A stretch of 64,000 nt of DNA from Puia sp. GTDB taxonomy: Bacteria > Bacteroidota > Bacteroidia > Chitinophagales > Chitinophagaceae. The DNA is taken from positions 1 to 64,000 of the forward strand of contig JARLGZ010000108.1 in the NCBI GenBank assembly GCA_031292515.1, read 5' to 3'. Below are positions 1 to 64,000 of the stretch, in pieces. Numbering within the stretch: the first letter of the stretch is position 1; the number at the start of each line of letters is the position of its first letter. The notes under the pieces were generated by a model that saw nothing but the letters and a program-made list of their open reading frames with translations, had not been told where the DNA came from and ran no database searches. The position numbers and the translations under genes are program-made.

Positions 1-92
1 ATATGATAAGAAGGTATGTGAAATATCAGGAAGGCGAGGAGCGCAAGGAGGAGAATAACCAAAAGGGATTCGACTTTGACCTTGGAACTTAG
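1..92 (+). CDS. 3' end of an unidentified gene (partial)
   Basis: An open frame enters from the left edge and stops at a TAG at 90-92. The visible tail has about 29 residues, is rich in Glu, Lys and Asn, and ends in GFDFDLGT. It is followed after 21 bases by a strong hairpin (114-132), as expected for the end of a transcript. No family can be assigned from so short a charged tail. The frame could also be fortuitous, because only 92 bases are visible. Confidence 0.4.
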   Translation, partial: MIRRYVKYQEGEERKEENNQKGFDFDLGT

Positions 93-113
93 CCTTCGGC
101 TTCATCCATAAAT

Positions 114-132
114 CCACCTGCTTTGCAGGTGG
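114..132. terminator. Perfect 8-bp hairpin with TTT loop
   Basis: CCACCTGC (114-121) pairs perfectly with GCAGGTGG (125-132) around a TTT loop, with partly matching A and T flanks. It lies between the end of the entering plus-strand gene and the 3' end of the minus-strand DUF721 gene, so a bidirectional terminator is likely, although the T tract is short. A smaller hairpin, AGCC-TTC-GGCT, lies just before it at 91-101. Confidence 0.45.
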
Positions 133-154
133 TAGTTTAATGTTTCTTCGTAAC

Positions 155-228
155 TATTCGTGTTCTTTCATTTGCGTCTCACAATTCATATTAATTCGCG
201 TCTCCCCCTTCGCGTCCATTCGGGTCTG
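155..228. repeat. Degenerate ATTCGYG/TTCGCGTC intergenic repeat
   Basis: Between the hairpin and the stop of the DUF721 gene the sequence repeats variants of one word: ATTCGTGT, TTTGCGTC, ATTCGCGTC, TTCGCGTCC, ATTCGGGTC. A similar run of ATTCG words follows dnaK near 58480-58610. The repeat abuts the DUF721 stop codon. It appears non-coding; its function is unknown. Confidence 0.4.
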
Positions 229-230
229 AA

Positions 231-512
231 TTACTTAACCACCACCTCCTTTATCACCCTCTCTCCAAGCGCCTCGTTAACCCTTTGGATAATCTTCTCT
301 TTCTGGTAGAGTAATTCCTGCCGTAGCGGCGCCATGGTCGTATTGATATACAGGGTATGTCCGTGTATCTGGATCTTTTCCGTGTAGCGGGCAACCGTCT
401 TGCCCATGATCTGCTCCCATACTTCTTCTATCTGCAAGGCCTGGATGGAACCTTTCAGACGGCTGTTATTCAAAAACAGCCTCAGTGCATCGCCTAGTGA
501 ATGTTCACCCAT
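231..512 (-). CDS. DUF721 (DciA-like) family protein
   Basis: This 93-aa protein has the compact DUF721 layout: an N-terminal GDAL..FL helix, a central VEEVW..IMG-type segment (here IEEVWEQIMGKTVARYT) and a LYINTTMAPLRQEL strand-helix. Proteins of this family in other bacteria (DciA) load or assist the replicative helicase; that role is known for the family and only inferred here. It is the last gene of a minus-strand group behind recF and the small membrane protein, and its start overlaps the upstream gene's end by 19 bases, which suggests translational coupling. The recF/DUF721 association fits a replication/repair role. Confidence 0.85.
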   Translation of the reverse strand: MGEHSLGDALRLFLNNSRLKGSIQALQIEEVWEQIMGKTVARYTEKIQIHGHTLYINTTMAPLRQELLYQKEKIIQRVNEALGERVIKEVVVK

Positions 513-964
513 GAGCGCAAGTTAGTGAAACCTTTGACAGAAGCGAATAAAATCAACGATATGACGGCCAAAAGGAGTGCCGTCCCGAAGCATCCTTTTA
601 CAGGGACACGACCTGGCTTTCCGGGGGAGGCTTTCGGCTCATCGGATGAAGGCGCGGGGGCTCCCTGTCTCTCTGCCAGGATCTCCGCCCGGGTATGGAA
701 TTGCGGCGACACGCCCGCAATCAGGTCATATCCTGTCTCGCTGACCATCCATTCCCGGCAATTAAAATACAAGGGTTCCGTTTTCGTCATACGTCCCATG
801 GTCCTGGCAATCCGCAGCAATTCCGCTGCATACAGGCGAAGCCCTTCTTCGTTGGCGCTGATCATCCCGAATTCGCCGGTTGGGTCCGTGGTATAGGAAA
901 AATAGGCATTTGAACAATCGGATCGTTCAAGGAATTCAATAGAGGGGTCAAGGTCGGATAACAT
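494..964 (-). CDS. Unrecognised protein with C-terminal membrane anchor
   Basis: A 156-aa protein that I do not recognise. Residues 1-100 look like a soluble mixed domain (aromatic and acidic start, YFSYTTDPTGEFGMIS, LRLYAAELLRIARTMG). Residues 100-120 form a Pro/Ser/Gly-rich linker, and residues of roughly 124-145 (CFGTALLLAVISLILFASVKGF) form one hydrophobic helix close to the C-terminus, suggesting a tail-anchored topology. The gene sits between recF (113 bases upstream) and DUF721 (19-base overlap) on the same strand, so it is probably co-transcribed with them. It is taken as real because of the linked overlap and the clean domain-linker-anchor pattern. Confidence 0.65.
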   Translation of the reverse strand: MLSDLDPSIEFLERSDCSNAYFSYTTDPTGEFGMISANEEGLRLYAAELLRIARTMGRMTKTEPLYFNCREWMVSETGYDLIAGVSPQFHTRAEILAERQGAPAPSSDEPKASPGKPGRVPVKGCFGTALLLAVISLILFASVKGFTNLRSWVNIH

Positions 965-1077
965 AAATTTGGCAGGTTTTGGCTTTTAGGAGTAGTAGTA
1001 AAGTCAAAATAAATGTAAATTATTTTGGCAAATTCCCGCGGCTTTTGTCGATTTTTTCTGGCAGTTTTTATCCTTAT

Positions 1078-2178
1078 CTATAATTGAACGACCTGGCAGG
1101 GGATAGACAGGTGATCCAATTGCCTTTCGATACGTCCGGGATGAGTATCGGTGATGAAGATCTGGCCTTTGTTATGGATACATACCCGGTCAAGGAGGTT
1201 GTGCATTCTTTGCTCATCCAGTTTTTCGAATACATCGTCTAAAAGCATCAGCGGGGGGAAACCTTTGGCCTCCTTCAGCATTTCATATTCAGCCAGCTTC
1301 AGGGCGAACAAAAGGCTTTTGCGCTGTCCCTGGGAAGCAATGTTTTTAAAGGATTGTTCCCTGAACCGGATCTCGATATCGTCTTTGTGGATTCCGCCAC
1401 TTGTCCTTTGCAACAGCAGATCCCTGCTTCGGAACCCGGACAGGAGTGCCGGAAATGCCGTCTCGTGTAATTGACTGTCATAAGCCAGTTCGATCGGCTC
1501 TTCCCCGCCGGCGATACCGGTATACAATTGTCTGACCAGGGGCAGCATCTTTTGCAGGAAAGAAGCCCTCTGTGTGAACAGGTAATCACCCGGTCCTGCC
1601 AGTTGACTGTCGTAGACATCGAGCAGGCTCAGGTCCTTTGTCTTCATTTCAGATACCGATTTCAGAAAGCCGTTTCTCTGCTGCAGGATCCTGTTATATT
1701 CGATGAGACTTTGCAGGTATTTGGGATTGAGTTGAGAACACAGGGCATCCAGGAAGCGCCGCCTCTCTTCGCTGCCTTCAGAAATGATCCGGATATCATC
1801 CGGGGCAATAATAACACAGGGAAACCGGCCGACGTGTGCCGAAAATCGCTCATAGACTTCTCCGTTCAGGGAAAATTCCTTTTTCCCCGTCTCCCGGAGG
1901 ATACAGATGGCCCTGAAATCCGCTCCGTTCTTCTCAAAATGGCCTTCTATCCGGAAACCTGCATGGCCGTGGTGCACATTCTGCTGGTCGGATTTGGCAA
2001 AATAGCTCTTGGTGACGCAGAGATAGTAGATGGCATCCAGCAGATTGGTTTTACCGATGCCGTTCCTGCCGCTCAGGCCGATGACCCTTTCCCTGAATTC
2101 GAAAGCGGCTTTTCCGTAGTTCTTGAATTGTACGAGCGATATGTCTTTTAGTCTAAGCAACCCCCAATATTCGGTCAA
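1078..2178 (-). CDS. recF: DNA replication and repair protein RecF
   Basis: The protein has 366 aa, normal length for RecF, an SMC-like ATPase that helps load RecA at single-strand gaps. The N-terminus carries the strand VQFKNY and Walker A GRNGIGKTN (residues about 37-45). The C-terminal half has the ABC signature SQGQRKSL and a Walker B LMLLDDVFEKLD. There is no ATG start: the frame opens with TTG at 2176-2178, and a second TTG at 2158-2160 would give MLRLKDIS..., closer to the usual RecF start, so the true start may be 2160. It diverges from pdhA and heads a minus-strand group with the membrane-anchored protein and DUF721. Confidence 0.95.
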   Translation of the reverse strand: MTEYWGLLRLKDISLVQFKNYGKAAFEFRERVIGLSGRNGIGKTNLLDAIYYLCVTKSYFAKSDQQNVHHGHAGFRIEGHFEKNGADFRAICILRETGKKEFSLNGEVYERFSAHVGRFPCVIIAPDDIRIISEGSEERRRFLDALCSQLNPKYLQSLIEYNRILQQRNGFLKSVSEMKTKDLSLLDVYDSQLAGPGDYLFTQRASFLQKMLPLVRQLYTGIAGGEEPIELAYDSQLHETAFPALLSGFRSRDLLLQRTSGGIHKDDIEIRFREQSFKNIASQGQRKSLLFALKLAEYEMLKEAKGFPPLMLLDDVFEKLDEQRMHNLLDRVCIHNKGQIFITDTHPGRIERQLDHLSIPCQVVQL

Positions 2179-2218
2179 AAAACGTATATTTTATGGGTTC
2201 TTTTTCTTTTTTACCCCG

Positions 2219-2226
2219 TATATTTG
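2219..2226 (+). promoter_or_regulatory. Bacteroidota-type -7 box for pdhA
   Basis: TATATTTG matches the Bacteroidota -7 consensus TAnnTTTG exactly. It lies 49 bases before the pdhA GTG start, in the intergenic region divergent from recF. The -33 TTTG element is only weakly represented (TTATG near 2191). Confidence 0.5.
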
Positions 2227-2274
2227 CCCCCGCTCGGGGCCGGGTTCCGGTCTGTAATCTCAAATTTTTGAAAA

Positions 2275-3270
2275 GTGGCTACTAAGTTTTCAAAGGAAAC
2301 CTACCTGTATTGGTACGAATTAATGCAGTTAATCCGCCAGTTTGAGCTGATGGCGGAGGAGAAATACAAAATGGAAGGCAAGATCCGCGGTTTTTTTCAT
2401 GCTTATGTGGGCCAGGAAGCCATCGCAGCCGGCTGCATGACCGCTACCAAGCCGGAAGATCCGTTTATCACCGCTTACCGTGATCATGGACTGGCTCTTT
2501 CGAAAGGTGTCAGCGCCAATGCCTGCATGGCTGAACTATACGGCAAGGCTACCGGAGCCGCAAAAGGCAAGGGCGGAAGCATGCACTTCTTCGGGGTCGA
2601 TGTGAGATTCTTCGGAGGTCATGGCATTGTGGGGGCACAGATCGGGACAGGAGCGGGTCTGGCATTTGCCGAGAAATATAAGGGTACGGATAATGTCTCG
2701 CTGACCTTTTTTGGCGACGGCGCCGCGCGGCAGGGAATGCTGCACGAGGTTTTCAACCTTGCCATGCTCTGGAAACTACCCGTCGTATTCATTTGTGAGA
2801 ACAATAACTACGCGATGGGCACCTCCGTCGAGAGGACGTCCAATGTCGTTGATATTTACAAGCTGGCCGACGCCTACGAGATGCCTGCCGATTCGATCGA
2901 CGGGATGAGTGCGGAGGCGGTGCATGACGCGGTCGTCAGGGCCGTAAAAAGAGCCAGATCTGGCGACGGGCCTACTTTGCTGGAGATCAAGACCTACCGT
3001 TACAAGGGACATTCCATCTCCGATCCCCAGAAATACCGTACAAAGGAAGAAGTCGAAGAATACAAACAGAAAGATCCTATACAGCTTGTATTAAGCACGA
3101 TCCTGGCAAAGAAATATGCCACACAGGCCGAGATCGACGCCATCGACAAGCGGGTAGGAGATACCGTTAACGAGGCCGTGAAGTTTGCAGAGGAATCTCC
3201 CTGGCCCGATGACAGCGAAGTACTTAAAGATGTGTACCTGGATAAGCACTATCCTTTCATTGTAGACTAG
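2275..3270 (+). CDS. pdhA: Pyruvate dehydrogenase E1 component, alpha subunit
   Basis: This 331-aa protein is a thiamine-diphosphate-dependent E1 alpha subunit, which decarboxylates pyruvate and reductively acetylates lipoyl-E2. Visible signatures are the start-proximal QFELMAEEKYKMEGKIRGF, the HAYVGQEA segment, the loop KGGSMHFF and the thiamine-binding motif running from GDGAARQG to CENNNYAMGT. The phosphorylation-loop-like YRYKGHSISDPQKYRT follows. The start is GTG; the first ATG is inside the conserved domain. E1 beta is not adjacent, so the complex is split in this genome or encoded as a separate unit. lipA, which makes the lipoyl cofactor of E2, lies 35 kb away. A branched-chain 2-oxoacid E1 alpha is the alternative, but the sequence looks PdhA-like. 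Confidence 0.92.
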   Translation: MATKFSKETYLYWYELMQLIRQFELMAEEKYKMEGKIRGFFHAYVGQEAIAAGCMTATKPEDPFITAYRDHGLALSKGVSANACMAELYGKATGAAKGKGGSMHFFGVDVRFFGGHGIVGAQIGTGAGLAFAEKYKGTDNVSLTFFGDGAARQGMLHEVFNLAMLWKLPVVFICENNNYAMGTSVERTSNVVDIYKLADAYEMPADSIDGMSAEAVHDAVVRAVKRARSGDGPTLLEIKTYRYKGHSISDPQKYRTKEEVEEYKQKDPIQLVLSTILAKKYATQAEIDAIDKRVGDTVNEAVKFAEESPWPDDSEVLKDVYLDKHYPFIVD

Positions 3271-3327
3271 TCCTCATTCTTTAAAACCTGGATCGTAATA
3301 TCCAAACAAAAAACGAGAAAAAACAAG

Positions 3328-4008
3328 ATGTCTGAGATCAAACACCCGGCCCATTTATCCGAAGAGACGAACGTAGTAGATGAACTGCAACATTCCTGGA
3401 ACCGGTATGGGAAACAGATCAGCTATGCCGTCATCGTCGCTATATTGGTCGTAGGAGGAATTTTCGGTTATAAGAATTTTGTCAGCGGCCCCAACGAGAC
3501 AAAGGCTTCCGAATCGATGTTCCGCGCCGAAGAGTATTACCGCATGGACTCTGTTCGCCTGGCCCTCAACGGGGACAATGTGAACGCCGGCTTCCTGAAG
3601 ATCATATCGAAATACGGCGGCACAAAGGCCGCAAAGCTGGCTGCTTTCTATGCAGGTACCTGTTATCTGAAAATGGGCGATTTTAATAATGCCGTTAAAT
3701 ACCTGAAAGACTATTCCAGCTCCGCGGAGCAGGTGCAGGTAAGGGCCTTCGGCCTCCTGGGCGACGCCTATTCCGAGTTGAATAAAAAGGAAGAAGCCGT
3801 CGAACAGTATAAGAAAGCTGGCACTTATTCCGAAAAGGATCAGCTGTTCTCGCCGAAATATCTTTTCCGTGCCGGCTATCTGTACGAGAGCATGGGAAAG
3901 ACCAAAGAAGCGATAGAAATGTATCAGCTTGTAAAGGATAAATATCCGGGTTCACAGGAAGGTTACGATATCGATAAATACCTGGCCAGGCTGGGTGTTA
4001 CAAAATAA
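3328..4008 (+). CDS. Membrane-anchored TPR protein (YfgM-like)
   Basis: A 226-aa protein with a cytoplasmic N-terminus (1-32), a single transmembrane helix at about 33-52 (ISYAVIVAILVVGGIFGY), and a tetratricopeptide region from about 90 on (AAFYAGTCYLKMGDFNNAVKYL, AFGLLGDAYSELNKKEEAVEQY, YLFRAGYLYESMGKTKEAIEMY). The layout is that of YfgM-type periplasmic TPR proteins, which associate with the Sec translocon and chaperones in Proteobacteria; that function is inferred only by layout. It lies 57 bases after pdhA and 45 before ribH. A TPR gene next to ribH is a recurring Bacteroidota arrangement. Confidence 0.85.
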   Translation: MSEIKHPAHLSEETNVVDELQHSWNRYGKQISYAVIVAILVVGGIFGYKNFVSGPNETKASESMFRAEEYYRMDSVRLALNGDNVNAGFLKIISKYGGTKAAKLAAFYAGTCYLKMGDFNNAVKYLKDYSSSAEQVQVRAFGLLGDAYSELNKKEEAVEQYKKAGTYSEKDQLFSPKYLFRAGYLYESMGKTKEAIEMYQLVKDKYPGSQEGYDIDKYLARLGVTK

Positions 4009-4053
4009 TCATCTCGGTCCGTCAACTGATGGATTGGCTATGGGAATAAGGCT

Positions 4054-4557
4054 ATGGCAGAAGTAAGCAATAGTAATTTATTAAAGACAGGAACAGGCAT
4101 TCTGAACACACAGGATGCCTGTGTTGTCATTGTACGTACGGAATGGAATGCGCCCGTAGTGGATGCCCTTGAGAAGGGTTGCCTGGAGACACTTGCAGCT
4201 GCGGGTATCAGCGGTTCAAAAGTGATTACCGTTCCCGGCGCCTTTGAGATTCCCTTTGGAATCAGGAGCTATTGGGACCGGCATAAATACAAGGATGATA
4301 AACCGCTGGCGTTTATAGCCCTGGGCTGCGTCCTTCGCGGCGATACACCCCACTTCGAATATGTATGCAGGGCAGTCACTGATGGAATTCTGCAACTAAA
4401 TCTATCCCTTCCCATCCCTACCATTTTTGGGGTTCTGACCGTGGATAACCAGCAGCAGGCCGATGAGCGGATTGGCGGCAAACACGGTCACAAAGGATCT
4501 GAAGCTGCGATTACTGCATTGAAAATGATCGAATTAGTGATGTCTTTTAAAGCTTAA
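4054..4557 (+). CDS. ribH: 6,7-dimethyl-8-ribityllumazine synthase
   Basis: The 167-aa protein matches lumazine synthase, which condenses 5-amino-6-ribitylamino-uracil with 3,4-dihydroxy-2-butanone 4-phosphate in the penultimate step of riboflavin synthesis and assembles as pentamers or capsids. Diagnostic segments are RTEWNAPVVDALEKG, the substrate loop VPGAFEIPF, the LGCVLRGDTPHFEYV region with its catalytic His, and GVLTVDNQQQADERIGGKHGHKG. The gene is 6 bases upstream of the LutA-type gene and is probably co-transcribed with it. No other rib genes are in the window. Confidence 0.96.
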   Translation: MAEVSNSNLLKTGTGILNTQDACVVIVRTEWNAPVVDALEKGCLETLAAAGISGSKVITVPGAFEIPFGIRSYWDRHKYKDDKPLAFIALGCVLRGDTPHFEYVCRAVTDGILQLNLSLPIPTIFGVLTVDNQQQADERIGGKHGHKGSEAAITALKMIELVMSFKA

Positions 4558-4563
4558 AAAAAG

Positions 4564-5280
4564 GTGACGGTACAGCTTTTTATACCTTGTTTTGTCGATC
4601 AGCTATACCCGCAGACGGCCTTCAATATGGTCAGTGTACTGGAGCAGGCGGGTTGTACCGTTGAGTATAACACGGAACAGACCTGTTGCGGTCAGCCGGC
4701 CTTCAACGCCGGTTTTCGGGACGATGCAAAAGAGGTATGCTCAAAATTCCTCAAAGACTTTTCAGGTTCGGATTATGTGGTGGCGCCGAGCGCCTCCTGC
4801 GTGGGATTTGTGAGAAATTATTATCCTGCGCTTTTCGATAATTCTTCCGTGCATAACGATGTAAAGGACCTTCAGAAAAGGGTTTTTGAGTTTTCTTCCT
4901 TCCTGGTAAATGTGCTGGGGGTGGAGGATCTGGGAGCGGTATTGAAGGGAAAGGCCACCTATCATGATTCCTGCGCTGGTCTCCGCGAATGCCGTATCAA
5001 AGAAGAACCCCGTAAACTATTGTCCCGCGTACGGGGGCTGGAGCTGATCGAAATGAATGATGTGGAGACCTGTTGCGGATTCGGGGGGAGTTTTGCCGTA
5101 AAGTTCGAGTCCATCTCTGTCGCCATGGCCGATCAAAAAGTGAACAACGCCCTGGCTACCGGGGCCGAATATATCATTTCCACCGATCTTTCCTGCCTGA
5201 TGCACCTCGATGGCTATATAAAATACAAAGGCTACGGCATCAAAACCATGCATATAGCAGATGTCCTCGCTGCGAAATAG
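4564..5280 (+). CDS. LutA/YkgE-type (Fe-S)-binding oxidoreductase subunit
   Basis: This 238-aa protein has two cysteine-rich CCG domains: TCCGQPAFNAGF near residue 40 and TCCGFGGSFAVKF near residue 172, plus a DSCAGLRECRI segment. This is the layout of LutA (YkgE), the subunit of L-lactate-utilisation and glycolate-oxidase-like complexes that bind Fe-S or heterodisulfide-type cofactors. It starts with GTG six bases after ribH. No lutB or lutC partner is next to it; the following gene is on the opposite strand. The partner must be elsewhere, and a role in lactate oxidation is inferred from the family. Confidence 0.88.
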   Translation: MTVQLFIPCFVDQLYPQTAFNMVSVLEQAGCTVEYNTEQTCCGQPAFNAGFRDDAKEVCSKFLKDFSGSDYVVAPSASCVGFVRNYYPALFDNSSVHNDVKDLQKRVFEFSSFLVNVLGVEDLGAVLKGKATYHDSCAGLRECRIKEEPRKLLSRVRGLELIEMNDVETCCGFGGSFAVKFESISVAMADQKVNNALATGAEYIISTDLSCLMHLDGYIKYKGYGIKTMHIADVLAAK

Positions 5281-5290
5281 ACATAAAAAT

Positions 5291-5327
5291 AAGACCACCC
5301 AAATTACCGAAGTAACCGGATGGTCTT
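5291..5327 (+). terminator. Hairpin downstream of the LutA-type gene
   Basis: AAGACCA (5291-5297) pairs with TGGTCTT (5321-5327), and an inner hairpin TTAC-CGAA-GTAA sits inside the loop. It begins 10 bases after the stop codon. A clear T tract is missing, so it may work as an RNA 3'-end structure rather than a classic intrinsic terminator. Confidence 0.5.
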
Positions 5328-5517
5328 GACCCTTAAAACAACCTGTCGCAAGAGTTAAATAAGATAAAATAATCAGACCTTCATTTAAAACTACGAGATC
5401 AGGCATTTCTTGGATTTCAAAAAGTCGCCTTTTTTCAAAAAAGAACGGCTTTTTGGCTAGGGTTGCTATTAATTCCTTGTCAATCAATTATATAGCAGTC
5501 TAAGAAATTTCAACCCT

Positions 5518-6072
5518 TTATTTGGGCAGCAGGACCCCATCGATTACATGTATCACACCGTTGCTCTGGTAAACATCCCTGATCGTTACAACAGACCTTC
5601 CGCCGTTTTCGTCTTCCAGGACGATCTTTTTCCCCTTCATCATCACCCGGAGCTTCCCGCCGGCCACGGTCGTCAATTCCGCCGTTCCATTCCCTTGTTT
5701 GATGAGGTCCGCCAGCCGTTTCGAATCGAGTTTCCCGGCCACGACATGGAAGGTCAGGATTCCTGTCAGTTTGGCTTTGTTCTCGGGTTTTACCAGTGTT
5801 TCGACGGTGCCTTTGGGTAATTTGTCAAAGGCTTCATTGGTGGGCGCAAATACGGTGAAGGGACCTGCACCTTCAAGCGTTTCTACCAGGCCGGCGGCTT
5901 TTACGGCGGCCACGAGGGTGGTATGGTCTTTCGAGTTGACGGCATTTTCGACGATATTCCTGGAAGGATACATCGGAGCTCCGCCAACCTGGACGGTCAT
6001 CTCCTGTGCAAAACTGGTGTTTAATGCCAGGGCGGAGGCCATCATTAATCCTATATTTTTTATGATCTTCAT
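5518..6072 (-). CDS. Secreted fasciclin-domain protein
   Basis: A 184-aa protein with a signal peptide (about residues 1-22, MKIIKNIG...TSFAQ) and one FAS1 (fasciclin) domain. Both hallmark boxes are present: H1 as FTVFAPTNEAFDKLP and H2 as NGVIHVIDGVLLP at the C-terminus. FAS1 domains mediate adhesion or ligand binding at the cell surface; the ligand here is unknown. A longer in-frame opening reaches 6222, but the signal peptide begins at the ATG at 6070-6072, so that start was chosen. It is a single gene diverging from the EVE gene. Confidence 0.93.
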   Translation of the reverse strand: MKIIKNIGLMMASALALNTSFAQEMTVQVGGAPMYPSRNIVENAVNSKDHTTLVAAVKAAGLVETLEGAGPFTVFAPTNEAFDKLPKGTVETLVKPENKAKLTGILTFHVVAGKLDSKRLADLIKQGNGTAELTTVAGGKLRVMMKGKKIVLEDENGGRSVVTIRDVYQSNGVIHVIDGVLLPK

Positions 6073-6233
6073 GAAATAGTTTTTTGTTTCTTGAATATAG
6101 TGTTGTTTTACTCGCTGGTGTCTTTTACATGTAATCAACAGGGATACATACGGTGAGCTGTTTCGTTCCGGATTTAAGAATGCGATATTTTTTAATGCGA
6201 CTATCATCAGATACAAAATCAAATATTCGATCT

Positions 6234-6641
6234 ATGGCCCATTGGCTCGTTAAATCAGAACCCTTCAAATATAGTTGGGAACAATTCGAAAAGGATAAGC
6301 TGACTACCTGGGATGGCGTTCGCAATTACGCGGCGAGAAACCATCTCAAGACGATGAAGAAAGGCGATGAGGTATTCTTCTATCACAGCAACGAAGGCAC
6401 CGAGATCGTCGGGATTGCGAAGGTAGCCAGGGAATATTACCAGGACCCGACCACGGAGGAGGAAGCCTGGGTTGCGGTAGACCTGAAGCCTTACCGCAAG
6501 TTGAAAAAGCCGGTAAGCCTTGTCCGGATCAAAGCGGATAAACGTCTCGCTTCGATGGCCCTCGTTCGTCTGGGTCGTCTTTCGGTGCAGCCTGTGACGG
6601 ATGAGGAGTGGGATATCGTGATGGAGATGGCCGGCGAATAG
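6234..6641 (+). CDS. EVE domain-containing protein
   Basis: A 135-aa single-domain EVE protein: MAHWLVKSEP at the N-terminus, the TTWDGVRNYAARNHLKTMKKGDEVFFYHS core, and the IVGIAKV strand. EVE domains have a PUA-like fold with a pocket that reads modified bases or nucleosides in DNA or RNA; the cellular target of stand-alone EVE proteins is not settled. The upstream in-frame ATG at 6153 would add 27 residues unlike the family, so the start at 6234, at the canonical MxxWLxKSEP beginning, is preferred. Confidence 0.93.
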   Translation: MAHWLVKSEPFKYSWEQFEKDKLTTWDGVRNYAARNHLKTMKKGDEVFFYHSNEGTEIVGIAKVAREYYQDPTTEEEAWVAVDLKPYRKLKKPVSLVRIKADKRLASMALVRLGRLSVQPVTDEEWDIVMEMAGE

Positions 6642-6705
6642 ACCGCAACCGGGCAATATTGATGCCTGGTTGACGTATTTAAAGATATCTACAATTTACA
6701 CGTAA

Positions 6706-7620
6706 ATGAAAGCCGCTATTCAAGGTTGCCTTTTCGGAGTTGTTTTATTGCTGACCTGCTCTCAGGCCATGAACGCGCAGATACATGTCCTATCCGTGAG
6801 GCCGGAACTGACCGCCGCCAATATCCGGTCTGTACACGGAGACCATCTCGCATACCTGAATACGAAAGTCTTGTCCAGGCATCGACTCGTCGTGTCGATT
6901 CCGGGAACTACGGCTTCCGCCAAGAGCCTCATGCAGTTCGATACCATTGCCGCCAACATAGGCTATCATGTCATCAGCCTGGATTATGACAACAATGTCG
7001 TCACGACGACCTGTAGTACCAGCAATGACAGCAGCTGCTTCGACAGGTTCCGGGAAGAGATCGTCTTTGGAACGCCCGTCAGCCCGATCGTCCAGGTTGA
7101 CAGCGCCAATAGCATAGTCAACAGGCTTCAGCAACTCTTACATTACCTGGTGAAGACCTATCCGAAACAAGGCTGGCAGGAATACATAGGCGCGGAAGGG
7201 ATCCAATGGGATAAAATCGTCGTTGCCGGCCATTCCCAGGGATCGGGTCACGCCGCGTTCCTGGCAAAAAAATTCAAAGTAGCACGGGTGCTGGTCTTTG
7301 CCGGTCCCCAGGACTACCTGGTCAATTTTCATGCGGCGGCGTCCTGGGAGAGAACGCCCGGTAAGACCGATCCCTCCCGGTATTTTGCGTTTCTGCATAC
7401 CGAAGACCCATACGATTTTCGTAAGCAGTTATATAACTGCCGGAAGCTGATGGAGATGAAAGGCTTCGACACCCTCTATGTCCGGCCGGATAGCTCGCTT
7501 ACAACCGACAAGCATATTTTCATTACAAACGTTAAGACAGGAAATCCGCATGAATCCATGATCCAGCCGGAGTTTTCCCATGTTTGGGAATACATGCTGG
7601 AGGCGCCGCTGAACAATTAA
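6706..7620 (+). CDS. Secreted alpha/beta hydrolase, BPSS1187 family
   Basis: A 304-aa protein with a signal peptide (about 1-24, ending NAQ) and an alpha/beta-hydrolase fold. The nucleophile elbow is AGHSQGSGHA, with the Ser at about residue 177. LVVSIPGTTASAKSL is the first core strand with an oxyanion region, and the tail GNPHESMIQPEFSHVWEYML supplies a likely catalytic His. The sequence resembles the family annotated BPSS1187, whose substrate is unknown. It is a single gene, followed after 24 bases by a strong terminator. Confidence 0.82.
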   Translation: MKAAIQGCLFGVVLLLTCSQAMNAQIHVLSVRPELTAANIRSVHGDHLAYLNTKVLSRHRLVVSIPGTTASAKSLMQFDTIAANIGYHVISLDYDNNVVTTTCSTSNDSSCFDRFREEIVFGTPVSPIVQVDSANSIVNRLQQLLHYLVKTYPKQGWQEYIGAEGIQWDKIVVAGHSQGSGHAAFLAKKFKVARVLVFAGPQDYLVNFHAAASWERTPGKTDPSRYFAFLHTEDPYDFRKQLYNCRKLMEMKGFDTLYVRPDSSLTTDKHIFITNVKTGNPHESMIQPEFSHVWEYMLEAPLNN

Positions 7621-7644
7621 CAGATCATACAGGTTACCTTTTCG

Positions 7645-7683
7645 TCCCGGGAAGAATAAATGATTATTCCCGGGATTTTTTTT
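7645..7683 (+). terminator. Strong intrinsic terminator after the BPSS1187-type hydrolase gene
   Basis: TCCCGGGAA..ATAA pairs with TTATTCCCGGGA around an ATGA loop and is followed directly by eight T residues (7676-7683). This is a textbook Rho-independent terminator 24 bases after the stop codon. Confidence 0.88.
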
Positions 7684-7746
7684 GTTGGTTATGTAAATTT
7701 TGTTTTCCTGCATCTTACCCTTCACACGCATTAAAAAAAATATTTT

Positions 7747-8721
7747 ATGCTCCTTGTACGAACCGCGATGCCGGCGGCATTGCTGCTATTGCTTTGCGCT
7801 GCCTGTAATAGCCATGAAAAAAAAGAGAAGGTTCTTCTATCTGAAAATAATAAATGCAGTAAGAATGTTTTGTCCCATGACCAGGAGAGTTTCGAAAACT
7901 CCGCTGACACCGCATCCATTGCATTGACGGGCGGGGCGGGCAATGAACTTATGGAAAAACCTTCCAATAAGGAGGAGGATAATAAAGGGAAGGACAAAGG
8001 GATTCCTGCCGGAAAACCGCTTCCGGCAAACGGGGACTGGGACAAAAAAATTGTCAAGACGGCGGATCTGAGCCTGGAGGTAAAAAACTATAAAAATTTT
8101 GATGGCGTCCTTCGCAATACCGTCAAGCGGCTGGGTGGCTATATAGCGCGGGAAGAGCAGACGCAGTCCGGTTACAAGATCGAAAACACGGTGGTCATCA
8201 GGATACCGGTAGCACAATTTGACGATGCCGTAACCCGGTTGACACCCGATAGTGAAAAACTGACCGGTAAAAAAATAAGTGCCGATGATGTGACCATGGA
8301 GGTCGTTGACACGAAATCCCGCCTGGAAGCCAAACAAAGGGCCCGCTCGCGTTATCTTGATTTGCTTAAGAACGCAAAGAACATGGACGAGATTTTACAG
8401 GTGCAAAGCACGATCGACGAGATACAGGAACAGATGGAAGCGGCTTCGGGAAGGATCGGCTATCTGGGTCATGAGGCCACATTCAGCACGATCAACCTGG
8501 ATTTTTACCAGGTATTGGATGCCGGTGTGCAGGGGGACGAGAAACCTTCTTTCGTCCACAAATTCGTCGAAGCCTTTAGGACGGGACTGGACGGAGGCGC
8601 AGACCTGATGATCGTGATTGTATCACTTTGGCCTCTTTGGGTCATGGGGGGATTGACCTTCCTGGGAATCAGAAAATGGCGTTCCGGCAAAATAAAAAAG
8701 AACCCCGCCACCGTATCATAA
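7747..8721 (+). CDS. DUF4349 lipoprotein with C-terminal membrane helix
   Basis: A 324-aa protein. A hydrophobic leader ends in LLLLLCAAC (Cys at about 20), a lipobox-like site. It is followed by a polar linker (residues 25-100), the DUF4349 core (KIVKTADLSLEVKNYKNF, GGYIAREEQTQSGY, VVIRIPVAQFDDAVTRL), a coiled-coil stretch with TKSRLEAKQRARSRYLDLLKNA, and a hydrophobic helix near 288-310 (LMIVIVSLWPLWVMGGLTFL). DUF4349 proteins are envelope proteins of unknown function. A second ATG eight codons in would also give a leader. It looks like a single gene after a strong terminator. Confidence 0.86.
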   Translation: MLLVRTAMPAALLLLLCAACNSHEKKEKVLLSENNKCSKNVLSHDQESFENSADTASIALTGGAGNELMEKPSNKEEDNKGKDKGIPAGKPLPANGDWDKKIVKTADLSLEVKNYKNFDGVLRNTVKRLGGYIAREEQTQSGYKIENTVVIRIPVAQFDDAVTRLTPDSEKLTGKKISADDVTMEVVDTKSRLEAKQRARSRYLDLLKNAKNMDEILQVQSTIDEIQEQMEAASGRIGYLGHEATFSTINLDFYQVLDAGVQGDEKPSFVHKFVEAFRTGLDGGADLMIVIVSLWPLWVMGGLTFLGIRKWRSGKIKKNPATVS

Positions 8722-8779
8722 TCGGCTTTATCAAAGGTTTTATTTATTTTCGGGGCCGTTTATTTTCAATTCCCCCATT

Positions 8780-9487
8780 ATGAAAGAGAGCTCTTCCCGC
8801 AAAAAGAAACTCGTTGTGCTGACAGGCGCCGGCATCAGCGCGGAGAGCGGTCTGCGGACCTTTCGCGACAGCGACGGGCTCTGGGAAGGCTATGAGGTGA
8901 CGGAGGTGGCGACGCCCCGGGGCTGGAGAAAAAACCCCCAACTCGTGCTGGATTTCTATAACATGCGGCGCAGGGATGTCGGCAATGCCGTTCCCAATGC
9001 CGCTCACATCGGCCTGGCTGAATTGGAGAAGGATTTCGACGTACATATTATCACCCAGAATATAGACGATCTCCATGAGCGCGCGGGTAGTACCCGTGTC
9101 CTGCACCTGCATGGCGAGATCTTTAAAATGCGCAGTGAAGCCGATGAATCGCTGGTATATGAGATAAGAGGAGATATAAGTCTGGGTCAGTTGGCGACAG
9201 ACGGCACCCAGTTACGACCGAATATCGTTTGGTTTGAAGAGCCCGTCCCGATGATCGGGGAGGCCATTCCCCTGGTTAGATCCGCCGACATCTTTGTCGT
9301 GGTAGGCACCTCCCTGGTCGTGTATCCCGCGGCAGGGCTGGTGGACTATGCCCCCGCACACGCCCCAAAGTTCATCGTGGACAAGAAGATCCCCTATACT
9401 TCCCCCATCCATAACCTGGTCGCCATCGAGGAGCCGGCTTCGGTAGGGGTGAACCTGTTGAGGGAGAGACTGGCGATGCTCGTATAA
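8780..9487 (+). CDS. cobB: NAD-dependent protein deacylase (zinc-free sirtuin)
   Basis: A 235-aa sirtuin that removes acyl groups from lysines using NAD+. Visible motifs are GAGISAESGLRTFRD (NAD binding, 16-30), TQNIDDLHERAG, the catalytic HLHGE, PNIVWFEE and VVGTSLVVYPAAGL. The four zinc-binding cysteines between HLHGE and PNIVWF are absent; this is typical of the Bacteroidota branch. DFYNMRRRD carries the Tyr-x-x-Arg pair that in class III sirtuins favours succinyl/malonyl-lysine, so desuccinylation is the best guess for its activity. It stands as a single gene between the DUF4349 and Tiki-like genes. Confidence 0.95.
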   Translation: MKESSSRKKKLVVLTGAGISAESGLRTFRDSDGLWEGYEVTEVATPRGWRKNPQLVLDFYNMRRRDVGNAVPNAAHIGLAELEKDFDVHIITQNIDDLHERAGSTRVLHLHGEIFKMRSEADESLVYEIRGDISLGQLATDGTQLRPNIVWFEEPVPMIGEAIPLVRSADIFVVVGTSLVVYPAAGLVDYAPAHAPKFIVDKKIPYTSPIHNLVAIEEPASVGVNLLRERLAMLV

Positions 9488-9543
9488 GAGGAAGATCCGA
9501 ATTTAAGGTTTCCCTAACAAACAGTTTTCTAACATTGCAGCCC

Positions 9544-10914
9544 ATGGAGATCAGGAGCCCGCAAAACATTGCAGTAAAGAAGTGTCTGTTATCGGCCATT
9601 CTATGTGTTGCCCTGCAAAGCTCTTTTTCCCAACCGGGATCCTATTCGCCGCCGGCACGCCCGGTGCAGCAGTTGCAGGATTGGCTGCGGACGAATACGC
9701 CTTCGGGATATAATTCGAAGTACAAGCATCTTACGCTCGTTCCGCAAGGGAACCTACATTATCTTTATCCACTTTGGCTGGGGTTGAAAGAACCCGCGAA
9801 GTTTAAGGACATTTATTCGACTGCCGGTTACAACGAAGAAATGAGCCAGCTTCTCTCATTTGCGGGGGACTACAAGTCGGCCCTCGAATATATGGCCCGA
9901 AACTACGACACGCTCGATGACGAGGCCCGGCAGAAAATATACAGAACGGTTGCCGGGATAAAAGACATCCAGCATGTCGACGCGCGCAGATATATCTCTT
10001 TTGTAGCGCATACGCACCGCGTGGTCATGATCAACGAGGCCTATGGCAAACCCTTGCACAGGGCCTTCCTGCTTTCCGTACTGGGAACTTTTTACAGGCA
10101 GGGGTTTCGCTACCTCGCCATGGAAATGCTTAACAACAACTCCAACCAATCCCTCTCGCGCCTGACCATGCTTACGGGTCATTACAGTTCAGAGCCGGTC
10201 GCCGGGGAATTGATACGGACTGCCATAGACATGGGTTTCAAACTGGTATCTTACGAAGATACGGCGGCGTTGGGTCATACTCCGACGCAGCGCGATTCCA
10301 TACAGGCCTTGAATATCTGCAAGGTGCTGCAGCAGGATGATTCCGCCCGGATACTGGTGTACGGAGGATACGCCCATATCAGTAAAAGGAACTCGGGGGA
10401 TGGCTATATCCCGATGGGGCTTGCTTTCCAGCGCATATCGGGGATCGAGCCTTATACGATCGATCAGACGGATATGACCGAACAGAGTAATCTTGGCTAC
10501 GGAAGTATCTTCTATGAAGCCTATATCCGTCGCTTTCCCATTACGGTCGCCTCCGTCCCCCTGTTCAACAACCAGCCGGTAAACATCACGAACGACGACC
10601 TGTTCGATCTTACGATTATTCATCCCCCGACCGTCTATAATGATGAAAGACCTTCCTGGCTCTCCCTTGAAGGCGCCCGGAAGGCCTTATATGTCAGACC
10701 CCCGGCAAAGAATACCTTCCTCGTACAGGCCTACTATCAATCCGAACTGGCTACGGAGGACAATAAGACGGGGCAGCTGATCCCTGCCGATCAGACCTAC
10801 TATCCTTCTGCCAGGAATAACTACCTGCTCTACCTGCGCAAGGGTAAATATGTGATCGTATTCAGGGACCTGGAATATACGGTCCTCAACACCTTGAATA
10901 TCGAGGTCGAATAA
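9544..10914 (+). CDS. Secreted Tiki/ChaN/EreA-like protein of unknown function
   Basis: A 456-aa protein with a signal peptide (to about SSFSQ, residue 30). The middle holds a pattern seen in the Tiki/ChaN/erythromycin-esterase superfamily: VMINEAYGKPLHRAFLLSVL with conserved Glu and His, YLAMEML one helix later, and VYGGYAHISK with a His. These folds include metal-dependent peptidases and haem-binding proteins; no activity can be assigned here. The C-terminal 150 residues look like an extra beta-rich region. The frame opens with TTG at 9535, but the ATG at 9544 is preferred. The gene ends 2 bases from the convergent saccharopine dehydrogenase-like gene. Confidence 0.72.
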   Translation: MEIRSPQNIAVKKCLLSAILCVALQSSFSQPGSYSPPARPVQQLQDWLRTNTPSGYNSKYKHLTLVPQGNLHYLYPLWLGLKEPAKFKDIYSTAGYNEEMSQLLSFAGDYKSALEYMARNYDTLDDEARQKIYRTVAGIKDIQHVDARRYISFVAHTHRVVMINEAYGKPLHRAFLLSVLGTFYRQGFRYLAMEMLNNNSNQSLSRLTMLTGHYSSEPVAGELIRTAIDMGFKLVSYEDTAALGHTPTQRDSIQALNICKVLQQDDSARILVYGGYAHISKRNSGDGYIPMGLAFQRISGIEPYTIDQTDMTEQSNLGYGSIFYEAYIRRFPITVASVPLFNNQPVNITNDDLFDLTIIHPPTVYNDERPSWLSLEGARKALYVRPPAKNTFLVQAYYQSELATEDNKTGQLIPADQTYYPSARNNYLLYLRKGKYVIVFRDLEYTVLNTLNIEVE

Positions 10915-10916
10915 GA

Positions 10917-12191
10917 TCAGCCCACCGTCTCCCTGAATTGTACCCCGTGATCGATCAGTTCCTCCAGCACAGGTATATAGATTTCCGGCAGGATGGGGAT
11001 ATGGAGCCCTTTCAGTCCGATCTTTCCCTCCAGGATGAGTTTTGCGGCAATGCCCAACGGGAGTCCAACCGTTTTTGCCATGGCGGTCCGGAGGTAATCG
11101 TCGCCTTCTACTACCAGACTGCTCTGCATGCCAAGTCTTTTGCCTTGTATCGTATAGTCCAGTTCGTGCAGCATGACGATCATATCCCGGTCGTCAGGGC
11201 GCATTGCCAGTCTTGTCTCCAGGAGGTATTGCAGGGCGTCCGCGCTGCTTTTTGCCTTGACAGGCAAGGGCTCATCGTCGAAGAGCCCCAGGAATTGAAA
11301 AAGACCCTCGTTACGGGTACTGACGAATGAATGGACCGGCGCTGACCAATCTTTAAAACGAACGCCCTCCGTCTGCAAGGGAATTTTGTCGTCCGCCAGG
11401 CCAGCGTCTATCAGGGCGGCCCACGCCTCGCAAAAGATTTTATGTCGCAGGGTCGTTCTTATGAAGCTCTCGGTCTCCTCCAGGCCATATAGGGGTATAT
11501 AGCTCAGTGAGTCCCGGTTCGGATACCAGGCCAGTTTACCGACCCCTTCGACAATGACCTCTCCGGTGTCTTTGAATAATTCCCGGTAAGATTTTTTCAC
11601 GATCCCTCCTTCTTGTTTGAAGATGGCGCCCGCTGAACCCGCCAACACCACATTCCGGGGGTTCCAGCTGATCTTATAATGCCAGGGGTTGTCATCGCTC
11701 GACGGAGCCACAAGGCCTCCTGTATGGGATCTGAAGGACAGGATCCTTCCGCCCTGCGACCGGATACGGTGGATCAAATGCATGGCGCTCATATGATCGA
11801 TGCCCGGGTCCAGTCCCATCTCACAAAGGAATAACAAGCCTTTGTCCCGGACCTCGCCGGCCCTGCTCCTGATAGAATCGTCCATATAGGAAGCCGTTAG
11901 TAAACTCCTGCGTTCCTGCAGGCAGGAGGATGCAACCAGGGAGTGCAGGGCCGGAGGCAAGAGAGAAATGACGATGTCTGACTCTTTGACGAGGGCGTTC
12001 CGCGCCGCCTCATTTTCGACCTGAACGGCTACTGCTTTTGTTCCGGCAGCGCCGCCGATTTTGGAACGGGCCAGGTCCTCGTTATTGTCCGCCACCACCA
12101 ATTCCCAATGATGCCTGTGTATTTCTTCGATCAGGTAATCGATAAGGCAGGTGGCAGACTTGCCGGCTCCGAATAACAGGATTCTCTTCAT
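10917..12191 (-). CDS. Saccharopine dehydrogenase family protein
   Basis: A 424-aa protein with an N-terminal Rossmann fold (ILLFGAGKSATCLIDYL) and a saccharopine-reductase-like C-terminal domain (MGLDPGIDHMSAMHLIHRI, FRSHTGGLVAPSSDDNPWHYKISWNPRNVVLAG). It resembles LYS9-type saccharopine dehydrogenase (glutamate-forming). In bacteria such enzymes act in lysine degradation or related amino-acid metabolism. No lysine-ketoglutarate reductase is adjacent, so the substrate is uncertain. The upstream in-frame ATG at 12236 would add 15 residues before the nucleotide-binding strand; the ATG at 12191 is preferred. Confidence 0.88.
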   Translation of the reverse strand: MKRILLFGAGKSATCLIDYLIEEIHRHHWELVVADNNEDLARSKIGGAAGTKAVAVQVENEAARNALVKESDIVISLLPPALHSLVASSCLQERRSLLTASYMDDSIRSRAGEVRDKGLLFLCEMGLDPGIDHMSAMHLIHRIRSQGGRILSFRSHTGGLVAPSSDDNPWHYKISWNPRNVVLAGSAGAIFKQEGGIVKKSYRELFKDTGEVIVEGVGKLAWYPNRDSLSYIPLYGLEETESFIRTTLRHKIFCEAWAALIDAGLADDKIPLQTEGVRFKDWSAPVHSFVSTRNEGLFQFLGLFDDEPLPVKAKSSADALQYLLETRLAMRPDDRDMIVMLHELDYTIQGKRLGMQSSLVVEGDDYLRTAMAKTVGLPLGIAAKLILEGKIGLKGLHIPILPEIYIPVLEELIDHGVQFRETVG

Positions 12192-12359
12192 AGCAGGAAA
12201 TTGAATGGTTCGGCTGGGCGCAAATGCGGTTGCCACTATGTTAATCCCCTGCTAATGTATCATTTAATTCATTTTCACCGGAATAATCTTTCTAACTTGA
12301 AAGCACTCCTTCCGGTGGAATCCCGGGAACAAGAGCATCCTGCGAATAAAAAGCGCCCT

Positions 12360-13988
12360 ATGAACAGAACGAACTTTTTTGTAAATGGACTCTCCGTTTC
12401 ATCTGGTCTTAAAGTATATAGAGGGCCATGGAAAACCGGGCAGGTTTCCTTCCTTTTGAAGAGGACCCTGTTTGGCGCGAGCGGGGAAGATGTGGCCTGG
12501 TTTCAGGCAAAATCGCTAAAGAAAGCCGTCCGGGAATTGATCTACACCGAATACCCGCTTCCTCCTCCCCCTGTAAACGGGTATAATGACGATAAATATA
12601 CGGACGAAGAGGTCCCGGCCGGACAGACATGGACGACCAGCCTGACCTATAACGGTATGAACAACGCGCGGAGGAAAAACTCTTTCAAATCATGGTGGTT
12701 TGGATTGATGCTCAACCAGGATCGCAGTATTCGTGAAAAGATGGTATTGTTCTGGCATAATCATTTTGTAACCGAGACCAACACGGTTGATAATGCGTTG
12801 TTCTGCTATCAGTACAACGACTTGTTGCGCCGGCATGCACTGGGCAATTTCAGGGAGATGGTCAAGGAGGTGACCCTGAGCCCCGCCATGCTGCGTTATC
12901 TGAATGGCTACGCCAATACAAAAAAAGCGCCGGACGAAAACTATGGCCGCGAGCTGCAGGAATTGTTTACGATCGGGAAAGGACCCGGTTCCCGCTACAC
13001 CGAGGCCGACGTAAAAGCCGCCGCAAAGGTCCTGACAGGGTACACGATCGACTACAAAAATTTCAGCTCCGGTTTCGATCCGGGCCGTCATGACGAATCG
13101 GACAAACAATTCTCCCCGTTTTACGGCAGCAGGCTGATAAGGGGGCGTAAGGGCAAAGACGGGGCCATGGAACTGGACGACCTGCTGGATATGCTTTTTT
13201 CAAATGAGGAGCTTTCCCTGTTCATATGCCGGAAGATCTACCGTTTTTTTGTCTATCATGCAATTGACGAGACCACTGAAAAGAACGTGATTGTTCCGCT
13301 GGCTGCCGTTTTCCGGAAAAAGAATTACGAGATCCGGCCTGTTCTGGAGACTTTGTTCCGCAGCCGCCATTTCTTTGACCCGAAAAATTATGGGGGCATG
13401 ATAAAAAGCCCCGTGGATTTTACCGTTGGACTATGCCGGGAATTCCGGGTAGTCTTCCCTGATAGCACGGATTATGCGGACCAGTATAATCTATGGGAAC
13501 AGCTGCGTAACCAGGCGTCCTCCCTGCAACAGAATATTGGGGATCCGCCCAATGTCGCCGGCTGGCAGGCCTATTACCAGGAACCGGAATTCGACAAACT
13601 CTGGATCAGTTCAGACACCCTTCCCAGGCGTAATCTGTTCACCGACCGGATGATCAACAACGGGTTTAGCCGGAACGGCAAAAAAGTCTCCATAGATCTG
13701 CTCTCCTTTGTGTCCGGTCTGTCTCATCCGGAAGATCCGGATGCGTTGATCCGGGAATCGGTTGCCTGTTTATACCAGCTTGCTCTTTCCGATGAGGCCT
13801 GCCGGTTCATAAAGACGAGCATCCTTCTGTCGGGGCTAGTCGGCATGAGTGCGGATCACTACTGGACGAACGCATGGTTGGCGTACCGTGACAACCCCGA
13901 TGACAAGGCGAACAGGAATATTGTGACCGTCAAGCTGAAGGCCTTGTATAAATACCTCATGGATCTTCCGGAATATCAGTTGATGTGA
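12360..13988 (+). CDS. DUF1800 domain-containing protein
   Basis: A 542-aa protein that matches DUF1800 across its length: FLLKRTLFGAS near the start, REKMVLFWHNHFVTE, YNDLLRRHALGNFREMVKEV, LTGYTIDYKN, KIYRFFVYH, and the C-terminal PPNVAGWQAY. DUF1800 proteins are usually encoded beside DUF1501 proteins, as here (134 bases downstream), and are thought to be envelope proteins of unknown function. No clear signal peptide is visible from this start. An upstream opening to 12201 would add 53 residues lacking the family pattern. The intergenic segment has a TAACTTGA box just before 12301. Confidence 0.9.
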   Translation: MNRTNFFVNGLSVSSGLKVYRGPWKTGQVSFLLKRTLFGASGEDVAWFQAKSLKKAVRELIYTEYPLPPPPVNGYNDDKYTDEEVPAGQTWTTSLTYNGMNNARRKNSFKSWWFGLMLNQDRSIREKMVLFWHNHFVTETNTVDNALFCYQYNDLLRRHALGNFREMVKEVTLSPAMLRYLNGYANTKKAPDENYGRELQELFTIGKGPGSRYTEADVKAAAKVLTGYTIDYKNFSSGFDPGRHDESDKQFSPFYGSRLIRGRKGKDGAMELDDLLDMLFSNEELSLFICRKIYRFFVYHAIDETTEKNVIVPLAAVFRKKNYEIRPVLETLFRSRHFFDPKNYGGMIKSPVDFTVGLCREFRVVFPDSTDYADQYNLWEQLRNQASSLQQNIGDPPNVAGWQAYYQEPEFDKLWISSDTLPRRNLFTDRMINNGFSRNGKKVSIDLLSFVSGLSHPEDPDALIRESVACLYQLALSDEACRFIKTSILLSGLVGMSADHYWTNAWLAYRDNPDDKANRNIVTVKLKALYKYLMDLPEYQLM

Positions 13989-14122
13989 GGAGGGTTGTGA
14001 CAAAGAAAATCCTCTGAAACAAGAGATGATCTGATACAACTGATACGATAGAGAGGGCCGTCTGAGAAAAGGTCGTCTGAAGGCAACAAAATCATTTGAA
14101 GGAAAGCAAAAAAAAGATAACC

Positions 14123-15418
14123 ATGAAAAGACGTGATTTTTTGAGATACACGATTCCCACCGTGATGATCCCCTCCCTGGTCAACGGCCTTTCTTTGAAA
14201 GCCATCGGCAGCCTGCCTGCGATGGATGCATGGGTTGCAGGAATGGACGTGGATCATGTCCTGGTGCTTGTGCAATTGAACGGCGGAAACGACGGCCTTA
14301 ATACCGTCATCCCGCTTGAGTTTTATGAATCTTACCGGGCCGCGCGGACCAATATCGCCATTCCTGAAAACAGGGTATTGCCGCTGAGAGGGCATGGGGA
14401 GACTGGGATTCACCCGGCTATGACCGGGCTGCAGCAATTGTTCAATGATGAAAAGCTGGCGATCGTACAGGCAGTGGGCTATCCGAGGCCGGATTTTTCC
14501 CATTTCCGGGCGACGGACATCTGGCTGACAGGCGCCGACCCAAACCAGGTATTGCCGACGGGGTGGGCAGGCCGGTATCTGAACGCCCAATATCCGCATT
14601 TTCCGGAAGACTATCCGAATAGCAGGATGCCGGACCCCCTGGCTATACAGGTCGGCAGTATCGTTTCTCCTGCTTTGCAGGGGCCGGCCCTGACGATGGG
14701 GATGGCTATCAGCAACCCGGACAGCTTTTATAAGCTGATCGACGGGGACGGGACGAATGGGGCTACAGCCACCACACGGGCAGGTGAGCAGATAGCCTAT
14801 ATCAGGGAGATGGCCGTAAAGACGGATCAATACGCCGGCGTTATCAAAAAGGCGGCGCAAAGAGTGATTTGTCAGTCGGAGAAATACCCCTCCCCGGGCA
14901 AAAACCCCCTGGCCGATCAGTTGAAGATCGTGGCTCGCCTGATCGCGGGAGGATTAAAGACAAAAATATATGTCACCAATCTGGGCGGGTTCGACACCCA
15001 TGCCAGGCAGACCGAGGCGAACGATACCACTACCGGCAATCATGCGAAACTCCTTGCCAGGCTTTCGGAGGCTATCGGGATATTTATGGAAGACCTGCAG
15101 GGCCTGGATGCAGGAGACCGGGTGATCGGCATGACTTTCTCGGAGTTCGGACGACGCATAAAATCCAACGCCAGCGGCGGAACGGATCATGGAGCCGCTG
15201 CGCCTGTCTTTCTTTTTGGAAATCGGGTGCGACCCGGTGTCATCGGTCAGAATCCCGCTCTGCCCGTGAATGCGTCCGTAAACGACAATATCGGCATGCA
15301 ATATGATTTCCGGTCCCTCTATGCAGGCATCCTGCAGAATTGGTTTCAGGTACCCGGATCGGAGGCCGACTCCCTATTGATGAAAGGATACCCCGCACTG
15401 CCGCTTATCCGTGGGTAG
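14123..15418 (+). CDS. DUF1501 domain-containing protein (Tat-exported)
   Basis: A 431-aa protein with a twin-arginine-type leader MKRRDFLRYTIPTVMIPSL and a sulfatase/phosphatase-like DUF1501 body: VLVQLNGGNDGLNTVIPLE, AIVQAVGYPRPDFSHFRATDIW, LGGFDTHARQ, MTFSEFGRRIKSNASGGTDHG. DUF1501 proteins belong to the alkaline-phosphatase-like superfamily, and their activity is unproven. The ATG at 14123 is preferred to the TTG at 14096 because it starts the Tat motif. It forms a pair with the DUF1800 gene and is followed by a hairpin terminator. Confidence 0.92.
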   Translation: MKRRDFLRYTIPTVMIPSLVNGLSLKAIGSLPAMDAWVAGMDVDHVLVLVQLNGGNDGLNTVIPLEFYESYRAARTNIAIPENRVLPLRGHGETGIHPAMTGLQQLFNDEKLAIVQAVGYPRPDFSHFRATDIWLTGADPNQVLPTGWAGRYLNAQYPHFPEDYPNSRMPDPLAIQVGSIVSPALQGPALTMGMAISNPDSFYKLIDGDGTNGATATTRAGEQIAYIREMAVKTDQYAGVIKKAAQRVICQSEKYPSPGKNPLADQLKIVARLIAGGLKTKIYVTNLGGFDTHARQTEANDTTTGNHAKLLARLSEAIGIFMEDLQGLDAGDRVIGMTFSEFGRRIKSNASGGTDHGAAAPVFLFGNRVRPGVIGQNPALPVNASVNDNIGMQYDFRSLYAGILQNWFQVPGSEADSLLMKGYPALPLIRG

Positions 15419-15424
15419 ACAAAA

Positions 15425-15454
15425 AATCAGCCAGCCTGAAAAAGCTGACTGATT
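15425..15454 (+). terminator. Intrinsic terminator after the DUF1501 gene
   Basis: AATCAGCCAGC (15425-15435) pairs with GCTGACTGATT (15444-15454) with one mismatch around a short A-rich loop. It begins seven bases after the stop codon. The T tract on the plus strand is weak. Confidence 0.65.
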
Positions 15455-15512
15455 GTGTCTGAACCGTCCTTATAAATGTCTTTTTGTTTATCCCATGTAT
15501 GTTTATCTGTCT

Positions 15513-15836
15513 TTATTTGTCGTTCCCGGGCAGATCGATTAAGCCCAGATCCCTGGTGCTGCCCTTTTCGATCCCTACCGTATCAAAAAGCACGTTTTTG
15601 AAGGGAGGTTTCGCGTCGACAACGATTTTCCAACGTCCGGGATCCAGCTTACTATCAAAGTCTCCTTCGCTGCAGCGGATTTTGATCGAGTCGTTTCCCC
15701 GGATGGCCCATACGCCTTCCACTCCCATTGCAGGACGGATCTTTCCCCGGAGTGAAGAGGACTGCATAATTTTGACCGCATGCACACTCGTGATCGCAAG
15801 CATCAAAAGACACAATTGCACCGCTGCATTTCTCAT
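15513..15836 (-). CDS. Small secreted beta-sandwich protein
   Basis: A 107-aa protein with a signal peptide (MRNAAVQLCLLMLAITSVHA). The mature part (SSLRGKIRP...GVWAIRGNDSIKI...LDPGRWKIVVDAKPPFKNVLFDTVGIEKGSTRDLGLIDL) reads like a single CarboxypepD_reg/SpaA-type beta-sandwich: an opening LRGKI strand, a GxW/YxI strand and a closing DLGxIxL strand. Such small proteins occur widely in Bacteroidota envelopes; the role is unknown. An ATG at 15857 is also possible. It has no clear operon partner. Confidence 0.65.
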   Translation of the reverse strand: MRNAAVQLCLLMLAITSVHAVKIMQSSSLRGKIRPAMGVEGVWAIRGNDSIKIRCSEGDFDSKLDPGRWKIVVDAKPPFKNVLFDTVGIEKGSTRDLGLIDLPGNDK

Positions 15837-16107
15837 AAAAATGAATTTTTTTGTCATTCAGAAATGATCTCATATGTGCAAGGCAATCTTACGGCAATGA
15901 TTCAACCGGGAGCAACTCGTGATTTCTCCGCAATGGATGAATTTACGAGTTATACAACAGGTAAAGGCATCGGGGAGTGAAGTAGAAAATTCAAGTACTA
16001 TGCCAAACCGGAAAAATTGTGGAAAACTACGTTTTATTCATTTGTTAACGAAGCAATGGCATCTGCTAACGAAACAATGGCATCCGGAGAAAAATCGAAC
16101 AGGTGCC
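15837..16107. other. Gene-poor spacer with a 21-bp tandem repeat
   Basis: No convincing gene was seen in this 271-base stretch. It contains two adjacent 21-bp units (16044-16064 and 16065-16085), each around AACGAARCAATGGCATC, that agree at 18 of 21 positions. A 66-codon plus-strand frame (15919-16119) runs through the repeat but shows no family features. Confidence 0.5.
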
Positions 16108-17592
16108 TTAGATTCCTGAGTACGACAATCCTAATTCCTTCGAATTGATAAGGATGATCCTGGTTTGAATCTTTACGCCACGCGAACTCCTGGGAGCTTC
16201 CTGCATGAGTGCAGCCCCGGCTCCGATGCCGCGGAAATAGAGATTTTCCGTCTTGTATACTTTTTTGTTGGCCTGGATATACTGCACTTCCACTACGACA
16301 AGGTCCAGGGGATGAATGGACCTGTTGCTGACCGTGAGTTGCAATTCGGAAATCCCGCCGAAGGTCCCCGTATTATATTTGTTGGTAGAAATGGAGACCT
16401 GGCTGACAACCGCGTTATTAACCGATTCTTTGTCGGCTGTCTCATCTGTCCTGTGGGAGGCTTCCCTGACGGGCTGGGCAAACGAGGCCAGCGCCGAATC
16501 CTTTTGGGAACCGCCCGTGGCGCTCCCGGCGGGTTTTTGGGTGGCTGTTACAGCCTGCTTTGGTTTCCCCAAAACTGTTTTTTTCCTTTGAGCCCCATCC
16601 CGGTTCGTCTTACCAGATGCGGGAACCGGATCGGAAATGGCCGGGCCGGACGTGTTTCCCGGATTACCGGCAGATTGCCCCGGATTGGAGACTGCCGTCG
16701 TATAAACGGGAACGGGAGAATTGGCATGCACCCCGGCCTGGCTGCCTGTCAGGCCTGCTGAAGATTGATCTGCGCCACGAAAACGCCCGCTGATGGATAA
16801 TCCTATAAAAACGCCGGCCGCAAGCAAGGCGATAACGCCCAGGGTCATAACCAGGGGACGCGTGATCCGGAGGGATGAGGACCGGCCGTGGTGGGGCCTT
16901 TTTTCCACAAAATGGAGATCGCCGAACTCAGACCGGTGAGAAAAATCCTCCTCAATCACAGCCTGGTGTGGAATTTGACCAATGGAAAGGGCCGCAGCCT
17001 TCAGATGATCTCTGTGTGCGTGTTCATCGCGTTCCGGCAGGGGCATGGAATAAGACCTGGCGGGTTCCGGATTCACGGACTCTTTGACTTCACTGATCTC
17101 TTTGACGTCCGGGATGGCAGGTTTACTCGTATTGACCGGCATGGTAACATAGATGATCCTGCGGCCGGGGGCAGATGTGACCGGCTCGGCGGCGACAGGC
17201 TCGGCGCCATTTCTCTTGACGGGAGCAATCGTCTCCGTAACCGAAGCGACGGGCATTTCCGCAACCGGGGTAACAGAGACGGCATCCCTCGCAGTAGCGC
17301 GTGTTTCCAAAAAAGGTGCTTCAGAAGCCGTATTGACCGTATTGTTGGCAGTGGAAGTCTGTAGGGACGAAGATGATTGTTGGGAGGGCTTCCTGAAAAA
17401 ACGATCGAAGGGCTGTTCTTCGACCACGGGAGCGAAGGATTTTAATTCTTCGACTTCACCCGGATAACGCCAGGCAGCACTTTTTCCGTCTACCCATACA
17501 AGATCGTATGGTTTGAGGCCTTTGCTTTTCAACTCTTCGATGGAGTAGGGGCCGCTCTGTTTGTTGTCACGTAAGAGCAAATAATTACTCAT
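16108..17592 (-). CDS. GYF_2-domain membrane protein with C-terminal beta domain
   Basis: A 494-aa protein. Residues 1-50 are a GYF_2 (DUF4339) domain (YLLLRDNKQSGPYSIEELKSKGL, VWVDGKSAAWRYPGE), which typically binds proline-rich partners. Residues 55-240 are a long, low-complexity Pro/Ala/Val/Glu linker. A single membrane helix lies at about 246-268 (PLVMTLGVIALLAAGVFIGL). A second Ser/Gly/Thr-rich linker leads to a beta-rich domain of about 90 residues (GTFGGISELQLTVSNRS, LDLVVVEVQYIQANKKVYKTENLYF). It probably senses or scaffolds across the inner membrane, with the GYF domain cytoplasmic. Function is unknown. It diverges from the phosphohexomutase gene. Confidence 0.82.
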   Translation of the reverse strand: MSNYLLLRDNKQSGPYSIEELKSKGLKPYDLVWVDGKSAAWRYPGEVEELKSFAPVVEEQPFDRFFRKPSQQSSSSLQTSTANNTVNTASEAPFLETRATARDAVSVTPVAEMPVASVTETIAPVKRNGAEPVAAEPVTSAPGRRIIYVTMPVNTSKPAIPDVKEISEVKESVNPEPARSYSMPLPERDEHAHRDHLKAAALSIGQIPHQAVIEEDFSHRSEFGDLHFVEKRPHHGRSSSLRITRPLVMTLGVIALLAAGVFIGLSISGRFRGADQSSAGLTGSQAGVHANSPVPVYTTAVSNPGQSAGNPGNTSGPAISDPVPASGKTNRDGAQRKKTVLGKPKQAVTATQKPAGSATGGSQKDSALASFAQPVREASHRTDETADKESVNNAVVSQVSISTNKYNTGTFGGISELQLTVSNRSIHPLDLVVVEVQYIQANKKVYKTENLYFRGIGAGAALMQEAPRSSRGVKIQTRIILINSKELGLSYSGI

Positions 17593-17865
17593 CTGTTACC
17601 GGTTATAAGGTATTTATAAAATAGCACAGGTCTATCAATCGGTACAGAAGTCAACAACAAATAAAGAGCCTGATTGTGTGAATACTTAGTTATAAGTAGT
17701 AGACGGACAACCGGCTATTCATAACAAATTTAGCGATTCTGGCAATGAATCAAAAAATCCCGGCCAGGAATCTTTAACAAAGCCCGAAATAAGTATTTTT
17801 ATCTAATTTACCGGCATGGATCGGAGAACTAATTATTAAAACACCAAATTCGTAAATTGATTGAC

Positions 17866-19593
17866 ATGGATGCTGCTATACAGGAAAAAGTGAATTTATG
17901 GCTTACCGGCAATTATGATCAGGCCACCCGGGATGAGGTTGCCCGGATGGTCAATGAGAGCCCCGCAGAGTTGACCGACAGCTTTTACAGGAACCTGGAG
18001 TTTGGTACCGGGGGGTTAAGGGGTATTATGGGGGTTGGGACCAACAGAATCAACAAATATACCGTCGGAATGGCAACCCAGGGATATGCCAACTATCTCA
18101 GAAAGTCCTTTCCCGACAGGGAAATAAGAGTTGCCATCGCCCACGACAGCAGGAACAACAGCCGTTTTTTTGCGGAAACGGCGGCTAATATATTCGCCGC
18201 CAATGGTATAAAGGTCTTTTTGTTCCAGTCGCTGCGGCCGACCCCGGAGCTCAGTTTTAGCATACGCTACCTGAAATGTCAGGGGGGCGTAGTCTGTACC
18301 GCTTCGCATAATCCCAGGGAATACAATGGATATAAGGCTTATTGGGACGATGGCGGCCAGCTTGTGCCCCCCCATGATACAAACGTCATCGCGGAAGTTG
18401 AGAAGATCGCCTCCATAGACGAAGTCCGGTGGAGCGGAGGAGATGCCAATATTACGATGGTCGGCAAAGAAATCGACGAAGCCTATATAAATATGATCAA
18501 GGGATTGTCCATTTACCCGGAGATTATCCAAAAACAGCACAATCTCAGGATCGTATATACCCCTATACATGGAACGGGGATCAAACTCGTGCCGGAAGTA
18601 TTGCAAAGATTCGGGTTTAGCAATGTACACGTGGTGAACGAACAGGCCACCCCGGATGGAGACTTTCCCACCGTTGTCTATCCAAACCCGGAAGAAAGCG
18701 AGGCCATGAGTATCGGTCTGAAAAAAGCCCGGCAGATCGATGCCGATATTCTCCTGGGAACCGACCCTGACGCGGACCGTGTAGGGATCGGGATAAAAAA
18801 CGGGGAGGGGGAATGGGTGCTCATGAATGGCAACCAGACGGCCGTTCTGGCTTTCAATTATCTCATCGAGGCGCGTAAGGCAAAGGGTATCGCCCAGCCT
18901 AACGACATGGTTGTCAAGACGATCGTCACCACCGATATGATCGACCGGATCGCCCGGAAAAATGGCGTCACCTGCTATAATGTGCTCACCGGCTTTAAAT
19001 GGATCGCCGAGCTCATAAAAGAGAAAGAGGGTACGGAAAACTATGTCATCGGGGGAGAAGAGAGTTACGGCCTGCTGATCGGGGCCGGCCTGCGCGACAA
19101 AGACGCCGTCAGCGCGGTGGCCTTCCTCTGCGAGATGGCCGCCTATGAGAAGGACAAGGGCAAGACCCTGTATGATAAATTGATCGAACTCTATACTGAA
19201 TATGGTTTTTATAAGGAATCGCTGATCTCGATCACCCGGAAAGGTATGAACGGCCAGAAAGAGATCGCCGATATGATGGAATCTTATCGAAGCAATCCCC
19301 CTGCTTCCATCAATGGATCTGCCGTTGTCCAGCTGCTCGACTATGAGCTGAGGACCGGTAAAAACCTGCAGACGAATGAGACCTGGCCCCTCCTGCTCCC
19401 GCAATCCAACGTGCTCCAGTTCCTGCTCGCCGATGGCAGCAAGATCTCGGCACGGCCTTCGGGGACGGAGCCCAAGATAAAGTTCTATTTCAGCGTAAAC
19501 GCGAGGCTGGAAAAAGTGGCCGATTTCGAAACTATACAAGCGATGCTCAACGCCCGCATCGAAGGCATTATCAAGGGCATGAAGCTCAGGTAG
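17866..19593 (+). CDS. Phospho-sugar mutase (phosphoglucomutase/phosphomannomutase)
   Basis: A 575-aa alpha-D-phosphohexomutase. The phosphoserine loop is TASHNPREYNGYKAY with Ser at about residue 147, the metal loop is DPDADR at about 300, the sugar loop is GGEESYG and the phosphate-binding loop is RPSGTEPKIKFY. The length and eukaryote-PGM2-like pattern suit conversion of glucose-1-P and glucose-6-P, linking the glg genes further along the window to glycolysis; phosphomannomutase or phosphopentomutase activity is possible. The ATG at 17866 is used, as the frame's first codon is an upstream TTG. The stop codon lies inside a 9-base tandem repeat (see findings). Confidence 0.93.
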   Translation: MDAAIQEKVNLWLTGNYDQATRDEVARMVNESPAELTDSFYRNLEFGTGGLRGIMGVGTNRINKYTVGMATQGYANYLRKSFPDREIRVAIAHDSRNNSRFFAETAANIFAANGIKVFLFQSLRPTPELSFSIRYLKCQGGVVCTASHNPREYNGYKAYWDDGGQLVPPHDTNVIAEVEKIASIDEVRWSGGDANITMVGKEIDEAYINMIKGLSIYPEIIQKQHNLRIVYTPIHGTGIKLVPEVLQRFGFSNVHVVNEQATPDGDFPTVVYPNPEESEAMSIGLKKARQIDADILLGTDPDADRVGIGIKNGEGEWVLMNGNQTAVLAFNYLIEARKAKGIAQPNDMVVKTIVTTDMIDRIARKNGVTCYNVLTGFKWIAELIKEKEGTENYVIGGEESYGLLIGAGLRDKDAVSAVAFLCEMAAYEKDKGKTLYDKLIELYTEYGFYKESLISITRKGMNGQKEIADMMESYRSNPPASINGSAVVQLLDYELRTGKNLQTNETWPLLLPQSNVLQFLLADGSKISARPSGTEPKIKFYFSVNARLEKVADFETIQAMLNARIEGIIKGMKLR

Positions 19594-19623
19594 CACAGGT
19601 AACGGAGGTAAAACAGGTAATGG
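19588..19623 (+). repeat. Four 9-base tandem units spanning the mutase stop codon
   Basis: Four consecutive 9-base units begin with AGGTA: AGGTAGCAC, AGGTAACGG, AGGTAAAAC, AGGTAATGG. The first contains the mutase stop TAG. Because the period is nine, each further unit places another stop (TAA) in the same frame. Confidence 0.7.
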
Positions 19624-19626
19624 AAA

Positions 19627-19672
19627 ATGCCCGGCGAACCATCCTTGCGGGATGGATTGCCGGGCATCTTTT
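19627..19672. terminator. Bidirectional terminator between the mutase gene and nrdA
   Basis: ATGCCCGGC..CCATCC (from 19627) pairs with GGATGG..GCCGGGCAT (to 19667) around a short TTGCG-type loop and is followed by CTTTTA on the plus strand and TTTTCC on the minus strand. It can end the mutase transcript and, read from the other side, the nrdBA transcript. Confidence 0.85.
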
Positions 19673-19683
19673 ATAAACCTTTC

Positions 19684-19764
19684 CGATTCGAACATTCTAT
19701 CCGAACGTTCTCTATTCCATACATTCTCTATCCGGATTCTATGCGCTCTCTATCCGGCGGGGGC
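19684..19764. repeat. Imperfect CTATCCG repeat downstream of nrdA
   Basis: The segment repeats variants of TTCTCTATCCGGA four times (TTCTATCCGA, TTCTCTATTCC, TTCTCTATCCGG, GCTCTCTATCCGG) within about 80 bases, just beyond the nrdA stop. It shows no coding features. Confidence 0.4.
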
Positions 19765-19782
19765 TGTACGTTTTCGGCAGAA

Positions 19783-22173
19783 CTAGGCGCTGCAAGTGAC
19801 GCAACCTTCCTCCATGCTGCAAGTCGGGCCGGCGGCGATGGTGTCGTCAGCCTGTCCCTCTACGACCTTAAGATTGTGTTGGTTGACCAATGGCTCCACC
19901 ATTTTGCCACCCTGCTTTTCCACGGTGAACTGGACGGCCTGGGAGGCCGCCTGCGTACGCAAATAGTACATGCCTGTCTTCAGCCCGCTTTTCCAGGCGT
20001 AGAAATGCATGGAAGTGAGTTTGCTCGCCGAAGGAGTCTCCACGAAGAGGTTCAGCGATTGTGACTGGCAGATATAAGCGCCTCTGTCCGCTGCCATATC
20101 GATGATGTTCCTCTGTTTGATTTCCCATACCGTTTTATAGATCTCTTTGATGGATGCCGGTATCTCTTCGATACGCTGGATCGAGCCGTTGTGGGAGATG
20201 ATCCGGTTCTTCATCTCGTCGCTCCAGAGGTTCAGCTCGACCAGGTCCTTTAACAGGTGTTTGTTTACTACTACGAATTCCCCGCTCAATACCCTTCTCA
20301 CATAGATGTTGGAGGTATAGGGTTCGAAGCATTCATTGTTACCCAGTATCTGGGAAGTGGAAGCCGTGGGCATAGGCGCCACGAGCAGGGAGTTGCGGAC
20401 GCCGAATTTTATGACTTCATCCTTCAGCCGGTACCAGTCCCAGCGAAGCGTGGGCTCTACATTCCACATATCGAACTGGAAAATGCCTTTAGAAGCCGGG
20501 GAGCCCGCAAAGGTCTCGTAAGGGCCCTGTTCCTTTGCCAGGTCCTTCGATGCCGTCATCGCTGCAAAATAGATGGTCTCGAATATTTCCTTGTTGAGCT
20601 TCTTGGCCTCATCGCTTTCAAAAGGCAGACGCAACAGGATGAACGCGTCCGCCAGGCCCTGGACACCCAGACCGATCGGCCGGTGTCTGAGATTGGAATA
20701 CCGGGCTTCTTCTATCGGGTAGTAGTTGTGGTCGATGATCTTGTTGAGATTGCGGGTCACTTCATAAGTGACTTCATACAATTTGTCATGATCGAATTTA
20801 CCTTCTTTTACATAGCGGGGAAGGGCCAGGGAAGCCAGGTTGCATACCGCCACCTCATCGGGCGAGGTATATTCCATGATCTCCGTGCAGAGATTGGAAC
20901 TCTTGATTGTACCGAGATTTTGCTGGTTGCTTTTGCGGTTGGCGGAGTCTTTATACAGGAGATAAGGCGTACCCGTTTCGATCTGCGCGTCCAGGATGGC
21001 AAACCAGAGATCCTGGGCCTTGACGGTCCTCCTGGCTCTTCCTTCCGCCTCATAACGGATATACAATTGCTCGAATTCTTCTCCCCAGCATTCGGCCATA
21101 CCGGGCGCTTCGTGCGGGCAGAATAGGCTCCAATTGCCATTCTCTTCGACCCTTCTCATGAACAGATCCGATATCCAGAGCGCATAGAAAAGGTCCCGTG
21201 CCCTCATTTCTTCCTTTCCGTGGTTCTTACGCAGATCCAGGAACTCGAATATATCTGCATGCCAGGGCTCCAGGTATACCGCGAAAGCCCCTTTGCGCTT
21301 TCCGCCTCCCTGGTCTACGTACCGGGCGGTGTCATTGAAGACGCGCAACATGGGGATGATTCCGTTGCTGGTCCCGTTGGTGCCTCCGATATATGAACCG
21401 GTGGCGCGGATATTATGAATAGAGAGGCCGATGCCGCCGGCGCTTTGTGAAATCTTGGCCGTTTGTTTGAGCGTATCGTAGATCCCATCGATGCTATCTC
21501 CCTTCATCGTCAGCAGGAAACAACTGCTCATCTGCGGTTTCGGCGTGCCTGCATTGAAGAGGGTAGGGGTCGCATGCGTAAACCAGCGTTCGCTCATCAG
21601 ATGATAGGTCTTTATGGCGCTGTCGATATCATCGTGATGGATGCCGATGGCCACACGCATGTACATATGCTGCGGGCGTTCCACGACCTTGCCGTCCACT
21701 TTCAGCAGGTAAGATCGCTCGAGGGTTTTGAAACCGAAATAATCGAAGCCATAGTCCCGGTCGTAGATGATGGTGGAATCGAGCAGTTCGGCATGCTCCT
21801 GTATGATGGCCCACACCTCTTCCGATAACAGCGGGGCTGCCTTGCCCGCTTTGTTGTCACGGCATTCATACAGTAATTTCATCGTGCCGGAAAAACTCTT
21901 GATGGTATTCTTATGCAGATTGCTGACGGCAATGCGGCTGGCAAGCAGGGCATAGTCCGGGTGTTTTACAGTCAGGGAGGCGGCGGTTTCAGCGGCGAGG
22001 TTATCAAGTTCCGTCGTCGTTACCCCGTCGTAAAGTCCCTCTATCACTTTTTTAGCGACATCGATGGAGTTTACGAACCGTCTGTCGAGGCCATAACAGA
22101 GCTTCTCGATCCGGGCGGTGATCTTGTCGAATTTTACGGACTCTTTCTTTCCGTGTCTTTTTTCTACATACAT
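19783..22173 (-). CDS. nrdA: Ribonucleoside-diphosphate reductase, alpha subunit (class I)
   Basis: The 796-aa large subunit reduces ribonucleoside diphosphates to deoxynucleotides, using the radical made in NrdB. The N-terminus ([24 protein letters not shown]) is an ATP-cone allosteric domain. The active-site segment [13 protein letters not shown]-like stretch (here [16 protein letters not shown]), the loop [18 protein letters not shown], the central NLCTEI and the [19 protein letters not shown] finger are visible. The C-terminal redox pair is EEGCVTCSA. The sequence is of the eukaryote-like class Ia type common in Bacteroidota. It follows nrdB by 21 bases and lies under the same cobalamin riboswitch. 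Confidence 0.97.
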
Positions 22174-22194
22174 ATATAATAGATTTAATAGGTT

Positions 22195-23166
22195 TTAAAA
22201 GTCCTCTTCCAGGCTGAACGACTGTGATTCCTTGTTGTTCATCACCCCCGATTTCTGGTAATCGCCTACCCTTTTCTCGAAGAAATTGGTCTTGCCTTGC
22301 AGCGAGATCATTTCCATAAAATCAAAAGGGTTGCCTGCATGGAATAGTTTCGGGTAGCCCAGCTCTGCCAGCCACCTGTCCGCTACAAACTCGATGTATT
22401 GTTGCATCAGCTTGGCGTTCATGCCGATCAGGTCGACGGGTAGGGCTTCGGTAATGAACTCCTTTTCAATTTTCACCGCGTCGCCGATGATCGAATAGAC
22501 GGCTTCCTGGCTGAGTTTCCCGTTGAGCATGCTATAGAGCAGACAGGCAAATTCGCAGTGCAGGCCTTCATCCCGGCTGATGAGTTCGTTGCTGAAGGTC
22601 AGCCCCGGCATCAGGCCCCTTTTCTTCATCCAGAATATCGAACAGAAGCTGCCGCTGAAGAAAATCCCTTCGACCGCTGCAAAGGCTACCAGCCTTTCGG
22701 CAAAATTCCCATTCTCAATCCAGCGGAGCGCCCATTCGGCCTTTTTTTTAACCGCGGGCACCGTATCGATGGCGTGGAAAAGACGATGTTTCTCCTGGGG
22801 ATCTTTGATATAAGCATCGATCAGCAGCGCATAGGTCTCCGAGTGGATGTTTTCCATCATGATCTGAAACCCGTAAAAACAGCGTGCTTCCGGTAATTGC
22901 ACCTCGCTCATGAAATTCACCGCCAGATTTTCGTTTACAATTCCATCGCTGGCGGCGAAAAAAGCCAGTATATGCGAAATAAAGTGACGCTCCCCGACGT
23001 TTAAAGAGGACCAGTCCTTCATATCGCCGCTTAGGTCGATCTCCTCGGCGGTCCAGAAACTGGCTTCGTGTTTTTTGTACATCTCCCACACCCTGGGATA
23101 GTTGATTGGCAGGATCACGAATCGATCCTTATTCTCCTTTAACAATATTTCATTTTCCGCTGACAT
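22195..23166 (-). CDS. nrdB: Ribonucleoside-diphosphate reductase, beta subunit (class I)
   Basis: The 323-aa small subunit carries the di-iron site and tyrosyl radical. The radical region is [20 protein letters not shown], with the Tyr in CFYGFQ; iron ligands come from the Glu and His in [15 protein letters not shown] and [11 protein letters not shown]. The C-terminal SFSLEEDF resembles the tail that docks on NrdA. The sequence is strikingly like eukaryotic R2. It is the first gene of the nrdB-nrdA operon, and its long leader contains a cobalamin riboswitch, so expression should fall when adenosylcobalamin is abundant. Confidence 0.97.
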
Positions 23167-23206
23167 ATAGACAATAAATTACATGTTAGGTTCACAGCCA
23201 ATACGA

Positions 23207-23228
23207 TGCCTCAGGAATCACTCCTGGC
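23207..23228 (-). promoter_or_regulatory. Hairpin in the nrdB leader, candidate expression platform
   Basis: On the minus strand GCCAGGA pairs with TCCTGAGGC around GTGAT, about 45 bases before the nrdB start and downstream of the riboswitch aptamer. No T tract follows, so a translational or anti-terminator role is as likely as termination. This is inferred from position only. Confidence 0.35.
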
Positions 23229-23295
23229 AGTTCTCCCATAAAGTCTGCGATAAGTTGAATACAACCAATCCTTGCCGGACCCCATCCGGGGAGGT

Positions 23296-23530
23296 TCCTG
23301 ACAGATAACTGCTGCGGCTGGTCTCCCGGCTCGTAACTATTTTGCCGTCCTTCCCGCTACCGTCGACCTCCTGCTTGCCGGTCGACGGAAACAATGGACA
23401 GGTGAACAGGCAAAATGAGATCATTACTTACAGCCGCCCGACAGACCATGATTCTCAGCGTTCCCGTTTAGCTGATCGAACGGATGGTATCAGGTGGGTT
23501 CGTCATCCGTCCAAACCGTAACAGATATTT
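23296..23530 (-). ncRNA. Cobalamin (B12) riboswitch upstream of nrdBA
   Basis: Read on the minus strand, the leader shows the conserved blocks of the cobalamin aptamer in order. There is a GGACGGATG...CATCCGTTC stem; then TAAACGGGAA with the GAGAATC element (23454-23470); then the B12-box-like GTCGGGCGGCTGTAAGT (around 23430-23446); a perfect 9-bp stem (23360-23388); the GGGAAGGACGGCAAAATAG block (23337-23355); and the 3' block GAGCCGGGAGACCAGCC (around 23315-23332). The aptamer ends about 130 bases before nrdB. In other bacteria B12 elements in front of B12-independent isozymes (MetE, NrdAB) switch them off when adenosylcobalamin is present, so the same logic is inferred here. Confidence 0.92.
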
Positions 23531-23673
23531 AAAACAAGAACTAATGCGAAAGTAATCTCTACCCGCAAAACATACAGTGAAGGTTCTCCACATCCTGTGC
23601 ATAGCTTTTTCCGCCATTATGGGGCGGCTTGCGGACAGCGGATCCGCGGCTTTTTCCGCGCTATTCCGGATAA

Positions 23674-23817
23674 TTATTCCTCCCGTATGGGGAGCCCGGG
23701 GCCCGGCGCCGTTTTAGGTTTCATTATTAGCGACAACAGGGTGCCTGCTCCTATTACCAGGTATTCCCCGATAGTATGTTCATTTGTCTGCGGGACGATA
23801 TTTTTTAAGGGCTTTGC
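23674..23817 (-). pseudogene. 3' remnant of a GT87-like membrane protein gene
   Basis: Directly after the methyltransferase stop, 47 codons remain open in the same frame to a TAA at 23674-23676. They encode [19 protein letters not shown] followed by a basic Pro-rich tail. The end of the GT87-like gene in this operon encodes [19 protein letters not shown], so the two share EHTIGEYL and a following hydrophobic helix, and the DNA is clearly similar too. No start or upstream domains remain. The simplest reading is that a second GT87 paralogue once ended here and was deleted down to its last exon-like tail. Read-through extension of the methyltransferase is a less likely alternative. Confidence 0.65.
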
Positions 23818-24639
23818 CTATTTTTTTCGAGCCTCTGCGACCCAGGCTTCCAGCGGGCTTTGCAAGGGCTTTTCACCGAAGCGGGCTGCAATCTCCTTTT
23901 CTACACTTTCCCGTATGCGGAACAGGAGTTCCGGGGCGTTTTCAATAATGAACCCGATTACTGGCGAGCCTTCTACCAATCCTGTCGCCGCTTCGGCGGC
24001 AGTGGGGCTGAAGCCTGTCATTTTCCGCAGCTCCATCCTGATATCGGAAAACCCGGCCGCCCGCACCAGGGACCTTATCTGGTCTTCGTCGTGAAAGGAA
24101 AAAGGAGATCGATAAAAGGCGGGAGGGCGGTCGGGAAAGAAACGATCGATGATCTCGCTGGCTTTATATACGACTTCGTTGGAGGCGATCGTATTCCAAG
24201 TATTGAAATGCAGCCGGCCACCTGGTCGCAGCACGCGATGGAACCCAGTAAAGGCTTTTGCCTTGTCAGGAATAAACATGATCCCAAACTGGGAGACTAC
24301 CAAATCGAAGGAGGCGTCTTCGTAAGGCAGATCCTGCGCATCGCTGATCCCCCATTGTATTTGCGCATCTTGTACTTGCCGCTTCGCGATGGCAATCATA
24401 TGCGGGTTGAGATCGAGGGATTCCAACCGCGTGGCCGGAGGCAACACCCGGCGTAAATGACGGGTGAGCCTACCCGTTCCACAGGCTATTTCCAATACGT
24501 CCTGTAAGACCGGTGTCTGTGAAAGGCCCGCTCCGATGCGTGTCGCCAGGTCTTCCGCGAAAGGCTCGAACAAAAGGGGGCCCAGGTACCGGTCATATTT
24601 TTCGGGTACGGAACCTGGATAGGAACTATTTCTCTTCAT
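23818..24639 (-). CDS. Class I SAM-dependent methyltransferase
   Basis: A 273-aa methyltransferase. Motif I is [15 protein letters not shown] near residue 47, the acidic SLDLNPHMI loop follows, then [24 protein letters not shown] and the [15 protein letters not shown] strand typical of UbiE/Methyltransf_11 enzymes. The substrate is not recognisable. It overlaps the upstream FAD oxidoreductase gene by 14 bases and is the last intact gene of the glycosyltransferase / oxidoreductase / methyltransferase operon, so a role in modifying a surface glycan or lipid-linked sugar is plausible but inferred. Confidence 0.88.
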
Positions 24640-26182
24640 GATATTCGTCTCCGATGTTTATTTCCCAGATATTGGACCTGTCGATTCTGCCACTCACGAT
24701 ATTTTCGACGGCCGTCATGGCGGTGAGCATGCTGTGATCGCTGTTGTTATAACGGTGCATGCCGTTTCTGCCAATCAGATAGAGATTCTCTATTTTGTCG
24801 AGAAACTCCCGGACCCTGCCGAATCGGCTATATGCCCCGTAATAGGAAGGATAGGCTTTTTCTACTTTTACGACGGTGCTGTCCAATACCTGCTCCCTGC
24901 GCAGGATACCGATCTTTTCCATTTCCCGGATGGCCCTCTCTTTGATCGAATCGTCGTCGAGTTGCCAGAAAGGATCCGGTTCATTGCAAAAATATTCCAC
25001 CCCCAGCCAGTTTTTCGTGGAATCCGCCACCATAAATGGGCTCCAGTTGTTAAAGAACTGTATCCTGCCGGCCATCACCTCTTTGTCTTGTATGTAAAGC
25101 CAGTTGTCTCTCAATGGTCCCTTGTCGTTCTCAAGAGCCAGTCCCGAGGCCAGGATTCCGACGATCAGAAAATCCCTGTATTCGAGGCTGGTGGCAATTT
25201 CTTTTACGTCTTCCGGAATGGGAACCCGCCGCATTTGCCGGACAAGGTCATTGACGGGCATCGTGGAAAAGAAATAATCCGCCGATAGTTCTTCTGTTTC
25301 CCCGGTAATGCTGTTTGAGAGATTGACGGACAAAATACGATGCGCGTCATTTCCATTGAGGCCGGTGGCAGCAGTATGATAAAGGATCCTGCCTCCGAGC
25401 CGTTCGACTTCCTTCGCCACAGTTTCCCACATTTGCCCGGGGCCGTATTTCGGGTAGAGAAATTGCTCGATCAGGCTGGTATGAGTGCTTTTCCGGTTCG
25501 CGTTTTCCGAAGAAAAAACGGAATGCAGGGCATGCTTCAACATTTTTGCGATGTCCAGGTTTTTTACCCGCTGCCGCCCCCAGTCGGAAGGAATCTTTTC
25601 ACAAGGGACACCCCACACTTTTTCGGTATAGTCCTTAAAAAAGGTCAGATACAATTCCCTGCCAAACCTGTTTATAAAGAATTGGGCAAGATTTTCTTCC
25701 GGACTTATGGGAAACAATTTTGTACGGGTAAAGGAGGCGAGGATCTTACACATTTTGGGAATTCCGAGGTTTCGGATCATCCGCGCGTTCAGTTGCAGCG
25801 GGTAGTCGAAAAATTTCCGCCTGAAATAGATCCTCGATTTCCGCGGACGGACCAGCATACTCTCCGCGCCTGCGGCCTTATGCTCTTCGTCGATGGTAAA
25901 CCCGCTCCTCCGGTGTTGATATTGAATGTCTATGGAAGAGCTTTTTACAGAAGCGTCTATCGGCAAAAAATGAAGCCACCAGTTCAGCACTCTTTCGGAT
26001 TTGGAAAAGAACCGATGTCCGCCGATATCGATCCGGTTGCCTTTGTAAACGACCGTTTTTGAGAGGCCGCCGGGCTGACCCTCAGCTTCTATAAGTATCG
26101 GCCTGATATCGGTTTTCGTCAGCAGTTCGTAAGCCGCCGTCAATCCGGCCGGTCCTGCGCCTATGATGATGGCAGTTTTCAT
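24626..26182 (-). CDS. NAD(P)/FAD-dependent oxidoreductase (UDP-galactopyranose-mutase-like)
   Basis: A 518-aa flavoprotein. The dinucleotide-binding motif is [16 protein letters not shown] (residues 5-20), followed by [13 protein letters not shown] and [16 protein letters not shown], the pattern of the amine-oxidase/UDP-galactopyranose-mutase-like group. Later segments [18 protein letters not shown] and the tail [20 protein letters not shown] also fit this group, which occurs in cell-surface polysaccharide loci. The reaction is unproven. The start ATG overlaps the stop of the GT87-like gene by four bases (ATGA), and its end overlaps the methyltransferase start, so the three are translationally coupled. 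Confidence 0.88.
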
Positions 26183-27501
26183 TGGGTGTTTTTTATCTGT
26201 TGGGCAGCCTGTTTCTCATCAGGCATCATGACCAGTAAGAGAGTGGCCGACAATATAAGGTATTCACCGATGGTATGTTCCATTTTTATAAATCGGATAC
26301 GGCCGATATTTAAAAATATGCCGGTTGCCAATAAACCATACACCCATTTAAGCGACGGCCGGTAAAGCACGCAGGATAGCAGGAGCGGAAAAAGGCATTG
26401 TACGGTATAATACTGATGGCGATAGAACGGGGAGAAAAGATCGGATACCATATAGAGGCTATATCCCAGTAGCACCGTTTTAACGGGATTGAAATCCTTC
26501 GAAGCTCCCCCCTGACGATAATAGTATAGCACCGTTAGAACCAGTATGACGAGCATAGAAAGAATCAGCAGCCTGTCAACCGGGAGATTGTAATGAAAGA
26601 TATTTTTGACCAGGACAAAGAAATTGCCGTTTTCGGAATGAATGTTTTTGGAGTCCTCATCTTGCCCGGTATAGTGAATTCCTTCCCATTTCGTGAAATT
26701 GGGATCCGGTGCGTTATCCTGGATGGCCGGATGCAGGTTCTGATGCAATTTTATCTGCTCCCCTATCGCTCTTTGGTAGTCCTGCCATAAGAATCGCTGC
26801 TGTTTATCACCAATCGTCCAACCGGCCAGGACGAGAACCGGGATGAAAAAAGAGATGAGCGTGGTCCGGGAGTATTTTCTTATAAGAAACAAAAACGGGA
26901 CGAAGAAGAGGATCGTATTTGGCCTGATCAATACCAGTACAATAGCCGCCAGGCCGGCTGCAGAAGCCCCCAAAAAGCCTTTTTGCCTTTGAAGGAGGTA
27001 AAAAACGGTCATAGCCAGGAAGGGGATGAGTAAATAATATTGACCATTATAAATATGCATCTTCCAGGCGTCGGTAAACAGGAACAGCATGGAAACGAGA
27101 ACGATTGCGAATCGTTGACCGGCCGTCTCTGCCAGTAAAACAGTCATTCCTGTCATGACCGACAACAGGATATACTCGAGAATAAACCAGCACAGGGATA
27201 TCTCTTTTTGCGTCGCCGCTGCAACCGGGTTTATCAACTTGTGAAAGAAGGGGGTAGCGGTGATATTTGATACCTTCAGGGTGTCGAAATTCTGCGGGTC
27301 GTAGGTTCGTATTCCATCGGACGGCGTCCATTTGTAAAAATACGGAGAACGCCCGTCTGCCGTCAGTCTCGCGCCCACAATCCTGTTTCTGAGGTCTCCC
27401 GATTCGTCTTTTTGCAAAAGGAAATCCCTGCGGGTGGTGTAGATTAGTAAGCCTGTACAAACGATGCAAATCAAGATTCCCGGTATCTTTTTTCCGATCA
27501 T
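26179..27501 (-). CDS. GT87-like polytopic membrane glycosyltransferase
   Basis: A 440-aa membrane protein with about ten hydrophobic helices. An N-terminal signal-anchor ([16 protein letters not shown]) precedes a large outer loop (residues 25-90) containing [11 protein letters not shown] and GRSPYFYKW, which is the usual layout of DUF2029/GT87 enzymes that use polyprenyl-phosphate sugars outside the membrane. The catalytic acidic residue is probably one of the Asp residues in the first loop. The acceptor is unknown. It is coupled to the FAD oxidoreductase by an ATGA overlap. A short C-terminal copy of its last helix lies at the end of the operon. Confidence 0.78.
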
Positions 27502-27535
27502 ACCTTTCGATTTTTAAACAGGGAAACAGTTTTTT

Positions 27536-28732
27536 TTAGCCGATTACCCTTTCGCTAATTTTGCCCGTCGTTTTTTTTTTTAAGATTATTTTCCTCGACC
27601 CATAATGCGTCATCTCTTCTTTTACCAGGTAGTGGTCCGCGTCGTATTCGGTAAGATGGCTGTCTTTATTCACGCCCGCTTTTCCTCTCCAGATATCCAA
27701 TTGTACCGGCTCCCATTGTTTGGTCTTTGCGGAGCGATAGGCGGCGTCCAGGATGGCGTTCACTATATAGCCATCGTAGAAAGTTTCCCTGGGGAGGGCG
27801 CCTTTTTCCATGGAATCGAACATATCCGTGAACATATGGTTGTAGCCAAGATCATTTAATTCGTCGCCGACGGGAAAGAGCCAGCCTGTATTGCTCTCCG
27901 CCTTTTCGGCCACATAGTCCGCACCTTTCCCGGTGGTGAACATTTCCAGACCTGTCCGCAGGAAATTATTGATCCAGATCGTTCCCTCCGTTCCCATCAC
28001 TTCGTCCCGCAAGTCGAGACCGCCGCGGAAGGTCCAGCTGACTTCGAACTGCCCGATCGCTCCATTCTCGTATTTTACGAGGCCGATGGCATGGTCTTCC
28101 GCGTCGATAGGCTTTACCTGGGTGTCGGCCCAGCACATGACTTCCAGCGGCCGGATGTCTTTCCCGATAAAGGTCCTCGCGATTTCGACGCAGTGGCACC
28201 CCAGATCGAGTATGCAGCCGCCTCCGGCCTGCTCCAGGTCCCAGAACCAATCGCTATGCGGCCCCGGATGGGTCTCCCTCGACTTGGCCCAGAGGATACG
28301 GCCGAGCGCCCCCTTGCGTACGCTCTCGTAGGCTTTCAGAAACTTGGGCGTATAGACCAGGTCTTCCAGGTACCCGTTAAAGATGCCGGCTGTCTCGACG
28401 GCTTCCAGCATTCGTTTTGCTTCGACCGCATTCCGGCCCAAAGGCTTGGTGGTGATAACGGCCTTTTTATATTTGCAGCAAAGCATGACGGCCGTTTCAT
28501 GGAGGTTATTGGGCAGGGATATGCAAACGATATCCGTATCGGGATGGGCGATGGACGTCTCCATATCGGTGGTCCAATGGCCGCAGCCATAGTCACGCGC
28601 GAATTTTTCGGCGCTTTCCTGCCGCCGGGAGAAAATGCTGACAATACGGTCTTTGCTTCTCTGACCTTGCAGGGAATCTGCATAGAATCTGCCGATGAAT
28701 CCTGAGCCGAGCATGGAGATCTTTCTGCCCAT
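27536..28732 (-). CDS. Gfo/Idh/MocA family oxidoreductase
   Basis: A 398-aa NAD(P)-dependent sugar oxidoreductase. The N-terminal Rossmann motif is [34 protein letters not shown] carries the conserved Lys-Pro of the family; and [20 protein letters not shown] contains the conserved His region. The family oxidises or epimerises sugars, inositols and nucleotide sugars; the substrate is unknown. The frame extends upstream to 28927, but the ATG at 28732 begins the canonical Rossmann strand. It lies 65 bases after a nucleoside-permease-like MFS gene, a common Bacteroidota pairing for uptake and oxidation of a sugar or nucleoside, and 34 bases before the GT87-like gene. Confidence 0.92.
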
Positions 28733-28797
28733 ATATTTGTTTTGTTGTGGTGTTCTATTGTTATGTTTTGTCCGGTCAGCCCGGTTTGTCTTTCCGG

Positions 28798-30024
28798 CTA
28801 TTTCAATGCCGGATCCGGCTGCCTTTCCAAGGGAGGGGCAGATTGCTTTTTCTCCCTGAAAAATATGATAAAATAGACCATTACCGCGGCGGCAATGAAG
28901 GCGGGCACATACCAGATGCTCTTCCAATCATGTCCATCCTGCACACGATAAAGATCGACGACAAAGCCTGAGACCCAAGTGCCGATCAACATCCCAACGC
29001 CATAGGTGGCAAAGGTGAATAAACCCTGGGCCGCATTTTTTATCTTTTCGCCCGCCTTCTTCTCGGTGTACATGTAACCCGTCACAAAGAAGAAGTCATA
29101 GCAAACCCCGTGCAGGATGATCCCCGCATATAACATCCAGCTATTTATTCCAAGATTGCCATAGGCAAAGCAAAGATAGCGGAGTATCCAGGCAGTCATG
29201 CCCAGCAGGAGCATTTTCTTTACACCGATTGAATTAAAGAGAAAAGGGATGGCGAGTATAAAGATGGCTTCCGAAAACTGACCGAATATCATTTTGCCGG
29301 CTGCGTTCTTCATGCCCAGCTCATTCAGAAAGGAATTGGCAAAACTGTAGTAAAAGGACAGGGGTATACAGACCAATATGGCGGCGATAAAAAAGATGAT
29401 ATAAGCCCGGTCTTTAAAAAGCACAAAGGCTTCCGCTCCCAATGCCTTGGAGGCAGTGGCTCCGGCCGAAACACCCTTTGGAGGCGTATCCGGCAACCCG
29501 AAACTGAATATCCCGAGCAGTACGGACGCCCCGGCGGCTATGTAAAAGGTCATGGAGGTCTTCTCGATCTCCAGGTACCCGATCAATAGCCCGGCCACGA
29601 TCCACCCGATGGTTCCGAAGACCCTGATCCAGGGAAATTGCTTACCCGGATCACTCATCTGGTGGAAAGCGATGCTGTTTGAGAGGGCGATCGTGGGCAT
29701 GTATAGAAGCGAATAGGCCAGTATGACCCAATAAAACGCTGTATTGCCGGTGATGCCTGTCGCGAGGAACAACAGGGCGGCTCCTGCCAGGTGCAACAGA
29801 CCCATGATCTTCTGGGCGGCAAAATACCGATCGGCGATCATGCCTATGAAAAAGGGGGAGAAGATGGTCGCTATGGCCAGTGCGCTGTAGGCGGCGCCAA
29901 TCTGGATGCCGGAGGAATGAAGATTGATCCCCATATAAGTCGACATGGTGACGTACCAGGAACCCCAGATGAAATATTCCAGGAACATCATCATTGACAG
30001 TTGAATGCCGCTTTTTTGTTTCAT
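28798..30024 (-). CDS. MFS transporter, nucleoside:H+ symporter (NupG) family
   Basis: A 408-aa transporter with twelve predicted helices. The N-terminus [23 protein letters not shown], followed by [24 protein letters not shown] and [18 protein letters not shown], is the hallmark of the nucleoside:H+ symporter group related to NupG and XapB. In Bacteroidota members of this group are often beside Gfo/Idh/MocA genes, as here, and may import sugars or nucleosides. It is the first gene of the minus-strand run that continues with the oxidoreductase and possibly the glycosyltransferase operon. Confidence 0.9.
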
Positions 30025-30174
30025 TTTTTTATTTTTCTGCGATGAATGGAATGGGCCGGCAATCGGGGAATAACCCCCAATTTAAGAGATCGAAGCAAAC
30101 TAATAAAAAAATGTTCCGGATAAATATTTTTTAAAGCGCTTATCTTGCACGTTCGGAATACTGCCTATCACATT

Positions 30175-30834
30175 ATGAGAACATTTGACGACACTTACAG
30201 GCACAAGGGCCTGCGCAGGCAACTGGTAGATACAATCAAACAGAAGGGAATCACCGACGAGCGGGTATTGGAAGCGATTCTGAATATCCCCCGTCATTTT
30301 TTCATGGACCTTGCCTTCGATACGATCGCCTATGAAGACCGGGCTTTCCCGATCGGAGAGGGACAGACCATTTCACAGCCTTATACCGTCGCCTATCAGA
30401 CCCAGCTGCTGGAAGTGAAGCCCTTCGAAAAGGTGCTGGAAATAGGTACTGGCAGTGCCTACCAGGCCATCGTGCTGGCGGAGATCGGAGCTCATGTCTA
30501 TACCATCGAACGGCAGAAAAAATTATTCGAAATAAACAAGGACTTTCCCTATCTCAAACGATATCCGAGCCTGAAATTTTTCTATGGGGATGGTTTCGAG
30601 GGCCTGCCCACCTATGCTCCTTTCGACAAGGTGATCGTGACTGCCGCGGCTCCCTTTATTCCGCCCAAGTTGATCGCACAGCTGAAGACCGGGGGGAAAA
30701 TGGTGATACCCGTCGGCACGGGAAACGTCCAAAGGATGCTGCGGCTCACCAAACTAGCCGATGGCGGGACCACGGAAGAGGCCTTCGACAATTTCTCGTT
30801 CGTGCCTATGCTCGGGGGGCGTAATAGTGAGTAG
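30175..30834 (+). CDS. pcm: Protein-L-isoaspartate O-methyltransferase
   Basis: A 219-aa enzyme that methylates L-isoaspartyl residues so that damaged proteins can be repaired. Visible motifs are RHFFMDLAFDTIAYEDRAFPIGEGQTIS with the substrate-binding loop, VLEIGTGSAYQAIVLAEIGA (SAM binding), the acidic VYTIERQ, and FDKVIVTAAAPFIPP. The upstream TTG at 30145 would add ten residues; the ATG at 30175 fits the family and lies about 30 bases after a TATCTTGC promoter-like box. The last residues (NSE) and the stop codon are encoded by the start of a heptanucleotide repeat (30826-30860). Confidence 0.95.
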   Translation: MRTFDDTYRHKGLRRQLVDTIKQKGITDERVLEAILNIPRHFFMDLAFDTIAYEDRAFPIGEGQTISQPYTVAYQTQLLEVKPFEKVLEIGTGSAYQAIVLAEIGAHVYTIERQKKLFEINKDFPYLKRYPSLKFFYGDGFEGLPTYAPFDKVIVTAAAPFIPPKLIAQLKTGGKMVIPVGTGNVQRMLRLTKLADGGTTEEAFDNFSFVPMLGGRNSE

Positions 30835-30995
30835 TCAGTAGTGAGTGGTGAGTAGTGAATAGAGTTATTTACGGATGGGGGGCTACATAAAACTGTATAA
30901 CGACATTTACAACAAACTAACGACTATTACCCTGTCTGAAGGCACTGACCACTGACCACTCACTAACTCTTCATCCCACTCACTACTCATTACTG
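30826..30995. repeat. Heptanucleotide (RGTSAGT) inverted-arm element between pcm and a hydrolase gene
   Basis: The left arm (30826-30860) is five exact-phase 7-base units: AGTGAGT, AGTCAGT, AGTGAGT, GGTGAGT, AGTGAAT. The right arm (about 30943-30995) carries the same units on the minus strand, three on each side of a 13-base GGGATGAAG-type spacer. The arms can pair over a loop of about 85 bases. Each arm contains the stop codon of the adjoining convergent gene. Related arms lie at 39201-39344 and 54588-54660. Confidence 0.75.
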
Positions 30996-30996
30996 A

Positions 30997-31854
30997 CTAA
31001 AGAAATTCCACCACCTGCCGGAAGACTTCGTCATCGCGGTAAATCTTTCTATGTCCCAATCCGTTTGTAATGACGAACTGTATGTTTTCATGATGATCTT
31101 CCCGCACCCTTAATGCATCACCGACCGGGGTGATGGTATCCTCGTTGTCATGTATCCAAAGAATGGAGGCCGTGATATGGTTCATGCATCTGCGGATCGA
31201 ATAATGGTCTGAAGCGAATCCGCCGATCTTACGAATCTGTTCTTCAAATTCGATATGAATGTCCTGGTTAAGCCGCAGGAACCGGAAAAAGAACTCTATA
31301 GCCGTCCTCATTTCGGTAGCGGGCGCGATCAGCGCGACACGGGTTCCCCTGTCATGAGGATAGGTTTCCAGGAGAGAAGCGAGGGCCAGCCCCCCAAAAG
31401 AATGTGCCATAAAAGATTGGATCGGGCCGAACCGTTCGCAGACGGAGCGGATTACGTTGGCATAAAGCGGCAGGCTGATATGTTTCCCCCCGGACTGGCC
31501 ATGCGCAGGCGCATCGAAGGCCAACACCTCGTATCCTTTCTTCAGGAAGGCACCGATATAAGTTTCGAAATTTGCCGAGCCGGATTCAAAACCATGTATG
31601 ATCAGCACCCTTTTCCGGACTTCGGCGCCTGCATCATCGGGCAGCCAGCGGTGTCCCCGGATCATATGCCCGTCCTGTCTGAAAGAGAGCGCATGGCCTT
31701 TTTCGAATAGGGGAGGGAGCTTCTTTTTTATCCGGTGCATGGGCGTGCAGAACAGATCGAACGCTTTTCGGGCCGCCTTCTTTTTTGACACAAGCGCAAG
31801 GATATTGAGGCTTGCCCGTATATAACCAATCGTGACCTTCTTTGTCAGCTTCAT
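30997..31854 (-). CDS. Alpha/beta hydrolase
   Basis: A 285-aa hydrolase without a signal peptide. The first core strand and oxyanion region are VLIIHGFESGSANFETY, the nucleophile elbow is MAHSFGGLALAS (Ser nucleophile), and LWIHDNEDTITPVGDA and NGLGHRKIYRDD supply the likely catalytic Asp and His. The N-terminal 60 residues are basic and helical and could be a cap or membrane-associating segment. The substrate is unknown. It converges with pcm, and its stop codon begins a heptanucleotide repeat arm. Confidence 0.87.
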   Translation of the reverse strand: MKLTKKVTIGYIRASLNILALVSKKKAARKAFDLFCTPMHRIKKKLPPLFEKGHALSFRQDGHMIRGHRWLPDDAGAEVRKRVLIIHGFESGSANFETYIGAFLKKGYEVLAFDAPAHGQSGGKHISLPLYANVIRSVCERFGPIQSFMAHSFGGLALASLLETYPHDRGTRVALIAPATEMRTAIEFFFRFLRLNQDIHIEFEEQIRKIGGFASDHYSIRRCMNHITASILWIHDNEDTITPVGDALRVREDHHENIQFVITNGLGHRKIYRDDEVFRQVVEFL

Positions 31855-31989
31855 CCGCTATTTTTTTTCTCTTGCCGGCATTCCTCTTTCCGGAAAGCCT
31901 GCGTTTTTTGCCCGTCAGGAAGTTTGTATCTTGTCCTTCCATAATCGACAAATATAGACCTAAAAATCCCTCGTAATAAAATTTCACCC

Positions 31990-32748
31990 ATGCAGTTAGT
32001 GATGATCGGATCGGGAAATGTGGCGACCGTACTCGGCAGGCGGATTCGTCTGGCGGGCCATACGGTGTTACAGGTTGTCAGCCGTCAACCCGAAAATGCC
32101 GCCCGGCTGGCAGGGGAGCTGGGGAGCGCCTTCACGGACAAATGGCAAGAGATCGACAAACAGGCGGATCTTTACCTGGTTGCCTTGTCCGACACCGCCC
32201 TTTCCGACTTTGCACGGCGTGGTCCTGCCCTGGATAATCGCCTGGTGGCCCACACGGCCGGAGCGGTTTCCAAAGACCTGCTAGAAACGATCACCAGGCG
32301 GCCGGCAGTCCTCTACCCCCTGCAAAGCCTGCGCAAGGAAATAGAATTTTACCCGGAGATACCGTTGCTGATCGATGCGCAGACCCCTGCGGACAAGGAA
32401 CTGCTCACCGCCTTTGCCCGGACGATTTCCGGCGTAGTACGGGAAGCCGATGATGAGACAAGGATCAAACTGCACCTGGCGGCAGTCCTGGTAAATAACT
32501 TCGGCAACCACCTGTTCAGACTGGCCGAAGACTACTGCCGGCAGGAGAAGGTCGATTTTAGGCTGCTTCTGCCCGTTATCAGGGAAACGGCTGACCGGTT
32601 AACCCGTTTCAGCCCCGGGGAAGTGCAGACGGGACCTGCTATCCGAAAAGATCGGGCTACTATCGAAAAGCATCTATCGATGCTTGGTAAATATTTGGAT
32701 ACGAGTGAATTGTATGAGTTGTTTACGAAACAGATTGAAGCGCTCTGA
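31990..32748 (+). CDS. Rossmann-like/DUF2520 domain protein
   Basis: A 252-aa protein with an N-terminal Rossmann domain (LVMIGSGNVATVLGRRIRLAG, NADP-reductoisomerase-like) and a C-terminal helical DUF2520 domain (AAVLVNNFGNHLFRLAEDYC, RETADRLTRFSPGEVQTGPA). The architecture resembles beta-hydroxyacid dehydrogenases and ketopantoate-reductase-like enzymes; the substrate is unknown. In Bacteroidota this gene commonly precedes kdsC, UbiA and maf, as in this window, although here a SRPBCC gene on the opposite strand interrupts. It ends one base from that convergent gene. Confidence 0.92.
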   Translation: MQLVMIGSGNVATVLGRRIRLAGHTVLQVVSRQPENAARLAGELGSAFTDKWQEIDKQADLYLVALSDTALSDFARRGPALDNRLVAHTAGAVSKDLLETITRRPAVLYPLQSLRKEIEFYPEIPLLIDAQTPADKELLTAFARTISGVVREADDETRIKLHLAAVLVNNFGNHLFRLAEDYCRQEKVDFRLLLPVIRETADRLTRFSPGEVQTGPAIRKDRATIEKHLSMLGKYLDTSELYELFTKQIEAL

Positions 32749-32749
32749 G

Positions 32750-33298
32750 TCACTCCCTCGATCTCTGCCTGGTTTCCGCAAGCCTTTTCAGATTCACCAG
32801 TCCCTTATCGAATTCGTCGCCGATCATCTTGTCGATCGCCAGCACACCCATCCATCTGGCGACGGGATTATTTCCCATATCGGCAGTCATATACCATTTT
32901 AATTCCGTTTTTTCCTCTCCCTGTAATTCCCATCCTCCCATGGCGGCATCGGATCCTTCAAATTCGAGGCGGGTGACGACCCTTTTTTTCGGGATTGCCT
33001 CGATGATGGTCAGCTTGCCATTGCCTACGTTGGGATTGCTGCTTTGCCATTTATACCAGGCCCCATTGCCGGCTACGGTATCCCCATATTGTTTTTTCAT
33101 ATTTGGATCGATCTGGTTCCAGGTCATCCAGCCGTCATAGCTCCTGAGATCGGCCAGCAGGCCGTAGACGGTCCCGGCGGGCGCATTGATAGAGATGGTT
33201 CTTTCCACGTAAACTTTTTTCGGAAGGAAAAAAGCGATGATACAGAGGGAGACGATCACGACGAGGAGCCAGAAAAGGACGCGTTTGAAGATTTTCAT
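32750..33298 (-). CDS. SRPBCC family protein, membrane-anchored
   Basis: A 182-aa protein with an N-terminal hydrophobic helix (FWLLVVIVSLCIIAFFL, about 8-24) and a START/SRPBCC domain: VERTISINAPAGTVYGLLADLRSYDGWMTWNQIDP and the C-terminal helix VLAIDKMIGDEFDKGLVNLKRLAE. Polyketide-cyclase-like proteins of this group bind hydrophobic ligands; the ligand is unknown. It is a single gene wedged between the convergent DUF2520 gene and the divergent kdsC gene. Confidence 0.88.
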   Translation of the reverse strand: MKIFKRVLFWLLVVIVSLCIIAFFLPKKVYVERTISINAPAGTVYGLLADLRSYDGWMTWNQIDPNMKKQYGDTVAGNGAWYKWQSSNPNVGNGKLTIIEAIPKKRVVTRLEFEGSDAAMGGWELQGEEKTELKWYMTADMGNNPVARWMGVLAIDKMIGDEFDKGLVNLKRLAETRQRSRE

Positions 33299-33352
33299 GG
33301 CAATTTATTTTGAATTAGGCAACCGTAATCCCTACAAAATACGAAATACCTG

Positions 33353-33381
33353 CTGTAATATCCCAATTACAGGTAATTTTG
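33353..33381 (+). promoter_or_regulatory. kdsC promoter with operator-like inverted repeat
   Basis: TAATTTTG (33374-33381) matches the TAnnTTTG -7 consensus and lies about 80 bases before kdsC. A perfect 7-bp inverted repeat, CTGTAAT (33353-33359) and ATTACAG (33366-33372), ends one base before the -7 box, where a bound repressor would block RNA polymerase. The regulator is not identified. Confidence 0.5.
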
Positions 33382-33460
33382 CACCCGTGATTCCCGGGGA
33401 GGATATTATGATCGATTCGCCCGTGGAGGCTATTCTGCCCAAACCGGCATATAATTTCAG

Positions 33461-33988
33461 ATGACCATGAACGTTTTAACAATATTCAAACAGATCAGGA
33501 CTTTTATATTCGATGTGGACGGTGTGCTTACAGATGGTTCCGTCCAGGTGTTCGACACCGGCGAGCAAGTGCGGCGGATGAATACAAAAGATGGATATGC
33601 CCTCCAACTGGCCATCAAAAAAGGATACGGCATGGCCATTATTTCGGGGGGAGCTTCCGAAGGGGTCCGCAAGCGGCTGCAGGGTTTAGGAGTCCGGGAC
33701 ATCTTTCTGAAAGTCGATAATAAAAAGCAGCAGCTCGAGCAATATGTCCTGGAAAAAGGCCTGCAGTATGACGGCATATTGTACATGGGAGACGATATTC
33801 CCGACTACCAGGTCATGAAACAGGTCGGCCTGGCTTGTGCACCGGCGGACGCGATACCCGATATAAAACACATTTCCGGCTATATATCCAATTTTGCAGG
33901 CGGACATGGCTGCGTCAGGGACGTCATCGAAAAGGTGTTGAGGCTGAACGGCGATTGGGAGGGAGATGTTTTAGTTGCTTCAAAATAA
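33461..33988 (+). CDS. kdsC: 3-deoxy-D-manno-octulosonate 8-phosphate phosphatase (HAD-IIIA)
   Basis: A 175-aa HAD phosphatase of the KdsC type, which releases KDO from KDO 8-phosphate for lipopolysaccharide inner core synthesis. It has the nucleophile motif TFIFDVDGVLTDGSV, the MNTKDGYALQLAIKKGYGMAIISGG segment with the conserved Ser/Thr region, and YMGDDIPDYQVM with the metal-binding Asp pair. The capless tetrameric KdsC length fits. Starts at 33461 or 33467 are both possible. It is followed after about 40 bases by UbiA and maf, probably one transcript. Confidence 0.92.
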   Translation: MTMNVLTIFKQIRTFIFDVDGVLTDGSVQVFDTGEQVRRMNTKDGYALQLAIKKGYGMAIISGGASEGVRKRLQGLGVRDIFLKVDNKKQQLEQYVLEKGLQYDGILYMGDDIPDYQVMKQVGLACAPADAIPDIKHISGYISNFAGGHGCVRDVIEKVLRLNGDWEGDVLVASK

Positions 33989-34028
33989 AATCTTTTATCT
34001 TGCAGTCCCAGTATAGCTGAAATCAATT

Positions 34029-34973
34029 ATGAAACTGCTAGGCGCCTTTCTACGACTTGTCCGCTGGCCAAACCTTGTTTTTATCGCACTGACGCAGTCG
34101 CTGTTTTACTATTGTATTCTGCTGCCCAGTCTGCGGGGAGCGACGCTTGACAGTTATCCAAATATCCTCCGGACCCCTCTCTTTTGCCTGCTATCCCTGT
34201 CTTCTTTGCTGATAGCCGCCGCAGGTTATATCATCAACGACTATTTTGACTTAAATATAGATCGTGTCAATAAACCCGACAAACTGGTGGTCGACCGTAT
34301 TATTAAACGGCGATGGACGATCATCTGGCATTGGATATTGTCGGGCCTGGGCGTGCTCCTCGGGTTTTATGTCAGCTGGAAACTGGACAACTGGATTGTC
34401 GGACTGGCCAACCTGGGATGCGTCGTCCTGCTTTGGTTCTACAGCACTATTTTTAAAAGAAAACTATTGATCGGGAATGTGATCATTTCCCTTCTTACCG
34501 CCTGGGTCATCCTGGTATTGTATATCTGCGAGTTCAGGGTCGACGTATTTGTGGATCCCGTCTATCACCAAAGGCTCTCCAGGCTCTTTAAGTTCGCGGT
34601 CCTTTACGGCGGGTTTGCCTTTATTATCTCGTTGATCCGTGAAGTGATAAAGGACATCGAGGATATGAAGGGCGACGCACGCTATGGATGCCGCACCATG
34701 CCCATCGTATGGGGTATAAACGTCGCCAAAGTATTTGCGGGTACCTGGACGGGTGTACTCATAGGTGCGCTCGTCATCATTCAGTTCTACGTATTGCAAT
34801 ACGGATGGTTCCTGGAGGTCATTTACTGTATATTGCTGCTGATAATACCTTTATGCCGGATCCTGCGGAAATTATATGCGGCATCAGTAACGGCCGACTA
34901 TCACAACCTGAGCATGCTGATTAAAGGCGTCATGCTGGCAGGGATCCTGTCAATGATTATTCAAATTTTATAA
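34029..34973 (+). CDS. UbiA family prenyltransferase (geranylgeranylglycerol-phosphate type)
   Basis: A 314-aa membrane enzyme with about nine helices. The first Asp-rich motif is INDYFDLNIDRVNKPDKLVV, which binds the Mg-prenyl-diphosphate, and the second region IREVIKDIEDMKGDARYGCRTMP carries the second Asp cluster. Among UbiA enzymes this pattern is closest to the geranylgeranylglycerol-phosphate geranylgeranyltransferase-like group found in Bacteroidota, which may build an ether or prenyl lipid; the acceptor is not proven. It lies between kdsC and maf, four bases from maf, in a conserved Bacteroidota cluster. Confidence 0.9.
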   Translation: MKLLGAFLRLVRWPNLVFIALTQSLFYYCILLPSLRGATLDSYPNILRTPLFCLLSLSSLLIAAAGYIINDYFDLNIDRVNKPDKLVVDRIIKRRWTIIWHWILSGLGVLLGFYVSWKLDNWIVGLANLGCVVLLWFYSTIFKRKLLIGNVIISLLTAWVILVLYICEFRVDVFVDPVYHQRLSRLFKFAVLYGGFAFIISLIREVIKDIEDMKGDARYGCRTMPIVWGINVAKVFAGTWTGVLIGALVIIQFYVLQYGWFLEVIYCILLLIIPLCRILRKLYAASVTADYHNLSMLIKGVMLAGILSMIIQIL

Positions 34974-34976
34974 CCG

Positions 34977-35549
34977 ATGGATCGTATCATATTGGCCTCG
35001 CGCTCGCCCAGACGCAAACAACTGCTGGAATGGGCCGAGATGGATTTTGAAGTGATCGTCAGGGAGACGGATGAATCCTGGCCTCCGGGGATGGACACCG
35101 AAACAGTGCCCGTCCATATTGCCCGAGGCAAAGCGTTGGCGGTAAAAGAGCAGGTGGGTGAGGGGCGGATCATCCTGGCGGCCGACACGGTGGTGGTCCT
35201 GGGTAAAGAGATCATCGGCAAACCCAGGGACCGGGACGACGCCGTCCGGATCCTGTCTTCCCTGTCAGGTAACCGTCATCAGGTCATTACCGGGGTGGTC
35301 ATCCTCAATGGCAGAGAGGAAATAGCCTTCGCCGACATCACGGAAGTCTGGTTTCATGAATTGAACGCTTCCCAGATAGCCTTCTATGTCGATAAATACA
35401 AGCCTTACGACAAAGCCGGCGCCTATGCGATCCAGGAGTGGATCGGGGTCATCGGGATCAAGGCGATCGACGGCGATTTTTATAATGTGATGGGCCTGCC
35501 GGTGAGCCGCGTGGTAAGGGCTTTGACGACACTTGTCACCGCTTCGTAG
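34977..35549 (+). CDS. maf: Maf family nucleoside triphosphate pyrophosphatase
   Basis: A 190-aa Maf protein, which hydrolyses non-canonical or canonical nucleoside triphosphates (dTTP/UTP in some members) to monophosphates. Typical motifs are the N-terminal ILASRSPRRKQLLEWA, the AADTVVVLGKEIIGKPRD loop with the catalytic Asp, FYVDKYKPYDKAGAYAIQEWIG, and the C-terminal FYNVMGLPVSRV. It starts three bases after the UbiA gene and is immediately followed by DUF2851, so all four genes of this cluster are probably co-transcribed. Confidence 0.95.
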   Translation: MDRIILASRSPRRKQLLEWAEMDFEVIVRETDESWPPGMDTETVPVHIARGKALAVKEQVGEGRIILAADTVVVLGKEIIGKPRDRDDAVRILSSLSGNRHQVITGVVILNGREEIAFADITEVWFHELNASQIAFYVDKYKPYDKAGAYAIQEWIGVIGIKAIDGDFYNVMGLPVSRVVRALTTLVTAS

Positions 35550-35599
35550 TATTGTTTTATCCGGGCAACTCTTTTAATTTCGGGAACCAACCTTCCCGC

Positions 35600-36862
35600 A
35601 TGACCGAAAGACTGTTGCAGTTCATATGGCAATTCCGGTATTTCAACCTGCATGAGTTACGTCTCGAGACGGGGGAGCCTCTTCGCGTCCTCTTTCCCGG
35701 GATATCCAATCCCGATCAGGGGGCCGATTTCCTCGACGCCAGGATCAGGATAGATACCGCCTTGCTGGCCGGTAATATAGAATTGCATGTAAAGGCTTCC
35801 GATTGGACAAAACACGGGCATGGGGAAGACAGGAACTACCAACCCGTCATCCTGCATGTGGTCTGGGAAAATGACCTCGGGTATCCGCGGCTTCCCACAC
35901 TCGTTCTGTGGGACCGGGTGGCCAAATGGAGATTGTCGCGGTTTGAAGAGTGGAGAAAGAAAAAGGAAAGTTCGTTTATCGCCTGCGAAAAAAATGCGCA
36001 CAGAGTAGCCCCGGAAATCTGGCAAACCTGGAAGGAGGAACTCCTTGTCGCCCGGCTGAAACGTAAGTCAGCACGCATACAGGCTTTTCTACAGGAAAAC
36101 CGTCAGCACTGGGAACAGGTTTTCTGGTGGCTGCTGGCCCGGAACTTCGGTCTCAGGGTCAACTGCGAAGCTTTCGAAGCGATTGCCAGGAGCCTGCCTT
36201 TGTCTCTTATCAGGCATCACGCCGGTCATTTGCAACAATTGGAGGCATTGCTGCTGGGACAGGCCGGTCTGCTCGAAAAAGACCCACGGGATGAATACGC
36301 CAGAAACCTGCAGAGGGAATATCGTTTTCTGCGGCACAAATACCGGTTGGAGCCTGTTTACCGGCGCGTATTTCTTCTCAGGATGAGACCGGGGAATTTT
36401 CCGGCCGTCAGGCTGGCGCAACTGGCTTCCCTGCTTTTGAGTTGCCGGGGTTGGCTGGTCTTTCTCCTGGAGACCGATTCGGTGTCGGATTTGCGGGCTT
36501 CCCTGCAAGGCAGGGTTTCGTCATACTGGGATCATCACTATTCGATTGACACTCCTTCTTCCGGCAAACCCAAGCATCTGAGCGCGGAAATGGCGGACAG
36601 CATCCTGATCAATACGATGGCTCCCATGCTTTTTGCGTATGGCCACCTGCGCAACGACCCTGCCTGCTGCAGAAAGGCGATCCGATGGCTGCAAGAGACC
36701 GGCAGGGAAAAAAACAAGATTACCCGGGCCTGGGAGGATCTGGGTGTCGTCCATCTCAGGGCAGCCGATTCGCAGGCCTTGCTCGAGTGCAAGACCCATC
36801 ATTGTGATCCTGGTCATTGCCTGGAATGTATGGTCGGCAGGGAACTGCTGAGACGGAGATAA
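35600..36862 (+). CDS. DUF2851 family protein
   Basis: A 420-aa protein matching DUF2851 from end to end: MTERLLQFIWQFRYFNLHELRLETGEPLRV at the start, GADFLDARIRIDTALLAGNIELHVKASDW, HGEDRNYQPVILHVVW, and the cysteine-rich end HHCDPGHCLECMVGRELL. Its function is unknown. It is restricted largely to Bacteroidota. An upstream TTG at 35552 would add 16 residues; the ATG at 35600 matches the canonical family start. The C-terminal His/Cys cluster could bind a metal; this is inference from residue spacing. Confidence 0.9.
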   Translation: MTERLLQFIWQFRYFNLHELRLETGEPLRVLFPGISNPDQGADFLDARIRIDTALLAGNIELHVKASDWTKHGHGEDRNYQPVILHVVWENDLGYPRLPTLVLWDRVAKWRLSRFEEWRKKKESSFIACEKNAHRVAPEIWQTWKEELLVARLKRKSARIQAFLQENRQHWEQVFWWLLARNFGLRVNCEAFEAIARSLPLSLIRHHAGHLQQLEALLLGQAGLLEKDPRDEYARNLQREYRFLRHKYRLEPVYRRVFLLRMRPGNFPAVRLAQLASLLLSCRGWLVFLLETDSVSDLRASLQGRVSSYWDHHYSIDTPSSGKPKHLSAEMADSILINTMAPMLFAYGHLRNDPACCRKAIRWLQETGREKNKITRAWEDLGVVHLRAADSQALLECKTHHCDPGHCLECMVGRELLRRR

Positions 36863-36893
36863 TCATTTCCGGCCTTTCGATAGATTCTGACCT

Positions 36894-37322
36894 TTATGCC
36901 GGGACGATGGCAACCGGATTCCAGTTGAAGATGATCTGAACGACAATATCCGGATGGATACTGTAGATGACCGGGCAGGTATGTGCCGCTCTTTCAAATA
37001 TAGTTTGCTGTTTTTCGCTAAGTTTCAGGCTTTCCGGAAAATGAAAAGTCAGATCGATGCCCCCGATCCGTCTGGGGTCGGCTTTCATAGTCTTTTGGAT
37101 TTCGATCTTCGTTCCCCGCAGATCCACTTCCATATCTCTGGCCTTGATACCCATGATCGTCATCATGCAGCTGCCGAGGGCGGTGGCAACGAGGTCGGTG
37201 GGTGAAAATCGTTCGGCTCTTCCCTGGTTGTCCAGGGGGGCATCTGTTTCGATAACCGAACCGGATTGCAGGTGGGTAGCAACCGTTCTCAGTTCTCCTT
37301 CGTAAATAACTGTGGAAGTCAT
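36894..37322 (-). CDS. OsmC family protein
   Basis: A 142-aa OsmC/Ohr-type protein. The two reactive cysteines lie in ALGSCMMTIMG (about residue 52) and HTCPVIYSI (about 115), the positions used for organic hydroperoxide reduction. RFSPTDLVATALG is the conserved helix before the first Cys. Reduction of peroxides with lipoyl or thiol donors is known for the family; the substrate here is not determined. It converges with the DUF2851 gene and diverges from the outer-membrane-type gene at 37370. Confidence 0.93.
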   Translation of the reverse strand: MTSTVIYEGELRTVATHLQSGSVIETDAPLDNQGRAERFSPTDLVATALGSCMMTIMGIKARDMEVDLRGTKIEIQKTMKADPRRIGGIDLTFHFPESLKLSEKQQTIFERAAHTCPVIYSIHPDIVVQIIFNWNPVAIVPA

Positions 37323-37369
37323 ACCGATTTTTGCCTTAAATTTACGTCAGATAATCTAAATCATCAGCA

Positions 37370-38167
37370 GTGAAGAAATTTTTCTTGTTTGTCCTTGCCT
37401 GTTCGGGTGCGTTAGCTCTTTTTGCCCAGGATTCTGCTTCTTACACTTCGCCGTCACAACGTCGAAATAGCGCCAAAAGGCAAAGGGTGAACAATTTGAT
37501 GAAAATGGAGGAGGAAGGGGAACTGGTCTTCAATAAACACAGCATTTTTGGCATAAAACTGAATACGGACGGCTATGGGATCTCCTATGAAAAGGGAAAG
37601 TACAAGTCAAATACGCTTACCACGATCTATCAGTTCGAATTAAACGAAAAGAAATCGCCCCGGGAGATCAAGGTTTCGGCAGCCGCCAGCGCCGACGGCG
37701 TCAGCTCCTATATACCCGGCAAAGAGAATAATTTTTTCCAGTTTAAAATGTCCGCGGGCCAGCAGCGGAGGCTGGGCGGAAAGGGTAACAAGAACGGGGT
37801 GGCTGTAACCTATCTCTACACCGGAGGGCTCTCGGTGGGTATCCTGAAACCCTACCTGATCAATGTAGTGGATAAGTACAACAATTCCTTCCAGAGCTCA
37901 TATCCGACGATTATCGACAGCAATTATACCGAGACCGGCGCGGCCGGCTTTTTTACCGGCTGGGGGCAGTTAAAGGTCAAGCCGGGGTTGAATGCCAAGA
38001 CCGCCATGCGCTTTGACTATGGCCGTTTTAACGAAAGCATAACCGCTATCGAAGTAGGAGTGTCCGCGGAGTACTATTTTAGCAAGATTCCCCAGATGAT
38101 TATCATCCCCGAAAAGCATTTTTTCTTCAACGGCTATGTGACGATCCTTTTCGGCAAGCGGAAATGA
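37370..38167 (+). CDS. Secreted or outer-membrane protein of unknown function
   Basis: A 265-aa protein with a signal peptide (GTG start; MKKFFLFVLACSGALALFAQ). The rest is rich in alternating hydrophobic/polar strands (FGIKLNTDGYGISYEKG, TYLYTGGLSVGILKPYLI, AIEVGVSAEYYFSK) and ends in FNGYVTILFGKRK, with an aromatic residue near the end. This is compatible with an outer-membrane beta-barrel, but no family is recognised. It lies 54 bases upstream of lipA. Confidence 0.7.
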   Translation: MKKFFLFVLACSGALALFAQDSASYTSPSQRRNSAKRQRVNNLMKMEEEGELVFNKHSIFGIKLNTDGYGISYEKGKYKSNTLTTIYQFELNEKKSPREIKVSAAASADGVSSYIPGKENNFFQFKMSAGQQRRLGGKGNKNGVAVTYLYTGGLSVGILKPYLINVVDKYNNSFQSSYPTIIDSNYTETGAAGFFTGWGQLKVKPGLNAKTAMRFDYGRFNESITAIEVGVSAEYYFSKIPQMIIIPEKHFFFNGYVTILFGKRK

Positions 38168-38209
38168 TCCGGGTAAAGCAGAAATGACCCAAGTAATCTG
38201 TTTTGATCT

Positions 38210-38217
38210 TACCTTTG
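38210..38217 (+). promoter_or_regulatory. -7 box upstream of lipA
   Basis: TACCTTTG matches the -7 consensus TAnnTTTG exactly. It ends five bases before the first possible lipA start (38222), which would make that message almost leaderless. The ATG at 38291 would instead give a leader of about 65 bases. Confidence 0.5.
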
Positions 38218-38221
38218 CAGG

Positions 38222-39223
38222 ATGCAGGAACTACCCATTACCCGGAATCTACCCGAAAGCGAATACAGGAAGGGGCCGACAGGCGAAGGAATGAACCCAC
38301 AGGTTCCCTGTGCAGATCCACAGCCAGCAGGTATAAAAAAGCCAAACTGGCTTAGGGTAAAATTACCCATCGGCGAAAGCTACAAGCATGTACGTGGTCT
38401 TGTCGACACACATAAGCTCCATACGATCTGCGAAAGCGGAAATTGTCCCAATATGGGGGAGTGCTGGGGAGAAGGCACCGCCACATTTATGATACTGGGG
38501 AATATCTGCACCCGGAGTTGTGGTTTTTGCGCGGTGGCGACAGGCCGCCCGGAACCCGTGGATTGGGATGAGCCGCAGAGGGTGGCCGAAGCCATCCACC
38601 TCATGAAGGTAAAACACGCCGTGATCACTTCTGTCGACCGCGACGAGATCAGCGATGGTGGCAGCATCATCTGGCAGCATACCATCAGGGCGGTCAAGGC
38701 ACTCAATCCCAACACGACTCTGGAGACCTTGATACCCGATTTCAAAGCTCAAAAGGAGAATATCACGCGGATCGTCGAGGTTGCACCCGACGTGGTGTCT
38801 CACAATATTGAAACCGTGGAACGGATGACAAAGCAGGTGCGTGTACAGGCCAAATACTGGCGAAGCATGGAAACGCTGCAGATCCTGAAACAGGGCGGCA
38901 TGCGTACCAAAAGCGGAATCATGCTGGGCCTCGGCGAGCGGAAGGAAGAAGTCATACAATCTATGCATGACCTGCGTAACAACGGGGTAGATGTCATCAC
39001 CCTCGGACAATATCTTCAGCCTACAAAAAAGCATCTGCCCGTCGTTCGATTTGTGCACCCGGATGAATTCGCGGAGTTCAGGGAGATCGGGTATGAAATG
39101 GGATTCGACTATGTCGAAAGCGGTCCTCTCGTCCGTTCTTCTTATCACAGCGAGCGCCATGTGATACCCGGCTACGGAAAGACAGCCTGGCGGGCGGAAA
39201 AGTCAGTGGCGAGTGGTGAGTAG
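38222..39223 (+). CDS. lipA: Lipoyl synthase
   Basis: A radical-SAM enzyme (333 aa from this start) that inserts two sulfurs into octanoyl groups on lipoyl domains such as PDH E2. The auxiliary cluster motif is [12 protein letters not shown] and the radical SAM motif CTRSCGFC; the end SSYHSERH is the conserved Arg/Ser region that ligates the auxiliary cluster. Two starts compete: 38222 (MQELPI) and 38291 (MNPQVP), and a -7 box at 38210-38217 favours the second. The last six codons (SVASGE) and the stop are made of a heptanucleotide repeat, suggesting the original C-terminus was replaced. A terminator follows at 39281. Confidence 0.95.
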
Positions 39224-39344
39224 TGAGTATCGCAAAAGAATCGGTTGAGTAGCAAATATTATAATTTTATATACTAAAATAAAGAAGGGAGCTTTTCTTA
39301 GGCTCCCCTCTTTTATAATGTCTTCATCCCACTGACTACTCACC
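39201..39344. repeat. Heptanucleotide (RGTSAGT) inverted-arm element between lipA and ROK
   Basis: The left arm (39201-39228) is four in-phase units: AGTCAGT, GGCGAGT, GGTGAGT, AGTGAGT. The right arm (39322-39344) has two units plus the GGGATGAAG spacer word on the minus strand, the same word that follows units in the pcm element. The lipA stop (39221-39223) and the ROK stop lie in the arms. An independent hairpin terminator sits between the arms. Confidence 0.7.
39281..39314. terminator. Bidirectional terminator between lipA and ROK
   Basis: AAAGAAGGGAGC (39281-39292) pairs with GCTCCCCTCTTT (39302-39313) with one mismatch, around a TTTTCTTAG loop, flanked by A tracts and T tracts. It can end both converging transcripts. 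Confidence 0.8.
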
Positions 39345-40317
39345 CTTTCATATCCCATACCAGCGCGCTGGCGCCGAGGATCGCCGCGTCCGACTCCTTC
39401 AGGTGGCTGACCAGTATCTTCACTTTATTCTGGAAGATTTGGATCAGGTTCTCTTCCATGGCCTCCCGCGTGGGCTTCAGGATCAGGTCGCCGGCTTTGG
39501 TGAGACCGCCGAAAAGGATGATTGCTTCGGGACTGGAGAACATCACGAAGTTGGCGAGCGCCAACCCCAGGATCTTCCCGGTATAATCGAAGATCTCCTT
39601 TGCCAGTTTGTCCCCGGCGATAGCTGCATCATATACTTTTTTCGAGTCCAGTTGTTCTTTGGGCACTTTGCGCAACAGGCTATCTTCCTTGCTGTTTTCA
39701 AGTACTTCGATGGCCGTCAGGGTGACACCGGTCGCCGAAGCATAGCTCTCCAGCGAACCGAGCTTGTCGGTTCCTTCATGATGGCGTCCGTTCGGGATGA
39801 TGATCGTGTGTCCCAGTTCCCCGGCGAAACCGTCGTGTCCATAGATCAGTTTGCCATTGGCCACGATTCCGCTGCCTACGCCCGTTCCCAGGGTGATCAT
39901 GATAAAATCCTTCATGCCTTTGGCGGCCCCATACATCATCTCACCGATGGCAGCCGCATTCGCGTCATTTGTCAATATAGCAGGCAATTGGAATTTGTTC
40001 TGTACCAGTTTGGCCAGGGGAATGATCCCTCTCCAGGGAAGATTCGGTGCATATTCTACCGTCCCGCTGTAATAGTTCCCGTTGGGGGCACCAACCCCAA
40101 TCCCTCTTATCCTGCCACTGCCGCCGACCTTTTCGATGAGGGGAGCCAGGTTCTTATAAAGGTCTTCTATAAAGCCTTCCACTTCGGAATGCGTCCGCGA
40201 CGACATCTCTCCGGAGAACAGCACATTCGCATTGCGGTCGACGATACCGAATTTTGTTCCAGTGCCTCCGATATCGATACCGATGGCCAGGGAATCATAA
40301 GAAGAAGACTTCGACAT
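39340..40317 (-). CDS. ROK family sugar kinase, zinc-motif-less
   Basis: A 325-aa ROK kinase: IGIDIGGTGTKFGIVD (phosphate loop), IRGIGVGAPNGNY, LTNDANAAAIGEMMYG (catalytic Asp region), LGTGVGSGIV and the sugar-site GFAGELGHTII. The usual zinc motif CxCGxxGCxE is replaced by HHEGTDKLGSLESYAS: all cysteines are gone while the final Glu is kept. Glucokinase activity is the likeliest. It is 86 bases after a FucP-type hexose transporter on the same strand, suggesting uptake followed by phosphorylation. Its stop codon opens the right arm of a heptanucleotide repeat. Confidence 0.9.
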   Translation of the reverse strand: MSKSSSYDSLAIGIDIGGTGTKFGIVDRNANVLFSGEMSSRTHSEVEGFIEDLYKNLAPLIEKVGGSGRIRGIGVGAPNGNYYSGTVEYAPNLPWRGIIPLAKLVQNKFQLPAILTNDANAAAIGEMMYGAAKGMKDFIMITLGTGVGSGIVANGKLIYGHDGFAGELGHTIIIPNGRHHEGTDKLGSLESYASATGVTLTAIEVLENSKEDSLLRKVPKEQLDSKKVYDAAIAGDKLAKEIFDYTGKILGLALANFVMFSSPEAIILFGGLTKAGDLILKPTREAMEENLIQIFQNKVKILVSHLKESDAAILGASALVWDMKG

Positions 40318-40403
40318 AAGGGGACTGTTAAATAGATTAAAAAAGGGTTAATGGCGCTGCCGCCTGTAATTTTAGCAAACGCGCGGCAAAGATAGGGGAA
40401 GAA

Positions 40404-41849
40404 TCAATGTCCTCCGCTGCTTTGAAGCGCATCGTAATCGATTCCCTGCGATTTTAAGAGACCCTTTGCCCGGATGGCATAGAACGCGAGATAGGCAAAA
40501 CATGCGACCCCGACCACATAGCTGTAGTGAATGTTTATTTTGTCCGCCAGGAAGCCCTGGAAATAACTGACAAAGCCGCCACCCATGATCATCATGATCA
40601 ACAGGCTGCTGCCGGTATTCGTATGTTTGCCCAGACCGGCGATCGACAAGGTGAATATGCAGGGCCATAATGTGCTGCAGAATAATCCCACGCTCACGAA
40701 TGCAAACACGCTCACCATGCCCGACGTCAGCATGCCTATGCACAGGGCGGTTATGCCGAACAAGGCAAATAACAGGAGCATACGGGCCGGGTTGCCCTTG
40801 CTTAGCAGATCCCCGATAATAAGGGCTACAATAATGAATGCGTAATCGTAGAAAGGCCTTACGTCATGCCGGAAAATTTTATTCACGATCAGGAATACGG
40901 CAAAAGCGATATAAGGCACAATAAATGAGAGAACCTGCAATGCTCTTTTACTCAGATTAAATGCGCCTATCGAAGCGGTCCACCTCCCTATCATCAGGCT
41001 CGCCCAATATAAGGATACAAAGGGTGCGACCTTATCGGTGGAAATGTGAAGATCCTGTTTCAGATATTTTGGCAGATTACTGGCCGTGGACACTTCCACA
41101 CCCACATACAGAAAGATAGCGATCATCCCCAACCATAGCTGGGGGTACTTGATCGCCGAAGTCCTGTGGAGAAGCTTGCTATCGTTGACAGATTGCTCGG
41201 CTGCTTTGTTTTCCAGGTCTATTTTATTCGGGATCGAAGAGAATTTAAAGAAAACGGCGACCAGCAGGAAAGCCAGCCCCAGGATCAGGTAAGGTGTTTT
41301 CACGCTTTCTATGCTGGCGTCGGTATGCGCGGCGTCCACGCTTCCAAAGATGGCGATACTGACCAGCAGCGGGCCAATGGTCGTACCAAAATTGTTAATG
41401 CCACCCGCCATAATCAATCGCTGTGAGCCTTTTGCGGGATCACCGATCACGATGGCCAGCGGATTGGCCGCGATTTGTTGCAACGAAAAGCCGAGGCCGA
41501 CGATAAAAAGGCCTGTCAGCATCAGGGCGAAAGAGGCGGTGTTGGCAGCGGGATAAAATAGCCAGGTCCCGATGGCGGATATGATCAGTCCCAGCGCTAT
41601 CCCGTTCTTATAGCCGATCTTATTAAGCAGATCGCTGCCCAGGGCACTCGAGATCGCCACGTATATGATCGAACCGATGGTATAAGCCACGTAAAAGGCA
41701 ACCGACACCAGCTGACTCTGCGCGGCGCTTAGATGGAATTTCTCCTGGAAGACGGGGATCAGAATATCATTGCTGGCAGCAACAAAGCCCCAAAAAAAGA
41801 ATACGCTGATCAGCGTACCAAACTGGGGCCAATTCGTTTTTTGATTCAT
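40404..41849 (-). CDS. FucP-type MFS sugar transporter
   Basis: A 481-aa sugar:H+ symporter of the fucose/glucose/galactose MFS group. The start FGTLISVFFFWGFVAASNDILIPVFQEKF, the conserved ITS-like segment GFSLQQIAANPLAIVIGDP, and INNFGTTIGPLL match FucP/GluP members, with twelve predicted helices. The sugar cannot be told from sequence alone; glucose is suggested by the ROK kinase downstream. It is the first gene of a likely two-gene operon with ROK and diverges from glgA. Confidence 0.92.
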   Translation of the reverse strand: MNQKTNWPQFGTLISVFFFWGFVAASNDILIPVFQEKFHLSAAQSQLVSVAFYVAYTIGSIIYVAISSALGSDLLNKIGYKNGIALGLIISAIGTWLFYPAANTASFALMLTGLFIVGLGFSLQQIAANPLAIVIGDPAKGSQRLIMAGGINNFGTTIGPLLVSIAIFGSVDAAHTDASIESVKTPYLILGLAFLLVAVFFKFSSIPNKIDLENKAAEQSVNDSKLLHRTSAIKYPQLWLGMIAIFLYVGVEVSTASNLPKYLKQDLHISTDKVAPFVSLYWASLMIGRWTASIGAFNLSKRALQVLSFIVPYIAFAVFLIVNKIFRHDVRPFYDYAFIIVALIIGDLLSKGNPARMLLLFALFGITALCIGMLTSGMVSVFAFVSVGLFCSTLWPCIFTLSIAGLGKHTNTGSSLLIMMIMGGGFVSYFQGFLADKINIHYSYVVGVACFAYLAFYAIRAKGLLKSQGIDYDALQSSGGH

Positions 41850-42032
41850 AACTGGGGTAGGTTTGAATTAGGGGTTGAAAGTACCGACGATTTTGCGAAG
41901 CGAAAAATTTTTTCATAAGGTTAGCGCCGGGGATTCAAAAACCTTCCTAAATTGAATTATAATTGATCCGGTATAATTATTCGGCGAAAAGTCTCTTTCA
42001 AAGGCCCGGTTAACAAGATTTAATAAAATTTG

Positions 42033-43454
42033 ATGGAAATAGTTCATGTATCCGCAGAGTGTTATCCCGTGGCCAAAGCCGGCGGATTGGGTGATGTAGT
42101 GGGGGCCTTGCCAAAGTACCAGCATGAGTTGGGGCACGTCGCCAAGGTGGTGATGCCGATGTACCGGACCAGGTTCCTTTATAACAATGAATGGGAGGTG
42201 GTGCACAAGGGCTATACCCATCTGGGTTCCTGGTGGTTCAACTATACAATCATTAAGGAAAAGACCAATAAACTGGGCTTCGACCTGTACCTCGTCGATA
42301 TCTATGGACTGCTGGACAGGGAAAAAGTGTACGGCTACGATGACGACACGGAGCGCTTCACCGCCTTCCAGATAGCCGTCGTGGATTGGATAGCGGTCTG
42401 GAACCACCATCCGGACGTTGTACATGTTCATGACCACCAGGCCGGTCTGATCCCGTTTATGTTCAAGTTCTGTTATCAATATCAGCATTTGCAGAATATT
42501 CCCACGGTGCTGACCATTCACAACGCCCAGTACCAGGGCTGGATGGGATGGGATAAGAGCCATTATCTGCCGGCCTGGGACAACTGGAAGGCCGGCATGC
42601 TGGAATGGAACAAGACGATTAACCCATTGGCAAGCGGAATCCGCTGTGCCTGGAAGGTGACGACCGTCAGTCCAAGCTATCTGGAAGAGCTTCGCCGGGA
42701 AGCAAACGGTCTCGAGGCCCTGCTGGAATATGAAAAAGGAAAGTGTTCCGGTATTTTAAACGGAATCGATTCCCAGGTATGGGACCCCTCCGTTGACAGC
42801 TATTTCGAAGAACATTATACACCCGCGGGTGTGGAGGAGGGTAAGTTGCAGAGCAAAAAAATACTTTGCGACCGGTTCAACCTGGATATTGAAAAACCAC
42901 TAATCACCTTTATCGGCAGGCTGGTAGGAGAGAAGGGTGCCGACCTGCTTCCGCAGGCGATCAGCGACTCGTTTTATTATATCGGCCGAAAGATGAACTT
43001 TCTTATATTGGGCAGCGGTTCACCCGGGCTCGAAGCCAGGTTGTCTGCGATGAAGGGGTTGACCCGCGGTGATTTTAATGTCTATATCGGTTATGACGAA
43101 GGGCTCAGTCACAGGATGTACGCCGGCGCCGATTTTATACTGATGCCTTCCAGGGTGGAGCCCTGCGGTCTGAATCAGATGTACGCCATGCGATACGGTA
43201 CGATCCCGATCGTTCGTAATACGGGGGGGCTTAGGGATACGGTGGTTGATTACGGAGATACGGACGGATACGGCATACGGTTCAATTATCCCAGCGTGGG
43301 TGATATTACACAGTCTATCTGGCGGGCGGTGGAATTATATCGTCAGACAGCCGTGGTGGGCTCCATCAGGAGCCGGATCATGGGCCTTGATTTCAGCTGG
43401 GAATCGAGTGTACGACAATATCTTGAACTTTATGGCGGCATGATCGTTAGTTAG
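42033..43454 (+). CDS. glgA: Glycogen synthase
   Basis: A 473-aa GT5 glycogen/starch synthase, which adds glucosyl units from ADP-glucose to alpha-1,4-glucans. The nucleotide-sugar loop is CYPVAKAGGLGDVVGALPKY (KxGGL), HDHQAGLIP follows, and the second domain has FIGRLVGEKGADLLPQA and the Glu-rich SRVEPCGLNQMYAMRYGTIP. The frame opens TTG-ATG; the ATG at 42033 is taken. glgC follows after 208 bases, glgB is 5.4 kb away, and malQ 19 kb away, so the glycogen genes are dispersed over 22 kb. The stop codon is surrounded by short duplicated words (GTTAGTTAG, GGGGCAGGGGCA). Confidence 0.95.
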   Translation: MEIVHVSAECYPVAKAGGLGDVVGALPKYQHELGHVAKVVMPMYRTRFLYNNEWEVVHKGYTHLGSWWFNYTIIKEKTNKLGFDLYLVDIYGLLDREKVYGYDDDTERFTAFQIAVVDWIAVWNHHPDVVHVHDHQAGLIPFMFKFCYQYQHLQNIPTVLTIHNAQYQGWMGWDKSHYLPAWDNWKAGMLEWNKTINPLASGIRCAWKVTTVSPSYLEELRREANGLEALLEYEKGKCSGILNGIDSQVWDPSVDSYFEEHYTPAGVEEGKLQSKKILCDRFNLDIEKPLITFIGRLVGEKGADLLPQAISDSFYYIGRKMNFLILGSGSPGLEARLSAMKGLTRGDFNVYIGYDEGLSHRMYAGADFILMPSRVEPCGLNQMYAMRYGTIPIVRNTGGLRDTVVDYGDTDGYGIRFNYPSVGDITQSIWRAVELYRQTAVVGSIRSRIMGLDFSWESSVRQYLELYGGMIVS

Positions 43455-43615
43455 GGGCAGGGGCATGGAATGGATTTGAAAATCAGCCGATATGTCGGCG
43501 GCGGCAACCTGTACCGGCAACAATCACCCATAACGGCGATCAATAATAACGTAGCAGCAATAACCCGGTAATAAGCAGTATCAGCAATAGTAATAAATCA
43601 GTAAACAATCACCTG

Positions 43616-43641
43616 GCCAGGCGCGATCAGCGCCTGGCTTT
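43616..43641 (+). terminator. Perfect 9-bp hairpin between glgA and glgC
   Basis: GCCAGGCGC (43616-43624) pairs perfectly with GCGCCTGGC (43630-43638) around GATCA and is followed by TTTAA. It ends 24 bases before the glgC ATG. It can be the glgA terminator or a leader structure that affects glgC expression. The T tract is short. Confidence 0.6.
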
Positions 43642-43662
43642 AAGCTCAAAAACCGCTTGTCT

Positions 43663-44937
43663 ATGTCAAAAGAAATATTGTCCGTGATATTGGGAGGAGG
43701 CGCCGGAACCAGATTGTATCCGCTGACAGCCAGCCGCTCCAAGCCCGCTGTTCCGATTGCCGGCAAATACAGGTTAGTCGATATCCCGATCTCGAACTGC
43801 CTGAATTCAGGCATCACCCGCATGTTCGTGCTTACGCAATTCAATTCGGCCTCTCTGAACCGGCATATAAAAAACACGTATCATTTCAGTGCTTTCAGCT
43901 CGGCCTTTGTGGATATCCTGGCTGCCGAACAGACCCCCGATAATCCTACCTGGTATCAGGGGACTGCCGATGCGGTACGTCAGTGCCTGCGGCATCTGGG
44001 GCCCTTTGACAGCGATTATGTGCTGATCCTCTCCGGCGACCAGCTCTACCAGATGGATTTCATGGATATGCTTAACCATCACAAGGAACTGGGGGCCGAC
44101 ATCTCGATTGCCACCATTCCGGTGGCCGACCGGGAAGCCTCCGATTTCGGGATCCTGAAAAAGAACGCCAACGGCTATATCACCTCTTTCACGGAAAAAC
44201 CCAAAAAAGACATTCTTCCCCAATGGGTAAGCGATACGGGGCCCCTCATGCAGAGCCTGGGCAGGAATTACCTGGCATCGATGGGGATCTATATATTTAA
44301 CCGCCAGCTGCTCTCCGAGCTATTGCAAAATGAATATGTGGAAGCTACGGATTTCGGGAAAGAGATCATCCCGCAATCCCTGGAGAAATACAAGGTGGTG
44401 AGCTATCAGTTCGATGGCTACTGGACCGATATCGGAAACATCTATTCCTTTTTCGAAGCCAATCTCGGGCTTACAAAAGATATTCCCGATTTCAACTTAT
44501 TCGATAATGACAAGGCTATTTATACCCGCGCCCGCATGCTCCCTCCCGCTAAAATCAGCGGCAGTACCCTTGAAAAGACGATCATAGCGGAAGGCTGCAT
44601 CATCAATGCTTCGCGTATAGAAAACAGTATCATCGGCATCAGGACCCGCATCGGAACGGGGACCACCATCGTGAGCAGCTATATCATGGGTGTCGATTTC
44701 TATGAGACCATCGAAGAGATAGAGCATGCGCGTTCGCATGGTCTTCCCACAGTGGGTATTGGTCATCGCTGTTATATACGCAATGCTATCGTGGACAAGA
44801 ACTGCCGGATTGGCGATGACGTGCGGATCAATGGAGGGCCTCACCTGGAGAATACCGATCATTCCCTTTATACCGTCAAGGAAGGGGTCGTAGTGATCAA
44901 GAAGGGCGCGGTGCTTCCCAACGGGTTTGTGATATAA
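43663..44937 (+). CDS. glgC: Glucose-1-phosphate adenylyltransferase
   Basis: A 424-aa ADP-glucose pyrophosphorylase, the committing enzyme of glycogen synthesis. The N-terminal nucleotidyltransferase motif is VILGGGAGTRLYPLTASRSKPAVPIAGKY (split in the active-site loop), followed by DIPISNCLNSGI, the glucose-phosphate site TDFGKEIIP..YWTDIG, and a left-handed beta-helix C-terminal domain (ISGSTLEKTIIAEGCII). The frame opens with TTG at 43657; the ATG at 43663 is preferred. It follows glgA and nearly touches the convergent GLPGLI gene (6 bases). Confidence 0.95.
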   Translation: MSKEILSVILGGGAGTRLYPLTASRSKPAVPIAGKYRLVDIPISNCLNSGITRMFVLTQFNSASLNRHIKNTYHFSAFSSAFVDILAAEQTPDNPTWYQGTADAVRQCLRHLGPFDSDYVLILSGDQLYQMDFMDMLNHHKELGADISIATIPVADREASDFGILKKNANGYITSFTEKPKKDILPQWVSDTGPLMQSLGRNYLASMGIYIFNRQLLSELLQNEYVEATDFGKEIIPQSLEKYKVVSYQFDGYWTDIGNIYSFFEANLGLTKDIPDFNLFDNDKAIYTRARMLPPAKISGSTLEKTIIAEGCIINASRIENSIIGIRTRIGTGTTIVSSYIMGVDFYETIEEIEHARSHGLPTVGIGHRCYIRNAIVDKNCRIGDDVRINGGPHLENTDHSLYTVKEGVVVIKKGAVLPNGFVI

Positions 44938-44943
44938 ACGGGA

Positions 44944-45699
44944 TCAGAGGAGGATGTTCTCCAAAAACATGTGACCCTGCTTGCCCCAATTCTTTACAAG
45001 TTTTTGCACGGTCTGTGAAAGGGTGGCGTTGTCCACTTTTTTGCCTTTTATCGGGGAGACGACATCCGTCTCCCTGACCGCTATGGACTGCACTTTAGTG
45101 GCAAACCACGTGATATGCTGATGGGGCAGGGCTACACCCAATATCATCCCGGGAAGACCGGTGAAAGATTCGGGTCCGCCGGGTGTAATGATCTCGTCGG
45201 TGTAGAATGCGACCACATAAATCGAATCCATGATGAGGGCATTGGCTCTGCGGCAGTTGAACCCCGCGATCACCCGCGTCTCGTCCGTCAGCTTCCATTT
45301 GATGGCCCGCAGGCTGTCCTGGACATTGAATAACTGATCGAATACTTTCTTCTGGCTTACGCCCTGCCGCTTCTCCATGTCGCTGTACACGACATTGTCT
45401 TCGCCGGGCTGTTCCCAGAACATCTTGTTGTTATCCGGATTTTCCCGGCCTGGTTTGAACAGTGTCTTGTTCTGAGAGAATACCAGGTCGAAATAGCTGA
45501 CCATGAAATTAGGCAGCAGTTTCTTGTCGAAATCGGACCATGCATTGTTTTCATCCAGCCGGGAATAGAGGTTTACCCTTTTTTCATATTCTATTTTCCC
45601 TTCCGACAGGAATACCGTATTCTGAGCCCGTAGGCGAAGACCGCTGCAAATACAGAACAGAACGAGTAAAAGGGAGAGGTTCTTATTGATGAGTGCCAT
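44944..45699 (-). CDS. GLPGLI family protein
   Basis: A 251-aa secreted protein with a signal peptide (LSLLLVLFCICSGLRLRAQ) and the family-defining GLPGLI-like motif, here ESFTGLPGMILGVALP. YEKRVNLYSR and NCRRANALIMDSIYVVAFYTDEI are also typical. GLPGLI proteins are envelope proteins of unknown function almost confined to Bacteroidota, often paired with an outer-membrane beta-barrel protein, as here: it lies 20 bases after the barrel gene on the same strand. The in-frame opening to 45762 would overlap the barrel gene; the ATG at 45699 begins the signal peptide. Confidence 0.9.
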   Translation of the reverse strand: MALINKNLSLLLVLFCICSGLRLRAQNTVFLSEGKIEYEKRVNLYSRLDENNAWSDFDKKLLPNFMVSYFDLVFSQNKTLFKPGRENPDNNKMFWEQPGEDNVVYSDMEKRQGVSQKKVFDQLFNVQDSLRAIKWKLTDETRVIAGFNCRRANALIMDSIYVVAFYTDEIITPGGPESFTGLPGMILGVALPHQHITWFATKVQSIAVRETDVVSPIKGKKVDNATLSQTVQKLVKNWGKQGHMFLENILL

Positions 45700-45719
45700 A
45701 ATTTTTTTTTCAAAGATTA

Positions 45720-48632
45720 TTATTGACGGGGCGCCGGAGTTCCCGCCTTGGTGAAATTCCATTCTACCGACAGCATAAAATATCGCTGGATGGTGCTATA
45801 GGTATTCTGGGACACAAAATTGCTGCTTACGTTTCTGTTGAAGCCGATGTTTTGATTGAACAGATCGTTAACCGATGCCTTTATCAAAAGGGCATCGTTT
45901 TTCATGAATTTTTTTCCAAACCAGGCATTCACCTGGGCCACGTCGGTGTTCTTATCGAATACGCTTGTCTTTTGCCGCAGACTGGTCAGGCACTCCGCAT
46001 AGAGTTGGAATTTATGAGGGAAGTACAGATTTGTATAAGGCGTAATGTCATAAGTCCAGAAATGCGTCGTAGTGCCCGAGTTGATGGAAGATCTGCTCTG
46101 CGTATAGGTTGGCGAAAAATAGATGCTGGCTTCGAATACCTTGTCTTTTGTTTTGGTGAGGCTCATCCCTACCGAATAGGATCCGTTCTCCGTGGTATTC
46201 ATGACCCCGTTGACGATGCTTGCATTGCTGTTCTGGTTGAACCTGCCGTTAAACCCGACCCGCATGTCAGGTCCCTTCCATTTGATATTATAATCCATGT
46301 TCCCGGACCAAGCATGATTGCCGCTCACATTGACGGCTTGCGAGGTCTGTTTTCCGGTGGAATCGAACCGGGTGTTCGTACTGATTGCATTTTGCGTAAA
46401 ACTATACTGCAGATACGCCCAGATCCCCCGCTCCGATAACACTTTGAAATCGTTGAAATACAGGGTCATCTGGTTCCGGAACTGGGGCTTCAGGGCGGGG
46501 TTGCCGATGGTCACATTCAGGGGGTCTTCATTCGTCAGTATGGGTTGGATTTGCTGGAGGGTTGGCTGGATCGTATTGCCGTTGTATTCGAATTGGAGCC
46601 TCCGGTAGTTGGAGAAGGAGTAAGTCATATTGGCCATCGGGTACCAGTTAACAAAATTTCTGTGTGTCGAAGTATCCGCGTGAAGATCGGTCTGATGGAA
46701 ACCGGTAAAACCGATACTGTTTCCTGCAGAGAGCCGGATTTTTTTCTTGATCAGGCTATAGGCCAGACCTCCCTTATTCGACAATACGTTGAAACGGTAG
46801 TCATTGCTATACAGGGAATCCAGCAAATTATACTTGCCACCGCCGGAATTGTTAAAAGATCCCCTGTCCGAACTGCTGTTGGCAATCGTGGCGCCGTAGT
46901 TGACGATCAGATAGGAAGATTTTGACAGCGGTTCGGTATAGACGATCTTGGAATCGAACAGCAGGTTCTCCGTGTGATAGACTTTGTACTGGTCTATCAG
47001 TGAATCACGGGAAAAGACGCCGCCGCTATAAAAATTGGTGTTGGAATTGAGATAACCCGTCGATACGTCCCGGTTGTAATTCTCCCGTATGTTGATGGAG
47101 ATCGTCCTTCCTTTTTTGGGGAGTTTCTTTCGCCAGAGCAGGTTGCTGTTGACGACATTGTTGTCGTCGACACTCGAGATGGTACGTGTATTCCGGTTGA
47201 CCAGGCTACTGTCGCTGGCAAGCGCTTCAGAAGTAAAACCGTTGTGGATGGTCTTATGGTCGTTGCCGCCGTCCGCATTTATTTTAAGCGTGGAAGTGGA
47301 GTCGAATTTTATCTCGTAACTGCCGTCCATTGTGTTACGGATGATCTGGTTATTGGAGGTTTGCTTCTGGTTGTTATAATACAGGGTGTCCGGCAGGATA
47401 TTCTCGGAGTTGGTGGTGCTCAGCGTATTGATTTTAAGCTGCATCGTCTTAAAATTTATATTGGCGGATTCGCGGTCATTATCCCATTTGTCGTTGTAGT
47501 GGGCACCTGCCGTATTTACGGAAGGGAGACCCTGTCCCTCATATTTGCCGCTCCAGGTGTCCAACTCGTTTTGTCCCGCTCCGGTGAAGGTAAAACTGCC
47601 CGTGATATCATCGAAATCGACGCTGCTCGCAAGGCTCTGACCGTAGTTGTCCCTTTCCCGCCAGTTCAGCCCCGTTTTGCCCGTGTTGGAACTGATGCCG
47701 AAGAGGGCAAATTTCCTTTTATTCTTAAAATAATTGAGCATGCCCTGGTAGTCGTAGAAACCGTCCGTCCCCACTCCCGCGGAGACTTTTCCGAAATAGC
47801 CGTTCTTTTTACCATCTTTCAGCTTCACATTGATGGTTTTGGAATGCTGACCATCGTCGATGCCCGAAAAAACGGCCTGGTCGCTTTTTTTGTCATATAC
47901 CTGCACTTTGTCCACCATATCCGCCCGCAGATTCTGGGTGACCAGGGTAGGATCGTCTCCGAAAAACTCTTCCCCGTCGACCAATACTTTCTGAACAGTC
48001 TCCCCCTGTGCGGTGATCTTTCCATTTCTGTCGACCTGGATGCCGGGAAGCTTTTTCAACAGGTCTTCCACGGTTGCGCCTGCCTGGGTATGGAAGCTGT
48101 CGGCCACAAATTCCGTGGTATCTCCTTTCATCCGGATCGCACTCTTGTTGCCGCTGATCACGACTGCCTGCAACAATTTGCTCTTCATCACAAGCCCTAT
48201 CGGCGGGAGATCCGTTGCGGAGGAATCCTTCAGATTCAACTCGTCGACGTAATCCGCATAGGAAGGATAAGTGATTAACAGGAGCAACTTGCCGGGTGGC
48301 AGTTTCGTCAGGGTGAAATTGCCGGCTTTGTCGCTGCGCACGAATTTTACGACTATCGAATCCTCCTTTCTCAGTACGATGATCGTGGCGTTGGCGAGGG
48401 TCTTCTTTTCGCTGGTGTCTGAGACTTTCCCCCGGATGGAGGCGGATCCCGACAGCGGGGCTGCTCGTTTGGAGGAATCCGGCCGGTGTAAGGAGGCGAC
48501 GGACTTGACGGTGTCCTGACGGTGGACCCCGGATTGAGCAGTATCACGTTGTGCATTCGATCCCGATTGGGCGAAAGATGCGGTAATGGCTGAACAATAG
48601 CAAAGAAGCAACAAGGCAGTTAGTCGTAGCAT
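45720..48632 (-). CDS. Outer-membrane beta-barrel protein with CarboxypepD_reg and plug domain
   Basis: A 970-aa TonB-receptor-like protein. Residues 1-21 form the signal peptide, about 70-150 a CarboxypepD_reg beta-sandwich (SIRGKVSDTSEKKTLANATIIV), about 180-260 a plug-like domain (GATVEDLLKKLPGIQVDRNGKI), and the rest a beta-barrel ending in YFMLSVEWNFTK (OMP_b-brl_3 type). Such proteins take up or export unknown ligands; together with the GLPGLI protein encoded next it forms a standard Bacteroidota pair. It lies between glgC and glgB on the opposite strand. Its leader contains a GGTTCC-GAAA-GGAACC hairpin (48695-48710). Confidence 0.9.
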   Translation of the reverse strand: MLRLTALLLLCYCSAITASFAQSGSNAQRDTAQSGVHRQDTVKSVASLHRPDSSKRAAPLSGSASIRGKVSDTSEKKTLANATIIVLRKEDSIVVKFVRSDKAGNFTLTKLPPGKLLLLITYPSYADYVDELNLKDSSATDLPPIGLVMKSKLLQAVVISGNKSAIRMKGDTTEFVADSFHTQAGATVEDLLKKLPGIQVDRNGKITAQGETVQKVLVDGEEFFGDDPTLVTQNLRADMVDKVQVYDKKSDQAVFSGIDDGQHSKTINVKLKDGKKNGYFGKVSAGVGTDGFYDYQGMLNYFKNKRKFALFGISSNTGKTGLNWRERDNYGQSLASSVDFDDITGSFTFTGAGQNELDTWSGKYEGQGLPSVNTAGAHYNDKWDNDRESANINFKTMQLKINTLSTTNSENILPDTLYYNNQKQTSNNQIIRNTMDGSYEIKFDSTSTLKINADGGNDHKTIHNGFTSEALASDSSLVNRNTRTISSVDDNNVVNSNLLWRKKLPKKGRTISINIRENYNRDVSTGYLNSNTNFYSGGVFSRDSLIDQYKVYHTENLLFDSKIVYTEPLSKSSYLIVNYGATIANSSSDRGSFNNSGGGKYNLLDSLYSNDYRFNVLSNKGGLAYSLIKKKIRLSAGNSIGFTGFHQTDLHADTSTHRNFVNWYPMANMTYSFSNYRRLQFEYNGNTIQPTLQQIQPILTNEDPLNVTIGNPALKPQFRNQMTLYFNDFKVLSERGIWAYLQYSFTQNAISTNTRFDSTGKQTSQAVNVSGNHAWSGNMDYNIKWKGPDMRVGFNGRFNQNSNASIVNGVMNTTENGSYSVGMSLTKTKDKVFEASIYFSPTYTQSRSSINSGTTTHFWTYDITPYTNLYFPHKFQLYAECLTSLRQKTSVFDKNTDVAQVNAWFGKKFMKNDALLIKASVNDLFNQNIGFNRNVSSNFVSQNTYSTIQRYFMLSVEWNFTKAGTPAPRQ

Positions 48633-48694
48633 CGGGCTGGTGGTTTTTGGTCAGTCGTGAAATAGTTCCGCCGTTACTAATCAGAGTGAGAGTA

Positions 48695-48710
48695 GGTTCC
48701 TTTCGGAACC
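48695..48710 (-). promoter_or_regulatory. GNRA-type hairpin in the leader of the barrel gene
   Basis: On the minus strand GGTTCC-GAAA-GGAACC forms a perfect 6-bp stem with a GAAA tetraloop, about 63 bases upstream of the barrel gene start. On the plus strand it lies upstream of glgB. Its function is not known. Confidence 0.35.
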
Positions 48711-48887
48711 CTCAAAGATTGCCGAAAAAAGAATGGATATCCAATTCCTAACTCTTAATTTTACGTTAAAGGGAATTCACGGATTTAACAAGTAACTTCC
48801 CGATAAGAGTGAATTTTCTGTTCAATCCATAAACAGGCCGAAATTTTTTCCGGATGCCCTGAGGAGGGTGATTTAAAAACACACACA

Positions 48888-50843
48888 TTGAGCACGCCTA
48901 TTCAAAAACGTTATGAGGACATCCATTTCGTGGACTCGACCCGGCCCGTTTGGAATTATTCACTGTTTTCGGACGAAGATATTCGTAATTTTCAGCAGGG
49001 TACACATTATCGTTTGTACGATATGTTCGGCTCGCACCCAATGGAAGTACTGGGGAAGGCAGGCTATTACTTTGCAGTGTGGGCGCCCAACGCCACCTAT
49101 GTATCCGTAATAGGCCATTTTAATAAGTGGGACTCGGAGGCGCACCCCTTATTTGTCCGCCTGGAGAAATCCGGGATCTGGGAAGGATTTATCCCGGGCA
49201 TCACAAAAGGAGAAGCCTACAAATATCATATTCACGGGTTCGAAGGAGTTAAAATGGATAAGGGCGATCCCTATGCCAATTTCTGGGAGAAGCGCCCTTA
49301 CACGGCGTCCATCACCTGGGACCTGGATTACGTGTGGAAGGACGCCGAATGGATGGGGAAAAGGGGCCCGCACAATTCCCTGCAGGCCCCCTGGAGCGTA
49401 TACGAAGTACACCTGGCGAGTTGGATGCGGCCGGACCCCAACGACGAGGAGACCTATAACACCTACGACCAGATGCGGGAACTGCTGGTGCCCTATGTGA
49501 AGGACATGGGATTTACCCATGTCGAGTTGATGCCCGTCATGGAACACCCTTTTGATGGTAGCTGGGGTTACCAGGGGACCGGCTATTTTGCGCCGACTTC
49601 GCGTTTCGGAGATCCTCAGGGGTTTATGGGCCTGGTAAACGCCTTTCACGAGGCAGGGATTGGCGTTCTGCTGGACTGGGTCCCCTCCCATTTTCCATAT
49701 GACGCCCACGGCCTCTTCCAGTTCGATGGCGCCAATACATACGAATATGCCGATATGCGCAAGGGCTTCCACCCCGATTGGAACAGCTATATATTTAACT
49801 ACCGCCGCGGCGAAGTGAAATCATTCCTCATTAGCAATGCCCGATTCTGGCTGGATCGTTTTCATGCGGACGGCATGCGGGTGGATGCGGTAAGCTCTTT
49901 GCTGAAGTTGAACTATTCCCGCCAGAAAGGTCAGTGGGAGCCGAATGAATTCGGGGGTGACGGTAACATCGAAGCCATAGCTTTCATAAAAGACCTGAAC
50001 GAGACGATATTCCGGGATTTCCCTGATGTGCAGACCATTGCAGAGGAGGCCACGGACTGGCCCGGCGTCAGCAGACCTACCTTCGCGGGAGGTCTGGGTT
50101 TCGGCATGAAATGGATGATGGGCTGGATGCACGATACCCTGAACTATTTTAAGACCGATCCCATCAACCGGAAAGGGATGCAGGATCATTTCACCTTCAG
50201 CATGATATACTATTATGATGAGAATTTCATGTTGCCGCTCAGCCATGATGAAGTCGTTCATGGCAAGTCTCCCATGATCTATAAAATGCCGGGCGATGAA
50301 TGGCAGAAATTTGCCAATCTCCGGTTGCTCTATTCTTATATGTTCACCCATCCCGGCGGCAAACTGCTGTTTATGGGCAATGAATTTGGCTCCACGACCG
50401 AATGGAACTACAAGCGGGAGCTTCCCTGGTATCTTCTGCAATTTGATCCGCACCGCCTCCTGAAGGATTGCGTCAGGGACCTGAATGGCCTGCTCAGGGG
50501 TCAGCCTGCCCTCTATGAGGACCAGTTCTCAGAGAATGGTTTTGAATGGACCGACCTCAACCATCGCGACGAGAGCGTGGTTGTTTACCGCAGACGCGGA
50601 AAACTGGCCGAAAACGACCTGCTGATCATACTCAACATGACACCGGTCGTCCGTAGAGACTGGAAAATCACCGCCGCCGGAAAATCCGCCTGGAAAGAGA
50701 TCTTCAACAGCGACGACAAAAAATACTGGGGCACGGGGGATACGTTCAACCCGGATCCCAGGGTGGTAATGGTGGATAAAAACCAGGACCGGTACGAAAT
50801 ATTTGTCCATCTGCCGCCGTTGGGGGCTATCGTGCTGAAATAA
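48888..50843 (+). CDS. glgB: 1,4-alpha-glucan branching enzyme
   Basis: A 651-aa GH13 enzyme that transfers alpha-1,4 chains to make alpha-1,6 branches in glycogen. A CBM48 domain (about 45-140, including GKAGYYFAVWAPNATYVSVIGHFNKWD) precedes the TIM barrel, which has the four conserved GH13 regions: DWVPSHFPYD, FHADGMRVDAVSSLL (nucleophile Asp), IAEEATDWPG (acid Glu) and LPLSHDEVVHGK. The start is TTG; the next ATG would cut into the N-terminal segment. It is a single transcription unit diverging from the barrel gene, with a TAATTTTA -7-like box at about 48756-48763. Confidence 0.95.
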   Translation: MSTPIQKRYEDIHFVDSTRPVWNYSLFSDEDIRNFQQGTHYRLYDMFGSHPMEVLGKAGYYFAVWAPNATYVSVIGHFNKWDSEAHPLFVRLEKSGIWEGFIPGITKGEAYKYHIHGFEGVKMDKGDPYANFWEKRPYTASITWDLDYVWKDAEWMGKRGPHNSLQAPWSVYEVHLASWMRPDPNDEETYNTYDQMRELLVPYVKDMGFTHVELMPVMEHPFDGSWGYQGTGYFAPTSRFGDPQGFMGLVNAFHEAGIGVLLDWVPSHFPYDAHGLFQFDGANTYEYADMRKGFHPDWNSYIFNYRRGEVKSFLISNARFWLDRFHADGMRVDAVSSLLKLNYSRQKGQWEPNEFGGDGNIEAIAFIKDLNETIFRDFPDVQTIAEEATDWPGVSRPTFAGGLGFGMKWMMGWMHDTLNYFKTDPINRKGMQDHFTFSMIYYYDENFMLPLSHDEVVHGKSPMIYKMPGDEWQKFANLRLLYSYMFTHPGGKLLFMGNEFGSTTEWNYKRELPWYLLQFDPHRLLKDCVRDLNGLLRGQPALYEDQFSENGFEWTDLNHRDESVVVYRRRGKLAENDLLIILNMTPVVRRDWKITAAGKSAWKEIFNSDDKKYWGTGDTFNPDPRVVMVDKNQDRYEIFVHLPPLGAIVLK

Positions 50844-51074
50844 AGGGCGATCGTTTGGCGACGGTATCCCTGTCCGGGATAACCCTAAATGGTTTCACTT
50901 AGGACCGGATTCCGGGTCTTCCTCTCATACTTAATTGCCCGCTGTGACGTTTTCCAAGGGAACGGGATCCGTTCAATGGGTTTGCCTGACAAGTTCATCA
51001 ATACAAGTTCAATACAAGTTCAATATTCAAGATAACAGATTAAAATCCAGTAAGAGTTCAAAATCCTATCTAGC

Positions 51075-52103
51075 ATGAAATACCTATTGTTCTTATTTTG
51101 TACCGCTTGCTGTCTGCAGCAGGTATTCTCCCAGTCTTCCGCCGACAGCTCGACGGCCTATTTTCAGAAAGGAGTAACGGAAGAAAAAGCGCGCCGGTTC
51201 ATGGTGGCGTTCAACCAGTTTCAAAAAGCCATCCAGTTTAAAGCCGACAATATAGACGCGCAGCGTGAATTAGGGGTTGTGGCCGTGGAAATGCACCGGT
51301 ATGACAATGCCACGCAGGCGTTTGAAAAAGTGATCGGTTTACAAAAAGACGATCCTGTGGCTGTGGAAAACCTGGCTAACCTGTATTTCTGGACCCGCCA
51401 GTGGCCCCAGGCCGTCGCCTATGCGCAAAAGGCCCAGCAGCTGAAGATTGGAAAGAACATGAACTATATCATCGGCAAATGCTATTATGAGCAGGAAGAC
51501 TATGGACAAGGGTTCAAGTACCTCCAGGCCGCTTCCCGGGAAGATTCCACGAATGCGGAGATCCCCTACCTGGTCGCCAGGGGCTTTGTCGACATGAATA
51601 ACTACAAGGGCGCCATTCCCTTTTTCCTGCGAGCGATCTCGCTGGATTCCTCAAAAGTTCAGTGGGTCTACGAGTGCGCGCTGACCTATGCGACGATCCC
51701 GGATGATAAATCGGCTATAAAATATTATGAGCTTGCCGCTTTAAGGGGATTTAAAAAGGACAACGACTTCTACGAAAACCTCTCTGATTCTTACCTGGCC
51801 GCCGGTGAGGTGGAAAAGGGTTTGGAATTGCTGCTAAAAGTCTACCAGAAGAAACCGGCCGACCTCGACCTTTTATACACCATCGCGCATACCTATTACC
51901 GCCTGAAAAAATACCAGGACGCGATCGATTTCTGGGATAAGATCCTGTCGCTTGACAAGGAGAATGCAAAGGCCCTGTATATGATCGGCGTAGCCTACCA
52001 GAAAAAGGGCGACGGCGACAAGGGTAAACAGCTTTGCGACAAAGCCATCCAGATGGATCCCTCTCTCAGCAGCCTGAAAACCGAAAGAAAGATGGAGATG
52101 TAG
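51075..52103 (+). CDS. Secreted tetratricopeptide-repeat protein
   Basis: A 342-aa protein with a signal peptide (MKYLLFLFCTACCLQQVFSQ) and about seven TPR units: FMVAFNQFQKAIQFKADN, RYDNATQAFEKVIGLQKDD, QWPQAVAYAQKAQQLKI, DYGQGFKYLQAASREDST, NYKGAIPFFLRAISLDSS, KYQDAIDFWDKILSLDKEN and so on. It is probably a periplasmic scaffold. The partner is unknown. It is a single gene converging with argS. Confidence 0.88.
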   Translation: MKYLLFLFCTACCLQQVFSQSSADSSTAYFQKGVTEEKARRFMVAFNQFQKAIQFKADNIDAQRELGVVAVEMHRYDNATQAFEKVIGLQKDDPVAVENLANLYFWTRQWPQAVAYAQKAQQLKIGKNMNYIIGKCYYEQEDYGQGFKYLQAASREDSTNAEIPYLVARGFVDMNNYKGAIPFFLRAISLDSSKVQWVYECALTYATIPDDKSAIKYYELAALRGFKKDNDFYENLSDSYLAAGEVEKGLELLLKVYQKKPADLDLLYTIAHTYYRLKKYQDAIDFWDKILSLDKENAKALYMIGVAYQKKGDGDKGKQLCDKAIQMDPSLSSLKTERKMEM

Positions 52104-52117
52104 AAACCGTATATGCC

Positions 52118-52161
52118 GGATCGGCCGATCCCTGGTTATGGCTACATGGTTATGGCTACAT
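52118..52161. repeat. 14-bp palindrome and 14-bp tandem duplication at the argS stop
   Basis: GGATCGGCCGATCC (52118-52131) is a perfect palindrome. It is followed by two identical 14-base units (52134-52147 and 52148-52161), the second spanning the argS stop codon. On the argS strand each unit carries ATGTAG, so the last Met and stop are duplicated. Confidence 0.65.
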
Positions 52162-53964
52162 GCGTTCCGGTACGCGGATACCCAGCAGACCCATCGAGGA
52201 TTTGATGACGATCCCGGTGAGCGCGGCCAGCTGTAGTCTCAGTTCCTTCTTTTCGGGTGTCTCCGCATTGGCGATGGAATGCACATTATAAAATGAATTG
52301 AAGGCCTTAGCCACGTTAAAGGCGTAGACGGCCAATACCGATGGATTCATTTCTCCGCATGCCTGTTCAAGGACCGCAGGAAATTTTTCCAGTTCCAGGA
52401 TCACTGCTTTTTCGAGAGGGGTCAGGATCGCGGGTAAGGGAGGGAGGAGATCTTCCCGGTTCATATCAGTTGCCTTTGCCGGCACACCTCCTTCCTTCCT
52501 GAGCACCGAACGGATCCTTGAGTGCGTATACTGTATGAACGTGGCCGTGAATCCATGTAATTCGATGGACTCCTCAGGATTGAAAAGCATTCTTTTTTTA
52601 GGATCCACGCGGAGCAGAAAAAATTTCAGCCCTCCGGTGCCGATCATCTCGTAAAGATTGCTGAGTTCCCCGGCCGTGAAGCCTTCGGTCTTTCCCTGTT
52701 CCTGTGTCTTTTTCTCCGCTTCGCGGAGCATCTCATCCAGCATGTCGTCTGCGTCTACGACGGTGCCTTCCCGTGTCTTCATTCTCCCGGTAGGCAGCTC
52801 GACCATCCCGTAGCTCAGGTGATAGATGCCGTCGGCCGAAGGAAGACCCAGTTTCTGGCAGATCAGCTTCAGTACCTTGAAATGATAGTTTTGCTCGTCA
52901 CCGACCACATATATGCTCGAATCGGGTTTGAATTCCTTGTATTTGTTGACGGCCAGACCGATGTCCTGGGTGATATAGACGGCGGTACCGTCCTTTCGCT
53001 GTACGATCTTCTCGTCCAGGCCGTCCGCGGTCAGATCGATCCATACGCTTCCGTCCTCTTTCTTAAAGAACACCCCTTTCTTAAGACCGTCCTCGACCAG
53101 GTCTTTGCCCAGCAGATAAGTATCGCTCTCGTAATAGATCTTATCGAAATCGCTCCCGATGCGTTTGTAGGTCTGATCGAAGCCCGCATATACCCAGCTG
53201 TTCATTTCACGCCAGAGTGCGATGACGGAGGGTTTGCCGGCTTCCCAGTCGACCAGCATCTGCTGGGCGGCTTTCATGATGGGGGCCTCTTTCTCGGCCT
53301 CCTCTTTGCTCATTCCTTCCGCTACCAGAACGGCGGCTTGCCTCTTATGCTCTTCGCCGAAAAGGACATAGTAATCCCCCACGAAATGATCCCCTTTGAT
53401 ACCGGTGCCGGCAGGGGTAGCACCTCCCGCGAACAGCTGCCACGCGATCATGCTTTTGCAGATATGAATCCCGCGGTCATTGGCGATGCAGGTCTTTGTC
53501 ACCTTATATCCATTGGCTTTATAGATTTCCGCCACACTCCATCCCAGAAAATTATTCCGGAGATGTCCAAGATGAAGCGGCTTATTGGTATTCGGGGACG
53601 AGTATTCGACCATCACCCGCCGGCCGTTGTCCTCCTTCCTGCCATAGGCATCGTTGGCATATTGCTCCCGGAGAAAAGAGGTCCAGTAGTCGTCGCTTAC
53701 CGAAAGATTGAGAAAGCCCTTGATGATATTGAAGCCCTTGAATAAAGCCGGAAAGCGGTCTAAAAGGGCCTGACCCAGCTCGTTTCCCAATAGCTCCGGA
53801 GATTTTTTGAGCGATTTTACAAAGGAGAATAGTACGATGGTATAATCCCCCTCGAATTCCGGTTTTGTCTCGTTGACCTGGATCTCTCCGATGTCCGGAC
53901 CTGTGGGATAGAGATCCGATAATGCCTGCCGGGTGACTGTCTTTATTTGACTGATAATATCCAT
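52156..53964 (-). CDS. argS: Arginyl-tRNA synthetase
   Basis: A 602-aa class I aminoacyl-tRNA synthetase. The HIGH-type motif is SSPNTNKPLHLGHLRNNFLG (HLGH), the KMSKS counterpart is GRMKTREGTVV, and DALR-domain features occur near the C-terminus (FIQYTHSRIRSVLRK, NVAKAFNSFYNVHSI). The frame stays open to 54024, but a TACTTTTG -7 box at 53983-53990 lies between that codon and the ATG at 53964, so the latter is the likely start with a very short leader. It diverges from the GtrA gene. The C-terminal Met-stop lies in a 14-bp duplication. Confidence 0.97.
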   Translation of the reverse strand: MDIISQIKTVTRQALSDLYPTGPDIGEIQVNETKPEFEGDYTIVLFSFVKSLKKSPELLGNELGQALLDRFPALFKGFNIIKGFLNLSVSDDYWTSFLREQYANDAYGRKEDNGRRVMVEYSSPNTNKPLHLGHLRNNFLGWSVAEIYKANGYKVTKTCIANDRGIHICKSMIAWQLFAGGATPAGTGIKGDHFVGDYYVLFGEEHKRQAAVLVAEGMSKEEAEKEAPIMKAAQQMLVDWEAGKPSVIALWREMNSWVYAGFDQTYKRIGSDFDKIYYESDTYLLGKDLVEDGLKKGVFFKKEDGSVWIDLTADGLDEKIVQRKDGTAVYITQDIGLAVNKYKEFKPDSSIYVVGDEQNYHFKVLKLICQKLGLPSADGIYHLSYGMVELPTGRMKTREGTVVDADDMLDEMLREAEKKTQEQGKTEGFTAGELSNLYEMIGTGGLKFFLLRVDPKKRMLFNPEESIELHGFTATFIQYTHSRIRSVLRKEGGVPAKATDMNREDLLPPLPAILTPLEKAVILELEKFPAVLEQACGEMNPSVLAVYAFNVAKAFNSFYNVHSIANAETPEKKELRLQLAALTGIVIKSSMGLLGIRVPERM

Positions 53965-53982
53965 TTTCCGCTTTATTGGCTG

Positions 53983-53990
53983 CAAAAGTA
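53983..53990 (-). promoter_or_regulatory. -7 box for argS
   Basis: On the minus strand TACTTTTG matches TAnnTTTG exactly, 19 bases before the argS ATG. It supports 53964 as the start over the upstream in-frame codon at 54024. Confidence 0.55.
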
Positions 53991-54073
53991 GTGCAGTATT
54001 CGTTAATAAGGGATTAACGGCCAAAAAATGGCCTGTTTTGTACTACCTTCGTGGCATCAACGTTACCGAACCG

Positions 54074-54574
54074 ATGGTGAAAAAAAGGATCGTATCATTT
54101 ATAGATTTTTTCTATCCTCCCTTCAGCAAGCTGATGCCCATTCAGACTTTCCGGTATGCAGCATGCGGCGGTACGAACACTTTTCTCGATATTTTTGTCT
54201 TTTTTATCAGCTATAATTTTATTCTTCACAAACAGGACCTCGACCTTGGTTTTTTTGTATTCAAACCGCATGTCGCGGCCTTTATCATCTCTTTTTGTGT
54301 GAGCTTTCCGACCGGCTTTTTCCTGATGCGGAATGTCGTATTCACGGAGTCCACGCTCCACGGAAGAGTACAGCTCTTCCGGTATTTTGTACTGGTGCTC
54401 ATTTGTCTTCTGCTGAACTACATATTTATAAAACTCTTCGTAGAACAGTTCCATATTTTCCCTACCGTCGCCAAGATCCTGACTACGGTGATCGTTGTCT
54501 CCTTCAGTTATCTGACTCAAAAGCACTACACCTTCAAGGCCGATCAGCCCCTGACCGAGAACCTGGAGGAATAA
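54074..54574 (+). CDS. GtrA family membrane protein
   Basis: A 166-aa protein with four membrane helices and the GtrA pattern: FRYAACGGTNTFLDIFVFF at the first helix, AFIISFCVSFPTGFFLMRNVVF, and the C-terminal TVIVVSFSYLTQKHYTF. GtrA proteins are thought to flip or support lipid-linked sugar precursors in cell-surface glycosylation. The upstream TTG at 54038 would add 12 residues; the ATG at 54074 suits the family and follows a TACCTTCG -7-like box at 54044-54051. It precedes the GT81-HAD fusion gene by 112 bases, so a joint glycosylation role is possible. Confidence 0.88.
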   Translation: MVKKRIVSFIDFFYPPFSKLMPIQTFRYAACGGTNTFLDIFVFFISYNFILHKQDLDLGFFVFKPHVAAFIISFCVSFPTGFFLMRNVVFTESTLHGRVQLFRYFVLVLICLLLNYIFIKLFVEQFHIFPTVAKILTTVIVVSFSYLTQKHYTFKADQPLTENLEE

Positions 54575-54587
54575 GCAAGCAGCCTTT

Positions 54588-54660
54588 GCTCACTACTCAC
54601 TGCTGACGCTCCCCGCCAACATCTTCTCACCACTCACTTCCCGCTATTGACTACTCACTT
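54588..54660. repeat. Third heptanucleotide (RGTSAGT) repeat cluster
   Basis: On the minus strand the units AGTGAGT, AGTCAAT, AGCGGGA, AGTGAGT, GGTGAGA and, after a 23-base spacer, AGTGAGT and AGTGAGC are visible. It lies 14 bases after the GtrA stop and 27 bases before the GT81-HAD start. Here only one orientation is present, unlike the two-armed elements at 30826 and 39201. Confidence 0.6.
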
Positions 54661-54686
54661 ATTGGCACAGTTTTAGCCCGTTTGCG

Positions 54687-56096
54687 ATGCCGTATTGTCT
54701 CATTCAAAAAGAATCGCCCTTGATAACAGTCATTATCCCTGCGTTAAATGAGGAAAAGACGATCCGAAAAGTCATTCAACAGGCCAGGCGCAGTCCCCTC
54801 GTAACGGAGATAATTGTCGTCGACGACCAGTCGATGGACGACACGGTGCGGGAAGCCCGTAAAGAAGAGGTGAGGATTGTCACCAGCACCAACCTGGGCA
54901 AGGGAGATTCCATGCGGGAGGGAATGATGCTCGCGCGCAATGAGATCCTGGTCTTCCTGGACGCGGATATTCCCGACTATTCCCCCGATATCATCGACAG
55001 GCTGACCGGCCCGCTGATCCGGAACGAAGCTGACTTTGTAAAATCCTATTTCGAAAGACAGGCGGGGCGGGTGACGGAAATCCTGGTAAAGCCGTTATTG
55101 GAATTCTTCTTCCCGCATTTGCTGGAATTCAAACAACCTTTAAGCGGAATGATCGCCGGGAAGAGGTCCTTTTTCCAGAAAGTGGAGTTCGAAAACGACT
55201 ATGGAGTGGATATCGGTCTTCTGATAGACATGCATAAGGTCCGGGCCCGCATAAAAGAAGTCTGCATCGGGGAGATCGAGAACGACATGCAGCCCCTGCA
55301 TGCCCTGGGGAGAATGGCCAGGCAGGTCGCCAACGCCATCTTCAAAAGAGTGAATATCTTCTCGGCGGCCCGGAAGGAAGAGCAGGAAGAATACACGAGG
55401 CTCATGCGGGAACAGGTGGAGTTCGCCCTGAAGGAATTGGGTAAACAGCCTAAGAAGATGATTGTCTTCGACATGGATAATACCCTGCTGCAGGGGAGTT
55501 TTATACACACGGCGGCGGCCAAATTCGGTTTTCGCAAGGAATTGGTGGATATTATTACCCAGCAGAAAAGCAGCTATATAAGGACCCAGAAGATAGCCCG
55601 CCTGCTCGAAGGAAGGACCTTTGCAGAACTGATCGACGTTCTGGAATCGGTCCCGCTGATCGGGGATGCGGTTCATACCGTCCGGGAACTGCAGGTGCGG
55701 GGTTATGTGTGTGGGATCATCAGCGACAGCTATCATTGCATCACCAATCATATCCGAAACCTGCTGGGGCTGGATTTTACCCTCGGAAACGAGCTGGAAT
55801 TCCGGAAAAGCGTTGCTACCGGCGAGGTCCGGATCCCTTCTCAGCTCCTGAAGGACAGGTTCAGCGAGTGCGAGCATGAGCATTGCAAATCGAATATGTT
55901 CAGCTATATCCTGAACCGGTTTGGGATACAGACGGCGGACTCAGTGGCAGTCGGGGACGGAGAAAATGACGTCTGTATGCTCAAAATGGCGGGAACGGGT
56001 ATTTCCTTCAATTCCACCAGTCAATGGGTGGACCAGGTAGCGGATTATGTTTTCAGGGGACATTCGCTCAAACCGGTCCTGGACGTGGTGCGGTAG
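54687..56096 (+). CDS. Bifunctional GT81 glucosyl-3-phosphoglycerate-synthase-like/HAD-IB phosphatase
   Basis: A 469-aa fusion. Residues 10-225 resemble GT81 GpgS enzymes: VIIPALNEEKTI, VVDDQSMDDT, LGKGDSMREGM, FLDADIPDYSPDII (DAD at 92-94), then the family-specific order GRVTEILVKPLLEFFFP, FKQPLSGMIAGKRSFF, YGVDIGLLIDMHKV and PLHALGRMARQVANAIF. Residues 256-469 are a SerB-like HAD-IB phosphatase with VFDMDNTLLQG (nucleophile Asp at 262), SDSYHCI and VGDGENDVCML. GpgS makes glucosyl-3-phosphoglycerate and a separate phosphatase yields glucosylglycerate, a compatible solute; the fusion suggests both steps in one chain. Other sugar donors are possible. It stands alone after GtrA. Confidence 0.8.
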   Translation: MPYCLIQKESPLITVIIPALNEEKTIRKVIQQARRSPLVTEIIVVDDQSMDDTVREARKEEVRIVTSTNLGKGDSMREGMMLARNEILVFLDADIPDYSPDIIDRLTGPLIRNEADFVKSYFERQAGRVTEILVKPLLEFFFPHLLEFKQPLSGMIAGKRSFFQKVEFENDYGVDIGLLIDMHKVRARIKEVCIGEIENDMQPLHALGRMARQVANAIFKRVNIFSAARKEEQEEYTRLMREQVEFALKELGKQPKKMIVFDMDNTLLQGSFIHTAAAKFGFRKELVDIITQQKSSYIRTQKIARLLEGRTFAELIDVLESVPLIGDAVHTVRELQVRGYVCGIISDSYHCITNHIRNLLGLDFTLGNELEFRKSVATGEVRIPSQLLKDRFSECEHEHCKSNMFSYILNRFGIQTADSVAVGDGENDVCMLKMAGTGISFNSTSQWVDQVADYVFRGHSLKPVLDVVR

Positions 56097-56474
56097 GGCG
56101 GATGGGTGTTGGAGGTCGTTTGCCGGCATGTTCGCCGGGGTGAGGATCGGCCGGGGGCGGGGTGGGGGCTCCCGCTATGGCTCGCTGTTTTTCACCGGGC
56201 TATGCAGATATGGCCCCGGTTGCGCTCTCTTGATTGGAAAACTTCATTCTGAACCCTGTTCAGAACTCGTTGGGCTTCGCCCGCAACTCTGGTCCCGAGC
56301 TCCGCTCGGTTCTCAGTTGCCTTCGCTTTGGCTCGGTTGGGCCTCGACCTCCGGTCGGTCTCTCATGATTGGCCTTCGGCCATTCGACCTCCGGTCGAAT
56401 CTGCCATTTTTTCACCTTTTGCCCGATGGCATAATGATTGAGAACCATAAGGGAACATTAAATTCATTAGAATC
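56097..56474. other. Structured non-coding spacer upstream of dnaK
   Basis: A 378-base stretch without a supported gene. The first part is G-rich (56137-56168, four G runs, a possible G-quadruplex). Positions 56247-56400 hold six perfect inverted repeats, each with a 3-base loop. The last 74 bases before dnaK are AT-rich and presumably hold the promoter, though no clear -7 box was found. Confidence 0.7.
56247..56400. repeat. Array of six perfect triloop hairpins upstream of dnaK
   Basis: Six perfect stems, each with exactly three loop bases: 56247-56265 (8 bp, CCT), 56272-56282 (4 bp, TTC), 56295-56309 (6 bp, TCC), 56345-56357 (5 bp, TCC), 56370-56382 (5 bp, TTC) and 56382-56400 (8 bp, TCC). 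The last begins at the base where the fifth ends. Stem sequences differ, but the loops are all pyrimidine. The array lies 74 bases before dnaK. Confidence 0.8.
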
Positions 56475-58394
56475 ATGGGAAAAATAATAGGAATAGATCT
56501 GGGGACAACGAACAGTTGTGTTGCCGTCATGGAAGGGAACGAGCCCGTAGTCATCGCCAATGACGAAGGTCGCCGTACGACCCCGTCTGTCGTGGCTTTC
56601 CTGAAAAACGGAGAGCGGAAGGTCGGGGATCCGGCTAAACGCCAGGCGATTACCAACCCGGTAAACACGATCATGTCCGTAAAACGTTTTATGGGTCGCC
56701 GTTTCGACGAAGTCACCAATGAAATCAGTCATTGGAGCTATAAAGTCGTAAAAGGTGACAATAATACCGTACGTATTGACATAGACGGTCGTTTATACAC
56801 CCCGCAGGAGATTTCGGCGATGATCCTGCAAAAAATGAAAAAAACCGCCGAAGATTATCTGGGAACGGAGGTAACGGAAGCCGTCATCACGGTACCTGCT
56901 TACTTCAATGATGCCCAGCGCCAGGCTACCAAAGAAGCCGGTGAAATCGCCGGACTGACTGTCCGTCGCATTGTGAACGAGCCGACGGCTGCCGCTTTGG
57001 CTTATGGACTGGACAAAGCCGGTAAAGATGAAAAAATAGCAGTATTTGACCTCGGTGGAGGTACATTTGATATTTCCATCCTCGAATTGGGCGATGGCGT
57101 GTTCGAAGTAAAGTCTACCAATGGGGATACCCACCTGGGAGGCGACGATTTCGATAAAGTGGTTATGGACTGGCTGGCCGACGAGTTCAAAAAGGAAGAA
57201 AATGTGGATCTGCGCAAGGACCCGATGGCGCTGCAGCGTTTAAAAGAAGCTGCCGAAAAAGCCAAGGTGGAATTGTCCTCATCCAGCGAGACCGAGATCA
57301 ATCTGCCCTATATCACAGCCATTGATGGTGTTCCTAAACACCTGGTGAAGAAGTTGAGCCGGGCCAAATTCGAGCAGCTGTCGGATACCCTGTTTGAAAG
57401 ATGTCTGAAACCCTGTGAACAGGCTCTGAAAGATGCCGGTCTGAGCGCTTCCGCGATCGATGAGGTGATCCTGGTAGGAGGCAGCACACGTATCCCCAAA
57501 GTACAGGAAATCGTCGAAAAATTCTTTGGCAAGAAGCCGAATAAAGGCGTGAACCCTGACGAAGTCGTAGCTATCGGGGCAGCCATACAGGGTGCGGTCC
57601 TTACCGGTGAAGTGAAGGATGTGTTGCTGCTGGATGTGACCCCGCTTTCTCTCGGGATAGAGACGATGGGTGGGGTTATGACACGCCTGATCGAAGCCAA
57701 TACGACTATTCCGACCAAGAAATCCGAAGTGTTTTCGACAGCCAGCGACAACCAGCCCGGCGTACAGATACACGTGATACAGGGAGAACGGCCGCTGGCT
57801 TCGCAGAACAAGAGTCTGGGGATGTTTAACCTGGACGGTATTCCACCGGCTCCCAGGGGCGTTCCGCAAGTCGAAGTGATCTTCGATATCGATGCGAACG
57901 GTATCCTCCATGTAACCGCGAAGGACAAGGGAACCGGCAAAGAACAAAAGATCAGGATAGAAGCAGGTAGCGGATTGAATAAAGACGAAGTGGAAAAGAT
58001 GAAAGCGGAAGCCAGGGCGAATGAAGCTTCGGATAAAGCCGCCCGTGAGAAGATCGACAAGCTGAACCAGGCTGATAGCCTCATCTTCCAGACCGAAAAG
58101 CAGTTGAAGGAATATGGCGATAAGATCCCTGCCGATAAAAAGGCGCCGATCGAAACGGCCCTCACTAAACTGAAAGACGCGCATAAGTCACAGGATGCAG
58201 CTTCCATCGATGCAGCTGTAACGGAAATGAACAATGCCTGGACGGCTGCTTCCGAAGAGTTGTACAAGGCTACCCAGCAGGCCGGCGGGCAGCCGGGCGC
58301 GGGTGGACCCGGAACCGCGGGCGGTTCGCAGGAACACAGCGGCAACGGCGGCGGTGAAAACGTGACGGATGCCGAGTTCGAAGAAGTGAAGTAA
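56475..58394 (+). CDS. dnaK: Molecular chaperone DnaK (Hsp70)
   Basis: A 639-aa Hsp70 of normal length. The ATPase domain (1-385) starts with [16 protein letters not shown] and carries [29 protein letters not shown] and [11 protein letters not shown]; the substrate-binding domain (about 390-605) includes [14 protein letters not shown]; the Gly-rich C-terminal tail ends in DAEFEEVK. It folds unfolded polypeptides together with DnaJ and GrpE, which are not in the window. The leader region contains a hairpin array, and the stop codon lies in a 19-base tandem duplication (58386-58423). A terminator follows at 58446. Confidence 0.98.
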
Positions 58395-58423
58395 GAAGAA
58401 TGAGGTGAAGTAAGAAGAATGAA
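58386..58423 (+). repeat. 19-bp tandem duplication spanning the dnaK stop codon
   Basis: Two adjacent 19-base units (58386-58404 and 58405-58423) differ only at the last base. The first unit contains the last two codons and TAA stop of dnaK plus an in-frame TGA three codons later. Confidence 0.75.
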
Positions 58424-58445
58424 AAAATATAACGGCTGAGCATAG

Positions 58446-58480
58446 GCCGTCTTCGGGATCTCCCCGGGGGCGGCTTTTTT
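58446..58480 (+). terminator. Intrinsic terminator of dnaK
   Basis: GCCG (58446-58449) pairs with CGGC (58471-58474), enclosing an inner TCGGG/CCCGG stem, and is followed by six T residues. It lies 52 bases after the dnaK stop. Confidence 0.8.
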
Positions 58481-58705
58481 ATTCGCAGTCGTTTTCGTCT
58501 ATTCATGCTCCCAGATGTTTATTCGTACGCCCGATAGCGTCAATCCAGCCCCCGACGCTTGTTTGCATTCGTCCATTCGTGATTCTCGGCATTTGTTTTC
58601 GTTAGATGTTGATTGTCAGTGTGTAACCCGTAATTTTTCGCGTTCGTTCGTACTCCTTTTCACGGTTTGTTCCTGCTGTATTAACAAAGCCTTATAATTT
58701 CATGC

Positions 58706-58736
58706 TTGCATATAACGGTAATCTTGCATACCTTTG
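58706..58736 (+). promoter_or_regulatory. Near-consensus Bacteroidota promoter for the 77-aa gene
   Basis: TTG (58706-58708), a 20-base spacer and TACCTTTG (58729-58736) fit the Bacteroidota -33/-7 pattern (TTTG, 19-21 bases, TAnnTTTG). Initiation near 58743 would leave a leader of about 130 bases. Confidence 0.7.
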
Positions 58737-58872
58737 CACTCGAATTGAGCAATTCCTTTGCTTGCCGCCATGGCGAACTATGTTGAACTTCTGATTTTCT
58801 CTTGCTAAGTCTTCAGTTGTCTTTTTTTTCTTCAGTTGCTCAGGAATTTGTAAAAAATAAAAGGAATACGTT

Positions 58873-59106
58873 ATGAAAAGTGATGTTAAGACATCTATTG
58901 TGCAGGCTTATGTACAAATGGAAGGAAATGCGTTCAATGAATTGACCTCCGAAGTCAAGGAGACGGTAGCCACGGATGTGGATCTGCATAAGTTGAACAA
59001 CGGCGGATCATTCGGGATCATCGATCTCTGGAATATCCGTAAAGGCAGAAGGTCTGCCAGAACCCAGTTCAGAGGGGTGACCATTCCCAACGGAATTAAA
59101 TCCTAA
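58873..59106 (+). CDS. Small orphan protein with a conserved-looking DLWNI segment
   Basis: A 77-aa protein with no recognised domain, signal peptide or membrane helix. Residues 1-40 are acidic and helical (SDVKTSIVQAYVQMEGNAFNEL), and residues of about 46-65 (SFGIIDLWNIRKGRRSARTQF) combine a hydrophobic DLWNI core with a basic patch. Short Bacteroidota proteins with a DLWNI-Q/R-R ending exist; I recall them only as hypotheticals. It has one of the best promoters in the window, a long leader and its own terminator, so it is very probably expressed as a single gene. Confidence 0.75.
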   Translation: MKSDVKTSIVQAYVQMEGNAFNELTSEVKETVATDVDLHKLNNGGSFGIIDLWNIRKGRRSARTQFRGVTIPNGIKS

Positions 59107-59248
59107 CGGCCCTTCCCGTACAATTATTTATTGGAATATTATTTTGAACGAGCGTCCCTGCTTTGTGCCGTCCTGCAGAATTTTCTGCCTGACGGGCAGG
59201 CGGGGATTCCCGTTTTTATGGGATCTGGATTCCCCGTTCTACAGGATT

Positions 59249-59272
59249 GCCGGACGGTGTCCGGCTTTCTTT
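59249..59272 (+). terminator. Intrinsic terminator of the 77-aa gene
   Basis: GCCGGAC (59249-59255) pairs perfectly with GTCCGGC (59259-59265) around GGT and is followed by TTTCTTT. It overlaps by two bases the end of the convergent MutS-like gene. Confidence 0.8.
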
Positions 59273-61055
59273 AAATGATCCCCATCTTCTCCATCAGAAA
59301 GGATGCATTCCGGTTCCGCGCCACTCCCTGTTGCAAGCGGTAGTTGAAATGCAGTTCGCCGTCCTCGATGACGCTTTCGAAGCAATAATTGCTGACCGCC
59401 CCGGGCGCGTCTTTTTCCAGTACGCTCAGGCTTAGATCGTGTGTCGCGAAAAGGGAGAGACAGTGATGCCTGAGCAGCTTGTAAATAAATTGCTCTGAAC
59501 CATTTGTCTTGTCTTCGGAATTGGTCCCTCTCAGTATTTCGTCGACCAGCACCAGCGAACCCTGTCCGCTCTGCAGGCGGTCGATGATCTGTCGCAGTTT
59601 TTTCAGCTCCGCCATAAAGTAAGAGGTATGTTCCTGCAAGGAATCGCTTACCCTTAGGGAAGTCAATACCTGCAGGGGTGTAAAAGAGAAGGATCCGGCA
59701 CAGACGGGGGCGCCGCATTGGGCCAGCAGCAGGTTGACGCCGACCGTTCTGAGGAAAGTCGTTTTCCCGGACATATTCGACCCGGTCACCAGGATCAGCC
59801 GCTCATTTTTCCCCGCGGAAAAATCGTTCGGCACGCGGTCCCCGGCAGGGATCAGGGGATGCGCCATCTTTTCGGCTTCGATATGCAATTCCCTGTCCGC
59901 CGATGGCAGGGGATAGACATAGTCGGGGCTGTTAAAAGCAAATACCGAGAAAGAGTTCAGGCATTCGATATTGCCAACCAGTTCGATCCACGCGGGGAAC
60001 CGCTTTTTGTAAGCCTCCTTCCATTTTTCCAGCGCGATGGTGCAATACAGGTGGTACAAAAAAAGATTGTTCAGAAAAAAACTTACCAGGAAATTTAAGC
60101 CCTGATCGAAAAAATTAGAGAGCCTTGCCAGGCTGCGGAAGGCCTGGCGGGCGGATGCTGTTTCGGCCTGCATGGCGCGCAGGATATCGGATTCCCCCGT
60201 ATCCACGGTTGAGAATGCCCGCAGAATGGTCTGATATTGTTCCAGAATATCGTGTTTATGACTCAACTGTGCGTGCTGCTGACCGATATATCCCGCAAAA
60301 AGACCGGAGAGACCCCATCCGGCGAGGATTCCCGCGACAAGGGGGCTGTAGTTGCCGGTGACGGCCCACGCCAGCAGACTGCCGATATTATAAACGATAA
60401 GTATCCACCGGATGATAAGGACCCATTTCTTCCGGAGCAGGACAGGGGGAGCTTCCAGCCAGCCGGCCAGTCCATGCAGATTGCCTTTTCCCTCCCGGTT
60501 CAGCAGGCCTTGCGCGATGATCGACTGCCGGGCTTCCACCTGGCTGCTAAAAACCCGGATGGCATGCTGGTGCATTTTTATGTCATCCGGCGAAAGCAGG
60601 GTGTGTTGCAATCTTTGCGCCAATTGTTCCTTACCATGATGGGTGGTCGTCCTGTTAAGGAGGTGAAAGAGGGAACGCGGACCAAAGATGTCCAGGTCGT
60701 CCAGGTAGCTTTCATGCGAGAGGAAAGCCGCGCCATCCTCGAATTGATTTGGTTCATTTTTCAGAACGCCCAACTCATTGGTATTGATAAACAGCAGTTT
60801 CTCCAGGAGGGCCCTACGATCCCTGTATTGCAATGCAAGCAACACCAGTCCGGCGAAAGCGCCCAGGCAGAGTAAACCCGCCCAGAGAAGCCCCTGTGGG
60901 AACCCCTCTCTTACGAACCGGTACGCGAGGAAAGCAAGGATGCCGAAAGTCAGCAACCGCAGGCCTGCGATCAGGGCCTGTTTTTTTTGCACGGCACGTA
61001 CCTGGCCGGTATAGAGAGCGATCTTTTCTTCATAAAATAAATGCAGAGGAGGCAT
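59271..61055 (-). CDS. Membrane-associated MutS-like ATPase
   Basis: A 594-aa protein. The C-terminal ATPase domain is MutS-like: Walker A GSNMSGKTTFLRTVG, LRVSDSLQEHTSYFMAELKKL, Walker B LVLVDEILRGTNSEDK, and ATHDLSLS. A core domain precedes it (GPRSLFHLLNRTTTHHGKEQLAQRL). Unlike mismatch-repair MutS, the N-terminal mismatch-recognition domain is absent; instead there are hydrophobic helices near 33-75 and 215-260 (IRWILIVYNIGSLLAWAV). Such MutS-related membrane proteins are widespread in Bacteroidota, with no proven role. The gene lies 95 bases downstream of a 52-aa two-helix gene on the same strand. Confidence 0.9.
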   Translation of the reverse strand: MPPLHLFYEEKIALYTGQVRAVQKKQALIAGLRLLTFGILAFLAYRFVREGFPQGLLWAGLLCLGAFAGLVLLALQYRDRRALLEKLLFINTNELGVLKNEPNQFEDGAAFLSHESYLDDLDIFGPRSLFHLLNRTTTHHGKEQLAQRLQHTLLSPDDIKMHQHAIRVFSSQVEARQSIIAQGLLNREGKGNLHGLAGWLEAPPVLLRKKWVLIIRWILIVYNIGSLLAWAVTGNYSPLVAGILAGWGLSGLFAGYIGQQHAQLSHKHDILEQYQTILRAFSTVDTGESDILRAMQAETASARQAFRSLARLSNFFDQGLNFLVSFFLNNLFLYHLYCTIALEKWKEAYKKRFPAWIELVGNIECLNSFSVFAFNSPDYVYPLPSADRELHIEAEKMAHPLIPAGDRVPNDFSAGKNERLILVTGSNMSGKTTFLRTVGVNLLLAQCGAPVCAGSFSFTPLQVLTSLRVSDSLQEHTSYFMAELKKLRQIIDRLQSGQGSLVLVDEILRGTNSEDKTNGSEQFIYKLLRHHCLSLFATHDLSLSVLEKDAPGAVSNYCFESVIEDGELHFNYRLQQGVARNRNASFLMEKMGII

Positions 61056-61081
61056 GGATCCCGTAGTTGCGTTAAATGAGA

Positions 61082-61110
61082 GAGGCCGACCCGGAAACCG
61101 GGGCAGCCTC
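61082..61110. terminator. Hairpin between the MutS-like and 52-aa genes
   Basis: GAGGC (61082-61086) pairs with GCCTC (61106-61110), and an inner CCCGG-AAA-CCGGG stem completes a long hairpin. It lies downstream of the 52-aa gene on the minus strand and could end that transcript or form a leader structure of the MutS-like gene. Confidence 0.5.
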
Positions 61111-61150
61111 GATATAGAACTTTATCAAAAATGTGTCGGTTACAGGCGCC

Positions 61151-61309
61151 TTACATAATATCCATCGCTTTCACAAAAAAGGTGGTCACAAAAGGCAAAA
61201 TGAGGGTCAGGTACTCGAATCTTGCATTGATCGCAAAGATCAGGGCCGCCGTGGAAATAAAAAAAAGCAACCAATATATGCCAGTATTTTTCTTCTTTTC
61301 TTGTTCCAT
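61151..61309 (-). CDS. 52-aa two-helix membrane protein
   Basis: A short frame starting at an ATG (61307-61309) and ending at a TAA (61151-61153). It encodes a basic N-terminus (MEQEKKKNTG), then two hydrophobic stretches (IYWLLFFISTAALIFAI and YLTLILPFVTTFFVKAM) separated by NARFE, so a hairpin in the inner membrane with both ends on the inside is likely. No family is recognised. It lies upstream of the MutS-like membrane ATPase on the same strand and may be co-expressed. It is taken as real for its clean two-helix composition. Confidence 0.6.
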   Translation of the reverse strand: MEQEKKKNTGIYWLLFFISTAALIFAINARFEYLTLILPFVTTFFVKAMDIM

Positions 61310-61365
61310 GTTAAAAATTTGCACGAAAATAGTTCAAAACGATTAATGAACCAAGATGAAAAATT

Positions 61366-61373
61366 TACCTTTG
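61366..61373 (+). promoter_or_regulatory. -7 box upstream of malQ
   Basis: TACCTTTG matches TAnnTTTG exactly and lies 119 bases before the malQ ATG. The -33 element is weak. It implies a leader of about 110 bases. Confidence 0.45.
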
Positions 61374-61492
61374 ACACGCTTGCATCCGGCTCGCCTGTTT
61401 CCGGAAATTGACCGTCAGTTCGGCAACGAATGCCGGAAAGCTATTTTGATTTCCAGACGGAGACAGTCGTATGGCGTAAAAACAGTATATTA

Positions 61493-64000
61493 ATGAACCT
61501 ACAGTTTTATCTGCGATTTCATACACAGCCAGGGCAATCCATATTCATTTCAGGAAATATCGATGCGTTGGGTAATGGGGATCCCGCCAAAGCGCTGGGG
61601 GCAGTTTATCTGGACAGTGAGTACTGGCAGGCTGCCGTCACGTTGAGCGGGCCTCCTGCCGAGCCTATCCGCTATCACTATATTATCAGGTACACCGATG
61701 GGGCCGTCCGGGAGGAATGGGGCGATGACCGTTCGGTGGATAGCATCCGCCCCGGATTGGAAGAGATCAGCGTCATCGACGCCTGGAATTTTCCCGGTGA
61801 ATATGAGAATACATTTTATACATCCCCGTTCAGGGACTTGCTGCTTCCGGGGCATGGGAAAAAAGGCAAGAGACATTTAGTAAAGGATTTTACGCATATT
61901 TTCCGGGTCAAGGCCCCCCTGTTGAAAAAGGATGAAGCGGTCTGTCTGACGGGCAGCGGGTCTGCACTGGGAGACTGGAACGAAGAGATGCCGGTCGTGA
62001 TGGTTCCCGAAGGCAATTGGTGGACCTGCCGCCTTTCGATCCCCAAAGAGTCCTTTCCCGTCTTGTACAAATATGGTGTGTTTCATACAAAAAGCAAGAA
62101 GTTCCTGCTCTATGAGGAGGGGGAGAACAGGATGCTTCGGGGAGACGCGCAGGAGAAGAAAATCCATATCCTTCACGATGGGTTTATTCATCTTCCGAAT
62201 AATACCTGGCATGGCGCCGGCGTATCCATTCCCGTTTTCAGCCTGCGCAGTAAGAAATCCTTTGGGGTAGGGGAATTTACCGATCTGAAGCTGCTGGTAG
62301 ACTGGGCAAAAAAGACGGGCCTGAAACTCGTTCAGATCCTGCCGGTCAACGATACGATGGGAACCCTCACCTGGCAAGACTCTTACCCATATGCGACCAT
62401 CTCCTCGTTCGCCTTGCATCCTTTATACCTGGACCTCGGACAATGTGCCGGGAAAAAATATGCCGCTCTTATCAAACCTTTGCGCAAGAAGCAGAAGGAG
62501 CTTAATGAACTGCCGGAAGTAGACTATGAAGAGGTGATGCGAATAAAATTGTCGGTTATCCGGGAGTTATACGAATTACAAAAGGAAGAATTCACGCAGT
62601 CTGCCGGTTTCCAGGAGTTTTTTGAGGCGAATAGGCATTGGCTGGTCCCCTATGCGGCTTTTTGCAGTCTTCGGGATAAGAATGGCAGCTCCGATTTTAC
62701 CACCTGGAAAACATACGGCAAATACGACGCGGAAGCGATCGGCAAGTATGTCTCCCGCAAAACCAGGAACTACGATTCGATCGCTTTGCAGTATTTTATA
62801 CAATACCATCTGCATCTGCAACTCACAGCCGCTTCGGAGTATGCCCGTGAAGAGGGTATCGTTCTGAAAGGAGATATTCCCATCGGCATCTACCGTTACA
62901 GCTGCGATGCCTGGGTTGCGCCCGGGCTCTATCACATGGATTTTCAGGCAGGCGCTCCGCCGGATAATTTTGCGATCAAGGGGCAGAACTGGGGCTTCCC
63001 GACTTATAACTGGGACCAAATGGCCCGGGACGGCTATTCCTGGTGGAAACAGCGTTTTGAGCAGATGAGCAAATACTTCGACGCCTTCCGGATAGACCAT
63101 ATCCTGGGTTTCTTCCGGATCTGGAGTATTCCCATGGATGCCGTCGAAGGAATACTAGGATATTTTATGCCCGCCATTCCCGTTTACCGGGGCGAATTCA
63201 ATGACAGGAATATCTGGTTCGACTATGATCGTTATGCTCTTCCCCTGATCAACGATGCTGTCCTGTGGGAACTCTTTAACCACCAATCCGGTCTTGTAAA
63301 AGAACAATACCTCTATCAAAGGGGCGACGGCCAATACAGCCTGAAGGAGCCTTTCGATACCCAGCGGAAGGTGGAGGCTCATTTTGCAGAGCTGGAAAAT
63401 TCGGATCTCAACAAATGGATCCGGCAAGGCCTGTTCGACCTGATCGCCAACCGCATCCTCTTTGAAGTAGAGGGCTCGGGCCAGCAGCAATTTCATTTCC
63501 GCATTTCCATGGATCAGACCTCTTCGTTTCGTTTTCTCGAATGGAATACCCGGCAACAGCTGCGGGAGCTGTATGTCGACTACTTCTACCGGCGCCAGGA
63601 CGGTTTCTGGCAGGAGCAGGCCATGCAGAAATTGCCTGCGTTGAAAAGAGCTACCCATATGCTGGTCTGCGGAGAAGACCTCGGCATGGTGCCGGCCTGC
63701 GTGCCCGACACCATGAAACAGCTGGGAATCCTTAGCCTGGAAGTCCAACGTATGCCAAAGGATCCGGGCCAAACCTTCTCGCATCCGGCATCCGCCCCTT
63801 ATCTTTCCGTTATCACACCCTCTACACACGATATGAGCACGATCCGTGGCTGGTGGGAGGAAGACCGATCGGTCACACAACAGTTTTTTAACCGGGAACT
63901 CGGGCAATGGGGAGAAGCGCCCTATTTCTGCGAGCCCTGGGTAAATAAAGCCATCGTACTGCAACACCTTCATTCCCCTGCCATGTGGTGTATCTTTCAG
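61493..64000 (+). CDS. malQ: 4-alpha-glucanotransferase with tandem CBM20 domains (partial, 3' end off window)
   Basis: The frame is open for 836 codons to the window's edge. Residues 1-270 hold two starch-binding CBM20-type domains (FHTQPGQSIFISGNIDALG and CLTGSGSALGDWNEEM). The GH77 catalytic part begins near 240 (GAGVSIPVFSLRSKKSFGVGEF); conserved stretches include VQILPVNDTMGT, DSYPYATISSFALHP, GDIPIGI, the nucleophile region FDAFRIDHILGFFRIW and LVCGEDLGMVP with the acid Glu. Disproportionating enzymes of this DPE2-like type rework maltose and maltodextrins onto glucans. The ATG at 61493 is used. With glgA, glgB and glgC it points to an active glycogen/maltodextrin cycle. Confidence 0.93.
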   Translation, partial: MNLQFYLRFHTQPGQSIFISGNIDALGNGDPAKALGAVYLDSEYWQAAVTLSGPPAEPIRYHYIIRYTDGAVREEWGDDRSVDSIRPGLEEISVIDAWNFPGEYENTFYTSPFRDLLLPGHGKKGKRHLVKDFTHIFRVKAPLLKKDEAVCLTGSGSALGDWNEEMPVVMVPEGNWWTCRLSIPKESFPVLYKYGVFHTKSKKFLLYEEGENRMLRGDAQEKKIHILHDGFIHLPNNTWHGAGVSIPVFSLRSKKSFGVGEFTDLKLLVDWAKKTGLKLVQILPVNDTMGTLTWQDSYPYATISSFALHPLYLDLGQCAGKKYAALIKPLRKKQKELNELPEVDYEEVMRIKLSVIRELYELQKEEFTQSAGFQEFFEANRHWLVPYAAFCSLRDKNGSSDFTTWKTYGKYDAEAIGKYVSRKTRNYDSIALQYFIQYHLHLQLTAASEYAREEGIVLKGDIPIGIYRYSCDAWVAPGLYHMDFQAGAPPDNFAIKGQNWGFPTYNWDQMARDGYSWWKQRFEQMSKYFDAFRIDHILGFFRIWSIPMDAVEGILGYFMPAIPVYRGEFNDRNIWFDYDRYALPLINDAVLWELFNHQSGLVKEQYLYQRGDGQYSLKEPFDTQRKVEAHFAELENSDLNKWIRQGLFDLIANRILFEVEGSGQQQFHFRISMDQTSSFRFLEWNTRQQLRELYVDYFYRRQDGFWQEQAMQKLPALKRATHMLVCGEDLGMVPACVPDTMKQLGILSLEVQRMPKDPGQTFSHPASAPYLSVITPSTHDMSTIRGWWEEDRSVTQQFFNRELGQWGEAPYFCEPWVNKAIVLQHLHSPAMWCIFQ

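Follow-up and report, generated by a model that had tools for sequence, protein, structure and literature searches.

A divergent cobalamin riboswitch in the nrdBA leader of Puia sp. and recoded kissing loops in its Chitinophagaceae relatives

Does a cobalamin riboswitch govern the B12-independent class I ribonucleotide reductase (RNR) of Puia sp., and which enzyme would take over when B12 is plentiful? The question is raised by the leader of the nrdB-nrdA genes in the window, i.e., the 64,000-nucleotide stretch of contig JARLGZ010000108.1 that was analyzed here. The first-pass annotation of this stretch placed a cobalamin aptamer at 23296-23530 of the minus strand, about 130 bases before nrdB, and proposed a covariance-model search as a check.

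The nrdBA leader and its kissing loop

The cmscan search of the whole window yields a single match at the gathering threshold among 4227 Rfam families. This is the cobalamin riboswitch, RF00174, at 23299-23535 of the minus strand (33.1 bits, E = 1.2e-4), which agrees with the earlier placement to within 5 bases. The aptamer is full length, covering the complete model (1-189 of 189), and its score lies 1.6 bits above the gathering threshold of 31.5 bits. When the 7.34-Mb genome (285 contigs, 99% complete) is searched with RF00174 alone, this match has an E value of 3.2e-6, and two others are found, with 114.4 and 106.5 bits, both on contig C149.

The aptamer is separated by 132 bases (23298-23167) from nrdB, the gap being close to the one first estimated. 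The downstream genes are those that had been named, in the same order and on the same strand, and both products match RNR chain families: nrdB (22195-23166, minus strand) encodes the class I small chain of 323 aa and nrdA (19783-22173, minus strand) the large chain of 796 aa with an ATP-cone. NrdB matches PF00268 (389 bits) and is 93% identical to NrdB of Paraflavitalea sp. CAU 1676; none of the NrdB subclass equivalog models reached its cut-off with the window protein. NrdA matches PF02867 (737.5 bits) and TIGR02506 (735.6 bits).

Homologous elements are found in many relatives. The named set comprises the 80 loci whose NrdB proteins are closest; in 16 of them, an RF00174 match above the gathering threshold lies upstream of nrdB and on its strand. 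Locus L024 was scored negative: its cobalamin riboswitch (1163-1377, minus strand) lies upstream of nrdB on the opposite strand and therefore belongs to another gene. When up to 700 bases before nrdB were scanned in the 80 loci with a loose motif, 15 loci matched, all within the 16 Rfam positives, and no missed riboswitches were revealed among the negatives. In the family sample, NrdB is encoded (E <= 1e-80) in 48 of the 147 genomes. The 47 genomes other than that of the window provide 48 upstream stretches, as G077 contributes two copies, and RF00174 matches of 40.5 to 107.2 bits are found on the nrdB strand in 35 of these stretches, from 34 genomes. Two of the family-sample leaders are identical to named ones (L128 to L021 and L158 to L080; Pseudoflavitalea rhizosphaerae and Chitinophagaceae bacterium DXS), and the leader set used below consists of 48 distinct sequences, after dropping 4 identical ones. 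The nrdB aptamers of L011, L017, L020, L021, L051, and L080 are 130 to 161 bases long and lack the long P6 extension, representing natural short aptamers.

The motif TAnnTTTG serves as a promoter element in Bacteroidota. Its exact form is found near the aptamer start in 17 of the 48 leaders, compared with 1.6 in mononucleotide shuffles. In the window, a candidate -7 box, TACTTTCG, with one mismatch to this motif, is located at 23547-23554 (minus strand); a second one-mismatch candidate, equally good, lies further upstream.

In cobalamin riboswitches, ligand binding is relayed via pairing of the L5 loop with the L13 loop of the P13 hairpin (PMC10653944; PMC10907184). According to the available text of PMC10653944, the L5 consensus is UCCCG, the three innermost pairs of the kissing loop matter, and restoration of pairing rescued function in metE. 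The same text describes docking of L5 on L13 of P13 as the step that transmits ligand binding in P. megaterium metE and in A. halodurans cobT, where L5 reads UCCCG or GCCCG, in contrast to UCGGG in the window.

Comparison of the leaders shows that the window loop consists of CGGG in L5 (23437-23440) and the complementary CCCG in L13 (23287-23290), both on the minus strand, rather than CCCG/CGG, with all 4 of the 4 L5-L13 pairs retained. The P13 hairpin, hand-mapped to 23273-23303 of the minus strand, contains UGUC/GGCA outer, GGA/UCC, and CCUC/GGGG inner stems. In the relatives, the inner stem is mostly CCUU/AAGG, and the pairing survives these changes. In both canonical riboswitches of the same genome, L5 is CCCCG.

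With L13 taken as the letters right after the 5' strand of P13 (CCTT, CTTT, CCTC, or CTTA) and required to start with CG, CC, or CA, which introduces a slight bias toward pairing, standard L5-L13 pairs occupy 176 of the 192 cells (4 in each of the 48 distinct leaders). Permuting L13 among the leaders (10,000 permutations) gives a mean of 127.4, with a standard deviation of 5.3 and a maximum of 147. CCCG combined with CGGA, CGGG, or CGTG accounts for 24 of the 48 leaders and CGGG/CCCG for 11, the window included. The other types are TGCG/CGCA (4 leaders), CGCG/CGCG, CGTG/CACG, and GGCG/CGCT (2 each), along with the mismatched CAGG/CCCG (2) and AGCG/CGCA (1). A non-CCCG loop is present in 16 of 35 nrdB loci, and the loop type changes at least 12 times on the NrdB tree (46 rows, with L163 left out). 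The number of retained pairs and the variety of loop types indicate that the cell conserves the pairing, not the letters.

As a separate observation, G077 encodes two copies of nrdB (L144 and L145), each preceded by a separate cobalamin riboswitch with a loop of the recoded CGGG/CCCG type.

The class II reductase and the supply of B12

The first-pass annotation also suggested that a B12-dependent class II enzyme would be encoded elsewhere in the genome, and that nrdJ and B12 uptake genes should be sought there. Both are present. Contig C137 encodes an 1149-aa protein (L010:5289-8738) with the class II N-terminal domain (PF08471), scoring 1253 bits against NF005122 (cut-off, 859) and 600 bits against TIGR02504 (cut-off, 400); by these NCBIfam models, it is a predicted adenosylcobalamin-dependent class II RNR, NrdJ. 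No RF00174 match was found at E <= 0.05 in the 13 kb surrounding nrdJ. Two canonical cobalamin riboswitches precede genes for B12 salvage and uptake. Based on Pfam matches, the salvage locus on contig C149 contains CobQ-like, adenosyltransferase, CobT-type, and TonB-receptor genes; other open reading frames of this contig were named btuF, btuC, and btuD by appearance alone. Genome searches found neither CbiC nor NrdD. With its salvage genes, no CbiC found, and both NrdAB and NrdJ, this cell seems to be a B12 salvager with two classes of RNR. The N-terminal domain of MetE (PF08267) was not found in the genome search either, so B12 is probably required for methionine anyway, though not for nrdBA. 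The switch would serve conditions of B12 shortage rather than its complete absence.

In the most plausible reading, and quite probably, the cobalamin riboswitch in the nrdBA 5' leader lowers NrdAB when a corrinoid is bound, with NrdJ taking over. Adenosylcobalamin or a related corrinoid would bind the aptamer, in which L5 would then dock on L13 of the P13 hairpin. Docking would lock P13 and bring down the expression of nrdB-nrdA, and as long as B12 is plentiful, deoxyribonucleotides would come from NrdJ. Without the ligand, P13 would be unlocked and NrdAB would be produced.

This arrangement has counterparts in other phyla. The coenzyme B12 riboswitch of Streptomyces coelicolor nrdABS (Borovok et al. 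2006, as cited in PMC4991794) likewise precedes the operon of a class I RNR that does not need B12, in a genome with a class II NrdJ, and shut-off by adenosylcobalamin has been proposed for it. As far as that citation describes the system, the window differs from it in the phylum, the nrdB-nrdA gene order, the recoded loop, and a lesion in P4. The available text of PMC545781 describes B12-elements before nrdDG, along with NrdJ, in the delta-proteobacteria Desulfovibrio vulgaris and Desulfuromonas; there, too, a B12-independent RNR is inhibited in the presence of B12, but it belongs to class III, whereas the window encodes class I. In the Caulobacter metE and btuB case, as presented in excerpts of PMC6538847, B12 lowers a B12-independent isozyme in a B12-scavenging bacterium, the gene being metE rather than nrd. 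This isozyme logic has been widely published for metE (PMC6538847; PMC2211319).

The window element adds a new lineage to an established regulatory type, of which it is otherwise an ordinary example. A literature search of open-licence papers retrieved no report of nrd riboswitches in Bacteroidota or of natural kissing-loop variants. An older comparative survey, by Rodionov, Vitreschak and colleagues in 2003, reportedly may list such cases. What makes the locus interesting are the recoded kissing loops and the association with NrdJ across the family.

In the family sample, NrdJ is encoded (E <= 1e-100) in 129 of the 147 genomes, 125 of them above the cut-off, versus 48 of 147 for this NrdB, which makes NrdJ the common enzyme. 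Class II seems to be the principal ribonucleotide reductase in Chitinophagaceae. The nrdB riboswitch is found in 33 of the 39 NrdJ-positive genomes and in 2 of the 9 NrdJ-negative ones (Fisher p = 6.4e-4). These two come from poor assemblies, G033 (90% complete, 790 contigs) and G144 (69% complete), and leaving them out reduces the latter count to 0 of 7 (p = 3.2e-5). In the named set, which overlaps the family sample and has species in common with it, NrdJ is above the cut-off in 15 of the 16 riboswitch-bearing genomes, compared with 24 of the 64 others (p = 4.3e-5; the fragmented NrdJ in the L026 genome was scored absent).

The link is not exclusive, as there are exceptions both ways. The nrdB riboswitch is absent from 6 of the 39 NrdJ-positive genomes, and in the named set, no NrdJ was seen in the riboswitch-bearing L028 genome (a 2.6-Mb MAG). 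The near-complete G031 and G125 lack an NF005122-type NrdJ and carry a riboswitch before another class I nrdB (L206 and L207, respectively); they may have another type of class II enzyme or follow a different logic. The seven genomes with neither riboswitch nor NrdJ are dispersed over the NrdB tree. An independent-pair test on the tree has 5 usable pairs, on average 2.7 in the expected direction and 0 against, which is too few for significance.

Mode of control and wear of the window aptamer

With about 107 bases between the end of the P13 hairpin and the start codon, simple masking of the ribosome-binding site, as in env8, is inapplicable here. The env8 riboswitch shares with the window a small platform and a P13 loop that kisses L5, but its L13 contains the ribosome-binding site (available text of PMC10907184). 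In P. megaterium and A. halodurans, the platform ends in a terminator, according to the same portion of PMC10653944 that describes docking, whereas the terminator scan found no intrinsic terminator on the minus strand of the window between the aptamer and nrdB; its sole minus-strand hit, 23591-23577, is upstream of the aptamer. The hairpin without a T tract that had been noticed earlier, after which the choice between translation and termination was left open, is indeed present at about 23208-23228 of the minus strand, and neither the sequence letters nor the terminator scan reveal a T run.

Translational control by masking of the start region is possible, if doubtful. In this scheme, the 3' strand of P13 would pair alternatively with a UCUYUUGUC-GURCC element, seen in relatives 26 to 29 bases before the start codon, which can also pair with the start region, and the ligand would favor the masked state. 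The duplex with the P13 3' strand beats 95% of shuffles in 15 of the 48 leaders (2.4 expected), ten recoded-loop leaders place the duplex partner 26 to 29 bases before the ATG, and the pairing is visible in several minimum-energy folds. In part of the relatives, this downstream duplex thus looks like an alternative to P13. In the window, however, there is no support for an anti-P13 pairing that would exclude P13 (z = +0.90), so a conserved alternative switching structure is not shared by the window, and blocking its P13 strand leaves the start region slightly more open (-0.10), not less. Over the leader set as a whole, such blocking has no consistent effect on the openness of the start region (mean difference over 48 leaders, 0.023; p = 0.13), which does not favor start-codon masking as a general rule.

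Transcription termination, which would probably be Rho-dependent given that no intrinsic terminator is visible, is rather unlikely. It would be consistent with the lack of a T tract after the hairpins and with the excess of C over G between P13 and the start codon in 41 of the 48 leaders, but 7 leaders, including that of the window (17 C, 22 G), lack this excess.

The window aptamer itself is worn. The alignment with 12 relatives shows that the 5' strand of the P4 region (23446-23460, minus strand) is short by three bases, with the L4 loop letters kept. Without these bases, helix P4 is unable to form normally, and cmscan flags non-standard pairs in it. The aptamer blocks had been described in the first-pass annotation as occurring in order. 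This holds for the other blocks, which align, but the P4 lesion was missing from that description, and the four-way junction of helices P3 to P6, which includes P4, is incomplete in the window. Membership in RF00174 is therefore a matter of descent and model score, not of an intact P4. The gap may be an assembly error. Relative to the 12 aligned sequences, the A before GGGAA is replaced by C, and CCTGCC is replaced by CCAGCC. Altogether, 7 of the 39 conserved columns are altered in the window, the same number as in L156 and more than in the other 46 of the 48 leaders; three of the seven are changes in P13 that preserve pairing. The score of 33.1 bits is the lowest of 52 nrdB-linked RF00174 matches.

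In view of this wear, the element is considered genuine and probably still functional, and decay is the chief rival explanation. The window copy could be a relic of a working riboswitch that became unresponsive with the loss of P4, leaving nrdBA expressed regardless of B12. The missing P4 bases, the two altered motifs, the low score, and the changed columns would all fit such a relic, as would the fact that MetE was not found, which makes a B12-free lifestyle look unlikely. However, the kissing loop is fully complementary, the P13 pairs survive the letter changes, and L156, as deviant as the window, retains a fully paired kissing loop. In addition, the intact NrdJ should keep the switch under selection. 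A decayed relic is accordingly improbable, and the riboswitch of the window, judged by its sequence, is likely to function at present. Finally, a chance match of the Rfam model, which the margin of merely 1.6 bits might suggest, is contradicted by the riboswitches of the relatives, found at the homologous place and strand with 40.5 to 107 bits, and by the covariation of L5 with L13; such comparative evidence makes it extremely improbable, and the cobalamin riboswitch in the nrdB leader is confirmed as a real observation.

Recoded loops beyond nrdBA

Recoding of the kissing loop is not confined to this nrdB. A search of the 147 family genomes with the L5 pattern CTG-NNNN-GCAACTGT, which the window itself does not fit, finds 37 places in 34 genomes; 14 of these places precede this nrdB. 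Away from it, 11 places have UCCCG and 10 have other letters; two places show a different spacing and look like chance matches. The canonical L5 form is found in 99 of the 147 genomes. The genes downstream were read in 12 of 30 loci and include six metE-like genes, three genes for another class I NrdB, and one each of prpB-like, thioesterase-like, and secreted-protein-like genes. Family searches with the protein beginnings confirmed four of these genes, one of each kind except for the secreted protein. Inspection by eye of the eight recoded loci away from nrdBA (L208, L217, L226, L206, L207, L210, L215, and L214) shows all four L5-L13 pairs in seven of them. Recoded loops thus precede metE, another nrdB, prpB, and two other genes, which suggests that recoding accompanies B12-independent isozymes, but not exclusively.

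It is conceivable, although somewhat short of an even chance, that riboswitches of B12-independent enzymes in Chitinophagaceae (nrdBA, the other class I nrdB, metE, and prpB) have repeatedly recoded L5-L13 with complementarity kept, resulting in several docking pairs per cell. If so, docking would be freed from fixed letters, perhaps tuning the B12 threshold of each gene, and differing loops would perhaps prevent cross-talk between docking elements. The CGGG/CCCG loop of the window, next to two canonical CCCCG/CGGG loops in the same genome, would then be one example. The recoded loops represent a natural mutagenesis set for the coupling of ligand binding to gene control. Prior mutational work on docking used single point changes, and the recoded set allows a test of whether the threshold is set by the letters of the loop. 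For the organisms themselves, the link between the nrdB riboswitch and NrdJ would mean that, in a large environmental family, the choice of ribonucleotide reductase is tied to the supply of B12, with the class I enzyme as an accessory.
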